Below, one piece after another: positions 1-38,990 of a DNA stretch of 38,990 nucleotides. Under the pieces are notes generated by a model. It searched no databases, was not told the origin of the DNA, and was given only the letters and a program-made list of their open reading frames with translations. How positions within the stretch are numbered: the first letter of the stretch is position 1; every line of letters starts with the position of its first letter. This DNA comes from a virus, in the IMG/VR virus record IMGVR_UViG_3300045257_000173, positions 1 through 38,990 of that record; one strand, given 5' to 3'. A program made the translations under genes and the position numbers.

Positions 1-92
1 GGCTGTCCGATAGCGTTGCGCATTTCAGTGAGAACGCGCAGCGCCATCTGATCGAACTTCGCACGCTCCGCGTCTACTTTCGGTTCTTTCAT
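1..92 (-). CDS. N-terminal part of hypothetical protein (gene continues at 38990)
   Basis: The gene starts at ATG 92-90 behind a strong GGGAGGAAAA ribosome site and runs off the left edge. Its start overlaps the stop of the 89-286 gene as ATGA. If position 1 is joined to 38990, the frame continues without a break to a stop at 38699, giving a 127-residue protein. The visible N-terminus (MKEPKVDAERAKFDQMALRV) is charged and predicted helical. I do not recognise the family. It is the last gene of the leftward early unit. Confidence 0.7.
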   Translation of the reverse strand, partial: MKEPKVDAERAKFDQMALRVLTEMRNAIGQ

Positions 93-286
93 TTTTCCTC
101 CCTGACCGCAACGATGCGTATTCCGCGTTTGACCAATTCCGGCCACCACGCGACGCGGTAGCCGCGCATGGCATGCTCGGCCGCGCGAAACGGGCAGCGG
201 AACATCCTGCCGCTCAGGCGTCCATTCGCGCGCTGCACGGCGAACCATTCGCCCTTGTGCGCGATGCCGTTCCGGTCGGCGCTCAT
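89..286 (-). CDS. Hypothetical protein, 65 aa
   Basis: This is a small, basic, tryptophan-containing protein with no recognised domain. Residues 10-40 contain GEWFAVQR and GRMFRCPFRAAEHAMRGYR, which look like a compact globular fold. Both ends overlap neighbours by 4 bp (ATGA at 283-286 with the upstream gene, and at 89-92 with the downstream gene), so it is very probably translated by coupling within the leftward early operon. The function is unknown. Confidence 0.7.
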   Translation of the reverse strand: MSADRNGIAHKGEWFAVQRANGRLSGRMFRCPFRAAEHAMRGYRVAWWPELVKRGIRIVAVREEK

Positions 287-621
287 TTCGCCGCCCGCTT
301 GTACGCCGCGGCGATGCGCTCAAGTGTCGAATTTCTTAGCGCGTCGTCTGCAATCAAGCTCGCCGTGTCGGCTGCACTCTGGTACTTGCGTTTGGCAATG
401 AATTTGTCCACGTCCTCGACGATTTTCGCGTCTGGAACCGGGGCAACAGCGGACGCAGGGGGCGACTCGGGACCGGCATCGCCGCCAGTACTCCCGTTAC
501 CCTGCGCCGCTGCTTTCGATACAGCCGCTACGGCAGGCGGGGCACTGTTGCCCACATTGTCGCGCTTCTGTGCGACCTGCGTAGCGGCTGACTCCGGTCC
601 AGATTTCTGGATGGTGCTCAT
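283..621 (-). CDS. Hypothetical protein with Ala/Pro-rich linker, 112 aa
   Basis: I chose the ATG at 621 (MSTIQKSGPES) because it overlaps the stop of the HNH gene as ATGA. The in-frame starts further upstream lie inside the HNH gene. The N-terminal two thirds is a low-complexity Ala/Pro/Gly/Ser stretch. The last 45 residues (IVEDVDKFIAKRKYQSAADT onward) look like a small helical domain. The family is not recognised. Its stop overlaps the next gene, so it belongs to the leftward operon. The HNH gene in front of it looks like an insertion between this gene and the exonuclease. Confidence 0.65.
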   Translation of the reverse strand: MSTIQKSGPESAATQVAQKRDNVGNSAPPAVAAVSKAAAQGNGSTGGDAGPESPPASAVAPVPDAKIVEDVDKFIAKRKYQSAADTASLIADDALRNSTLERIAAAYKRAAK

Positions 622-1076
622 TTTTTTACCCATTCTGTTGGCGAAAACTCCCCGCATTGTTCACGTTTCGCTTTTATATACGCAGCGTGAGCATCTTCCT
701 CTGTTAGAAATGTACCAATGTAATGCCTCAAGCCGTTACACTTAAATTCTGCGGACCATTTGTTTCTCTTAAGCCGTGTTCCTCTATACCCAGGTTGATT
801 AGCTTGGTTTTGAGCGCTGGTTGCTGGACGCAAGTTGTCGCGTCTGTTATCTAGTCCGTTTCCGTTTTTGTGGTCGCACAAAACGCCTTTACGCAATCCT
901 AGAATCTGTCTGTGCATGTAGACATGCAATTGCTTTCCATCAGGTTTTATTATGTTGCGTCTTGCGTAAAACTTGTTTCTGGATGCGCTGGCCGTCCACT
1001 TAAAGCATGACAACGCAGCATAGTCCTCGTCGTCAATGATCGCTTCCATTCCTTTGGAAAGAGGAATTAATTTCAC
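618..1076 (-). CDS. HNH homing endonuclease with AP2-like DNA-binding domain
   Basis: The 152-residue protein has the order typical of phage HNH-AP2 endonucleases. An N-terminal region (residues 1-50) is followed by the HNH core near residues 54-95 (MHRQILGL, then LCDHKNGNGLDNRRDNLRPA, then NQ) and a C-terminal AP2-like segment from about residue 97 (GYRGTRLKRNKWSAEF, then IGTFLTEEDAHAAYIKA). Such enzymes cut DNA and spread into related genomes. The start is GTG 1076-1074, overlapping the exonuclease stop as GTGA, with an AAGGCG ribosome site; the internal ATG at 1049 has a badly spaced site. It is free-standing, with no intron visible. Its bases are more AT-rich than its neighbours, which suggests transfer. 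Confidence 0.88.
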   Translation of the reverse strand: MKLIPLSKGMEAIIDDEDYAALSCFKWTASASRNKFYARRNIIKPDGKQLHVYMHRQILGLRKGVLCDHKNGNGLDNRRDNLRPATSAQNQANQPGYRGTRLKRNKWSAEFKCNGLRHYIGTFLTEEDAHAAYIKAKREQCGEFSPTEWVKK

Positions 1077-1717
1077 GCGATCGCCTTTAACTTTTCAACC
1101 ATCGCTGCAACTTCGGCATTGAACACGGTCACTTCTGATTCCATCGCCACGATGTAATCTTCATCGCGCGCCACCTTGAACAGAAACAGGTCCAGCGGCG
1201 CCGGCAGGCGCGGATCGTGGCTCGCAAACCACCAATACGCGCGCTCGGTGCAGGCCATCAACGATTGCACTTGCGGGATGTGTTCCTCCGGCATTCCGGT
1301 CAGAAAGCATTCCAGATGATGCGCGGAATTGAACGGGCATTTGGCCTCGAAGCCGCCGTCGTCGTCTATCAACCCGTCCGGGCTGCCAGCAAAGTCCGCA
1401 ATCGTCGGATGATGGATCAGACCGACTTGAGAAATAATGACCCCAAGGCGGGCCTCTGCCGCCATGCGCGCAAGCGGCTCGTTTTCTACGCCCCATTGCA
1501 TCGCAGCGGATTCATAGTGTGCGGCCGGCTGTCCGGTCAATTTTTCAATTACCTTTTCCCACAGGTATGCCTTGCGCTTCGCTCCCGGCTGGCCGTTTTT
1601 AAGTTTGTCCGTTACATCCTTTGTGCGCGATGCCGTTGTCAAGCCTACTCGCGCCATCAGCCAGTCCGGGCTTTTCTGCTCGCCCTGCTCAAGGAATTTG
1701 TCGAAGCTGTCGCTCAT
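1073..1717 (-). CDS. YqaJ/lambda-exonuclease-like recombinase nuclease
   Basis: This is a 214-residue protein of the YqaJ viral recombinase (PD-(D/E)XK) family, which resects double-stranded ends for single-strand annealing. Counting from the second methionine, the catalytic pattern is SPDG (Asp near residue 114), then FEAKCP (Glu 124, Lys 126) and a conserved Gln near residue 150 (IPQVQ). An early Glu occurs in WGVENEP. I placed the start at ATG 1717 (MSDSFD) because AGGGGA sits six bases upstream and the preceding mini-gene stops there as ATGA. An ATG two codons earlier is possible. It is operonic with the ERF annealing protein at 2675-3445, the expected partner. Confidence 0.9.
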   Translation of the reverse strand: MSDSFDKFLEQGEQKSPDWLMARVGLTTASRTKDVTDKLKNGQPGAKRKAYLWEKVIEKLTGQPAAHYESAAMQWGVENEPLARMAAEARLGVIISQVGLIHHPTIADFAGSPDGLIDDDGGFEAKCPFNSAHHLECFLTGMPEEHIPQVQSLMACTERAYWWFASHDPRLPAPLDLFLFKVARDEDYIVAMESEVTVFNAEVAAMVEKLKAIA

Positions 1718-1779
1718 GCCCATCCCCTATCGCGGTCAAGTTGCTCGCCGCAATAAAAACAGTACTGCATCTTTTTCAT
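1714..1779 (-). CDS. Micro-protein with CxxC motif, 21 aa
   Basis: A 21-codon frame starts at ATG 1779, overlapping the stop of the coiled-coil gene as ATGA, and stops at 1714, overlapping the exonuclease start as ATGA. AAGGTG lies upstream as a ribosome site. The peptide contains QYCFYCGEQLDRDRGW, half of a zinc-knuckle (one CxxC pair). The double overlap argues that it is translated. It may be a coupling leader, or a tiny metal-binding partner of the exonuclease. I know of no family. Confidence 0.5.
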   Translation of the reverse strand: MKKMQYCFYCGEQLDRDRGWA

Positions 1780-2678
1780 GCCGGCACCTTTTGGGCAAGG
1801 TATTCGTCGATCGCCGCGGCGATTCCGGCATGCACGGGAGAACCCGCTATCCGCCTGCGCAGTTGCCGGATAAAGTCCTCTGTGTCGGCTGCGAATTGTC
1901 GCTTTCTCTCGGCCTCAAATTGTCTGTCAGCTTCCGCCTGTTGCTCTGCTCTCATTTTGGCTTCGGCTTCCTCGCGCACCTTGCGCGCGGCGTCGTCAAT
2001 GCGCTGTTGCTCCTGCCTCTTGGCCTCGGCCAGAGCGCGCGCCTCGGCGTCGATCCGGTCGCGCTCGGCCTTGAGGCGTGCTTCCTCGGCATCGCGGACT
2101 TTCTTCGCCTCGGCCTCGGCAGCTTCCCGCTCCCTGCGCGCCGCGCGGTCGGCTTCCTCGCGGGCTTGGCGGGCTGCTCTTTCGTCTGCCTCGATCCTGG
2201 CGCGCGATGCGCGTGCGGCTTCCTCGGCTTCCCGCTGCTGCCGGGCGATCTCAGCCTGCTGGCGCGCAATCTCGGCACGTTGTGCCGCCATCTTCGCCTC
2301 TTCGGCTTCGCGGGCTGCTTTCTGCTCTGCAAGGATGCGCTGTTTTTCGGCCTCGATTGCGGCCTCCCACTCCCGCTGTTCGCGCTTGGCAATTTCATCG
2401 ATCTGCTCTTTGATCGGCAGGCGCAGCGCGTCCAGTTGATCGGCAATGCGCTTGGCTTCGCTGTCGATAAAGCGGCCGTATGCCAAGCTCTCGGCCTTCT
2501 CTTTCACGCGGGCGTTTTCCAGTATGATGCTGAAAGCGTTGATGTCCTTGTAGGCGGCCTTCGCCGTGCTCATTCCCGCAGGCGTGGACACGTCGAACAC
2601 TACGGCCTTGTACTTGTGCTCCAGGTCGGCCAGTGCGGCCTTGACCGGATTGTAGGCTACGACCTCTTGGTTGCTCAT
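1776..2678 (-). CDS. Long coiled-coil protein of the recombination cassette, 300 aa
   Basis: Residues 1-95 form a globular start (VVAYNPVKAALADLEHKYKA). Residues about 95-265 are an almost uninterrupted Glu/Ala/Arg/Lys coiled coil with repeats such as AEIARQQAEIARQQ. A short C-terminal helical tail follows (FIRQLRRRIAG). Proteins of this layout are common beside ERF/RecT annealing proteins and YqaJ nucleases in phages, where they may act as scaffolds or SSB/nuclease partners; that role is inferred. It overlaps both neighbours as ATGA. The alanine-rich repetitive codons generate a long opposite-strand frame that should be ignored. Confidence 0.85.
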   Translation of the reverse strand: MSNQEVVAYNPVKAALADLEHKYKAVVFDVSTPAGMSTAKAAYKDINAFSIILENARVKEKAESLAYGRFIDSEAKRIADQLDALRLPIKEQIDEIAKREQREWEAAIEAEKQRILAEQKAAREAEEAKMAAQRAEIARQQAEIARQQREAEEAARASRARIEADERAARQAREEADRAARREREAAEAEAKKVRDAEEARLKAERDRIDAEARALAEAKRQEQQRIDDAARKVREEAEAKMRAEQQAEADRQFEAERKRQFAADTEDFIRQLRRRIAGSPVHAGIAAAIDEYLAQKVPA

Positions 2679-3445
2679 TTTTTCTCTGCCTCCCTTATGA
2701 TTTTTCTCCTGCTCAACATGGCTGCCCGGAGCTGCTCATGAGCATTGATGTCGCCTGCCTCGGTCGAAGCCTTGAGAATCTGCGCCCACACTGCATCCGC
2801 CTGCTCCATCGTTTCCGCCATCTCGATCGCCGTCAGCCAGTCGGCGAGGGCCTTTTCAGGCATCTGGTTTGCCTTTCCCTGCCGCGCATCGTCATCGGTC
2901 CCCTGCACCGCCATCCCGGTTGCGGAAAGCAGGGTTTGCCGCTGGAGATACGATACCGTGCTCACAATCGCCTGGATGCTGTTTTTGTTGCCGCTGATGT
3001 CCGGGCTTGCTTTCAGCGTCACGCGCTCCGAATGTCCCTGGATGTGAGAAAGCACGCAATGCACCACGATCAGTCCGCCGTCTAGCTGCTCCGTGTCCCA
3101 CCGGAACGATAACCCGACCGCGGCCAGTGCTGCGCCTATCGTATCGGTCACATTATCCAGCGTCGAATATTTATAGTGCGTGCGACCTTTCGCGCTGGTG
3201 AAATCGACCTCGGCGTTTTTGCGAATCTTCGGCGGATTGGCCTTGAACGTGTTGAGCGCCACCACGAATGCCTTGCGCGCCTCGGTGGCATCGTAACGCT
3301 CCTGCAAGGTCATCAGGGCCGCGATCGTGGCCGGGTCCATGCCGGTCTGCACCGCGCGGGCTACCATGGCCATTGGCGATTCTGGCGCGGCCGGCGTGCG
3401 GTCCTCGACGCGGCTGAACTGCTCAACTACAATTTCGTTGCTCAT
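2675..3445 (-). CDS. erf: ERF-family single-strand annealing protein
   Basis: This 256-residue protein matches the ERF superfamily of phage recombinases, which bind single-stranded DNA and anneal complementary ends. Family-like features are THYKYSTLDNV near residues 89-99, and the long signature around residues 152-178 (GNKNSIQAIVSTVSYLQRQT, followed by LLSATGM). The C-terminal 65 residues are a separate helical domain that may contact SSB or other partners. Its downstream neighbours are the coiled-coil protein and the YqaJ nuclease, so the three form a Red-like module. The start ATG 3445 overlaps the stop of the 3442-3606 gene as ATGA. Confidence 0.9.
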   Translation of the reverse strand: MSNEIVVEQFSRVEDRTPAAPESPMAMVARAVQTGMDPATIAALMTLQERYDATEARKAFVVALNTFKANPPKIRKNAEVDFTSAKGRTHYKYSTLDNVTDTIGAALAAVGLSFRWDTEQLDGGLIVVHCVLSHIQGHSERVTLKASPDISGNKNSIQAIVSTVSYLQRQTLLSATGMAVQGTDDDARQGKANQMPEKALADWLTAIEMAETMEQADAVWAQILKASTEAGDINAHEQLRAAMLSRRKIIREAEKK

Positions 3446-3606
3446 GCCTTAGCATCCTTTTTGGATGGCTGCGCGCGAGGCGCCCGCGCCTTTTTGTTGA
3501 CCAATGCAGCGAGCGCACGGAGATCAAGTGTCGGAACAGACTGCTTGTAGACCTCTTTTTCTTGTCCTGCGTCATCGATCAAAAATACCTGCACTTTGTG
3601 CTCCAT
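3442..3606 (-). CDS. Hypothetical protein, 54 aa
   Basis: This short frame starts at ATG 3606 directly behind a near-perfect ribosome site (AAAGGAGGGAGC). It ends overlapping the ERF start as ATGA. The protein begins MEHKVQVFLIDDAGQEKEVY, probably a small beta-rich domain, and ends in a basic tail rich in Lys, Arg and Pro. The function is unknown. Its position suggests translational coupling with the annealing protein. Confidence 0.7.
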   Translation of the reverse strand: MEHKVQVFLIDDAGQEKEVYKQSVPTLDLRALAALVNKKARAPRAQPSKKDAKA

Positions 3607-3625
3607 GCTCCCTCCTTTGAAATTC

Positions 3626-3922
3626 CTACTTCGTCAACTCCATCAGCGTGAACGGCGATACCTGCTTGCTGAACACATGCGTTACCGATACTCCGCCCAC
3701 GTTTTCAGGTTTAGGCGACAGGAAGCGCAACCTCTCGATCAAAATGCGGATGTCAGAGCGCAGCGCATCGTTTTCCGCCTGCATCGCGTTTTCCTGTTTC
3801 CATCCTGCGTCCAGGCTCCCGACGTACAGACCGCTTCCGTCCGGCACCATAAAGCGCACGGTCTTCGTCGCCCAATCTACGTTTGCATTCAGCGGCCATT
3901 CTCCGCGGGAGACAGGATTCAC
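3626..3922 (-). CDS. Hypothetical protein with short coiled coil, 98 aa
   Basis: The frame begins at GTG 3922 with AAAGGGG about nine bases upstream. The N-terminal half (DWATKTVRFMVPDGSGLYVG) looks beta-stranded. Residues 42-70 (WKQENAMQAENDALRSDIRI) form a short coiled coil. The family is not recognised. It lies between the 39-aa membrane protein and the 54-aa gene in the leftward operon. The start is less certain than the frame. Confidence 0.6.
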   Translation of the reverse strand: MNPVSRGEWPLNANVDWATKTVRFMVPDGSGLYVGSLDAGWKQENAMQAENDALRSDIRILIERLRFLSPKPENVGGVSVTHVFSKQVSPFTLMELTK

Positions 3923-3937
3923 TTTGCTGCACCCCTT

Positions 3938-4057
3938 TCAAAAATCACAGCACACGGCGGCGACGATGCAGGCTAAAAAAAGCGCCAAGCAAATCGAGCC
4001 GCCGATAACGTGGCCGAACGAAAACAGAACGATTGCCGCGACCAGAAACAGAATCAC
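3938..4057 (-). CDS. Small membrane protein, 39 aa
   Basis: GTG 4057 is preceded by AAAAGGAGTGGCGC, a good ribosome site. The product is almost entirely hydrophobic: a first segment ILFLVAAIVLFSFGHVI and a second ICLALFLACIVAAVCC, so probably a two-helix membrane hairpin. Phage early operons often carry such peptides, for example in superinfection exclusion or membrane remodelling, but no function can be assigned. A TTG eight codons earlier is an alternative start. Confidence 0.55.
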   Translation of the reverse strand: MILFLVAAIVLFSFGHVIGGSICLALFLACIVAAVCCDF

Positions 4058-4123
4058 GCGCCACTCCTTTTTTTTCGCCAAACCCCAAAACCTTCCGGAA
4101 AGCTCCGGACGGCGTTTTCTCGG

Positions 4124-4777
4124 TCAACCCCAATAAAAAAAACAGGGCAACCCCTTAAAACCTTCAACAAAGCCCCCCCCCTTCCCCGCGCAAGCGGAAA
4201 AAAAAGAGGGCACCTTCAGGGTAGTCGCGCAGTGGTCGAGACCGCGACCCCACATCGATGTTACGTCGCCCGACACGTAATCCTGCGGCTTCGATGTCCG
4301 CCCAGCCGGGAAGTGTTCGGGTAGTTGCCCGGTGTAACCTTCCTGCCTCTGTCGCGTGGGTTCCCCCGAGGTGCGGGAATTAGCTGTCGCGCCCTGACGG
4401 CGCGCAAGAAAGTCCGTTAGGCGGTGCGCCCTGGCAATGGAATCCTGGTCGGCGGGACTATGGGCGCTGGCAGGTTGCCAAGACGCACCGCATAAAGAAT
4501 GTTGAACCATAGGAGTGCCTGCGTATAAGTGGTCGGGGTTCACACATCTTCTGTTATTACATTTATGACATATGAAAAGACCATCGGGGACAGGACCGTT
4601 GTGCAAAGTCCACGAAAAGACGTGCGCTCTATAGTGCTTATATTTAATATCGAGTCGGCCATATCCATCTTTTTCCGTTGAACCTAGCCAATTCCAGCAA
4701 CTCTCTGTTTTTTCGACCCGCAACCAAAAGCGCTCGATTGGATCAACAAATCGTCCAAGCAAGGTATGCCTTATCAT
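4124..4777 (-). CDS. HNH endonuclease with a replaced C-terminus, 217 aa
   Basis: Residues 1-90 are a good HNH_3-type endonuclease: RFWLRVEKTESCWNWLGS, RLDIKYKHYRAHVFSWTLHNG, then ICHKCNNRRCVNPDHLYAGT. In the family the HNH is followed by a helix such as DNxxDxxxRGR. Here it is cut off at GTP, and about 125 residues of unrelated low-quality sequence follow. That sequence is encoded across a highly structured RNA-like stretch (4213-4491) and homopolymer runs (C9, A8). It is probably a truncated, decaying homing endonuclease. The start ATG 4777 has AGGAAA upstream and overlaps the 4774-5028 gene as ATGA. Confidence 0.75.
   Translation of the reverse strand: MIRHTLLGRFVDPIERFWLRVEKTESCWNWLGSTEKDGYGRLDIKYKHYRAHVFSWTLHNGPVPDGLFICHKCNNRRCVNPDHLYAGTPMVQHSLCGASWQPASAHSPADQDSIARAHRLTDFLARRQGATANSRTSGEPTRQRQEGYTGQLPEHFPAGRTSKPQDYVSGDVTSMWGRGLDHCATTLKVPSFFSACAGKGGGFVEGFKGLPCFFYWG
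4213..4491 (+). ncRNA. Candidate structured RNA, antisense to the HNH tail
   Basis: The stretch can be folded almost end to end. The stems are 4224-4229/4243-4248, 4252-4258/4291-4297 enclosing 4260-4266/4275-4281, 4306-4310/4328-4332, 4340-4346/4373-4379 continued by 4347-4349/4368-4370, 4388-4393/4399-4404, and a last domain 4421-4428/4484-4491 enclosing 4432-4437/4475-4480 and 4444-4447/4471-4474. Wobble pairs (4260-4281, 4305-4333, 4344-4375) are G-U only on the plus strand and would be C-A mismatches on the minus strand, so the RNA would be antisense to the early transcript. I do not recognise the class, and no clear promoter is visible. Confidence 0.4.
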
Positions 4778-5028
4778 TTTCCTGGCCTCAATGGACTGCC
4801 GTAGGTGGTTAAATCACCTTCTGCGGTGGTGACGTGTTTGTCCGCGCGTTCGTCCGGTTTGTCGTCGTGAAAATCGGCTGGAGTCAAATTGAGTGCCCAG
4901 TAAGCTCCGCGCGCAAATCCAAGCATGTACAAATCGTCAATCGCAGGTATGCGAACAATTTTTGGCATTTCGCCAAGGTCAACTTCAAGCTGGCTGCGAG
5001 CAGCGGCTTTAATATCTGATAAATTCAT
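4774..5028 (-). CDS. Hypothetical protein sharing a tail motif with its neighbour, 84 aa
   Basis: The N-terminal half (DIKAAARSQLEVDLGEMPKI, then LYMLGFARGAYWALNL) is predicted helical. The C-terminal part contains DFHDDKPDERADKHVTTAEG, closely matching DWHDDKQDERADRHTPTQPG in the 111-aa neighbour. At DNA level the match is 30 nt with one mismatch (4840-4869 versus 5091-5120). It overlaps both neighbours as ATGA. The function is unknown. Confidence 0.7.
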   Translation of the reverse strand: MNLSDIKAAARSQLEVDLGEMPKIVRIPAIDDLYMLGFARGAYWALNLTPADFHDDKPDERADKHVTTAEGDLTTYGSPLRPGK

Positions 5029-5360
5029 TTCTCACCCTCCCTGATCCGGCGCTCTTCCCATCCGTCGCCCGGCTGAGTCGGCGTGTGCCGGTCCGCGCGT
5101 TCGTCCTGTTTGTCGTCGTGCCAGTCGGTTAACAGAGGGTCGCGCGGCGTCGTGATTTGCGCAAACACGTGCGGGATGCACGATTCGTGGATCATCGTCT
5201 CCGGCGGCACTTGTCCCCGCATCCAAGCGCGACTCGTGCAAATGCTAATCGCTTGCCCCAGTGTGTACTTGCCGGCGCTGGCAATGTCTCTCGGGTAACC
5301 GCAACATTCCGGCCCCCACCATGCGCTATGTTCATTCGACCAAATAAGCCATTCGCTCAT
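5025..5360 (-). CDS. Conserved phage hypothetical protein, 111 aa
   Basis: The protein begins MSEWLIWSNEHSAWWGPECC, followed by GYPRDIASAGKYTLGQA. This resembles a widespread small phage/prophage protein of unknown role with the pattern WSNEHxxWWxPxxxGY. The tail carries the DDKxDERADxH motif shared with the downstream gene. The start ATG 5360 has a GGGAGGGGGAGAA ribosome site. It is operonic, with an ATGA overlap downstream. Confidence 0.75.
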   Translation of the reverse strand: MSEWLIWSNEHSAWWGPECCGYPRDIASAGKYTLGQAISICTSRAWMRGQVPPETMIHESCIPHVFAQITTPRDPLLTDWHDDKQDERADRHTPTQPGDGWEERRIREGEK

Positions 5361-5417
5361 TTCTCCCCCTCCCTAAAAATCGTTTTCCGGTTAAATTTTT
5401 AATCGGTTGTCCCACAG

Positions 5418-5582
5418 TTACGCTTTCCATCGCGGAGGTTTGGAGCCCCGATCAAGAATATATTTCCCTCTCGCGCGCAAATAAGCAATCGCCCTCGCGC
5501 GTTTTTCCTCCATCGTCACCGCGCGGGGCAGGGGATCAACCGGGCGCTCGATTTGCTTTACCAGTCTGAGGCGAAATTGCAT
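5418..5582 (-). CDS. Hypothetical basic protein, 54 aa
   Basis: The frame starts at ATG 5582 (MQFRLRLVKQIE) with AGGAGG six bases upstream. A second ATG at 5588 is too close to that site. The protein is rich in Arg and Lys (EEKRARAIAYLRARGKYILD), helical and probably nucleic-acid binding, but no family is recognised. It lies between the 68-aa gene and the 111-aa gene. Confidence 0.65.
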   Translation of the reverse strand: MQFRLRLVKQIERPVDPLPRAVTMEEKRARAIAYLRARGKYILDRGSKPPRWKA

Positions 5583-5613
5583 GGTCATCCTCCTAGAAAA
5601 TCCTCCCTGACTC

Positions 5614-5820
5614 TCACTTATTCGCCTGCATTGCCGCGTCGATTGCCTCTCTGCCGTCCAATCCGCTCAAAAGCGCGTGGGCGATAAACATCGTTTTATC
5701 GTTCGCTTCCTCGCAATCAGCGCCAGTCAAAATTATCAGGCACCACGCGAATCTCTCTGCGTCTCTGCGCAGTTCGGCGAGCTCGGACGCTGAAATAGGA
5801 ACGGCATCGTGCTCAATCAT
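5614..5820 (-). CDS. Hypothetical protein, 68 aa
   Basis: This is a small, mostly helical protein (SASELAELRRDAERFAWCLI, later DGREAIDAAMQANK), resembling a conserved phage orphan with the pattern ELRRDAERFxWL. The start ATG 5820 overlaps the stop of the HNH gene as ATGA. The function is unknown. Confidence 0.65.
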   Translation of the reverse strand: MIEHDAVPISASELAELRRDAERFAWCLIILTGADCEEANDKTMFIAHALLSGLDGREAIDAAMQANK

Positions 5821-6314
5821 TGCGTCGCCTTGGCGATCGCAGCGCGGGCGGTACGGAATTTAAGATGGCGCAATGCCGCACATTCTTTGCATTGTCTGTA
5901 GCCCTCATTGGTGACATAAAGATTGTCTCCGCTTAATGGATGACCGCGCAAGCAATGCGTCTTTTCTTTATTCTTCCACGCCCCTGGGTCGCGTTTATTA
6001 TTTTCTTTGTGAGTAACAATCTCAAGATGGTCAGGATTACAGCAGGCTTTATTTTTACAAAGGTGGTCTAGTTCGAATCCAGCGTGGATAGGACCGTTCG
6101 CGTGTTCAAATAGAGCTTTATGAGATGGTGCATGTTTGCCGTTGATGCGTACGCTACCGTATCCCCTGTTTCCTGGATTTATCCACACCCAACATCCGGT
6201 GAGGCCGTCAGGCAGGTCTATGTTGGATGCAACTCGTAAAAGCAGAGGAATGGAGATAAAACCCTTTATGCCCTTGATTACATTCGCCGGTCTAGGCGTA
6301 CGCTGCGTGCTCAT
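5817..6314 (-). CDS. HNH endonuclease with C-terminal zinc ribbon, 165 aa
   Basis: This is an intact HNH_3-type endonuclease. CWVWINPGNRGYGSVRINGK is followed by SHKALFEHANGPIHAGFELD, HLCKNKACCNPDHLEIVTHK, then ENNKRDPG, the helix missing in the 4124-4777 paralogue. The C-terminus adds a zinc ribbon, HCLRGHPLSGDNLYVTNEGY then RQCKEC. It is free-standing in the early operon, overlaps the next gene as ATGA, and has an AGAAGGGGAG ribosome site. The sequence is AT-richer than its neighbours, consistent with lateral arrival. Confidence 0.88.
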   Translation of the reverse strand: MSTQRTPRPANVIKGIKGFISIPLLLRVASNIDLPDGLTGCWVWINPGNRGYGSVRINGKHAPSHKALFEHANGPIHAGFELDHLCKNKACCNPDHLEIVTHKENNKRDPGAWKNKEKTHCLRGHPLSGDNLYVTNEGYRQCKECAALRHLKFRTARAAIAKATQ

Positions 6315-6365
6315 AATCTCGTCTCCCCTTCTCGCGTTAAAATTCCATCGCCGCGGCCAGACTCG

Positions 6366-6518
6366 CTACCTGCGCGCCACTTCAGCCGAAAACGCTTTTT
6401 CCGACTCGCCCTCAGGGTATTCGTCGTAGTGTCCTGCTGCTACCCGTGCATCGAATTCAGCATTCAGCGCGTCGCACTGTTCCTGCGTGTAGCCTGCGGT
6501 ATTTTCGAGTGTGAACAT
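6366..6518 (-). CDS. Hypothetical protein, 50 aa
   Basis: This short frame has a GGGAG ribosome site eight bases upstream of ATG 6518. The sequence GYTQEQCDALNAEFDARVAA followed by EKAFSAEVARR resembles a small phage orphan protein often seen in early regions (YTQEQLDxLN). It is helical and acidic. The function is unknown. Confidence 0.65.
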   Translation of the reverse strand: MFTLENTAGYTQEQCDALNAEFDARVAAGHYDEYPEGESEKAFSAEVARR

Positions 6519-6555
6519 TTTCGTTACTCCCTTTTTGCGCCGCCGCGCAGCGCAA

Positions 6556-6741
6556 TTATTTGTAGGATGCCGGCCGATTCGCGCCGACGCTATCGCACAC
6601 GCGCAGGAATTTTTCTTCCGCCGCTTCGCGCAGGTTTTCCGGGATCATCGACTGCGGGTAGGCAAGCGCGAGCATGCGCATATCGTGTTGCAATTCGGTT
6701 TCGGCTTTGGCGATCACCTCGCGTTTTTGATTCAGGTCCAT
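6556..6741 (-). CDS. Hypothetical protein, 61 aa
   Basis: This is a helical protein (MDLNQKREVIAKAETELQHD, then PENLREAAEEKFLRVCDS). The ribosome site GAGGGAG lies seven bases before ATG 6741. It is the second gene of the leftward early transcript. No family is recognised. Confidence 0.65.
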   Translation of the reverse strand: MDLNQKREVIAKAETELQHDMRMLALAYPQSMIPENLREAAEEKFLRVCDSVGANRPASYK

Positions 6742-6757
6742 TTCCGTCTCCCTCTAT

Positions 6758-6928
6758 TTAGTAATCGGTGTCGCCTTCGATCTCGTCAACATCGGCCTGC
6801 GCAGCATTGATACGCGGCTGATCGTGCGCCAATTGTGCCGCCAGCAGTTCGTTGTATGCGGCGGCGAGCGCGTTTTGACGCTCAACCGCTTCGACGTACC
6901 GTGTTGCCGTTTTTCCAGTCAGTTGCAT
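6758..6928 (-). CDS. First gene of the leftward early unit, hypothetical, 56 aa
   Basis: I chose ATG 6928 (MQLTGKTATRYVEAVERQNA) because AAGGGG sits seven bases upstream. An ATG 17 codons earlier lies at the leftward promoter's expected start point. The product is a helical, acidic protein ending in DEIEGDTDY. The function is unknown. Its place directly behind the strong leftward promoter suggests immediate early expression. Confidence 0.65.
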   Translation of the reverse strand: MQLTGKTATRYVEAVERQNALAAAYNELLAAQLAHDQPRINAAQADVDEIEGDTDY

Positions 6929-6970
6929 TTCCGTCCCCTTAATTTCCCGCGCAATCGCGGTATGACTGCC

Positions 6971-6998
6971 ATGATACACAGATTAATTTGCTAGTCAA
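6971..6998 (-). promoter_or_regulatory. Leftward early promoter (sigma70-like)
   Basis: Read on the minus strand, TTGACT (6998-6993), a 16-base spacer and TATCAT (6976-6971) make a good sigma70 promoter about 40 bases ahead of the 6928 start codon. Its -35 box overlaps one copy of the ATTTGCTAGT repeat. Confidence 0.7.
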
Positions 6999-7074
6999 CA
7001 ACTTTATTGCGGTTCGTGCAATTATTTGCTAGTATGTGATTTTGTGGAGGAAAAAATGCTGACAACTAGCGAAA
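6986..7074. promoter_or_regulatory. Operator-like repeats in the divergent control region
   Basis: ATTTGCTAGT occurs exactly at 6986-6995 and 7024-7033, 38 bp apart. A related inverted copy (8 of 10 bases) lies at 7065-7074 inside the first codons of the HTH gene. The first copy overlaps the leftward -35 box and the second the rightward -10 box, so one regulator could control both directions. The HTH product of 7056-7226 is the natural candidate. Confidence 0.55.
7007..7035 (+). promoter_or_regulatory. Rightward promoter (weak sigma70-like)
   Basis: TTGCGG (7007-7012), a 17-base spacer and TAGTAT (7030-7035) make a plausible but weak promoter. It would start about 14 bases before the 7056 ATG. 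The -10 box coincides with the operator-like repeat. Confidence 0.45.
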
Positions 7075-7226
7075 CCGCGGAGCGTTGGGGCTGTTCGCGC
7101 CAGCGCGTGCTGCAATTGCTGCTCCAAGGGCGCATTCCGCGCGCCACTAAATCAATTCGTGGCTGGCAAATACCTGACAACGCAAAGCGCCCGGACAATC
7201 GCAAGCGCGGGCCGAAACCGGCATGA
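7056..7226 (+). CDS. Small HTH regulator (excisionase/MerR-type fold), 56 aa
   Basis: ATG 7056 follows GGAGG with five A residues between. Residues 4-45 (TSETAERWGCSRQRVLQLLL, QGRIPRATKSIRGWQIPDNA) match the winged-helix HTH of excisionase/MerR-like proteins, including the wing ending in W-x-I-P. The basic tail is KRPDNRKRGPKPA. It lies at the divergence point, overlapped by operator-like repeats, so it probably regulates both early promoters. With no integrase visible, an excisionase role is unlikely. It overlaps the next gene as ATGA. Confidence 0.8.
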   Translation: MLTTSETAERWGCSRQRVLQLLLQGRIPRATKSIRGWQIPDNAKRPDNRKRGPKPA

Positions 7227-7435
7227 TGAAACAAATTTACTCCTGCGATATTTGCAAGGAACAGTTTGCGCCGGACCTCCTGTTCGGATGCAGATTTAGC
7301 GGAATGAATAAATTCTCACTCGATGCAGCCAGATCGACTAACGGCACTCATATATGCCTCAATTGCGCTAGGCAAATCGCCGAACAATTGTTAGAGGCAG
7401 CGGAGAAAATTGGAGAGCGGGAACGGCCGGCATGA
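7223..7435 (+). CDS. Small protein with two CxxC pairs, 70 aa
   Basis: The sequence SCDICKEQFAPDLLFGCRFS and HICLNCARQIAEQLLEAAEK gives two CxxC pairs about 35 residues apart, a probable zinc-binding fold with a helical tail. It is translationally coupled to the HTH gene (ATGA at 7223) and to the next gene (ATGA at 7432). The function is unknown. Confidence 0.7.
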   Translation: MMKQIYSCDICKEQFAPDLLFGCRFSGMNKFSLDAARSTNGTHICLNCARQIAEQLLEAAEKIGERERPA

Positions 7436-7629
7436 ACAGCCCGATTACGCCGGAACTGCCCGCAGAGCGCTGCGGCAACTGCGCAAACTCTACTGCTGGA
7501 GAGGGTCGCATGGGTGAAGTGGGTTATGTGCAATGCCGTTTTGAGCGAGCCTACGAATACCGTTCAGCGCACTATCCGTGCGTGTTCCTGCCGTCGCGCT
7601 GGCTCGCCAAACCGGAGCGCAAGCCGTGA
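7432..7629 (+). CDS. Small Cys-rich phage protein, 65 aa
   Basis: The motif ERCGNCANS, followed by YVQCRF and HYPCVFLPSRWLA, resembles a conserved small phage orphan with four cysteines that could bind zinc. It is coupled by overlaps on both sides. The function is unknown. Confidence 0.7.
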   Translation: MNSPITPELPAERCGNCANSTAGEGRMGEVGYVQCRFERAYEYRSAHYPCVFLPSRWLAKPERKP

Positions 7630-7925
7630 AGGAACTGATCCCGCCGATCCTGCGCCGCCTCGGCCCGCTGTCAATCGAGCGCATCGGTGCCGAGCTCGGC
7701 AACCCGAACGATCGCATCCTGCGCGCGTGGCTCACTGCGCTGCGCGATGAGGGGCGCATTGTGCAGCGGTACGCCGGCAGGAACGACATAAACGGGCGCG
7801 TCTATGCCTACGACATCGCGCCTGCGTACTCGCCGCTGCCGACGATGCGGGCGACGGAGTACCGGCAACGGATGCCCACGGGCACGCCTCCTGAGTCCGT
7901 GCGGCGGCTTTTCAGGCTGGAGTAA
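7626..7925 (+). CDS. Winged-helix DNA-binding protein, 99 aa
   Basis: I chose GTG 7626, which overlaps the previous stop as GTGA; starts further upstream lie within the previous gene. Residues 5-50 (PPILRRLGPLSIERIGAELG, NPNDRILRAWLTALRDEGRI, VQRYAG) look like a winged helix-turn-helix, of the kind seen in small transcription regulators or replication-associated phage proteins. The C-terminus is basic (EYRQRMPTGTPPESVRRLFR). It is probably an early regulator, but the target is unknown. Confidence 0.65.
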   Translation: MKELIPPILRRLGPLSIERIGAELGNPNDRILRAWLTALRDEGRIVQRYAGRNDINGRVYAYDIAPAYSPLPTMRATEYRQRMPTGTPPESVRRLFRLE

Positions 7926-7927
7926 GG

Positions 7928-8494
7928 GTGCGCGCAATCGCGGTGTTGTTCGCCCGCGCTGATTCGGTTTATCGAACCCTGCCGGATGTCGATGTCTGGG
8001 ACAAGGAGCGGGACGCGTTACGCTGGCCAGGCGGCTGCCCGCTGGTAGCGCATCCCCCGTGCCGGGCGTGGGGGCGCTTGCGCCAGTTCGCGCACCCGGA
8101 AGCGGGGGAAAAGGAACTTGCGCTGTTTGCGCTTGGCGCGGTGCGCAAATACGGCGGGGTGCTGGAGCATCCGGCCGAATCAACGTTGTGGATTTATACT
8201 TGCCTGCCGCGACCGGGCCGGATGCCGGATGCGTTTGGAGGATACACTGCGCAGATCGATCAATTTAAATTCGGTCATCGTGCGGAAAAAAGCACGTGGC
8301 TGTATATCGTCGGCTGTCACCCCGATAATTTGCCGCCCATGCCGACGCGCGACGATGCGCCGACGCATTGCGTGCGTCCGACCAAAGCGTATCCCCGGCT
8401 GCCATCAATTACCAAACCGGAGCGGGAGCATACCCCGCTGGCTCTGGCCGAGTGGCTCTGCGAGGTTGCGCGGCGCTCCCGTGTGCAGTGCTAA
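7928..8494 (+). CDS. Conserved phage protein with HPPCRxWG motif, 188 aa
   Basis: The protein starts at GTG 7928. It carries AVLFARADSVYRTLPDVDVW, then VAHPPCRAWGRLRQFAHPEA, KYGGVLEHPAESTLW and KSTWLYIVG. This matches a protein common in phages and prophages of proteobacteria. The PPC within HPPCRxWG, and a later LEHP, recall the catalytic loop of cytosine-C5 methyltransferases, so it may be a reduced relative of that fold. The SAM-binding FxGxG motif is not visible, so enzyme activity is not claimed. Confidence 0.75.
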   Translation: MRAIAVLFARADSVYRTLPDVDVWDKERDALRWPGGCPLVAHPPCRAWGRLRQFAHPEAGEKELALFALGAVRKYGGVLEHPAESTLWIYTCLPRPGRMPDAFGGYTAQIDQFKFGHRAEKSTWLYIVGCHPDNLPPMPTRDDAPTHCVRPTKAYPRLPSITKPEREHTPLALAEWLCEVARRSRVQC

Positions 8495-8760
8495 ACTGCG
8501 CCCCAACCGGCTGCGGTAAGTTCCCTCCTGCGCCGGCCAGGCCCCGAATCCTACGGCGCTCGCGTACCGTCCGGGGCCGACTGAATGCTCGGCGCGTGCG
8601 GCAACCGGGGCCGCGTGCGGCCTGAGACAGGCTCCAGGCGGCGCATAGCCTGGAGCCGAACGAACGCTCGACCGCGCGGTATCCTATCCCGCGCTGGAGA
8701 AGCTAGGCCCCGGTCAGGCGATCCGTCTGCCGGGGTCGCCCACAGGACGTCGACACCGAA
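8495..8760. other. Gene-free GC-rich stretch with four strong hairpins
   Basis: No credible frame with a ribosome site is visible. Four perfect or near-perfect hairpins occupy the stretch: 8540-8546/8572-8578 (7 bp, with an inner 4-bp stem), 8609-8613/8618-8622, 8630-8639/8648-8657 (10 bp, perfect, 8-base loop) and 8708-8713 plus 8715-8717/8727-8735 (9 bp with one bulge). None is followed by a T-run, so these are not ordinary terminators. It could be a structured RNA, a leader, or a replication or packaging site. Confidence 0.55.
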
Positions 8761-8940
8761 ATGATCGTCAGCCGCAGAAAACCAGGACCGGACCACTCGG
8801 CGGTGATGCGCGGGATTGCCCGGATGAAACGGTTTGAGCGCGAGCGGGCGCAGTGGATCCGAGAACATCCAGGCGCGACACACGACGAGCTGCGCCGGGC
8901 GATGGATGAGCTCGCGGCGCGGCTTACGCCGGGAGCATAA
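8761..8940 (+). CDS. Hypothetical basic protein, 59 aa
   Basis: ATG 8761 opens a frame ending immediately before the ATG of the next gene (TAA then ATG at 8941). The product is helical and highly charged (RMKRFERERAQWIREHPGAT, HDELRRAMDELAARL). The ribosome site is weak (AGGAC, too far upstream), so the start is uncertain and expression may depend on the hairpin region in front. Confidence 0.55.
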   Translation: MIVSRRKPGPDHSAVMRGIARMKRFERERAQWIREHPGATHDELRRAMDELAARLTPGA

Positions 8941-9201
8941 ATGGAAATCGAGCACATTTTACAGGATCAACCAGCCGATCCAGCGCTGGACGGATTCGTA
9001 GTCGACGCGCATACCATCATTTGTAAATGGCAGCGCGGCACATTGATCGAACACGACATGTTGCAGTTTGGTATGCGCTGTTTGGTCAACTCGCTGCGCG
9101 CGTCGCCGCCTGAGCGGGCGCAAAGGTTGTCGCTAACGATAATAAATGCGTTGGTAAAGGCGGTTGACGAACAAAAGAAAGCCGCCTTGAAAACCGCCTA
9201 G
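8941..9201 (+). CDS. Hypothetical protein, 86 aa
   Basis: This small acidic protein begins MEIEHILQDQPADPALDGFV and has a helical C-terminal half (SLTIINALVKAVDEQKKAAL). It starts directly after the stop of the 59-aa gene, which suggests coupling. I do not recognise a family. It precedes the replication gene. Confidence 0.65.
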   Translation: MEIEHILQDQPADPALDGFVVDAHTIICKWQRGTLIEHDMLQFGMRCLVNSLRASPPERAQRLSLTIINALVKAVDEQKKAALKTA

Positions 9202-9322
9202 GCATGGTCTAGGATAGAAATACGCCGAGCTTGCAACTCGGCAGTAAGTGGCGAGACCAGCCCCGCGGCGCCCACTACGCCGCGGGCACTCGCTTTCCGC
9301 AATCCCTTAGTGGGGGAAATCA
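9202..9322. other. Structured leader ahead of the replication gene
   Basis: This 121-bp gap holds two perfect hairpins: 9224-9229/9237-9242 (6 bp) and 9262-9270/9278-9286 (9 bp, GC only, 7-base loop). The second is further enclosed by 9251-9255/9289-9293. There is no T-run, so it is not a standard terminator. It ends in TGGGGGAAATCA just before the ATG at 9323. It may control translation of the replication protein or form part of an origin. Confidence 0.5.
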
Positions 9323-10252
9323 ATGAGCGATTCGAGCGATTCACTTCCTGCGCCGCTTGTCCCGGCCGAGGTCGATTTACGGGATTTTCCGTACATGCCG
9401 TTGGACGTGGAACGGCTGATAAACTCCAATTTGGTCGCGCTGGCGACCGCCGAACAATTCAGAGCCGCGGTGCTGTTGTGGTGTCACGCATGGCACGCGA
9501 TACCCGCAGGATCGATTGACGTCAACGAAAAAGTGCTCGCTTTACATTCTGGCGCCGGCACCCGCTGGCGCTATGTACGTGACTACGCTTTACACGGCTT
9601 TATTCTGTGCTCTGACAACCGATATTACCATCCAGTAATCGCAGAAAAGGCAATAGAATCATTCAGAAAGCGAAAAAGCGCCAGCAAGAAGGCGAAAGCC
9701 GCCGCGAATGCACGCTGGATGCTTGAAGCAGTGCATAAGCAAAGCACAAGCAATGCTCCAAGCAATGCTCCAAGCAATGCACAAGCAATGCTTGGAAATG
9801 CTAAGGGAAGTGAAGGGAAGGGAATAGAAGGGAAGGGTTTACCGAGCACCGTACTTAATCAGCCGGAAAAGCCGAACCCGAAAAGCCGAAAAGCCGAACC
9901 CCTCCCCGAAGAGATTCCCAAACCCGAACCCCCGAAAACCGGATGGTGGCACACGGACTCAGGAATCCTTGCGACCGCCAAGACCCTCAACCTGCCGGCC
10001 GTGTCGGTCGAAACCATGCGCGATCTCAAAGAGCGTTGCTTCGCCGAGATCGAGCGCTTGAAAGCCGCGGGCGCAAACCCGCTTCCGGCCATCAAGGCGC
10101 CATCCTGCGCACACTGCGGTACACCGTTCGCCAACGGCGGATTCACATCGATGACCGGCGGAAACGTGTGTAATCCGTGCTACGCGGCGTACATGCGCTC
10201 CGAGTGGCAGCCAGCGCAACCAGATCAGCAACCGAGACCTCCAGCAGCCTGA
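9323..10252 (+). CDS. DUF1376 replication-type protein with C-terminal zinc finger, 309 aa
   Basis: Residues 17-125 match DUF1376 (VDLRDFPYMPLDVERLINSN, AAVLLWCHAWHAIPAGSID, GFILCSDNRYYHPVIAEKAI), a domain of phage replication-initiator-like proteins with a winged-helix fold. A low-complexity linker follows (SNAPSNAPSNAQ, then a Gly/Lys-rich part). A helical segment lies near residues 225-255, and a zinc finger CAHCGTPF...CNPCYAAYM near 265-290. The linker DNA contains iteron-like repeats, recalling lambda O, where the origin lies inside the initiator gene. The role as initiator or helicase-loading partner is inferred. Confidence 0.8.
   Translation: MSDSSDSLPAPLVPAEVDLRDFPYMPLDVERLINSNLVALATAEQFRAAVLLWCHAWHAIPAGSIDVNEKVLALHSGAGTRWRYVRDYALHGFILCSDNRYYHPVIAEKAIESFRKRKSASKKAKAAANARWMLEAVHKQSTSNAPSNAPSNAQAMLGNAKGSEGKGIEGKGLPSTVLNQPEKPNPKSRKAEPLPEEIPKPEPPKTGWWHTDSGILATAKTLNLPAVSVETMRDLKERCFAEIERLKAAGANPLPAIKAPSCAHCGTPFANGGFTSMTGGNVCNPCYAAYMRSEWQPAQPDQQPRPPAA
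9737..9837 (+). repeat. Iteron-like repeats and purine tract inside the replication gene
   Basis: Five tandem units of 11-12 bp with the core AAGCAATGC run from 9737 to 9795; the first unit reads AAGCAAAGC. Directly after them, 9796-9837 is nearly all purine on the plus strand (GGGAAGTGAAGGGAAGGG). Clustered iterons inside an initiator gene, next to an asymmetric tract, resemble lambdoid origins. The repeats also encode SNAP repeats, so a protein-level reason is possible. Confidence 0.55.
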
Positions 10253-10498
10253 TTCACCTGCTTATTATGATTGTGTATAGCCCGCTACATACAAGTGGCG
10301 ATTGAAAGCCAGTTCAGAGGCGACAGCCTTGAAGGCCGCTACTTATAGTCATCATCTTTGGCCCCCTGTCGAACTTTCGACGCCCCCTCCAGGCGACCGC
10401 TCGTGCTGCGGTGCGTCAAATGGCATATGGGGCATATTTGGGGGCAACTCGATGTTGTCACGACTTCAAACATGTTTTTTTTCAAAGAGTTAAGTCTG

Positions 10499-10529
10499 CA
10501 ATTCGATTGAGCAACCCTCAACCGAATTG
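10499..10529 (-). promoter_or_regulatory. 13-bp inverted repeat
   Basis: The arms CAATTCGATTGAG (10499-10511) and CTCAACCGAATTG (10517-10529) flank a 5-base loop. The single non-Watson-Crick position is A-C on the plus strand but G-U on the minus strand, so the hairpin is complete if read leftward. No T-run follows closely. It may be an operator or a weak terminator. Confidence 0.45.
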
Positions 10530-10739
10530 GAAAAAGGGCGATCGGGCTATCGGTCGACCTGGCCGGCCGCGTCGAGGTGCTGGCGGCTGGAGGGCGTCGA
10601 CGGCGAGGTCCAGGTCGATCGGGCGCCGGGCTGGCGGCTGGCCGGTCGGGCTGGCCGTCGAGCCGGCGGGGCACCTGGCCAGATGGGTCTGAGGGCGGCG
10701 TGGGAAGGTGCCATCCCTGCTCCGCTCCCCCAATTTTTC

Positions 10740-10767
10740 TTGACATTTTGCACAATTGTTTTACAGT
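10740..10767 (+). promoter_or_regulatory. Sigma70-like promoter for the middle/late unit
   Basis: A consensus -35 TTGACA (10740-10745), a 16-base spacer rich in A and T, and TACAGT (10762-10767) form a plausible promoter about 100 bases upstream of the zinc-finger gene at 10864. It lies in an AT-rich strip right after the GC-rich island. Confidence 0.6.
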
Positions 10768-10863
10768 TTCGGTGCTGGTCCGTGGAGACGGTGCAAAGGC
10801 TCGGGTGCCTGATATCGCCAGGGCCGCCAGCATCCTCACTCAACCGCTATCAGGAGCAACATC

Positions 10864-11163
10864 ATGACTTTCAAGCACAAATGCGAGCGCAAACTTAAGG
10901 GCGAACACAACCACTGTTCGGTATGCGGGGAGTATTTCAACAGCAACAAGGCGTTTGAGAAGCACCGGATCGGTGAATTTGGGGTTGACCGGAGGTGCGC
11001 GACGGTGGATGAAATGAAGGCGAAAGGAATGAGTGTGAATTCGGGCGGGTGGTGGATAACGCACAAAAGCGACGCAGAATCGATTTCTAGGCGCTCGGTG
11101 GATGAAAAAGAGCGCGGATCGGAGGAAAGTCGTACGGTAGAGTCACCCGAGGTCGATTCGTGA
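10864..11163 (+). CDS. FDXHR-type putative zinc-binding phage protein, 99 aa
   Basis: The sequence HNHCSVCGEYFNSNKAFEKH, followed by RIGEFGVDRRCATVDEMKAK and GGWWI, matches the FDXHR family of small phage zinc-binding proteins (CxxC, then FxxHR, then a later Cys). The tail is acidic and disordered. AGGAG lies seven bases before ATG 10864 within the AGGAGcAACATC-ATG type of start context seen at other genes of this phage. It is probably the first gene from the 10740 promoter. Confidence 0.75.
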   Translation: MTFKHKCERKLKGEHNHCSVCGEYFNSNKAFEKHRIGEFGVDRRCATVDEMKAKGMSVNSGGWWITHKSDAESISRRSVDEKERGSEESRTVESPEVDS

Positions 11164-11357
11164 GCAAATGGTGTCCATCCTGCGAGCGGGAGTTGAAGGA
11201 GGCGGCGTTCGGGCGGAACGAGAGCTTGAGCGACGGGTTGGCGGCGTATTGCCGGGGGTGCTACGCGAGGAAGATCAAGGAGTCGCGGCTGAGGACGGGT
11301 AAGGTGAAGCCGGGGCGTGGGGTAGGCAGACCGAGGAAGGGGTTAGGGGATGGATGA
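11160..11357 (+). CDS. Small zinc-ribbon protein with AT-hook-like tail, 65 aa
   Basis: GTG 11160 overlaps the previous stop. The product has WCPSCERELKEAAFGRNESL and AAYCRGCYARK, a zinc ribbon seen in small phage proteins and at the N-terminus of endonuclease VII-like enzymes. It then has a basic tail with GRGVGRPRKGLG, which resembles an AT-hook. It probably binds nucleic acid; the nuclease part of endonuclease VII is absent. It overlaps the next gene by 8 bp. Confidence 0.7.
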   Translation: MSKWCPSCERELKEAAFGRNESLSDGLAAYCRGCYARKIKESRLRTGKVKPGRGVGRPRKGLGDG

Positions 11358-11778
11358 GGAAAAGGTGAGGGGTAGTCTAGGGGTAGGCATGGCTTACCCT
11401 AGCAATGTCCTGGAGGGCTTCGGAACCGGAGCACTGCTCGACTTGAGGGTTCGGTTCGCGATGGACCTGCTCAAGTCGCCGCTGTTTTCGAACGTGGTGG
11501 CCGAGGGCGTGGAGTTTCGGGACGACATCACCACGGCTGGAGGGATTGCCGAACACGCGCTGGACATCGCTGTTGCGCTTCTGGCGCAGGCCGAGAACCG
11601 CGGCCTGGTCGAGTCCTTGCCTGACGACGACGGGTTGAACCGGCAGCTTCGCTTGCAGGCGGCGCGCACGGCGCGCTACTCGGTGTGGCAGCAGCTCGCC
11701 GGGGCGCGGGTGGCGGCGGAGGAGCAGCCGCGGGTGGGGCCGGTTGGTCCGCTTGCCGGCAGGACGTTCAACGGGTAG
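11350..11778 (+). CDS. Hypothetical protein, 142 aa
   Basis: The frame starts at ATG 11350 inside the end of the previous gene; ATG 11389 (MAYPSN) is an alternative. A helical core (ALLDLRVRFAMDLLKSPLFS, GIAEHALDIAVALLAQAENR) is followed by a basic, helical C-terminus. I do not recognise a family. It ends exactly where the large palindrome at 11778 begins and lies upstream of the resolvase, so a DNA-replication link is possible but unproven. Confidence 0.6.
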   Translation: MDEEKVRGSLGVGMAYPSNVLEGFGTGALLDLRVRFAMDLLKSPLFSNVVAEGVEFRDDITTAGGIAEHALDIAVALLAQAENRGLVESLPDDDGLNRQLRLQAARTARYSVWQQLAGARVAAEEQPRVGPVGPLAGRTFNG

Positions 11779-11853
11779 GTGGGGCATTTGACCCACTTCG
11801 GGCCTGGGTGGCAAATTGCCCCTGCCCTTTTCAGGTGGGTGAAATGCCCCACC
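11778..11853. repeat. 76-bp nested palindrome built of three motif copies
   Basis: The outer arms 11778-11798 and 11833-11853 are 21 bp with two mismatches. GGCAAATTGCC (11810-11820) sits at their exact centre. The same pattern, GGGGCA(A)TTTxxCC(A)CCC, is seen three times: once on the plus strand from 11781, and twice on the minus strand (about 11822-11806 and 11850-11835). This looks like a cluster of binding sites for an initiator or repressor. There is no T-run, so a terminator is unlikely. Confidence 0.65.
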
Positions 11854-11882
11854 TGTGGATAAGTCGGTTGCCCTGTGGATAA
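11854..11882 (-). other. Two perfect DnaA boxes (candidate replication origin)
   Basis: TTATCCACA, the consensus DnaA box, occurs on the minus strand at 11862-11854 and 11882-11874 in the same orientation, 20 bp apart. The first abuts the end of the nested palindrome. An A/T-richer stretch (CCTTTTGCATATTCC) follows. Iteron-like sites, DnaA boxes and an AT-rich element together resemble plasmid-type origins. Confidence 0.6.
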
Positions 11883-11961
11883 CCTTTTGCATATTCCCCG
11901 GTGGCTCACCACCCTCGAAGCGGCCGAACGGACGGTTCGGGGTTCGGCATAGAGGCTTGGC

Positions 11962-12489
11962 ATGATCGTTGCTATCGACCCTGGCACAACCGAGAGCGCG
12001 TTCGTTGCGCTGCATGACGGTGTTCCTGCCGAGCACGACAAGCTGCCGAACGATATATTGCTTCTGCGGGTGCGCAACGATTGGGACCCGATTCACCACT
12101 TGCTTGCGATCGAAGCGATAGCATCGTACGGTATGAGCGTTGGTAAGGAAGTGTTTGATACCTGCATGTGGATAGGACGCTTCCGCGAAGCGTGGGAGCG
12201 CCGCGGCGGGACAGTGCGGTTGATTTACCGACGCGAGGTCAAACTGTTCCTGTGCGAATCGAGCAAAGCGAGCGATTCGAACATCCGCGCTGCGATCATC
12301 GACAGGTACGGCGGGCAGGCTGCGGCAGTCGGTGTCAAGAAGTCACCGGGTCCGCTCTACGGCATCAAGGCGGATCGTTGGTCGGCTTTAGCGGTGGCGC
12401 TGACGGCGGAAGGCAGGCCAGCCGAGGCGCATGTCAGTCTCACTAAGACCGAGCTGGAAGAAATGGAATTACCGCAATTACCTTTTTGA
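11962..12489 (+). CDS. ruvC: RuvC-like Holliday junction resolvase
   Basis: This 175-residue protein of the RuvC-like family resolves branched DNA during replication, recombination or packaging. Catalytic acidic residues appear as AIDPGTTESA (Asp 6), LLAIEAIASYGM (Glu 51) and GIKADRWSALAVAL (Asp 138). Conserved family blocks EVFDTCMWIGRF, VKLFLCESSKASDSNIR and KKSPGPLYG are all present. The start is ATG 11962 with a modest GAGG site. It lies next to the candidate origin and upstream of the terminase. Confidence 0.88.
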   Translation: MIVAIDPGTTESAFVALHDGVPAEHDKLPNDILLLRVRNDWDPIHHLLAIEAIASYGMSVGKEVFDTCMWIGRFREAWERRGGTVRLIYRREVKLFLCESSKASDSNIRAAIIDRYGGQAAAVGVKKSPGPLYGIKADRWSALAVALTAEGRPAEAHVSLTKTELEEMELPQLPF

Positions 12490-12502
12490 AAGGAGGGTGA
12501 GC

Positions 12503-12781
12503 ATGGACATGGAAACGAGTGATAGGACGGCGGTGCGCGCGCTTGCTGCGGGCATCAACATCACGGCGCTGCGCGGCTCGATCGAAAAACTTGAAGCGGC
12601 GTGCAATCGCAAGATCGAGGCGCAGGAGGATTTCAAGAATGCGATTGACTTGGCCGCTTTGCAGAACGGCATCCTGTCAGGCGTGCTGAGTCAGTACATC
12701 ATTGCGCGCTGCACCGATACCGTGAAAAAGAAGGCGCAGTCGGCGGCGCAGTTGCAACTGCTGTTCGAGGAAATCGGATAG
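12503..12781 (+). CDS. Hypothetical helical protein, 92 aa
   Basis: ATG 12503 follows a very strong AAAGGAGGGTGAGC site. The protein is nearly all helix (ALRGSIEKLEAACNRKIEAQ, EDFKNAIDLAALQNGILSGV, LSQYIIARCTDTVKKKAQSA). It may form a small helical bundle that binds DNA or a partner. No family is recognised. It lies between the resolvase and the KTSC protein. Confidence 0.7.
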   Translation: MDMETSDRTAVRALAAGINITALRGSIEKLEAACNRKIEAQEDFKNAIDLAALQNGILSGVLSQYIIARCTDTVKKKAQSAAQLQLLFEEIG

Positions 12782-12785
12782 TGCC

Positions 12786-12995
12786 GTGAAAATGCATTCG
12801 TGCCGTTCCTCGCTGATCTCCGATTACGGTTACGACAACAAGACGCGCGACCTGGACATAAAATTCGTCTCCGGTCCCACGTGGCGCTATTCAGGCGTTC
12901 CGCTTGATACGTTTCTTGAGTTTCTTAGGTCGGGCAGTAAGGGAAAACACTTCAATGCGAACATCAAGGGAAAATACCGGGAGGAAAAACTGTGA
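12786..12995 (+). CDS. KTSC-domain protein, 69 aa
   Basis: The sequence CRSSLISDYGYDNKTRDLDI, VSGPTWRYSGVPLDTFLEFL and GKHFNANIKGKYREEKL matches the KTSC domain, a small family in phages and bacteria named for its conserved residues and sometimes fused to lysyl-tRNA synthetase. Its biochemical role is unknown. The start is GTG 12786, or ATG 12792 two codons later. Its end overlaps the next gene as GTGA. Confidence 0.85.
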   Translation: MKMHSCRSSLISDYGYDNKTRDLDIKFVSGPTWRYSGVPLDTFLEFLRSGSKGKHFNANIKGKYREEKL

Positions 12996-13102
12996 ATTCA
13001 TTCGTGCTCGGCGTCGCCGCCGCGTGTTTCGCCTTCTTCGGCCATTGGTTTGTCGCGCTGCCTATGCTCGCGCTGGCGTGCTATTTCGCGGCGCATGAGT
13101 AG
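12992..13102 (+). CDS. Small membrane protein, 36 aa
   Basis: GTG 12992 overlaps the KTSC stop and has GGGAGG seven bases upstream. The product is one long hydrophobic segment (FVLGVAAACFAFFGHWFVAL, PMLALACYF), with one or two membrane passes. It overlaps the next gene by 8 bp. The function is unknown. Confidence 0.55.
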   Translation: MNSFVLGVAAACFAFFGHWFVALPMLALACYFAAHE

Positions 13103-13373
13103 TCCTCAAACTGTGACCATCGGCGTCGAAGCAAAACCGATCTACCGCTTGAAGCTGAATGCGGGCGCGCATCGCTTGTTGTGGTGGATGATTTGTCGCA
13201 TGGGCGAAGATTGCATGGTCACAGGCGGCTGGCGCGCGCGCGCGTCGAAAGATATCGGCTTGAATCGGACGCACGTGCAAGAGTGCGCCGACTTGCTCGA
13301 GCGCGAGGGCGTGATTGAAAAAGAACCGCAGGCGAGATGGGCGCGAGTGCGCGTGAGCGCGATTACGGGATAG
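13095..13373 (+). CDS. Winged-helix DNA-binding protein upstream of terminase, 92 aa
   Basis: I chose ATG 13095 (MSSPQTVTIGVEAKPIYRL). Residues 20-90 contain AGAHRLLWWMICRMGEDCMV, then the HTH KDIGLNRTHVQECADLLERE, GVIEKEPQARWARVRV as the wing. The fold suits a transcription regulator. Because it directly precedes the terminase large subunit, it might also be a small terminase subunit, although it is shorter than most. It ends at a stop two bases before the SD of the terminase frame. Confidence 0.65.
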   Translation: MSSPQTVTIGVEAKPIYRLKLNAGAHRLLWWMICRMGEDCMVTGGWRARASKDIGLNRTHVQECADLLEREGVIEKEPQARWARVRVSAITG

Positions 13374-13382
13374 GAGGCGAAA

Positions 13383-15188
13383 ATAAAATTCCCCGCTGCG
13401 CGCTTTCGCGCCTTCTGCTCGCAAGTTTCAACCGATAGCAAAGAGCAGGGGAACATTTCTCTTTCCAAACTGCTCGGCACGCAAAAGTACTACGTAGAAC
13501 AAATTATTCGCGGCATGGAAGAGGACATACACTTTTTCGTTTGTTGCAAAGCGCGGCAATTAGGAATAACTACAATTCAACTTGCGATTGATTTGTTTTG
13601 GCACTACGAATACGCCGGGATGCAAGGGACGCTGATGTCTCATAATGATGAGGCTCGCGGAATGTTCAGATCGACCTTGACGCAATTCCATAACAGCCTG
13701 CCTCCCACGCACCGCTTGAAGATGCTCACGAACAACCGCGACTTCATGGAGTTTGAGAACCGCTCGCGCATGTTCATGCAAACCGGCGGCGGCGTGTCGC
13801 GCAAAGGGAGCAAAGGGCGCGGCAAGGGCATCATGTTCGGGCATGGGACCGAATTGAGTTCGTGGGATGACGAAGAATCTCTCGCGTCGATTCTCTCTTC
13901 GCTTGCGGAAACGAATCCGCTGCGCCTGTATGCGTGGGAATCGACCGCGCGCGGATACGACCTGTTTCACGACCTTTACGTCGAAGCCGAAGACGCGGTG
14001 ACGCAACGCGCCATGTTCATCGGCTGGTGGCGAAACGAGTTGTACCGCAAAGAGAAAGACACGAACGAGTACCAAGTGTACTGGGACGGGAAGCTCACCG
14101 GGCAAGAAAGCGAGTGGGTGCAAGCGGTGAAGATGCAGTACGACTTTGAGATTCAGCCGGAACAGATTGCGTGGTGGCGCTGGAAGCTCGCCGAGTCGAT
14201 TCACGATCAGGACTACATGCGCCAGGAGTTCCCGTTCACGGCCGAGATGGCGTTCATCCTCACCGGCAAAAACTTTTTCAGCCTGACGCGCGTGCATGAC
14301 ATTGCGACTGCGATCGAGGCGGAACCGGCGCCGGTGGAATGCCTGCGCTTTGGTTTCGGTTCTGACTTCATGCAGACGGTGGTGGAAGAGTCCCCGGAGA
14401 ACCGCGCGCAGTTGCGCATCTGGGAGCAGCCCGACGACACGGCGTTCTATTCGATCGGCGCGGACCCGGCCTACGGCAGCGCGCACTGGGCGGATAGAAG
14501 CGTGGTCGAAGTGTACCGCTGCTACGCCGATCGCTTCGAGCAGGTGGCGGAATTCTGCACGCCAGAGATCACGACGTACAAGTTCGCCTGGGTAATTTGC
14601 TACATCGCCGGGTGCTACCGCAATTCGATGGTGAATCTTGAGATCAACGGGCCGGGCGAAGCGGTGCTCGGAGAAATCGACAACCTGCGCCGGCAGGCCG
14701 CTATTATGGGCGCTTCGCCGCAGGGAAAGGCGCTGCGCGATGTGGTCGGGCATATGCGCTACTTCCTGTATCGGAGGCTCGATAGCCCATTCGGAGGCGG
14801 TGTGTACGCCTGGAAAACTTCAGCCGAGACCAAGGACCGCTGTTTCAACACCTACCGCGATTTGGTCGATAAACGCCACGCCGTGCTGCACTCGAAGTTG
14901 CTCGCCGACGAAATGAAGATCATCGTGCGCGAGAAAGACGGATTCCTTGGCGCCTCGGGCCGCGGGCACGACGATTGCACGGTGGCCTCTGCGATCGCGG
15001 CGGAGAACCACGTGCGCTACTTCATCATGAAGCTCAAACAGATGGGCCTGACCTGGGCGAAGGAAGCCGACAAGCGGGCGAAGGTGGCGATTACGGGGCG
15101 CGCGGAGACGCCGGTTGAGAGCGCGCTGCGGAGCACGGTCGGGGGGTACATGGATAAGGTCGGCATCCGGTACGGGGTGAACAAGTGA
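13383..15188 (+). CDS. terL: Terminase large subunit (start probably AUA)
   Basis: This is the packaging motor ATPase-nuclease. Counting from ATG 13515, the P-loop-like CKARQLGITT is at 11-20, Walker B IMFGHGTELSSWDDEE at 106-121, and coupling motif AWEST at 140-144. The nuclease acids are Asp 317 (SIGADPAYG), Glu 376 (NLEINGP) and Asp 486/487 (RGHDD). The frame is open 44 codons further upstream (FRAFCSQVSTDSKEQGNISL, LGTQKYYVEQIIRG), and this looks like genuine terminase sequence. It contains no ATG or GTG, but ATA 13383 lies five bases after AGGAGG. The start is therefore probably AUA; ATG 13515 would give 557 aa with a clipped ATPase. Confidence 0.9.
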   Translation: MKFPAARFRAFCSQVSTDSKEQGNISLSKLLGTQKYYVEQIIRGMEEDIHFFVCCKARQLGITTIQLAIDLFWHYEYAGMQGTLMSHNDEARGMFRSTLTQFHNSLPPTHRLKMLTNNRDFMEFENRSRMFMQTGGGVSRKGSKGRGKGIMFGHGTELSSWDDEESLASILSSLAETNPLRLYAWESTARGYDLFHDLYVEAEDAVTQRAMFIGWWRNELYRKEKDTNEYQVYWDGKLTGQESEWVQAVKMQYDFEIQPEQIAWWRWKLAESIHDQDYMRQEFPFTAEMAFILTGKNFFSLTRVHDIATAIEAEPAPVECLRFGFGSDFMQTVVEESPENRAQLRIWEQPDDTAFYSIGADPAYGSAHWADRSVVEVYRCYADRFEQVAEFCTPEITTYKFAWVICYIAGCYRNSMVNLEINGPGEAVLGEIDNLRRQAAIMGASPQGKALRDVVGHMRYFLYRRLDSPFGGGVYAWKTSAETKDRCFNTYRDLVDKRHAVLHSKLLADEMKIIVREKDGFLGASGRGHDDCTVASAIAAENHVRYFIMKLKQMGLTWAKEADKRAKVAITGRAETPVESALRSTVGGYMDKVGIRYGVNK

Positions 15189-15202
15189 AGCAGGAGGAAA
15201 TC

Positions 15203-15565
15203 ATGCGGCGGCTGCGCGCCTTGTTCGCCACGCCTCCGAAGGAGCGCCCGTTCTCTGTGCCGGTGCTTGCGCACGTGAGCGGTATCCGTGAAAGTCACTT
15301 ATGGCGGGCAGCGAAAAGCCATAAAGGCATGTACCGCGAGCAGCAGCGCAGGCTTGAGCGCGCGTTCACGCTGCTGGAAAATGGGCAGGTGGAAGCGCGG
15401 CGGGTGAGCAAGGCGCGCGGCACCTACGAGATTACCGTGTACGACGATCCGCTGCCCGAGCAGACGATGCTCACGCGGATCAGGATCACCGAGCGCGGTC
15501 CGGTGCTGGATTTTATTGCTGTGAACAAAGCTGCCTTCCCGGTTTTGCCGGAAATCTTGAAGTAG
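15203..15565 (+). CDS. HTH-containing protein after terminase, 120 aa
   Basis: ATG 15203 is preceded by AGGAGG with a five-base spacer, so I prefer it to GTG 15185, which overlaps the terminase stop. Residues 14-60 (PPKERPFSVPVLAHVSGIRE, SHLWRAAKSHKGMYREQQRR) look like a Cro/repressor-type HTH. The C-terminal half is beta-rich (GTYEITVYDDPL). It could be a regulator, or a small terminase-type recognition protein. Confidence 0.65.
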   Translation: MRRLRALFATPPKERPFSVPVLAHVSGIRESHLWRAAKSHKGMYREQQRRLERAFTLLENGQVEARRVSKARGTYEITVYDDPLPEQTMLTRIRITERGPVLDFIAVNKAAFPVLPEILK

Positions 15566-15579
15566 CGTATCGTGCGCGC

Positions 15580-16062
15580 ATGGTCGCAAAGGAATACCGC
15601 TGTCTCGCACACTCGCTGTCGTTCACATCGAACGACAAGCAGCCGCGTTGCCCGCACGGCTGCTCCACAATCGTCCGCGAGTTCCTGACCGCGCCCGCGC
15701 TGCGCTCAGAGCGCACGAAAATCTCCGACCGCGCGCTAGACCGCCTCGCCGCGCGCTACCAGCTCACCGACCTTTCCAATCGCAACGGATCGGTGGGGGC
15801 ATCCAGGAAGACCCCGAAGGGCATGGAAGCAATGTGGCAGCCGCTGCCGGCGGGGAATGTGTACGAAGTCGGCAAGGGTGAAGTGCCGCGCGAAGGCTCA
15901 GCGGGCGGCGCAACGGCCGCGCTCGCCGGCATGGGCATGACCGACACGGGCGGCGCAATCTCCGAACTGATGAAGGCGCTGCCGAGGCCGCGCCCGCACG
16001 CCGTGGGGCATGAGCCCGGTTCGGCCAAGGACTTCGATTCCGCACTGGCGAGCGCGCCGTGA
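15580..16062 (+). CDS. Protein with N-terminal zinc finger, 160 aa
   Basis: Residues 8-28 (CLAHSLSFTSNDKQPRCPHG, then C) form a probable zinc finger. Residues 44-70 are helical (KISDRALDRLAARYQLTDLS). The C-terminal half is Gly/Ala/Pro-rich and likely disordered. Proteins of this size lie between terminase and portal in other phages, but no function is known. It overlaps the portal start as GTGA, which implies coupled synthesis. No clear ribosome site precedes ATG 15580. Confidence 0.65.
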   Translation: MVAKEYRCLAHSLSFTSNDKQPRCPHGCSTIVREFLTAPALRSERTKISDRALDRLAARYQLTDLSNRNGSVGASRKTPKGMEAMWQPLPAGNVYEVGKGEVPREGSAGGATAALAGMGMTDTGGAISELMKALPRPRPHAVGHEPGSAKDFDSALASAP

Positions 16063-17732
16063 AGATTCCGCGAAAAGATCAAGACCGCCTTAATTTCTAC
16101 CAGGAAGTTTCAAGAATTTGCATGTCCTCGCGGCAGACGCGATTGGAACAGTACACTCTAAATAGGGCCTACTATTTCTACGGCGCGGCTGACGGCGCAC
16201 CGTCGCCGTGGAATCTGCTCTACAGTCACCTCGACACAGTTACCTCGTTCCTTTACGCCAGCGACTCGACGCGGTTCAGCGTCACGATGGGAAGTCATGC
16301 GCCGAAGTCCGACAGAAAAAGAACGGGCGCGTTTTCGAAGCTCGTGCAAGAAGAGTGGAAAAAGTCGAACGCCGACGTCATCATGCAAATGGCGATCCTG
16401 TGGGCGCTGGTGTACGACACGACGCTCGTCAAGCACATCCGGCGCAGGAACGGCCGCGTGGACCCTTACGTGATCGACCCGGCGTGCTTTGGCGTGTACC
16501 GCGACGATGTTCCCATGCTCGACCGGCAGGAGGCGTTCGTCCACGTCTACTACATGACGAAATCGGACTTGGCGAAGCGCATCAGCCTGCACCCGAAGCG
16601 CGAGGACATCCTGAAAGCGGCCACGGACGCTTATACCAAAAAGGACACCGCCTCGTCCACGCCGCCGATGTTGGATCGCATCCTCCTGACTTCGGGCGTG
16701 CCCGGCGAAGGCTTGCAGGGCTTGGTGGGCGAAGTGAACGTGAATATCGGCACCATCGCCGACTATGCCGCGCAGCTTGCCGTGCCTGTAATCGAGATGC
16801 AGGAAATCTACGTGTGGGACGATTCCCAAGATGACTATCAGGTCTGCACGATGGCGGGTGAGCAGGCGATCGTGTTTGACCGCAAGAACATCTTCCTCCC
16901 GCGCTCCAAGGACTTCGAGGGCGAGCACGGCTTTGTGCAGGTCTGCCCCAATCCGCTGCCCGACTATTTCTGGGGCCAGTCGGAAGTGTCGAAGCTCACG
17001 CCTATCCAGAACAAGCTGAACGAGCGCATGGCGGACATTGAGCGGCTGGAGCAAAAGCAGGTCGATCCGCCTTCGGCCTGGGGCGGCATGGGGCTCCCCG
17101 ACAAGATGGACGCATTCAACTCGCCGGGCGCGAACGTCGCAATCGGCGATCCGAACTTCCGCCGCGAGACTTTCGTGCCGAACATCCCGGAGCACATCTA
17201 CGCGAGCCTCGCGCGCTATCAGGACTACATGGACACGGTATCGGGCCTATCGAACGTGGTGCAGGGCAGGGGCGAATCGGGCGTGCGCTCGGCGGGGCAC
17301 GCGGGCAAGCTCCTGACGGTCGGGACGGCGCGACCGAAAAAGCGCGCGATGATTATTGAGGACTCGCTTGACCAGTCGGCGACGCTGTTCGGGAAATGCC
17401 TGTACGTCGGAACGACGGAGGAACTGTACGACGAGAACGACGTGCCGTTCATTCCGGCGGAAATGTCGCCGAACTTCACCGTGGGCGTGGACGCGCACAG
17501 CAACAGCCCGATCTTCCAAGAGGGGTCGCAGTTGTTGAGCGACCGGCTACTCAAGGCGAGAGCCATCACGCGCGAGCGGTACATTATGCTCAACTCGCCG
17601 CCGGCAGAAGAGGCGATTTTGCGCGAACTGAAAGAGATCATCGAACCGGCAGAGGCCAAGGCCGCGCAGCAGAAAATGGCGATGGAGGCGCAGAAAGCCG
17701 CGCCGAAGCCGCCTCTGGCATCTGTCAAATAG
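16059..17732 (+). CDS. Portal protein
   Basis: This 557-residue protein lies directly after the terminase group. The size, position and content suit a podovirus portal: an alpha/beta N-terminus (ILWALVYDTTLVKHIRRRNG), stem-like sequence near residues 285-350 (PDYFWGQSEVSKLTPIQNKL, PPSAWGGMGLPDKMDAFNSP), then GESGVRSAGHAGKLLTVGTA and a helical Ala/Lys-rich C-terminus. The portal forms the dodecameric DNA channel at one capsid vertex. The start is GTG 16059, overlapping the upstream gene. Confidence 0.82.
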   Translation: MKIPRKDQDRLNFYQEVSRICMSSRQTRLEQYTLNRAYYFYGAADGAPSPWNLLYSHLDTVTSFLYASDSTRFSVTMGSHAPKSDRKRTGAFSKLVQEEWKKSNADVIMQMAILWALVYDTTLVKHIRRRNGRVDPYVIDPACFGVYRDDVPMLDRQEAFVHVYYMTKSDLAKRISLHPKREDILKAATDAYTKKDTASSTPPMLDRILLTSGVPGEGLQGLVGEVNVNIGTIADYAAQLAVPVIEMQEIYVWDDSQDDYQVCTMAGEQAIVFDRKNIFLPRSKDFEGEHGFVQVCPNPLPDYFWGQSEVSKLTPIQNKLNERMADIERLEQKQVDPPSAWGGMGLPDKMDAFNSPGANVAIGDPNFRRETFVPNIPEHIYASLARYQDYMDTVSGLSNVVQGRGESGVRSAGHAGKLLTVGTARPKKRAMIIEDSLDQSATLFGKCLYVGTTEELYDENDVPFIPAEMSPNFTVGVDAHSNSPIFQEGSQLLSDRLLKARAITRERYIMLNSPPAEEAILRELKEIIEPAEAKAAQQKMAMEAQKAAPKPPLASVK

Positions 17733-17741
17733 GAGTCAGTC

Positions 17742-17960
17742 ATGGCGAAAAAAGATAACGGCCTGTTCATGAGTAGCATCCTCGAACACAAGAACTATCG
17801 CGCCGGCGTTCGCTTGGACGTTGAAAACGTCGCTACGAACGCAAAGACGATGACCGGCAAACCAGCGTCGAAGCTATCCAACGATGAAATCAAGAAAGCG
17901 AATCGGGAGTACGACGATATGGACTATCGAGAGGGGAAAGCGAAAGTCCACAAGAAATAA
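17742..17960 (+). CDS. Hypothetical protein, 72 aa
   Basis: ATG 17742 follows AATAGGAGTCAGTC. The protein is hydrophilic and mostly disordered (ATNAKTMTGKPASKLSNDEI, KKANREYDDMDYREGKAKVH). It lies between portal and scaffold genes, so a head-associated role is possible. No family is recognised. Confidence 0.65.
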   Translation: MAKKDNGLFMSSILEHKNYRAGVRLDVENVATNAKTMTGKPASKLSNDEIKKANREYDDMDYREGKAKVHKK

Positions 17961-17967
17961 GGTTGCG

Positions 17968-18183
17968 ATGAACCCTGACGGCAGCTTCAAGGCTCGCCTG
18001 CGTTTCAAGGACGGCCTTTGGTGGTCAACTCAAGCCGGGACGATTGGCGTCGCGCGTGGCTGCGCTAATACGCCGCTCGCGGCTTATACGGATATGCGGC
18101 TGCTCTACTGCAAGATGCGCGATGAATTGGTAGCAACGGTACGTGAACACAATCGGCAACCATACAGAAAGGTGAGGGCGTGA
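17968..18183 (+). CDS. Hypothetical protein, 71 aa
   Basis: ATG 17968 has AAGG five bases upstream. The sequence MNPDGSFKARLRFKDGLWWS then GVARGCANTPLAAYTDMRLL looks like a small AP2/integrase-type DNA-binding fold: three strands followed by a helix beginning with an alanine-rich turn. This is only a resemblance. It overlaps the next gene as GTGA. Confidence 0.55.
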   Translation: MNPDGSFKARLRFKDGLWWSTQAGTIGVARGCANTPLAAYTDMRLLYCKMRDELVATVREHNRQPYRKVRA

Positions 18184-18608
18184 GCGCGTGCCAATATTGC
18201 GGATTCCTTGACGGACATTTCGCAAATTGTGCAGTTGTCCAAGCGGCAGAGCGGGAGTTAGACACCCCTACAATCTCGGCTCCTGCCGAAAATTATTCCA
18301 TCACGGTCATTGGGAAATGGGGATACCGTGTGCACCATGAAGTTGCCGCTGAAATTTCCAAACTCAGAGACAGCTACGCGCAACTATATCAGCAGTACGG
18401 TCCAAAGCCGTGCTGTCAGAATTTTCTGACGTGCAAGGAAGCAGATTGCATACCGAGGTTGAAGAACGAGGTACATCAACTTCAAGCAAAAATATTGTGC
18501 AACGAGATTATTCTTGACCGCTTTCGCATGGCAATCGTCTTGCTGCAAGCGGAATGCGATGATGCTGAAAAAGAACTTGCCAAAGCGAAGATGGCAAGCG
18601 TAAAGTAA
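18180..18608 (+). CDS. Hypothetical protein with zinc finger and coiled coil, 142 aa
   Basis: GTG 18180 overlaps the upstream stop. The N-terminus ACQYCGFLDGHFANC has a CxxC and a later Cys. A second Cys-rich part is CCQNFLTCKEADC near residue 77. The C-terminal 50 residues form a coiled coil (RLKNEVHQLQAKILCNEIIL, QAECDDAEKELAKAK). The function is unknown. The base composition is AT-richer than in the flanking head genes, consistent with an accessory insertion. Confidence 0.6.
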   Translation: MSACQYCGFLDGHFANCAVVQAAERELDTPTISAPAENYSITVIGKWGYRVHHEVAAEISKLRDSYAQLYQQYGPKPCCQNFLTCKEADCIPRLKNEVHQLQAKILCNEIILDRFRMAIVLLQAECDDAEKELAKAKMASVK

Positions 18609-18612
18609 TCGA

Positions 18613-18663
18613 ATGGCATACGGCAGAAAGAGATCAGGTCGCGGCAGACGCCGTGTTCTGTAG
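18613..18663 (+). CDS. Arg-rich mini-protein 1, 16 aa
   Basis: ATG 18613 opens a 16-codon frame, MAYGRKRSGRGRRRVL, resembling the small basic DNA-condensing peptides of some viruses. The ribosome site is weak, but the frame follows the preceding stop by four bases. A second Arg-rich peptide lies just downstream, so the pair is unlikely to be chance. Confidence 0.4.
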   Translation: MAYGRKRSGRGRRRVL

Positions 18664-18700
18664 TAGGGGCGGTCCATCATTCACCATGGAGGGCTTCATC

Positions 18701-18736
18701 ATGGCTAGGCGCAGAGGACGTCGGGGCAGGCGTTAA
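18701..18736 (+). CDS. Arg-rich mini-protein 2, 11 aa
   Basis: ATG 18701 follows GGAGG with an eight-base spacer and encodes MARRRGRRGRR, then TAA. An in-frame ATG at 18685 would add five residues. A classical terminator begins 18 bases later. It may be a protamine-like packaging or condensation peptide made in high amounts; this is inferred from composition only. Confidence 0.45.
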   Translation: MARRRGRRGRR

Positions 18737-18753
18737 CCGCTTCCACCCCATAG

Positions 18754-18781
18754 AAAGCCCGGTGCTCAGACCGGGCTTTTT
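18754..18781 (+). terminator. Rho-independent terminator
   Basis: AAAGCCCGG (18754-18762) pairs perfectly with CCGGGCTTT (18771-18779) around an 8-base loop, and the stem runs into a T-tract ending at 18781. It would end or attenuate transcription after the terminase/portal group. It implies a promoter or readthrough for the capsid genes; TTGACG at 18791 has no convincing -10 partner. Confidence 0.85.
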
Positions 18782-18880
18782 CATTCCTACTTGACGAAAC
18801 AGTGATTTAGGCACAGAGTCACGCCGGAACGGGGCCGTGGGCAGCGGTTTTCCGTCAAACCAGGCCGAAAGTCCTCGTCA

Positions 18881-19270
18881 ATGCCTCTGCCCGAATCCGC
18901 TGCACCCTCACCCTCTCCAGGCGCTGGCGACTCCGCTACCGGCCCAGGCTCAGGCGGTCCGGGCAGTGCGCCGATGGCCACACCGCAACCGCAGGAAGGC
19001 ATCCAGAAAGCAGCCCGCGTGCAGATTCAGGTGGCGAGCGAAATGCTCCAGCGCGAACTGCCGCACTTCCCGCTTGATGGCCCCGAGTTTGACGCGGTGA
19101 GCAAGGCGCTATCGACGCTCTCCAAGGCGTTCGGAAAATCGAAAGACGAAGACCGGCGCCTCTTCCCAGCCGAGATCATGAACATGCTTGGCGCCGTCAA
19201 GCCGCCTAGCATTGGCGCAGCACCTGGCCCCGGCGCAGGATCACCCGCACCACAACCCGCACCAGCCTAA
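18881..19270 (+). CDS. Hypothetical head-region protein, 129 aa
   Basis: Residues 1-38 and 108-129 are Pro/Gly/Ala/Ser-rich and disordered. The central part is helical (IQKAARVQIQVASEMLQREL, EFDAVSKALSTLSKAFGKSK, EDRRLFPAEIMNMLGAV). It may be a minor head or assembly protein, given its position before the scaffold and capsid genes. The ribosome site is weak. The 100 bp before it, after the terminator, show no gene. Confidence 0.6.
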   Translation: MPLPESAAPSPSPGAGDSATGPGSGGPGSAPMATPQPQEGIQKAARVQIQVASEMLQRELPHFPLDGPEFDAVSKALSTLSKAFGKSKDEDRRLFPAEIMNMLGAVKPPSIGAAPGPGAGSPAPQPAPA

Positions 19271-19282
19271 CAGGAGAACATC

Positions 19283-19474
19283 ATGCCCGAGCAACCAGGA
19301 ATAGGCGTCAGACCGAGCGGACGCGGCATCCGCGACCCGTTGACCAACGCGCAGAACAACGGGCGGGTGGTCAATCCGCCGCGATACCCGGTGTTCGGCG
19401 GGTTTTCGTCGGCGGGAAAGGCGTTCTTTCGGAACTTGATGCATATCGTCAAGCCCGGCAACGGCACTAAGTAG
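19283..19474 (+). CDS. Hypothetical protein, 63 aa
   Basis: ATG 19283 has the context CAGGAGAACATC-ATG, shared with other strongly initiated genes of this phage. The product is basic and glycine-rich (GIGVRPSGRGIRDPLTNAQN, FGGFSSAGKAFFRNLMHIVK). It is possibly a small virion component. No family is recognised. Confidence 0.6.
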   Translation: MPEQPGIGVRPSGRGIRDPLTNAQNNGRVVNPPRYPVFGGFSSAGKAFFRNLMHIVKPGNGTK

Positions 19475-19510
19475 GCCCTAAGTAGGTACTAAATAGGCAC
19501 CAAATAGGAG
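19467..19510 (+). repeat. Four tandem 10-12-bp units before a head gene
   Basis: The units CTAAGTAGGCC, CTAAGTAGGTA, CTAAATAGGCAC and CAAATAGGAG follow each other from 19467 to 19510. They contain repeated stop codons and weak Shine-Dalgarno cores (TAGG), and the last provides the TAGGAG ribosome site of the 19518 gene. They probably arose by slippage and may adjust translation. Confidence 0.6.
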
Positions 19511-19517
19511 TAAATCC

Positions 19518-19811
19518 ATGACCATCGAAATCAAGAACTCGGGGCCTGAAATCGCGGCGGTGCTGATCGGCGATCCGAAAGAACCAAGCGAAGTGAAGGT
19601 GCTGCAAAACGGCGAAACGTACCATTCGACCGCCTCCACTCTGACCGTGGTCGACGACAGTTATCCTGGCCTGAAAGACCGGCGCGCGAAAGATCAGGCG
19701 TTCGCCGGCCGGCGCAAGGCCGATCCGAACGTCGATCAGCGGCAGATCAAGAAGGCGAAGCCGGCGGCGGATAAACCTGCCGAGCAGCAAGGCAAGGCAG
19801 CCGTCAGGTGA
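19518..19811 (+). CDS. Hypothetical head-region protein, 97 aa
   Basis: ATG 19518 follows TAGGAG. The N-terminal half looks like a small beta domain (IEIKNSGPEIAAVLIGDPKE, VKVLQNGETYHSTASTLTVV). The C-terminal half is charged and disordered (DRRAKDQAFAGRRKADPNVD). It overlaps the next gene as GTGA. It could be a minor capsid or decoration protein; this is unproven. Confidence 0.6.
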   Translation: MTIEIKNSGPEIAAVLIGDPKEPSEVKVLQNGETYHSTASTLTVVDDSYPGLKDRRAKDQAFAGRRKADPNVDQRQIKKAKPAADKPAEQQGKAAVR

Positions 19812-20011
19812 ACGACGAACGCCCAGACTCGGACAAGCACGCGGAAGCCGACGCGGCCGGCGTGGTCAGTCACACGTCGCAGGGGCAGCCGATTCCAGCC
19901 GATGCGCGCTTAGCGATGGCACGGCGCAGTGAAGTTCACGACTTCGCCAATGCGCGCGCGCAGACCTTGGCGGCGAACGACGATCCGACCCCAATTCCGC
20001 CAGCAGCATAG
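19808..20011 (+). CDS. Hypothetical protein, 67 aa
   Basis: GTG 19808 overlaps the previous stop. The protein is hydrophilic, with ADAAGVVSHTSQGQPIPADA and ARRSEVHDFANARAQTLAAN. No family is recognised. It lies immediately before the scaffold gene, so it is probably part of head morphogenesis. Confidence 0.55.
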   Translation: MNDERPDSDKHAEADAAGVVSHTSQGQPIPADARLAMARRSEVHDFANARAQTLAANDDPTPIPPAA

Positions 20012-20021
20012 GAGCTAGATC

Positions 20022-20585
20022 ATGCCCCCGCTCGAGGGAAAAACCGACGACGAAATCCGCGCACTCGCGGCCCTGGCCGACGACGTGCTCTCCAAGCCCG
20101 ACACCGCGGGCGTGTTTCAAAGGTTGGTCAAAAAAAACAACCCGAACATCTCCATGCCGATTGTCGAATTGGAGGACAAGACGGTTGCCGCGCTCTCGGC
20201 GCGCGACAGGCGCATCGAGGAACTGGAGAAGCGCGGGCAGATGTCCGATGCCGAGCGGGAGGCCAGCAACCTCTACGAGAACCTGCGCGATGGCGGGCAC
20301 GTCAACACGCGCGCTTCATTCTCCGACCTCGTGAAGTGGGCAAGCGAGAACGGCTTCATGACGACGCAGACCGGGCTGACCAAGGCGGCGATGCAACGCG
20401 CAATCGAGCAGGAAGCAGCCGAGCCCACGCCGTCAACCTCGCACCAGCAAGGCTTCGAACTCGGCCAAGGCGATCTTGGCAAGGCGTTCATGAAAGACCC
20501 GATCGGGACGGCGCGCGCGCAGGCAATGGCGGCGATGGATGAGATTCGCAAGGACCGCGAGAAAGCAGCAAGGGTGCGCCACTAA
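20022..20585 (+). CDS. Putative scaffolding protein, 187 aa
   Basis: ATG 20022 follows TAGGAGCTAGATC. The protein is highly charged and helical, with a coiled-coil stretch ([20 protein letters not shown]) and a basic C-terminal helix ([17 protein letters not shown]). It stands one gene upstream of the major capsid protein, separated from it only by an HNH insertion. Composition and position suggest an internal scaffold that guides capsid assembly; no sequence motif proves it. Confidence 0.65.
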
Positions 20586-21205
20586 TGAACATGCCACTGG
20601 ACCCTGAGCGGCGCGCTGCGGCGCTCGAAAAGATGAAGCGCAAACCGCGCGGCACACCATCGACCGCAGTCAAAAAAATATGCCTCGGCTGCAAATCTGA
20701 ATTTTCTGTTCCGGCGCACCGCGCAGAACCCGCAAGGTATTGCTCTAGGGCATGCAGGAACGGCCAGGAATCTGTAAGCAAAAACTGCAAAGTGTGCGGC
20801 AAGTTGTACACGCGCTACAGTTCCCAATTCAAGATGTTCAAGGACTCAAATTTCTGTTCTTATGCGTGCAGAACTGTTTTCAGAAGGGCAGAACCGTTCA
20901 CCTTGGATTCGAACGGCTACAAACGAAAAGCCATCGACGGGAAGATCGTCAAGGAACACCGCGTCATCATGGCGAAGATTCTTGGAAGGCCGCTACTTCC
21001 TCACGAAACCGTTCACCACAAGAACGGCGACCGCGCCGACAATTCAATTTCCAATCTAGAACTGTGGAGCAAATCCCAACCCTACGGGCAGAGAGTTGAG
21101 GACAAACTGGCTTGGGCATCGACTCTGCTGCAACAGTACGGCGTTTCGATTCCCAGTTCTCTTTTCACCGCGCATGAAGTTGCGGCTGGCTTTGCCTTGG
21201 GATAA
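20585..21205 (+). CDS. HNH endonuclease with N-terminal zinc fingers, between scaffold and capsid
   Basis: The 206-residue protein has two zinc-finger-like blocks (ICLGCKSEF...[10 protein letters not shown] near 32-60, and NCKVCGKLY...[10 protein letters not shown] near 66-98). An HNH core follows: [50 protein letters not shown]. This is the usual free-standing phage HNH pattern. The start codon shares one base with the scaffold stop. The stop TAAGGAG supplies the capsid gene's ribosome site, so the insertion is seamless. The sequence is AT-richer than its neighbours. Confidence 0.88.
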
Positions 21206-21215
21206 GGAGTCTCGC

Positions 21216-22310
21216 ATGAATCGCTTCCTCAACTTTTTGACGTGGATGTTTGAACCTGCGTATCTCGCAATCACGCAATACATGATGCGCGTCGGTTTGA
21301 TGCAAACCATCGTATTTGGTCAGGGCATCGTCCCCGGTGGCAATGTAGGAGCCGAGCTAAACGCGATCACACGTAGAGCGTATGTCCCGAAGCTCGTAGT
21401 CCAAATCTACAACAACTCGCCCACGATGGCGTCCCTCCTTGCAGGTGCGCAGCCCGCCTACGGTGGTGTCAGTTCGATCAGCGTCCCGGTGCAGGGTGCG
21501 CCGTTTGTCACCGGCCAGTGGTCGGGCTATGACGGCGCGTTCAATCAGCCGTCAGACTTGCAGGGCGCGTTCCTATTCGAGGCGAACCTGAAGCTCTTCA
21601 TCGTGCCGATTCCGTTCCTCGGGATGGAAGGCATCCTGCAACTCGATCACGCGATTATTCCGAAGATCGAGGCGAAGATGAACGACGCGGGGAACGTCGT
21701 CATGGACGTGTTCTCGACCGCGCTATTCAACAACACGACGAACTTGCAGGCGCTGATTGGCTTTCCCGGCGCGATCGACGACGGCACCAACATGGTGACG
21801 TATGGGAACATCAACCGCACGCAGAATGTGTGGTGGCAGTCGAAGGTGTACGCGGCCACGGGCAACCCAACGCGGCAGGCGCTTCTGCAGTACATCGCTG
21901 GCACGGCGAAGAACGGCGGCGAGAAACCGAGTTTCGGCGTGTGCGGCTTTGGCACCTGGGCGCTGCTCGCGCAGGATTACCAGGGCCAAGAGCAGTACGT
22001 CATCACGCCGGGCACCGGGTTCGACGGATCAGGCGACGGACCGCGTTCCGGGTTCGATGCGCTCATGGTGTGCGGCGTTCCGATCTACGCCGACCAGTAC
22101 TGCCCGGAAGGCATTGTGTATTTGCAGAATTCGAACTACATCAACCTGTATGTGCATGTAATGGGATCCTTCGCGTTCACAGGTTTTGAGTCCACCATAA
22201 GCAATTTCCAACTCGGTTATGTTGGCGCTCTGGTGTGCATCCTGGAGCTTGCCAACGTGAAACCGAAAGCAAGTACGCGTATCTCCGGCTTCAATTCGTT
22301 AACTCTCTGA
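21216..22310 (+). CDS. Major capsid protein (putative)
   Basis: ATG 21216 has AAGGAG eight bases upstream. The 364-residue product is acidic to neutral with few charged runs, and has a capsid-like mix of helices and strands (ITRRAYVPKLVVQIYNNSPT, GAFLFEANLKLFIVPIPFLG, VMDVFSTALFNNTTNLQALI, YADQYCPEGIVYLQNSNYIN). The scaffold/MCP order, size and single-copy status argue for the coat protein. I could not place it in a named capsid family by eye. Confidence 0.72.
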   Translation: MNRFLNFLTWMFEPAYLAITQYMMRVGLMQTIVFGQGIVPGGNVGAELNAITRRAYVPKLVVQIYNNSPTMASLLAGAQPAYGGVSSISVPVQGAPFVTGQWSGYDGAFNQPSDLQGAFLFEANLKLFIVPIPFLGMEGILQLDHAIIPKIEAKMNDAGNVVMDVFSTALFNNTTNLQALIGFPGAIDDGTNMVTYGNINRTQNVWWQSKVYAATGNPTRQALLQYIAGTAKNGGEKPSFGVCGFGTWALLAQDYQGQEQYVITPGTGFDGSGDGPRSGFDALMVCGVPIYADQYCPEGIVYLQNSNYINLYVHVMGSFAFTGFESTISNFQLGYVGALVCILELANVKPKASTRISGFNSLTL

Positions 22311-22332
22311 ACCGACCCTCAAGGAGAACATC

Positions 22333-23442
22333 ATGAGTGTAAATCGCATGGGGGCCGGGCCATACGACCAAGGCCACACGCCGCTGCCAATCAACCTGAC
22401 CTCGGGGCAGTTGTTCATGATCCCCTCGGGGCAGTATCAGGTGCTACCGGGCCTGTACACGTTCCTGCAATGGTGGGACGCGGCAACGCAGGTTTGGCGC
22501 GTGCTGACGACGCCGGCGCAGTCGGCGGGCGCGATCGTATCGAGCGACGGGGCGAACTGGCGGCTTGCGAACCTGACCGGGACGATGGTCGGGGCGTCGC
22601 TGACGACTGCGGGAACGGGCCTGACCAACGGCATCTATCCTGCTGGCACGGGGAACGGCACGGCGGCGAGCCCGACCATTACGATGTCCGCCGCCGGCGG
22701 CTCAATTGTCGCAACGGTGAATGCAATCGTCGGCGGGGCGATCAATACGACGATTGCCATTACGGCGGGCGGAACGGGCTACACGCGCGCGCCCATCTTG
22801 CAGATCGGCCCGCCTCCGCTTGGCGGGGTCCCTGCGACGGCGTTCTGTACGGTGTCCGCCGGCGCCATCAACGCGGTGACCGTCACGAATCAGGGCGCAG
22901 GCTACACGGTGGCGCCTCCGGTCACAGTCACGCGCGCGCCGGGCGACACGACCGGCACGGGCGGCGTGCTGACGGTCAACGCAACCTTGGCAGGCTCCGG
23001 TGGCTACACGGCGCTGACGGTGGCGAACAACGGCGCGGGCATGACCTCGGTTCCGACCTTCACCTTTGCGCCGACGACGGGCACCCCGGCTGCGACCGCC
23101 ATCATGTGCTTCACGATCACGACGGGCGTGGCGCAGACCGCAGCATCGAACCTCGGAACCGGCAACATCGGATTTGCAATCGGCGCGTTGGCTACGGCGC
23201 AATCCATCAACACGAATCCGGCAATCACCACGGGGCTATTCGTTCCGCGTCCTGGCTACACGGCGTTCAACACCACGGCCACGGGCGGCGTGACGTTCTT
23301 GGATGGCGGGTTGCACCAGATCATTCCGACCGGCATTGCTTACGCGAGCGATTCCAACGGCACGATTTCCGCCGCTATCACCATTGTCGCGCAGACCGTC
23401 GGCGGCGCAGCGTCGGACCTGTCGTACCTGCTGCCGCTCTAA
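22333..23442 (+). CDS. Structural protein with Gly-Tyr beta repeats, 369 aa
   Basis: ATG 22333 uses the AAGGAGAACATC-ATG context. Residues 1-75 are a non-repetitive head-binding-like part. Residues about 95-275 contain repeats around ITAGGTGYTRAPILQIGPP, VTNQGAGYTVAPPVTVTRAP and VANNGAGMTSVPTFTFAP, the GxGYTxxPxV beta repeat common in phage decoration or fibre proteins. A Thr/Ala-rich C-terminal domain follows. Because it lies directly after the capsid gene, a capsid decoration protein is likely; a fibre component is the alternative. Confidence 0.7.
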   Translation: MSVNRMGAGPYDQGHTPLPINLTSGQLFMIPSGQYQVLPGLYTFLQWWDAATQVWRVLTTPAQSAGAIVSSDGANWRLANLTGTMVGASLTTAGTGLTNGIYPAGTGNGTAASPTITMSAAGGSIVATVNAIVGGAINTTIAITAGGTGYTRAPILQIGPPPLGGVPATAFCTVSAGAINAVTVTNQGAGYTVAPPVTVTRAPGDTTGTGGVLTVNATLAGSGGYTALTVANNGAGMTSVPTFTFAPTTGTPAATAIMCFTITTGVAQTAASNLGTGNIGFAIGALATAQSINTNPAITTGLFVPRPGYTAFNTTATGGVTFLDGGLHQIIPTGIAYASDSNGTISAAITIVAQTVGGAASDLSYLLPL

Positions 23443-23471
23443 CGATTCCACGTGGAACATAGGGGCAGACC

Positions 23472-23768
23472 ATGAACGACATCGGGTGGGCGGTGAAGCA
23501 GATGCAGGACGGGCAAAAGGTGCGCCGTCCAAGTTGGAATGGAAAAGGCATGTTCATCGTGCTGATGCCAGAATTGCAGCTTCCCCCGTACAGCACGTCG
23601 GGAACCGAGCGAAAGGTGAACGACAGAACAGCCAAGTGGATTGGTGACGACACACCGCTCGATTGCAGACCATACATCGCCATGTATAACGCCCAAAAAC
23701 AGTGGCAGCCTGGATGGGTATGCAATCAGTCTGACCTGCTTGCAACCGATTGGGAAATTGCACCATGA
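23472..23768 (+). CDS. tad2: Tad2-like (DUF2829) anti-Thoeris protein
   Basis: This 98-residue protein matches DUF2829/Tad2 across its length: WAVKQMQDGQKVRRPSWNGK, GMFIVLMPE, CRPYIAMYNAQKQWQPGW, NQSDLLATDWEIA. In the characterised family, Tad2 binds the cyclic ADP-ribose-type signal made by Thoeris defence and so blocks NADase activation. The start ATG 23472 follows AGGGGCAG. It sits between structural genes, an unusual place for an anti-defence gene, and overlaps the next gene as ATGA. Family assignment is confident; function in this phage is inferred. Confidence 0.88.
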   Translation: MNDIGWAVKQMQDGQKVRRPSWNGKGMFIVLMPELQLPPYSTSGTERKVNDRTAKWIGDDTPLDCRPYIAMYNAQKQWQPGWVCNQSDLLATDWEIAP

Positions 23769-24178
23769 TCCGGCAGCAAACCGTGTTCGTAGCGAACCAC
23801 GGTGACGAACCTTTCCGCGACCGCTACAACGGCGAGGACTTCACGATTCCGGCTGGCGGTGTCGAAGAGATGCTGGTCGAAACCGCAGAACTTTGCTTAG
23901 GCTTCGGCGAAGAGGACAAGACGCGCGTCATTCGCCGGCTCGGCCTCGCCTTCACGCTGGACGATATGCCGAAGGCGTTGGAACGGCTCGGGCAATTCTC
24001 CTTCCATCTGTCAGAAAAAGAGGCGCGCGCGCATCAACCAATCTCCGGCCCCTCCGTCCCGGCTGGTGATGACGAAACCGGCGCGGGGATGACTGCCTAC
24101 CCCGCGCCGGGAGTAGCTAACGGCAGGGTCGGTCCACTTCAGAAGCTCGCAGCCGCTCGGCAAGCGCAAGCGGGCTAA
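23765..24178 (+). CDS. Hypothetical structural-region protein, 137 aa
   Basis: ATG 23765 overlaps the Tad2 stop. The N-terminal 60 residues are beta-rich (QQTVFVANHGDEPFRDRYNG, EDFTIPAGGVEEMLVETAEL), resembling small capsid or head-completion proteins. The C-terminal half is disordered (ISGPSVPAGDDETGAGMTAY). It is probably a virion or assembly factor. No named family is assigned. Confidence 0.6.
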   Translation: MIRQQTVFVANHGDEPFRDRYNGEDFTIPAGGVEEMLVETAELCLGFGEEDKTRVIRRLGLAFTLDDMPKALERLGQFSFHLSEKEARAHQPISGPSVPAGDDETGAGMTAYPAPGVANGRVGPLQKLAAARQAQAG

Positions 24179-24190
24179 CAAGCCCGCGCA

Positions 24191-25045
24191 ATGAGCGCCC
24201 TATCAGGTTACGTAATCCAAACGCAACGGCTGCTTCATGATGCCGCGGCCCAATTCGTCTCAATCGCAGAGATTCAGGATTACGTCAACGCCGCCCGCAC
24301 GCGCGTAGTCCGCGATACCGGCTGCTACCGCCTGCTCCAGACGCTGTACCTATCCACCGGGGTAGAGGTTTACCCGTTCGGTGGTTTGAGCGGCTTCCAG
24401 ATCACATCGCCCGGCGCCGGCTACGTCACCGCGCCGGCTGTCACCATCGCCGGACCGGGAGTGACCGGCGGTGTAACCGCGACTGCCGTTGCCACAGTCA
24501 CGGGGGGCGCGGTGACGGACATCGTGGTGACGAATCCGGGGACGCTGTACGCGAGCACGCCCGCAGTCAGTTTCACCGGACCCGGCACGGGCGCTGCAGC
24601 AACCGCCTATTTCATCAATTCAAGCACCATCGATTGCGTGAATCTCTCGGTGTACTCGGGCAATTCGCGCATCGTGCTTGCCTACCGCGATTGGTCAACC
24701 TTCAACGCGCTCGCCCGCAGTTGGGCCGGAAACGTCGGCCGGCCGGTGGTCTTTTCGATCTACGGCTACACGCAGACTTACATCGCGCGCATCCCGGATC
24801 AGGCGTACAAGGCCGATTTCGATTCGGTGCAGCAACCGCCGCCGCTCGTGGATAACACGAGTCTGGAAGTGATTCCGATTGTGATGCAAGACCCGGTGCA
24901 GTATTTCGCCGCGCACTTGGCGAAGATCAAGGCGCAGAAGTGGAGCGAAGCCGAGATGTTTTATCAGCGGTACAACAACGAGATTATCAAAGCGATCAAC
25001 TCGGCGTACACGCGCCGATTGAAGCACCCTTACGCCGTGAGTTGA
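24191..25045 (+). CDS. Head-tail adaptor with inserted beta-repeat domain, 284 aa
   Basis: Residues 1-45 (VIQTQRLLHDAAAQFVSIAE, IQDYVNAARTRVVRDT) and the helical C-terminus (DPVQYFAAHLAKIKAQKWSE, then YNNEIIKAI) suit the helical bundle of podovirus adaptor or gatekeeper proteins. Between them, residues about 65-145 carry the GxGYxxxPxV beta repeat (ITSPGAGYVTAPAVTIAGPG, VTNPGTLYASTPAVSFTGPG) also present in the 22333 gene. A shared plug-in domain seems likely. Confidence 0.68.
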   Translation: MSALSGYVIQTQRLLHDAAAQFVSIAEIQDYVNAARTRVVRDTGCYRLLQTLYLSTGVEVYPFGGLSGFQITSPGAGYVTAPAVTIAGPGVTGGVTATAVATVTGGAVTDIVVTNPGTLYASTPAVSFTGPGTGAAATAYFINSSTIDCVNLSVYSGNSRIVLAYRDWSTFNALARSWAGNVGRPVVFSIYGYTQTYIARIPDQAYKADFDSVQQPPPLVDNTSLEVIPIVMQDPVQYFAAHLAKIKAQKWSEAEMFYQRYNNEIIKAINSAYTRRLKHPYAVS

Positions 25046-25046
25046 C

Positions 25047-26576
25047 ATGGTGAACGCGCGCGCACTTGCCGCTGAAACGCTCGATCAAGACCTCGCTGTA
25101 AAGGACTTTGCCGGCATCAACACGCAGGCGCAGCGCACGGCGATTGACGAAAAGGAATTCTCATGGCTTGAAAACGTGATGCCGGTCGGGTATGCGAACC
25201 TGCGCTGCATTCCCGCGCCGACGCTGGTGGCGACGATTCCAGCCGTGACGATCAACTATTGGAAGTACGCGAATATCGGCAACGTTGACTTTCAGTTGTG
25301 CTTTAACGTGGGCGGCGGCGGGCACGCGCTCAACCTCGCCACGTTCGCCGTCACCGTGATTGCAGCGGGCGGGACGTTCGTCGGGCAGGTCTCAATCGCG
25401 CAATGGAAAAACGAGCGCGCGCTGATTGTCGCGGCGAACGGCTATTGGAGTTGGGATCCTGTAGGCGGGCTCGTCGCGCTCGCCTCGATCACCGGGGCGC
25501 CCGCGTTCGGCGCGACCATCGCCACTTACGCGGGCCGCGTGTGGATCGGATTCCTTCGCACGGTCACGTTTTCGGGGCCGAACAGCTATCAGGACTTCAC
25601 GACGGCAAGCTCGGGCGGGACGTTTATCGTCACCGACGAAACGCTGCATTCCAACATCACGGCGCTGTTCACGGCGAATAATTTCCTCTACATCGCGGGG
25701 AACACGTCCTTTAACATCATCTCGGACGTGCGCTTGGGAACCGGCACGCCCACGCCTACGCTTTTCTCCAACACGAACATTTCGGCACTGATCGGTTCGT
25801 CGCAGCGCATGTCGATCTTCGCCTACTACCGCCTTATCGCGTTTGTGACCGATAGCGGCTTTTACGTGCTGAACGGCGCGACGCCGCAGAAAATTTCGGA
25901 CAAGCTCGACGGCATATTCAAGGATTTGGTTTACGCGGATCAGGTTTCAGGCGGTCCAGCGAACATCTACCAGATTTTGTGCCTCGCGTTTTTGTTTCGC
26001 TACAACGATCCGGCGCGCGGGGAACGTGGTCTGCTCGCCATTCTGTTCAACGATAAGTGGTTCTTGGCAAGCCAGGGCGACGCGCTGACGCTGATTGCGG
26101 GCGGATTTCAGGCGGAGAAAACGGCGCTCTTTGGCACCGATGGCACGAACATCTACAAGCTCTTTGCCGATACGACGGCGCCGATTGACACCAAGATTCA
26201 GACGGCGCTCTGGCCGATGAAAGAGCCCACGCGCATGAAGGAAGGCCAAAAGGCCGGGGTCGAAGTGACCACGGTTGCGCATCCTTTCTGGCTGAGCGTG
26301 TCGCTCGATTCTGACTTCGGCACCGCGCCAGTGATGCTCTCGGCAACGAACACCGGGCAATGGTTCAACGCCGCCGGGCAGTTGGGTCAGTGGTTCAACG
26401 CGGCGCTCGTCACCGGGGACTGGATATTTTCGGGCTTCAACATTTTCCAGGGCGATGCCGAATTCAAGGGCCGCTATCTTGGCTTCACGATGACGTCGCA
26501 GTCTCCCGCGTACATCGTCGAAGGGTTCCTCACCAGTTATCAACGGTCAACAAATTGGGCGACGCGCGCACAGTAG
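25047..26576 (+). CDS. P22 gp10-like tail hub/DNA stabilisation protein (putative)
   Basis: The 509-residue, beta-rich protein starts with VKDFAGINTQAQRTAIDEKE, followed by WLENVMPVGYANLRCIPAPT, a beginning typical of podovirus tail hub proteins. Repeating strands with aromatic residues through 60-400 suggest a beta-propeller. AVGSSQRMSIFAYYRLIAF-like and SFNIISDVRLG segments lie in the middle. P22 gp10 closes the tail channel after packaging. The assignment rests on position and overall pattern, not on a diagnostic motif. Confidence 0.62.
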   Translation: MVNARALAAETLDQDLAVKDFAGINTQAQRTAIDEKEFSWLENVMPVGYANLRCIPAPTLVATIPAVTINYWKYANIGNVDFQLCFNVGGGGHALNLATFAVTVIAAGGTFVGQVSIAQWKNERALIVAANGYWSWDPVGGLVALASITGAPAFGATIATYAGRVWIGFLRTVTFSGPNSYQDFTTASSGGTFIVTDETLHSNITALFTANNFLYIAGNTSFNIISDVRLGTGTPTPTLFSNTNISALIGSSQRMSIFAYYRLIAFVTDSGFYVLNGATPQKISDKLDGIFKDLVYADQVSGGPANIYQILCLAFLFRYNDPARGERGLLAILFNDKWFLASQGDALTLIAGGFQAEKTALFGTDGTNIYKLFADTTAPIDTKIQTALWPMKEPTRMKEGQKAGVEVTTVAHPFWLSVSLDSDFGTAPVMLSATNTGQWFNAAGQLGQWFNAALVTGDWIFSGFNIFQGDAEFKGRYLGFTMTSQSPAYIVEGFLTSYQRSTNWATRAQ

Positions 26577-26586
26577 AGAATTCACC

Positions 26587-27222
26587 ATGCCGGCACCCGT
26601 TACGATCACCACCTTTGCGAATCTCTCGGCGCCCTGGAGCCTCGTGCAACTGGATGCGAATTTCGCGGCGATTAAAGCGGGGATTGCCAGCACGAACACG
26701 TTCGGAAATTATCTGGTCGATACGGGCGCGGCCAACGTGTATGTCGTGAGCTTGCCAGTAGGCGTAACGGCGGTGCTTGCGGCGGGGCTTGCGATTCAGT
26801 TCCTCGCGGCGACGACCAATACCGGGGCCTCCACGCTCAACGCCTACGGAACAGGCACGGTTCCGATCACGAATTTCGACGGCAGCGCGATTGCCGCCGG
26901 CACGATTCGCGCGGGCGCGGTGGTGTCTGTGGTGTACGACGGAACGCAGTACAAATTGGTGGGGCAGGGTGCGAGCGGCGCGTCGTTCGTCTACGGCGAA
27001 GTCCCCGGCGGCGTGGTGAACGGCGTAGGTGCGACCGGGAACACGGTTTTTACGTGCGCCTTCACCCCTTCGCCCGCTGCAAGTCTTGTCGTCTACCATA
27101 AAAACGGGCCTCCATTTATGGGCTTCGGCGTGGATTTCACCCTGGTAGGCCAGACCTTCACGTTCAACGCCCCATCGACGCCTCAAGTCGGCGACTTGCT
27201 CCGCATCAACTACCAGCGATGA
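26587..27222 (+). CDS. Tail fibre/appendage-like protein, 211 aa
   Basis: The start ITTFANLSAPWSLVQLDANF is the usual N-terminal pattern of many phage fibre or appendage proteins. It is followed by LPVGVTAVLAAGLAIQFLAA, TNTGASTLNAYGTGTVPITN and VVYDGTQYKLVGQG, a beta-rich shaft-like domain. The C-terminal region ends in GFGVDFTLVGQTFTFNAP, a strand-rich tip. It probably attaches to the tail. It overlaps the next gene as ATGA. Confidence 0.75.
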   Translation: MPAPVTITTFANLSAPWSLVQLDANFAAIKAGIASTNTFGNYLVDTGAANVYVVSLPVGVTAVLAAGLAIQFLAATTNTGASTLNAYGTGTVPITNFDGSAIAAGTIRAGAVVSVVYDGTQYKLVGQGASGASFVYGEVPGGVVNGVGATGNTVFTCAFTPSPAASLVVYHKNGPPFMGFGVDFTLVGQTFTFNAPSTPQVGDLLRINYQR

Positions 27223-27557
27223 ATCTGTCGGCACTTCAAGATTTCGACATGCAGAACGCCGGGGCGCTGGTGCAGTTCTTGGACTTGAACGATTTGGCGC
27301 ACGAAACGATTTACGGCGCACTGATGGAACAATTGCAGGTGGTGAGCGCGCATTACCCACTGTTCACGACGGGCGGCATAACCGAGGACTGGCTGAATTT
27401 GCACGCCGAGGTTCACGCCTCGATTGCGACGGCGCTCGGGCTGCCTCTCCCGGTTGACCTTGACACGCTCGACGTGAAAGACAGCGCGCAGGCCGAGGAC
27501 TGGCAGCAGAATCACACGTTCGCGCATCAGAGAATAGAGCAGGCACTAGGACTTTAA
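27219..27557 (+). CDS. Hypothetical tail-region protein, 112 aa
   Basis: This is a mostly helical acidic protein (AGALVQFLDLNDLAHETIYG, VSAHYPLFTTGGITEDWLNL, HAEVHASIATALGLPLPVDL). It is coupled to the fibre-like gene upstream and precedes the ejection proteins. Small proteins of this type accompany tail genes in other phages, but its role is unknown. Confidence 0.6.
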   Translation: MNLSALQDFDMQNAGALVQFLDLNDLAHETIYGALMEQLQVVSAHYPLFTTGGITEDWLNLHAEVHASIATALGLPLPVDLDTLDVKDSAQAEDWQQNHTFAHQRIEQALGL

Positions 27558-27559
27558 TC

Positions 27560-29236
27560 ATGGCACTTGCGCAAGTATCTCCCACCTCGGGCGGGATGGC
27601 TCAACCGGGTGGCGACCCGTTGATTGATGCTCTCTCCAAGAGTATCTTTGGAATAGGTTATCAACCTGGTTATGTGACTGATCCTTCTGATGGGAGTATA
27701 AATCCTCCTGTCTATCGTAATGGTGCGTATGACTATTCTAATACTTACGATCATTCAAAAGATCAGATCACTAATGATCCTCGTATCACCCAACTAGCGC
27801 AGATGATTCGGTCCACTATGGGGCCGAATTACATGCCAGATGCCGCCACGCTCGCCAAGATCAATCAACTTTCGCAGCAACAATATGCGCAAAGCGGAGG
27901 AAGTGTTTCAGGGGGGAACACGCCTGCGACGATCTTCGCGTTACTGAGTCAGACTTCCCCAGAGCTTAAACAAGGCTACCAGCAGTTTGTCGCTACGCCG
28001 CAGGGCGCGCAGTTGGCGCAGCAAGGGCAAGCGGCGCTCGATTATCAAGCTCCGTCCGGCGCCAAGTCGGGGTTGATGGAAGCGATCAAAGGCATAGGCA
28101 TCGGTGTTGGACTGCCGGCGGCAGGCGCGGCTGCATTGGGCGCGTTTGCTCCGGAAGTCGCCGGAGCCGCAAGCGACGCAGGCTTGGCGACGGCGGCAAA
28201 CGCATCGGCGCAGGGCGTGGCTGCGTTGCCGGAAGCTGGCGCCGAAGCGCTGCCTGGCGCCGCGAGCGATGCCGGGCTTCCAACGGCCGCTAATGCCTCG
28301 GCGCAGGGATTGCCCTCGGCGTTGCCGGAAGCGACCGCGCCTGCCGCCGCGCTGCCAGAGACGGCGCCGACGCCTCCGGCTGCATCGCCTGAACCGGCTG
28401 TGCCCGGCCCGCCGTCCGGTACTGCGCCGACCGCGCCAACTGCACCTGTTACCCCGACGCCAACACCGCCCGGCGGGCCGGGTTTCCCGCTAGGTCAGGC
28501 GGCGCAAGCTGCCTCGGCTGCAGCTTCCGCCAAGACGCTGCTCAGTGGTTCCGGCGTCAGTGACGAACAGCTCCTGACCGGGCAGGCACCGGAGGCAGGC
28601 GGGAATCAGGCGGGCGACGTTTCGAACGGGTTTTCAGGGCAAGGCGCGGGGCCGGACGGTTCCGGCGTGCCGACGGGGCTTCCCGCTGCCGACTCGTCTG
28701 GCTCAGGGCTGCCCGGACTGCCAAGCAACGCTAGCGACCTCTTGAAGCTCGCCCCGGCCATCGGCGGGCTTGCCGGTCTAGCGACATCGAGCAGCAACGC
28801 GAACAAGTACTTCGACGAGATCAAGGCGCTCGGCGGGCCGCAGCGCGATATCGCCAATCAGTTGCTCGCGCAGTACAAGGCCGGGACGATCAACGCAGCG
28901 GACGCTTTCAACATCCAGCAGACCAAGCAGGCGGCGATCAACCGGGCGAACGACTTCTATGCGAAAGCGGGCATCCCCGATAGCAGCCAGTTGCAGGGCA
29001 CGATCGCCAACATCAACCAGCAAGCCGACGCGCAGACCGAGCAGGCGCGGCAAAACCTGCTCACCCAGGGCTTGAACGAACTGAATGTGACCGACAATAC
29101 CCAGGTGGAGGCGATCAAGGCGCAAATCGCAGGGGATCAGGCGGCGGCGAAGGCGTTAACCGACTTCATGACGATGTTGGGCACACTGGGCGCGCGTTTG
29201 CCGGCCACTCAATCCGGCGTTGCCACGACGAAATGA
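27560..29236 (+). CDS. Putative internal virion/ejection protein 1, 558 aa
   Basis: The protein has an N-terminal domain (residues 1-170). A long Ala/Pro/Gly/Ser-rich middle (about 180-400) includes a duplicated block: GAASDAGLATAANASAQG at 202-219 and GAASDAGLPTAANASAQG at 233-250. The C-terminus is helical (NKYFDEIKALGGPQRDIANQ, ANINQQADAQTEQARQNLLT). Composition and its place in a run of three such genes after the tail suggest a protein ejected into the cell with the DNA. The first 80 codons (27620-27800) are unusually AT-rich. Confidence 0.6.
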   Translation: MALAQVSPTSGGMAQPGGDPLIDALSKSIFGIGYQPGYVTDPSDGSINPPVYRNGAYDYSNTYDHSKDQITNDPRITQLAQMIRSTMGPNYMPDAATLAKINQLSQQQYAQSGGSVSGGNTPATIFALLSQTSPELKQGYQQFVATPQGAQLAQQGQAALDYQAPSGAKSGLMEAIKGIGIGVGLPAAGAAALGAFAPEVAGAASDAGLATAANASAQGVAALPEAGAEALPGAASDAGLPTAANASAQGLPSALPEATAPAAALPETAPTPPAASPEPAVPGPPSGTAPTAPTAPVTPTPTPPGGPGFPLGQAAQAASAAASAKTLLSGSGVSDEQLLTGQAPEAGGNQAGDVSNGFSGQGAGPDGSGVPTGLPAADSSGSGLPGLPSNASDLLKLAPAIGGLAGLATSSSNANKYFDEIKALGGPQRDIANQLLAQYKAGTINAADAFNIQQTKQAAINRANDFYAKAGIPDSSQLQGTIANINQQADAQTEQARQNLLTQGLNELNVTDNTQVEAIKAQIAGDQAAAKALTDFMTMLGTLGARLPATQSGVATTK

Positions 29237-29246
29237 GGCGAAAATC

Positions 29247-30782
29247 ATGGCTCTTGACCAAGCAACCGTCGATTCTGCTGGCCTCGGGCAGCAGTTTGAC
29301 CGCCGAATCTTCGATCTGGAGGGCAAAAGCGCGGCGCAGGCGGGGGACGTTGCGGACTTGCAGCAGCAGGAATCCGACCTTTCGGCCAGCCGTGCGCAGC
29401 GGGCGCGGGATGCCGCTGCGGAGCTAAAGCCGGCCTCGGACAAGCTGAGAGAGGCAGCGCACAAGGCCGCCGACGAGCCAATCCAGAAGGAAGAACGCAT
29501 GGAACCCTTCCAGCGGCCCGCTTTGGACCCGCAGGAGCTTCAAAAGACCTTCGGCATGCTGCTGGTCGCCTCAATGTTCGCCGGCAAGGCGTCCCGCTCG
29601 CCCTACAATAACACGATGACGGCGCTAACCGGGGCAATGAATGGGTTCATGAAGGAAGACGACCATCAAGTAGCCCAATCCTTGGCGATTTACGACACGA
29701 ACCTTGCCGCCATGAAGGAGCGCAATGCCGCTTTGCAGCGCGACATGGCCGCGAATGACCGGAAAAACAAGAACAACGTGGCCGCGTGGACCCTGGAGCA
29801 CGATTTAATCCTCGAAAGGTACGATTTCGACGACAAAGCAGCCGGGCACGAGCAGAAATCTCTGTCGGACAAGGTGAAAAGAGGCGAAACCATCCTCAGT
29901 TCGACCGAAAAGGCCATCGACAGGCTGACGGTGGCGCGGGCGCAGATCGGCGAGCGGCACGATGCCGCAGTCGAGCGGAAGCGCCACGACGAGGAAATGG
30001 AGAAGGTGGCGCGCCAGAACGCCGCCAAGGTCAAGGCGAACGCAGTGCCCGAAGGCAATGCTGGTCTGAGCGACCAATACAATACGGACCCAGAATACAA
30101 AAAGAAGGTGGATTTCTGGGCGAAGATCGTTTCTACCGGCACCCCGCTGCCGACGCGCTTTGCGCAGACCGTTGGCAGGCAGTTTTCCGGGGACGTGTAT
30201 TCCGCCGCGACCACCATCGGAACGGGCGACCCTAGCGACATGGTGGCAAACAAGATTCATCTGCGCGAGATCAATGCGGAGGCGCAGCGCATCGGTACGC
30301 AATCGGCATCCGTTGCGATCGCCAACAAGGAACTGGAACGGTTCATCCCGCCCGCTGAGAAAGCCATCGATGCGGTGGCGCGCACCGGCTGGAAGCCGCT
30401 CAACCAGCTTCTACAGGCGGCTGAATCCACGTGGAGCCCGGAGCAGAAGCAACTGGTTGTCGCTAACCGCGCAGTCCAGAACGCCTACGGGGCGCTGATC
30501 CAACGCGGGGCGCCAACGGTGCACAGCTTGCAAGAGGCCGAGAGAATGCTTGCCACGGCTGATTCCCCTGCGGTCTACAAAGCCGCCATGCAGCAGTTGC
30601 GCATTGAAGGGCATCAGGCCGAACTCGGCTTGATTGACGCGCGCGAGGACTTGCTGAAACGGGCGAAGGAAATAGGAGACAACAAGAACCGGCGCGCGAC
30701 TGACCCTAAGCCCGGCGAAGAAGTTAAAACCATCGGCGGCAAGAACTACGTCAAGCGCGATGGTAAATGGTTCGAGCAATGA
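29247..30782 (+). CDS. Putative internal virion/ejection protein 2, 511 aa
   Basis: I chose ATG 29247 (MALDQATVDSAGLGQQFD), with GAGGCG upstream. The protein is almost wholly helical and charged (GDVADLQQQESDLSASRAQR, NLAAMKERNAALQRDMAAND, RHDEEMEKVARQNAAKVKAN). A single hydrophobic patch lies near residues 92-105 (GMLLVASMFAG). It fits the class of large helical ejection proteins. It lacks a recognisable lytic transglycosylase motif. Confidence 0.6.
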   Translation: MALDQATVDSAGLGQQFDRRIFDLEGKSAAQAGDVADLQQQESDLSASRAQRARDAAAELKPASDKLREAAHKAADEPIQKEERMEPFQRPALDPQELQKTFGMLLVASMFAGKASRSPYNNTMTALTGAMNGFMKEDDHQVAQSLAIYDTNLAAMKERNAALQRDMAANDRKNKNNVAAWTLEHDLILERYDFDDKAAGHEQKSLSDKVKRGETILSSTEKAIDRLTVARAQIGERHDAAVERKRHDEEMEKVARQNAAKVKANAVPEGNAGLSDQYNTDPEYKKKVDFWAKIVSTGTPLPTRFAQTVGRQFSGDVYSAATTIGTGDPSDMVANKIHLREINAEAQRIGTQSASVAIANKELERFIPPAEKAIDAVARTGWKPLNQLLQAAESTWSPEQKQLVVANRAVQNAYGALIQRGAPTVHSLQEAERMLATADSPAVYKAAMQQLRIEGHQAELGLIDAREDLLKRAKEIGDNKNRRATDPKPGEEVKTIGGKNYVKRDGKWFEQ

Positions 30783-30791
30783 CGGTGAAGC

Positions 30792-32165
30792 ATGCACGAG
30801 CAATCTGAAACCATCCAATCCCCTGACGGTTCGTGGATCAACGTCTACGGGGCGAACACGCCGAACGCTGGCAAGCAATTACCAGACACACCGTCATACA
30901 AGACGGCGGATGAAGCTGTCTCTGCGGCAAAATCGCGCTCGCACAGTTTTGGCAGAGAAGTCACTGACCCCGCGCTGCTGGCCGAACTTGGATCGGGCGG
31001 CAGCAAGCTCGTAACGGACCCGGCGCTGATTGCCCAACTTGAGGCGCCAGAGACCGGCGCACCAAAGAAAGAGCAATCGTCCTCGCTCCGGTCTACTGCT
31101 GAATCCGCTCTTTCGAATATTGGCAAATTCGGGCTGATGGGCTTGCCGATTACCGGCATCATGAAGGGGACGGAAACCGCGGGGAAGCTGCTTGATCGGG
31201 CAGCCTACGAAGGCGGGGGGCGGGTGACAGACGCGGCGGCAAGGGCCGGAATGTCCCCCAACGTGGCCGCAGGGGCGGGCTACGCCGCGAACGTCGGTTT
31301 GCAGACATTGCCCATGCTGCTAGGGGGCGAAGTCGCCAAAGGCGCATCTCCAGCGTTCCGGGCCGAAGGCAAACGAATGATGCAAAGCGCCCTCAAGCCT
31401 ACGCTCGAAACGCTGCGAACCGGGAAGGCGGGAAAGGCAATAGACACGATGCTTGAGGAAGGCATCAACGTCACCCCCGGCGGCGTGGACAAACTCCAAG
31501 ACAAAATCTCCGGCCTGAATCAGCAGATCAAGCAATTGATTCAGAATTCTCCGGCCACCGTGGACAAGAGCAAAGTCGCCAATACGTTGCAGGATGCGCT
31601 GACGAAGTTCCAAAATCAGGTAACGCCGCAGTCGGACCTTGCCGCAATCCAGAAGGCATGGGACGAATTCCTAAATCACCCGCTTCTTGTCGGCAAGCAG
31701 GATATTCCGGTCAAGCTCGCGCAGGAATTGAAACAGGGCACCTACCGCTCCCTCGGCGACAAGTCGTATGGAGAACTCAAGGGCGCTGACATCGAAGCAC
31801 AGAAGACGCTGGCACGCGGGCTGAAAGAGGAAATCGCAAAGGCGGTGCCTCAAGTGCAACCGTTGAACGCCGAGGAATCCAAGCTGCTGAACGCGCTGAA
31901 CGTGGCCGAGCGCAGGGTGTTAATGGACGCGAACAAGAACCCGGCGGGCCTGGGCTGGCTAACCACCAACCCGGCAAAGTTCGTCGGCTTCATGGCTGAC
32001 CGCAGTCCGCTTTTCAAGTCCCTCATTGCGCGAATGCTCTATTCGGGCAGCGAGCAGATTCCAGCTACCGCCGCGCGTGCGGGCATTGGCGCGTTCGAGG
32101 CTGGCAACAATCGGCCTGCAAGCGTCACGCAGCGCGACGTGGATAAGGCAGGCATCGGCCAATGA
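30792..32165 (+). CDS. Putative internal virion/ejection protein 3, 457 aa
   Basis: The N-terminus includes a short repeat, VTDPALLAEL (57-66) and VTDPALIAQL (74-83), a pattern of binding or processing sites. A glycine/alanine-rich amphipathic region follows (GKFGLMGLPITGIMKGTETA, AAGAGYAANVGLQTLPMLLG, residues about 110-175), which might insert into membranes. Then come long helices (DKISGLNQQIKQLIQNSPAT). It is the third large gene of the ejection set and overlaps the next gene. Confidence 0.6.
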   Translation: MHEQSETIQSPDGSWINVYGANTPNAGKQLPDTPSYKTADEAVSAAKSRSHSFGREVTDPALLAELGSGGSKLVTDPALIAQLEAPETGAPKKEQSSSLRSTAESALSNIGKFGLMGLPITGIMKGTETAGKLLDRAAYEGGGRVTDAAARAGMSPNVAAGAGYAANVGLQTLPMLLGGEVAKGASPAFRAEGKRMMQSALKPTLETLRTGKAGKAIDTMLEEGINVTPGGVDKLQDKISGLNQQIKQLIQNSPATVDKSKVANTLQDALTKFQNQVTPQSDLAAIQKAWDEFLNHPLLVGKQDIPVKLAQELKQGTYRSLGDKSYGELKGADIEAQKTLARGLKEEIAKAVPQVQPLNAEESKLLNALNVAERRVLMDANKNPAGLGWLTTNPAKFVGFMADRSPLFKSLIARMLYSGSEQIPATAARAGIGAFEAGNNRPASVTQRDVDKAGIGQ

Positions 32166-32407
32166 CCAAGCCGAAGGCGAAGTCGAAGGGCGTCGATCCT
32201 AAGCTCGTCAAGGCGATAAAGGACTTGATGGAAGAGGTCATGGCGAAACCCAATGAGGGCGAGCAGCCGGCGTACTCACTTTCCGAGCGATGCAAGATCA
32301 TTGACCGCATGATAAAGATCGAGTCCATCCGGTTGAACGTGCAGCAAGACGATAGCGCCGGTGAGTTTTTCAAAAACAAGGAGGCAGACGATGAGCCAAA
32401 TGAATGA
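32162..32407 (+). CDS. Hypothetical protein, 81 aa
   Basis: This small helical, charged protein (LVKAIKDLMEEVMAKPNEGE, LSERCKIIDRMIKIESIRLN) is reminiscent of short phage DNA-packaging or adaptor-type helical proteins. No family is assigned. It overlaps the ejection gene as ATGA, and its 3' end overlaps the following gene by 17 bases. Confidence 0.6.
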   Translation: MTKPKAKSKGVDPKLVKAIKDLMEEVMAKPNEGEQPAYSLSERCKIIDRMIKIESIRLNVQQDDSAGEFFKNKEADDEPNE

Positions 32408-32645
32408 TATCGGCGTGCCCGATCTGAAAGTGATGTTCGCCTACGCAAAGGTCGGAATCCAGATGCTTGCCAGTCGAATTCTTAGCCTGACGGCGCTTTT
32501 CGGGATAATCGCTCTCTCGGCGTATTCGATCTATAATGCATCCTGGATCGGGGCGTCGTGCGTGGCGATTCTGGCAGTTTTCACGTTTATTCCTGCCGTG
32601 AAACTTGAATCAAATCGCAAGGAGAATAACGATGTCCAGCAGTAA
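32391..32645 (+). CDS. Two-helix membrane protein, 84 aa
   Basis: ATG 32391 follows AGGAGG with a six-base spacer. Two hydrophobic segments, ILSLTALFGIIALSAYSIY and WIGASCVAILAVFTFIPAV, are separated by about two residues and flanked by charged ends. This layout suits a holin-like or other small membrane protein. It is 4 kb upstream of the lysis cluster, so another membrane role is possible. It overlaps the next gene by 14 bases. Confidence 0.65.
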   Translation: MSQMNDIGVPDLKVMFAYAKVGIQMLASRILSLTALFGIIALSAYSIYNASWIGASCVAILAVFTFIPAVKLESNRKENNDVQQ

Positions 32646-32886
32646 GCTATCCGCCCCAACTCCGTCCCTTCTGGGCAGCGTCCTTGCCCCAGAACCCTCG
32701 CTCAAGAAACAGTCTCGCTACGGAAACGCGCCGTGGCAGCCTGGGGAGATTCCCACGCGCACGGGCTCTCTCATGCCGATTACCGAACCGATTGAAGTTC
32801 CGGTCAACGCGCCATACGGCGAATTCCTTGCCGTCGAAGTGCCGCGCAATCGCGGTTCAGGTTGGCCGAAAAAGGAGGACGCATGA
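32632..32886 (+). CDS. Hypothetical protein, 84 aa
   Basis: ATG 32632 follows AAGGAGAATAACG. The protein is proline-rich and extended (LSAPTPSLLGSVLAPEPSLK, QSRYGNAPWQPGEIPTRTGS, IEVPVNAPYGEFLAVEVPRN). It lies ahead of the adsorption genes and could be a linker or adaptor in the tail. No family is recognised. Confidence 0.6.
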   Translation: MSSSKLSAPTPSLLGSVLAPEPSLKKQSRYGNAPWQPGEIPTRTGSLMPITEPIEVPVNAPYGEFLAVEVPRNRGSGWPKKEDA

Positions 32887-33221
32887 ATAACGCTGCATTC
32901 TCGCCGATGGCGAATAGCACGTTCTTTGTCGATTCGAGCGCGGCGGTTCAGGTCACGTCCGCGAGCACGCTTCAACTCACGAATTACCGCGTGCGCAACT
33001 TGAGTCTCACGGCGCAGGCGTGGTTTCAATCTTCGCCGCCGGGGCCGTCCGCTACCGCGCCTGCAGGGATGGTCGCAACCGCGCCGGCGTTGGGCACGCC
33101 GAGTCCGCGAACAATCGGCATGCTGCCCGCAAGCGTCGAAGTGTTCACCCTCGCGCCGAATTCTTGGTTCATTGCGAGCGCTGGCGCTTCGTTCGAGATC
33201 ACGGTCGGAGATGGGTTGTAA
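32883..33221 (+). CDS. Hypothetical beta-rich structural protein, 112 aa
   Basis: ATG 32883 overlaps the previous stop. The protein is Ser/Thr/Ala-rich with alternating strands (STFFVDSSAAVQVTSASTLQ, VRNLSLTAQAWFQSSPPGPS, VEVFTLAPNSWFIASAGASF), like small capsid or fibre proteins. It ends directly before the start of the receptor-binding candidate. The function is unproven. Confidence 0.6.
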   Translation: MNNAAFSPMANSTFFVDSSAAVQVTSASTLQLTNYRVRNLSLTAQAWFQSSPPGPSATAPAGMVATAPALGTPSPRTIGMLPASVEVFTLAPNSWFIASAGASFEITVGDGL

Positions 33222-34418
33222 ATGCTCCACGTCGGCGCAGGCAAGCGGACTTTGCGCATCTTCGGTTCTGCCGGAGGCGGGATTGGGTTTCCCTCTTTCA
33301 ACCTGCCGCTAAACGACCTCGGCAACGGCATCGTCAACACGGTTCCGGCGCAATCCTCAGGCTCGCCTGTCGCCACCTTCACCCGCGCGTCGATCGACTG
33401 GACGAAGCTCGCAAGCGGGCTGTGGGGCGCTGTCGCCCCTGGCGTTGCCCGCGCGACCTACCTCGGGAGCGATACCGCTGTAGGGCAGTACGCTGGCTAC
33501 TGGAGCGAACGCGCAGGCGTGCAGCTTGTTCCGACGACTCGCGCAATCCGGGATATGACGGACCCGAGTTGGGTAGCAATCGGAATCACGCCCGCACTGA
33601 CGGCAACCGGCATCGATGGCGTGCCGAACTCTTGCACCACGCTGACGGCAACCGCGCCCAATGGAACCATCCTGCAAACGCTTGTCGCTGCAGCAAGCTC
33701 CCGGACCAATAGCGCATTCGTCCGCCGCAGAACCGGCAGCGGCGCGATTCTGCTTAAGCAGGGAACGGCCACGCAGGACATTACTGCAAGTCTGTCGTCA
33801 ATCATCTTCACCCGACCGCAGTTAAACGACAGCGAATTAAACGTGGCCTATGGCTTTCAGATGGCGACGAGCGGCGATCAGATTGATGTGGACTTCAATC
33901 AATTCGAGCCTTTGACAGCGACGCAGTTTGCATCGAGCCCGATGGCGAGCGCAGGAGCTGCACGCGCGGCTGATGCGCTGACGTTCCCGAGCGCCGGAAA
34001 TGTGGATTTCACCCAAGGAACCGCATACGCAGAACTTTCAACCAATTTTACAACTGGTTTGGCTGCCGGAAACTTGGCTTTAGCTACAACGGTCAGCGGA
34101 CTGATGCTCTATATCGCTAATAATCCAACGACTTCGATCCGATGCGGCGATGGCGTACAGTTTCCGACTAAAGCGGGCCTGACCGATATGAGCACCGCGG
34201 TCAGGAAACGCATTAGCTCGTGGGGCGCTGCTGGTCTGAAATTGACCGGGGATGGTGCAGCGGAAACAGCGGTCGCGTTCGATGGCACGATGGGCAGTGG
34301 CGCGAATTTGGAAATAGGCCATTCTGGAGGCATTAATCAATGGTCCGGGACAATGCGAAATGTCCAAATTTACCTGACGCAGTTTTCATCCGCTGCGATG
34401 CAAGCCAAGACAGCATGA
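33222..34418 (+). CDS. Putative receptor-binding/tail spike protein, 398 aa
   Basis: The N-terminal part contains ATFTRASIDWTKLASGLWGA, followed by ARATYLGSDTAVGQYAGYWS. This is the FTRAxxA / GxxxxxxPR pattern of phage carbohydrate-binding spike or fibre proteins whose middle region has a concanavalin-like fold. The C-terminal region (GTMGSGANLEIGHSGGINQW, SGTMRNVQIYLTQFSS) resembles a lectin/LamG beta-sandwich. It probably recognises the host surface. ATG 33222 follows the previous stop directly, so translation is likely coupled. Confidence 0.72.
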   Translation: MLHVGAGKRTLRIFGSAGGGIGFPSFNLPLNDLGNGIVNTVPAQSSGSPVATFTRASIDWTKLASGLWGAVAPGVARATYLGSDTAVGQYAGYWSERAGVQLVPTTRAIRDMTDPSWVAIGITPALTATGIDGVPNSCTTLTATAPNGTILQTLVAAASSRTNSAFVRRRTGSGAILLKQGTATQDITASLSSIIFTRPQLNDSELNVAYGFQMATSGDQIDVDFNQFEPLTATQFASSPMASAGAARAADALTFPSAGNVDFTQGTAYAELSTNFTTGLAAGNLALATTVSGLMLYIANNPTTSIRCGDGVQFPTKAGLTDMSTAVRKRISSWGAAGLKLTGDGAAETAVAFDGTMGSGANLEIGHSGGINQWSGTMRNVQIYLTQFSSAAMQAKTA

Positions 34419-34465
34419 TGACCTAGCGCAAGCCTCACTCAACCATTTACGACAAGGAGATCACG

Positions 34466-34669
34466 ATGCCGCAAATCACACTTACGGCCACCGCGGGCCA
34501 GGCAGCAAGCGTGCAGCACGATGTCGGCAAGGCGCTGAATCTCGGACGCGATGCGACGCTCGCGGAAGTCACGCAGTACGCGCGCGATCAGTTCGAGGCG
34601 CTGCACATCCAGATCGCCAGAAATGAGGCGAACGCGGCGCTGGTGCTCACGCCGTTGAATTTGACCTAA
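34466..34669 (+). CDS. Hypothetical protein, 67 aa
   Basis: ATG 34466 follows AAGGAGATCACG. The sequence PQITLTATAGQAASVQHDVG, KALNLGRDATLAEVTQYARD has one strand and one helix. It looks like a short phage orphan protein of the adsorption region. The function is unknown. Confidence 0.6.
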   Translation: MPQITLTATAGQAASVQHDVGKALNLGRDATLAEVTQYARDQFEALHIQIARNEANAALVLTPLNLT

Positions 34670-34682
34670 ATAGGAGAACATC

Positions 34683-35096
34683 ATGACCGCAACACCGCAA
34701 AGCCCTGACAACCTCGCGCAATACCGCTATCTCACCGCCACGAATACGGAGATCGGCATCGTCGCCACGCCAAGCGGAGTGCAGGCGAATGCCTATCCCT
34801 TGTCGGCTCAGATCAGCCGCATCGATACGGTTGCGACCACCGGCGATTCCGTCGCGCTGCCGGAGATTCTTCCGCTGGCAAACGGGGATGCTCGCTTGGC
34901 CGCGGTCGGGGTGCTCATGTTTATCCGCAACGCTGGAGCGAACGCCTGCCAAGTGTTCGGGACAAACACCGACATGATCAACGGCGCGGCGACTGCGACG
35001 GGGATTTCTCTACCGGCTGGAAAGTCGATGATCGCATGGGCAAGCTCGCTCGGTCCTACCGGGGTAGGCACGTGGGCAGCGCTCATTTCAGCATGA
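34683..35096 (+). CDS. Hypothetical structural protein, 137 aa
   Basis: ATG 34683 has the AGGAGAACATC-ATG context. The protein is beta-rich (YRYLTATNTEIGIVATPSGV, LAAVGVLMFIRNAGANACQV, GISLPAGKSMIAWASSLGPT) and resembles small phage structural proteins from fibre regions. It overlaps the next gene as ATGA. Confidence 0.6.
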   Translation: MTATPQSPDNLAQYRYLTATNTEIGIVATPSGVQANAYPLSAQISRIDTVATTGDSVALPEILPLANGDARLAAVGVLMFIRNAGANACQVFGTNTDMINGAATATGISLPAGKSMIAWASSLGPTGVGTWAALISA

Positions 35097-36034
35097 GATT
35101 GATTCTTGCTGCGCTCGCCCTGTTCGCTGCAGTAGCGTCGGGCTCCGCGCTCTCTCAGACATCGCCCTATTCTGGAGGCACCGGAGTCCGCAACGCGAAT
35201 TCCAGCACGCTGACGCTTAGTGGGCCGCTATCCATCACAGGACCATTCTCCGCTGCGATTACGTTGACCGCGCCAACGTCGATCATTTGGCCTACCAGCG
35301 GCACGCTCGCAACAACCGCGCAAATCGCCGGCGGAACGCTTGCAGGCAGTTTTACTACGCTTTCTGCCAGCACCTTATTTACGACTCCAGGCACCGCGTT
35401 CACCGCGTGGACTTCGATAGTAGGGGCTTCTTCGTCTTCTGGTGTTGGATTCGGTTCTACATTTATGGGCGTAAATGTCGCACCAACAACGAATGGCAGC
35501 AACGCTCCAACTATAAATAATAATAGCGGCGGATTCTCGTCGGCTTCTGCTCTTGTTTTGAACCCTGACACAAATAGCGGCAAGTTAATTCAGTTTTGGG
35601 CGGGGCAGGGTGTCGCTGGAACCCCACTAAACAATATCTTGTCAGGTAGTGCCGCAGGAATAACGATAGGCGGCACTCTTTCCTCGACGTCATTTAATGA
35701 CGACGCAGGCAACCTGATAATCAGTTCGACGAATCCGACGATTGCGAGCGGCTTCGGAACCGGGCCGACTTGCTCGCCTTGCAACAATACGGCGGCGTTC
35801 AAAGTCACTGTTGGCACAGGCGGCCTGGACTCAACAGGTGTAATCACCATGCCGACCGCCTCTGGCGGATGGGCCTGCCACGTTCTAAATCTGACTGACA
35901 CAAGCACCGCGCACATGCTGCGCATGACGGCCATGAGCACTACTTCGCTGACGGTCACGAACTCGATAATCGGCGGCGGCAATCAGCCATTCGGCGTTGC
36001 AAATGTGCTGCTCTTTCAGTGCGCAGCATTTTGA
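35093..36034 (+). CDS. Fibre-like protein with a signal peptide, 313 aa
   Basis: I chose ATG 35093, overlapping the previous stop. Residues 1-22 (MRLILAALALFAAVASGSAL) are a classical Sec signal peptide, with likely cleavage after Ala-x-x in the SGSALSQ area. The mature part is a Ser/Thr/Gly-rich beta shaft: LSGPLSITGPFSAAITLTAP, IWPTSGTLATTAQIAGGTLA, typical of fibre repeats. The C-terminal domain is beta-rich (TGVITMPTASGGWACHVLNL). A signal peptide on a fibre-like protein is odd; a periplasmic or lysis-stage role is possible. Confidence 0.65.
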   Translation: MRLILAALALFAAVASGSALSQTSPYSGGTGVRNANSSTLTLSGPLSITGPFSAAITLTAPTSIIWPTSGTLATTAQIAGGTLAGSFTTLSASTLFTTPGTAFTAWTSIVGASSSSGVGFGSTFMGVNVAPTTNGSNAPTINNNSGGFSSASALVLNPDTNSGKLIQFWAGQGVAGTPLNNILSGSAAGITIGGTLSSTSFNDDAGNLIISSTNPTIASGFGTGPTCSPCNNTAAFKVTVGTGGLDSTGVITMPTASGGWACHVLNLTDTSTAHMLRMTAMSTTSLTVTNSIIGGGNQPFGVANVLLFQCAAF

Positions 36035-36036
36035 TT

Positions 36037-36144
36037 ATGCCCCGCCGTTTTTTCCACACCTCGGCGCGCGATCTGTTCGGCCTTCTAATCACGATCGTAT
36101 TCGGCGTTTTGGTCTTCTTGCTTCGTCGGCACTTCGAGCAATAG
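36037..36144 (+). CDS. Single-pass small membrane protein, 35 aa
   Basis: ATG 36037 starts two bases after the fibre stop. The product has a basic N-terminus (MPRRFFHTSARDLFG) and one hydrophobic helix (LLITIVFGVLVFLLRR). It is probably part of the lysis or membrane cluster. There is no clear ribosome site, so coupling is likely. Confidence 0.5.
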   Translation: MPRRFFHTSARDLFGLLITIVFGVLVFLLRRHFEQ

Positions 36145-36145
36145 C

Positions 36146-36457
36146 ATGGACATGCCAGGGCTCAGGGGGGAAATTGTACGCACGCTCGTCATGGCGATGG
36201 CGACTACGATCTTGGGCTTTGTGGTGGCTGGCGTGACCGGGGTTTTCGGGAAGATCGACGAAATACCAGGCATCAAGAAATCCCAGGATGCGCAGGCTGC
36301 TCAGGTGGTCGCGCTCAAAGAACAAATGGACAAGAGTCGCGATAACGCCAACGATCTTAAACTCGCTATCGCTGGCTTTTCCGCAGAGCACCGTTTTTTG
36401 ATTGAAACCGTGAAAGAGCTTAAGGACGAACTGGCGGCGGCGAGGAGGGCGCGGTAG
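36146..36457 (+). CDS. Membrane-anchored coiled-coil protein, 103 aa
   Basis: The start region has one membrane helix (TLVMAMATTILGFVVAGVTG). About 60 residues of coiled coil follow (QAAQVVALKEQMDKSRDNAN, DLKLAIAGFSAEHRFLIETV, KELKDELAAARR). This layout resembles i-spanins (Rz-like) or coiled-coil holin-type proteins. The lipoprotein at 37641 could be its outer-membrane partner. The assignment is by architecture only. Confidence 0.6.
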   Translation: MDMPGLRGEIVRTLVMAMATTILGFVVAGVTGVFGKIDEIPGIKKSQDAQAAQVVALKEQMDKSRDNANDLKLAIAGFSAEHRFLIETVKELKDELAAARRAR

Positions 36458-36525
36458 AATGGGCGGACCGGCAGGCGCATTCAACGCCGTGCACGGTCCT
36501 AATCAATCAGCGTTGGAGGCGCTTC

Positions 36526-36819
36526 ATGACTGCCGATATTGTAAGGCCAGAAACAGACGTAGTGCGCGAGGGTGTGCGACTCATAAAGGAATGGGAGCAG
36601 GCCGTAGCCTATTTAAAAGCGGCGCAGTCATCTGAATGCCAAGCGCGCAATGATCTTACTGCGGCTACGCGAGCTTTAGGAACATGGATGCTACCGCCGG
36701 ATGCAAAAGTAGGTGAATCGTTCAATATCGCGCATGGCACGGCTTATTTGCAAGTTGATTATTTATCTACAAATACATTCGATATTAGATGGCGCGGCAA
36801 TCGGAGGCCGCGCGAATAA
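36526..36819 (+). CDS. Hypothetical protein, 97 aa
   Basis: ATG 36526 follows GGAGG with a six-base spacer. The first half is helical (REGVRLIKEWEQAVAYLKAA), the second half beta-rich (ESFNIAHGTAYLQVDYLSTN). The 68 bp before it show no supported gene. It lies inside the lysis region but shows no lysis motif. The base composition is AT-richer than its neighbours. Confidence 0.6.
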   Translation: MTADIVRPETDVVREGVRLIKEWEQAVAYLKAAQSSECQARNDLTAATRALGTWMLPPDAKVGESFNIAHGTAYLQVDYLSTNTFDIRWRGNRRPRE

Positions 36820-37175
36820 TGGACCCATTGCTCCAAGCTCGCTTAGAGTCCGCCGGCCGCGTCGTTATCCTGGGCTGCGGGGCGATTGCAGCCGCCCTTG
36901 GGCACCACCTATCCGACGCGACCACGGCGGCGATAGCGGAGGGATTCGGCGGCTTCCTGGTGCTGCTCTCAGTCGGCTTGAGCCAGTGGAATGTGTATCG
37001 GATCGAGCAAGTGACGCGGCTGCGCGAGGCCGTCGCACTCAACACAGGAATCGTAATTGCTGACCGCGTGACAGGCAAAACGCCTCTTGTTCCAGCCTCC
37101 GAAGTGCCTGCGCTTATCGCAGTCGTAGCGCCGACACTTCCCGACGCGCTCCCCAATCCGCTCTCCGGCCATTAA
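36819..37175 (+). CDS. Putative holin (Pam3-gp28-like), 118 aa
   Basis: I chose ATG 36819 (MDPLLQARLESAGRVVIL), which shares one base with the upstream stop. Hydrophobic segments VVILGCGAIAAALGHHL and IAEGFGGFLVLLSVGLSQW are followed by a soluble helical tail (VTRLREAVALNTG). This resembles the Pam3-gp28 family of putative phage holins. Holins form membrane pores that release the endolysin, which lies 1 kb downstream. An ATG ten codons earlier lacks a ribosome site. Confidence 0.68.
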   Translation: MDPLLQARLESAGRVVILGCGAIAAALGHHLSDATTAAIAEGFGGFLVLLSVGLSQWNVYRIEQVTRLREAVALNTGIVIADRVTGKTPLVPASEVPALIAVVAPTLPDALPNPLSGH

Positions 37176-37184
37176 AATGCGCGC

Positions 37185-37406
37185 ATGGCGAACAATCCGC
37201 GCCCGGTCTGCATCGATCGCTACTTCTGCTTCGAGAGCGGCGGCGGGTTCATTTTCAGCATTGTGGGCAAGACGAAAGATGGGCAGGACGTTGTGATCGG
37301 ACGCACATACAGGTATCGAAACCCGAACGACATGATTGAGTCGGCGCGATTGACGCGCGGCAAGAACACCGAAATTCCGATCGTTTGGAACGGCAAGAGT
37401 TTTTAG
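37185..37406 (+). CDS. Hypothetical protein, 73 aa
   Basis: This small basic protein has a beta-rich core (YFCFESGGGFIFSIVGKTKD, QDVVIGRTYRYRNPNDMIES). No family is recognised. It sits between the putative holin and two tiny membrane proteins. The ribosome site is weak. Confidence 0.55.
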   Translation: MANNPRPVCIDRYFCFESGGGFIFSIVGKTKDGQDVVIGRTYRYRNPNDMIESARLTRGKNTEIPIVWNGKSF

Positions 37407-37408
37407 GG

Positions 37409-37504
37409 ATGGCTCTGACTCTGGAGAATATGGCAATCGCCGTCGCAGCCGACGGGATCGCGTGCGGCGCGGTCATGCTGCTTTGCAAGTTTTTGAAATG
37501 CTGA
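37409..37504 (+). CDS. Tiny hydrophobic protein, 31 aa
   Basis: ATG 37409 follows the previous stop closely. The product has one hydrophobic, cysteine-containing segment (MAIAVAADGIACGAVMLLCK) and a basic end. It is possibly a membrane peptide of the lysis cluster. It is too short to assign. Confidence 0.4.
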   Translation: MALTLENMAIAVAADGIACGAVMLLCKFLKC

Positions 37505-37523
37505 ACCGTCAAGAATTCCTTGT

Positions 37524-37625
37524 ATGTTGCGGCAGAATGGGTACATCAAGTGGGCGGACATCGGCATGGCCATCGTGGCGGCGCTGCTGTTCGTCGCCTT
37601 GCTCGTCATGCTCGCGGAACACTAA
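37524..37625 (+). CDS. Tiny single-pass membrane protein, 33 aa
   Basis: ATG 37524 encodes a basic start (MLRQNGYIKWADIG) and one strong membrane helix (MAIVAALLFVALLVMLAEH). The ribosome site is poor. Its position among lysis genes suggests a holin accessory or membrane peptide. Confidence 0.45.
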   Translation: MLRQNGYIKWADIGMAIVAALLFVALLVMLAEH

Positions 37626-37640
37626 TTATTAGGAGTCGAA

Positions 37641-38018
37641 ATGCTCTACCTGTTACGCATTCTTTTGCTCGCTGTGTTTTTCTCGTTTCCGGGCGTGCTG
37701 CCTGGGTGCGCAAGTGGAACAAACCCGCTCGGCAGCGTGCTGCTCGCGCCGGACATCGACACCTTCAACAAAAGGCTCGGCGCGGCTTACGTTTTGAATA
37801 CCGCTGTCAGGCGCGCATCGGTATCCTTGATGGACGCAGGCAAGATCAGCGCTCAGGACGGCGAGAATACGATGGCGGCGAATGACGCGGCGAAGGCAGG
37901 GCTTGATCTGGCCGCGACTATGAGCAAGATCGATCTGGCCGCGGCCGACGGGAAGCTGAACGCGGTATCCGCGACTCTCATGGCGCTTTCGGCCTATCTG
38001 ACGGCAAGGGGTCAATGA
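37641..38018 (+). CDS. Phage lipoprotein of the lysis region, 125 aa
   Basis: ATG 37641 follows TTAGGAGTCGAA. The N-terminus is a lipoprotein signal: YLLRILLLAVFFSFPGVLPG then Cys 23, a lipobox LPGC. The mature part is helical (AYVLNTAVRRASVSLMDAGK, NDAAKAGLDLAATMSKIDLA). It resembles lipoproteins found near lysis genes in other phages. It could serve as an o-spanin-like outer-membrane partner, although it lacks the proline-rich character of Rz1. It overlaps the next gene. Confidence 0.7.
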   Translation: MLYLLRILLLAVFFSFPGVLPGCASGTNPLGSVLLAPDIDTFNKRLGAAYVLNTAVRRASVSLMDAGKISAQDGENTMAANDAAKAGLDLAATMSKIDLAAADGKLNAVSATLMALSAYLTARGQ

Positions 38019-38227
38019 TGGGACCGGGCGAGATACTGGCACTCCAGATCATCCTTGGCTTGGTTGACCGTGCTGCCGCCTATTCGGCTGCGCTTGCCAA
38101 GGCCAAGGCCGAGGGTCGAGACATTTCCGACGCGGAGATTTTGGCGCTTGCCCAGGATGACGACGTAGCGAGGGCTGAGCAGGTTTTGGCAATCGCCCGG
38201 CGGCGTGCGCAGGAAAAGACGACGTGA
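38015..38227 (+). CDS. Hypothetical helical protein, 70 aa
   Basis: ATG 38015 overlaps the lipoprotein stop. The N-terminus is mildly hydrophobic (ILALQIILGLVDRAAAYSAA). The rest is charged helix (DDDVARAEQVLAIARRRAQE). It is coupled to the endolysin gene as GTGA. Its role is unknown, presumably lysis-related. Confidence 0.6.
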   Translation: MMGPGEILALQIILGLVDRAAAYSAALAKAKAEGRDISDAEILALAQDDDVARAEQVLAIARRRAQEKTT

Positions 38228-38694
38228 GCTTCACGGCATTCGGTGCGATCTGGAAGGCCACGGCAACGCTCCTGCCGCCTGCGCTGGACTCAAAGCCCGC
38301 CTGGGCCATGCTCTACGCGATCGCGCGCCAGGAGTCCCGACTGGACGCGCGTAGGCAGATCGGCGGGCCCGCCCGCGGCTTTTGGCAGTTCGAGCTTGGC
38401 GGCATCCGGGGCGTACTCAACCACAGGGCAAGCGGGCCGCTGATCCGCTCAGTGCTTGACCGGCTTGATTACAACTATGCCCCTGAAACCAGCTACAACG
38501 CGGTAGACGACAACGACGTGCTAGCGTTCTCATTCGCCCGTTGTCTGCTTTGGAGCGATCCGCGCCCGCTCCCAGGTCAACACGAATCCGAGACCGGATG
38601 GGAAATCTACCTAGATTGTTGGCGGCCAGGGGCGCCCAGGTACGCGACTTGGGCGGCTTTCTACAAGCAGGCGTGGGAAGTGGCGCTCGCCTGA
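38224..38694 (+). CDS. Endolysin, lysozyme/transglycosylase-like, 156 aa
   Basis: GTG 38224 overlaps the previous stop. Residues 28-60 carry AMLYAIARQESRLDARRQIG and GPARGFWQFELGG. This matches the catalytic Glu region of lysozyme-like muramidases/transglycosylases (Glu 37) and the downstream G-x-W-Q-F/G-L-x motif. The remainder is helical with conserved-looking WxxA pairs (YATWAAFYKQAWEVALA). It degrades peptidoglycan at lysis. No signal peptide or wall-binding domain is seen, so it needs a holin. Confidence 0.8.
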   Translation: MSFTAFGAIWKATATLLPPALDSKPAWAMLYAIARQESRLDARRQIGGPARGFWQFELGGIRGVLNHRASGPLIRSVLDRLDYNYAPETSYNAVDDNDVLAFSFARCLLWSDPRPLPGQHESETGWEIYLDCWRPGAPRYATWAAFYKQAWEVALA

Positions 38695-38698
38695 CCGC

Positions 38699-38990
38699 TC
38701 ACGAATAGCTCTGCTCAATAGCATTCACCAGCGCCAGTTCGGCGGCAACGATGTTCTCCCGGCCTTCTGAATGGATGAACGTCTTTGCCGCCTCGGCGAC
38801 GGCGCGCAGGCGATTCAGTTCAGACTTTTCAACCATAATTGCTTCAATAAACTGCTCGTCCGGTTCACCGGTACAATCTTCGCCGTCGGGGCCGGAGGCA
38901 GGCGCAGGTTCGGTAGTAATCGTCGGGGTACGCCGTTCCGTCGCACTTTCCGATTCGTTGGCGACTGCCTGCGCGGCCTCCGGTTCTTTG
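38699..38990 (-). CDS. C-terminal part of hypothetical protein (continues at position 1)
   Basis: The frame is open from the right edge to TGA at 38699-38701. It is in register with the gene entering the left edge at position 1 when the ends are joined. The segment has an acidic, disordered part (TTEPAPASGPDGEDCTGEPD) and a helical end (VEKSELNRLRAVAEAAKTFI, ENIVAAELALVNAI). It ends four bases from the converging endolysin stop. No family is recognised, and no terminator is visible between the two. Confidence 0.7.
   Translation of the reverse strand, partial: KEPEAAQAVANESESATERRTPTITTEPAPASGPDGEDCTGEPDEQFIEAIMVEKSELNRLRAVAEAAKTFIHSEGRENIVAAELALVNAIEQSYS

Follow-up and report, generated by a model that had tools for sequence, protein, structure and literature searches.

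DnaA-assisted iteron origins are known from plasmids of the P1 oriR, pSC101 and R6K type. The closest described phage system is the replication region of bacteriophage lambda, in which replication starts where the O protein binds four 19-bp iterons and in which footprints of DnaA cover two boxes downstream of pO (PMC3985674). Work cited in that paper links DnaA with the transcriptional activation of the lambda origin.

We analysed a 38,990-base IMG/VR virus record (the window), in which a first-pass annotation had placed a plasmid-like iteron origin at 11778–11900. This locus resembles the plasmid origins in having perfect DnaA boxes beside repeats of the protein-binding type, but the repeats are inverted dyads in one to three copies, and both an adjacent initiator gene and a conserved AT-rich region are absent. 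It resembles lambda in having two boxes in a replication region whose probable origin is formed by iterons inside an O-like gene. Unlike the lambda boxes, which lie beside promoters, those of the window show no recognisable promoter nearby; they lie ~2 kb away from the iterons and adjoin a dyad of variable copy number and an invariant 33-bp block. The comparison with lambda is one of analogy. We propose, with a probability of roughly 0.45, that the locus is a compact DnaA-binding cis-regulatory or accessory site and not the main origin of the phage.

Two invariant DnaA boxes

Two perfect DnaA boxes (TTATCCACA) lie on the minus strand at 11854–11862 and 11874–11882, 20 bp apart in one orientation, as first annotated. 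The number of perfect boxes expected in the window is 0.10 under a first-order model, and that of same-strand pairs 9–40 bp apart is 3.9e-6, so the pair is indeed unlikely to have arisen by chance. A third perfect box lies on the plus strand at 6179, inside an HNH endonuclease gene.

The locus recurs in three related IMG/VR contigs, G001 (L003; 41,174 bases), G002 (L006; 51,268 bases) and G003 (L012; 30,019 bases), and the conservation comparisons rest on these and the window, four genomes in all. Both boxes are unchanged throughout (9/9 columns each, 18/18 together), compared with 5/11 columns in the spacer, 5/13 in the strip that follows and 59% at third codon positions of the upstream gene. 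The genomes hold two to three perfect boxes each, and in G001 and G002 the pair described here accounts for all of them. The two boxes are 20, 20, 20 and 31 bp apart in the four genomes; the 31-bp spacing, in G002, reflects a single 11-bp insertion, a change of about one helical turn that keeps the boxes in phase. These comparisons of sequence support the conclusion that the boxes are real and selected.

In the fetched phage contigs, perfect boxes on the same strand tend to be spaced by multiples of 10.5 bp (28 distinct distances, R 0.62, Rayleigh p 2e-5). This figure should be taken as indicative, since the contigs had been chosen for a single box-containing pattern, the window family is among them and duplicates were removed by similarity only. 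The box clusters in these contigs lie outside long open reading frames. In contig L107 a G-rich/C-rich inverted repeat and then DnaA-like boxes directly follow an O-like gene, and in L004 a perfect box directly follows the replication genes. We rejected box clusters as general markers of origins, as replication genes are not clearly over-represented among their neighbours, which include terminases, an integrase, modification genes and unknowns. A PHROG 3842 protein adjoins the clusters in three contigs (L021, L031 and L076).

A palindrome of variable dyads and an invariant block flank the boxes

The 76-bp palindrome of the first-pass annotation (11778–11853) is present, with 20-nt arms (11777–11796 and 11835–11854) that are 95% complementary, and it abuts box 1 at 11854. 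Of its three GGGGCA(A)TTT copies one is forward and two are inverted, one of these being degenerate. They belong to an 18-bp dyad at 11779–11796 (GTGGGGCATTTGACCCAC), a degenerate middle copy at 11806–11822 (GGGTGGCAAATTGCCCC) found in the window genome only, and a second 18-bp dyad at 11835–11852 (GTGGGTGAAATGCCCCAC), which is the copy common to all four genomes. G001 and G003 each have one copy of the dyad GTGGGKCAWWTSMCCCAC, G002 has two, and the window has two in addition to the degenerate copy; no further close copies were found elsewhere in the four genomes. As single-stranded DNA, 11776–11856 folds with an energy of -27.7 kcal/mol (z -5.7 relative to shuffles). No tandem array of direct repeats was found at 11778–11900, the inverted dyads standing in its place. 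In a search with the exact junction CCCACCTGTGGATAA, 78 stretches were retrieved, of which only those in the relatives described here are preceded by the palindrome. Dyad matches in phages L007 and L009, from the first pattern scan, are without boxes and were taken as chance.

The AT-rich strip said to follow the boxes exists as a short AT-richer strip (11883–11895), but it is weak and not conserved: the best 30-mer reaches 57% AT, a value equalled or exceeded by 9.5% of all 30-mers in the window, and the strip is not preserved in the 51-kb relative.

The conserved cassette extends beyond the first-pass description to a 33-bp block with a GGTGG-CTCA-CCACC dyad (11896–11928), invariant at 33/33 columns in the four genomes. 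In IMG/VR the exact core of this block is otherwise present only in the three relatives, and the single match of a 25-base core among bacterial and archaeal genomes, in a Halolamina contig, was read as chance. We rejected the block as a small coding sequence: its frame is open in all four aligned sequences, yet 33 of its 33 bases are invariant although four codons next to it have changed, a pattern that points to constraint at the level of the DNA.

The cassette is non-coding; in each of the four genomes it runs from the stop codon that closes a 142-aa gene (11350–11778, plus strand) to a resolvase gene. The 142-aa protein is 71–79% identical in the three relatives and matched nothing in PHROG or Pfam. 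With this orphan on one side and a RuvC-like resolvase on the other, no initiator gene adjoins the cassette. The 142-aa protein and an 86-aa protein are the two conserved candidates for dyad binding; their structure models (pLDDT 45 and 40, respectively) were too poor to use. Searches of the cassette DNA against phage and plasmid collections gave no real match, and an Rfam search returned nothing.

The cassette stays in place while neighbouring genes change

The replication genes beside the cassette differ in type. The window carries a DUF1376 O-like gene and G001 and G002 carry AAA_25 helicase genes, while the O-like gene of G003 shares its C-terminal part with that of the window and differs in its N-terminal domain. 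The downstream RuvC-type protein of G003 also differs from that of the window, and relatives of the window RuvC occur in L004 and L005 without the cassette. Because the cassette is constant while both neighbours change, it is not linked to any one initiator or to the resolvase.

Three observations on the relatives stand apart from this comparison. When the O-like gene of G003 (L096, 6298–7176) is set against that of the window, the N-terminal domains are unrelated, the internal repeats differ and the C-terminal part is shared, as if initiator domain and origin had been exchanged jointly, as a single unit; a perfect DnaA box lies within the G003 gene as well. On the reverse strand of G002, at about 27188–27250, TGCGCACAAAC repeats lie directly 3' of the AAA_25 helicase gene and are a possible origin of that module. 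At each end of the G002 record (L093–L095, 51,268 bases) ~9.8 kb matches one and the same part of the window, so the record probably exceeds one genome in length or mixes strains.

A candidate origin inside the O-like gene

The O-like gene (9323–10252, plus strand) matches PF07120 (DUF1376; E 9e-10) and phrog_22470, annotated as 'replication protein' (E 6e-36). Within it, about six copies of an 11–12-bp repeat (AAGCAATGCAC/TCC) form an array at 9726–9792, and a purine-rich (AAGGG)n tract follows just 3' of the array, on the plus strand at 9803–9837. The region thus combines what is expected of a lambda-O-type origin: an O-like gene in a phage replication region, iterons within the gene and a purine/AT-rich tract. 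It departs from lambda in the length of its units, 11–12 bp as against four 19-bp repeats, and in the DUF1376 N-terminal domain of its protein. The repeat runs on through a change of reading frame, so that what is repeated is the DNA and not the protein. The array scores 79, and of 13 long genes of the window used as controls none scores above 54.

Relatives of the gene show a similar arrangement in several cases. The same repeat is kept in L107 (86% identity in this region), other in-gene repeats are found at a similar position in L110, L114, L117 and Pseudomonas phage phi297, and the purine tract is also found in L107, L108, L110, L111, L114 and L117. By this method no array was detected in L112, L115, phage Magia or phage Alize. 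The phi297 relative lies between CII-like and DnaB-like helicase genes, a placement that matches that of lambda O. A perfect DnaA box is missing from the loci of most relatives of the O-like gene. On these sequence features, 9726–9837, ~2 kb upstream of the cassette, is a better candidate for the replication origin than the cassette.

Two other elements of the window were recorded. A long non-coding stretch after the replication gene (10360–10750) is conserved in all four genomes and consists of an invariant TGTCGAACTTTCGAC dyad, then CCCCCTCCAGGCGA, then ~190 strongly G-rich bases at ~91% column identity; RNA covariation gave no support within its conserved part at 10533–10722 (covariation term +0.94). 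A set of four 11-bp tandem repeats (GGCACTAAGTA) at 19463–19508, among the structural genes, is identical in G003 (15769–15814).

Alternative explanations for the cassette

What stands of the plasmid-like iteron origin is the DnaA boxes, perfect and selected. The remainder is not supported, since the dyads are not iterons, no initiator gene or conserved AT-rich region accompanies them, the cassette keeps its place while replication genes change type, and a better candidate lies at 9726–9837. The reading of 11778–11900 as such an origin is weakly supported.

A related possibility is a stand-alone or second origin, at which DnaA on the boxes and a factor bound to the dyads would open nearby DNA and load helicase independently of the swappable replication genes. 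The constancy of the cassette amid changing replication genes and the strict conservation of the boxes fit this proposal, as does the position of the cassette within strong positive GC skew (+0.25 at 10.5–12 kb). The cumulative skew, on the other hand, has its minima at window-equivalent ~7–10.5 kb, and GC skew was set aside as an origin test because it is confounded by gene direction, genes left of ~7 kb being mostly leftward and the rest rightward. With two boxes only, no iterons and no conserved unwinding region, we consider a stand-alone or second origin unlikely, if still a serious contender.

Alternatively, the palindrome may form a hairpin in the mRNA where the 142-aa gene ends and act in stability or termination, the DnaA boxes being a separate feature beside it. 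In each of the four genomes the palindrome begins at the stop codon, and the RNA of 11770–11975 has a stable fold (z -3.2), but a terminator scan listed nothing at the palindrome, no T run follows it, and the stem is short in G001 and G003, which have a single dyad copy. A hairpin would also leave the conservation of the boxes unexplained, and we judge it quite improbable.

The boxes might instead be decoys that titrate host DnaA, a role for which their perfect match to the consensus would suit them; two to three perfect sites per genome are few for this purpose, however, and the dyads and the invariant 33-bp block would go unaccounted for, which makes a decoy highly improbable. Least probable of all is a pac or cos site for the nearby terminase, given that none of the four contigs ends at the cassette and that the resolvase and other genes separate it from the terminase. 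In its favour, the large terminase gene lies 1.6 kb downstream, and box clusters also occur near terminase genes in L028, L060 and L074. DnaA boxes are, to our knowledge, not a known packaging signal.

A proposed DnaA-binding accessory site

The reading that we prefer, a compact DnaA-binding regulatory or accessory site, draws on the 18/18 invariant columns of the boxes against a less conserved spacer and strip, and on the absence of any other perfect box from the 41- and 51-kb relatives. It draws further on the 20/20/20/31-bp spacing together with the helical phasing of box pairs in other phage contigs, on the persistence of the cassette while replication genes and the downstream RuvC differ, and on the better origin candidate in the O-like gene, with repeats or purine tracts in several of its relatives. 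The boxes that follow replication genes in L107 and L004 and the DnaA footprint in lambda (PMC3985674) point the same way. Counting against it, a simple scan for sigma-70-like sites found no promoter at the cassette (11.8 kb), so that it has no clear transcription target.

We infer that host DnaA would occupy the two boxes on the same face of the helix and that a dimeric protein, of phage or host, would bind the 18-bp dyads beside them. With the 33-bp block included, a nucleoprotein complex would assemble where the replication genes give way to the resolvase-terminase (late) genes. Its likeliest role, by analogy with the lambda origin boxes, would be to let host DnaA tune transcription, or origin activity from afar, with replication itself presumably starting at the iterons inside the O-like gene (9726–9837). 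It is a speculative and rather unlikely further proposal that the cassette is a modular control element through which host DnaA, acting with a dimeric regulator on the one-to-three-copy dyad, couples the replication state of the host to the switch from replication to resolvase and packaging functions, whichever replication module is present.

If DnaA acts at the cassette, this lineage would sense the host initiator through a site that is kept while its replication genes are swapped. To judge from the helical phasing in other phage contigs, DnaA-box clusters of phages may be functional in general. The window also offers a clear candidate for a lambda-type origin within a DUF1376 gene, and the origins of other phages with such genes could then be predicted from sequence.
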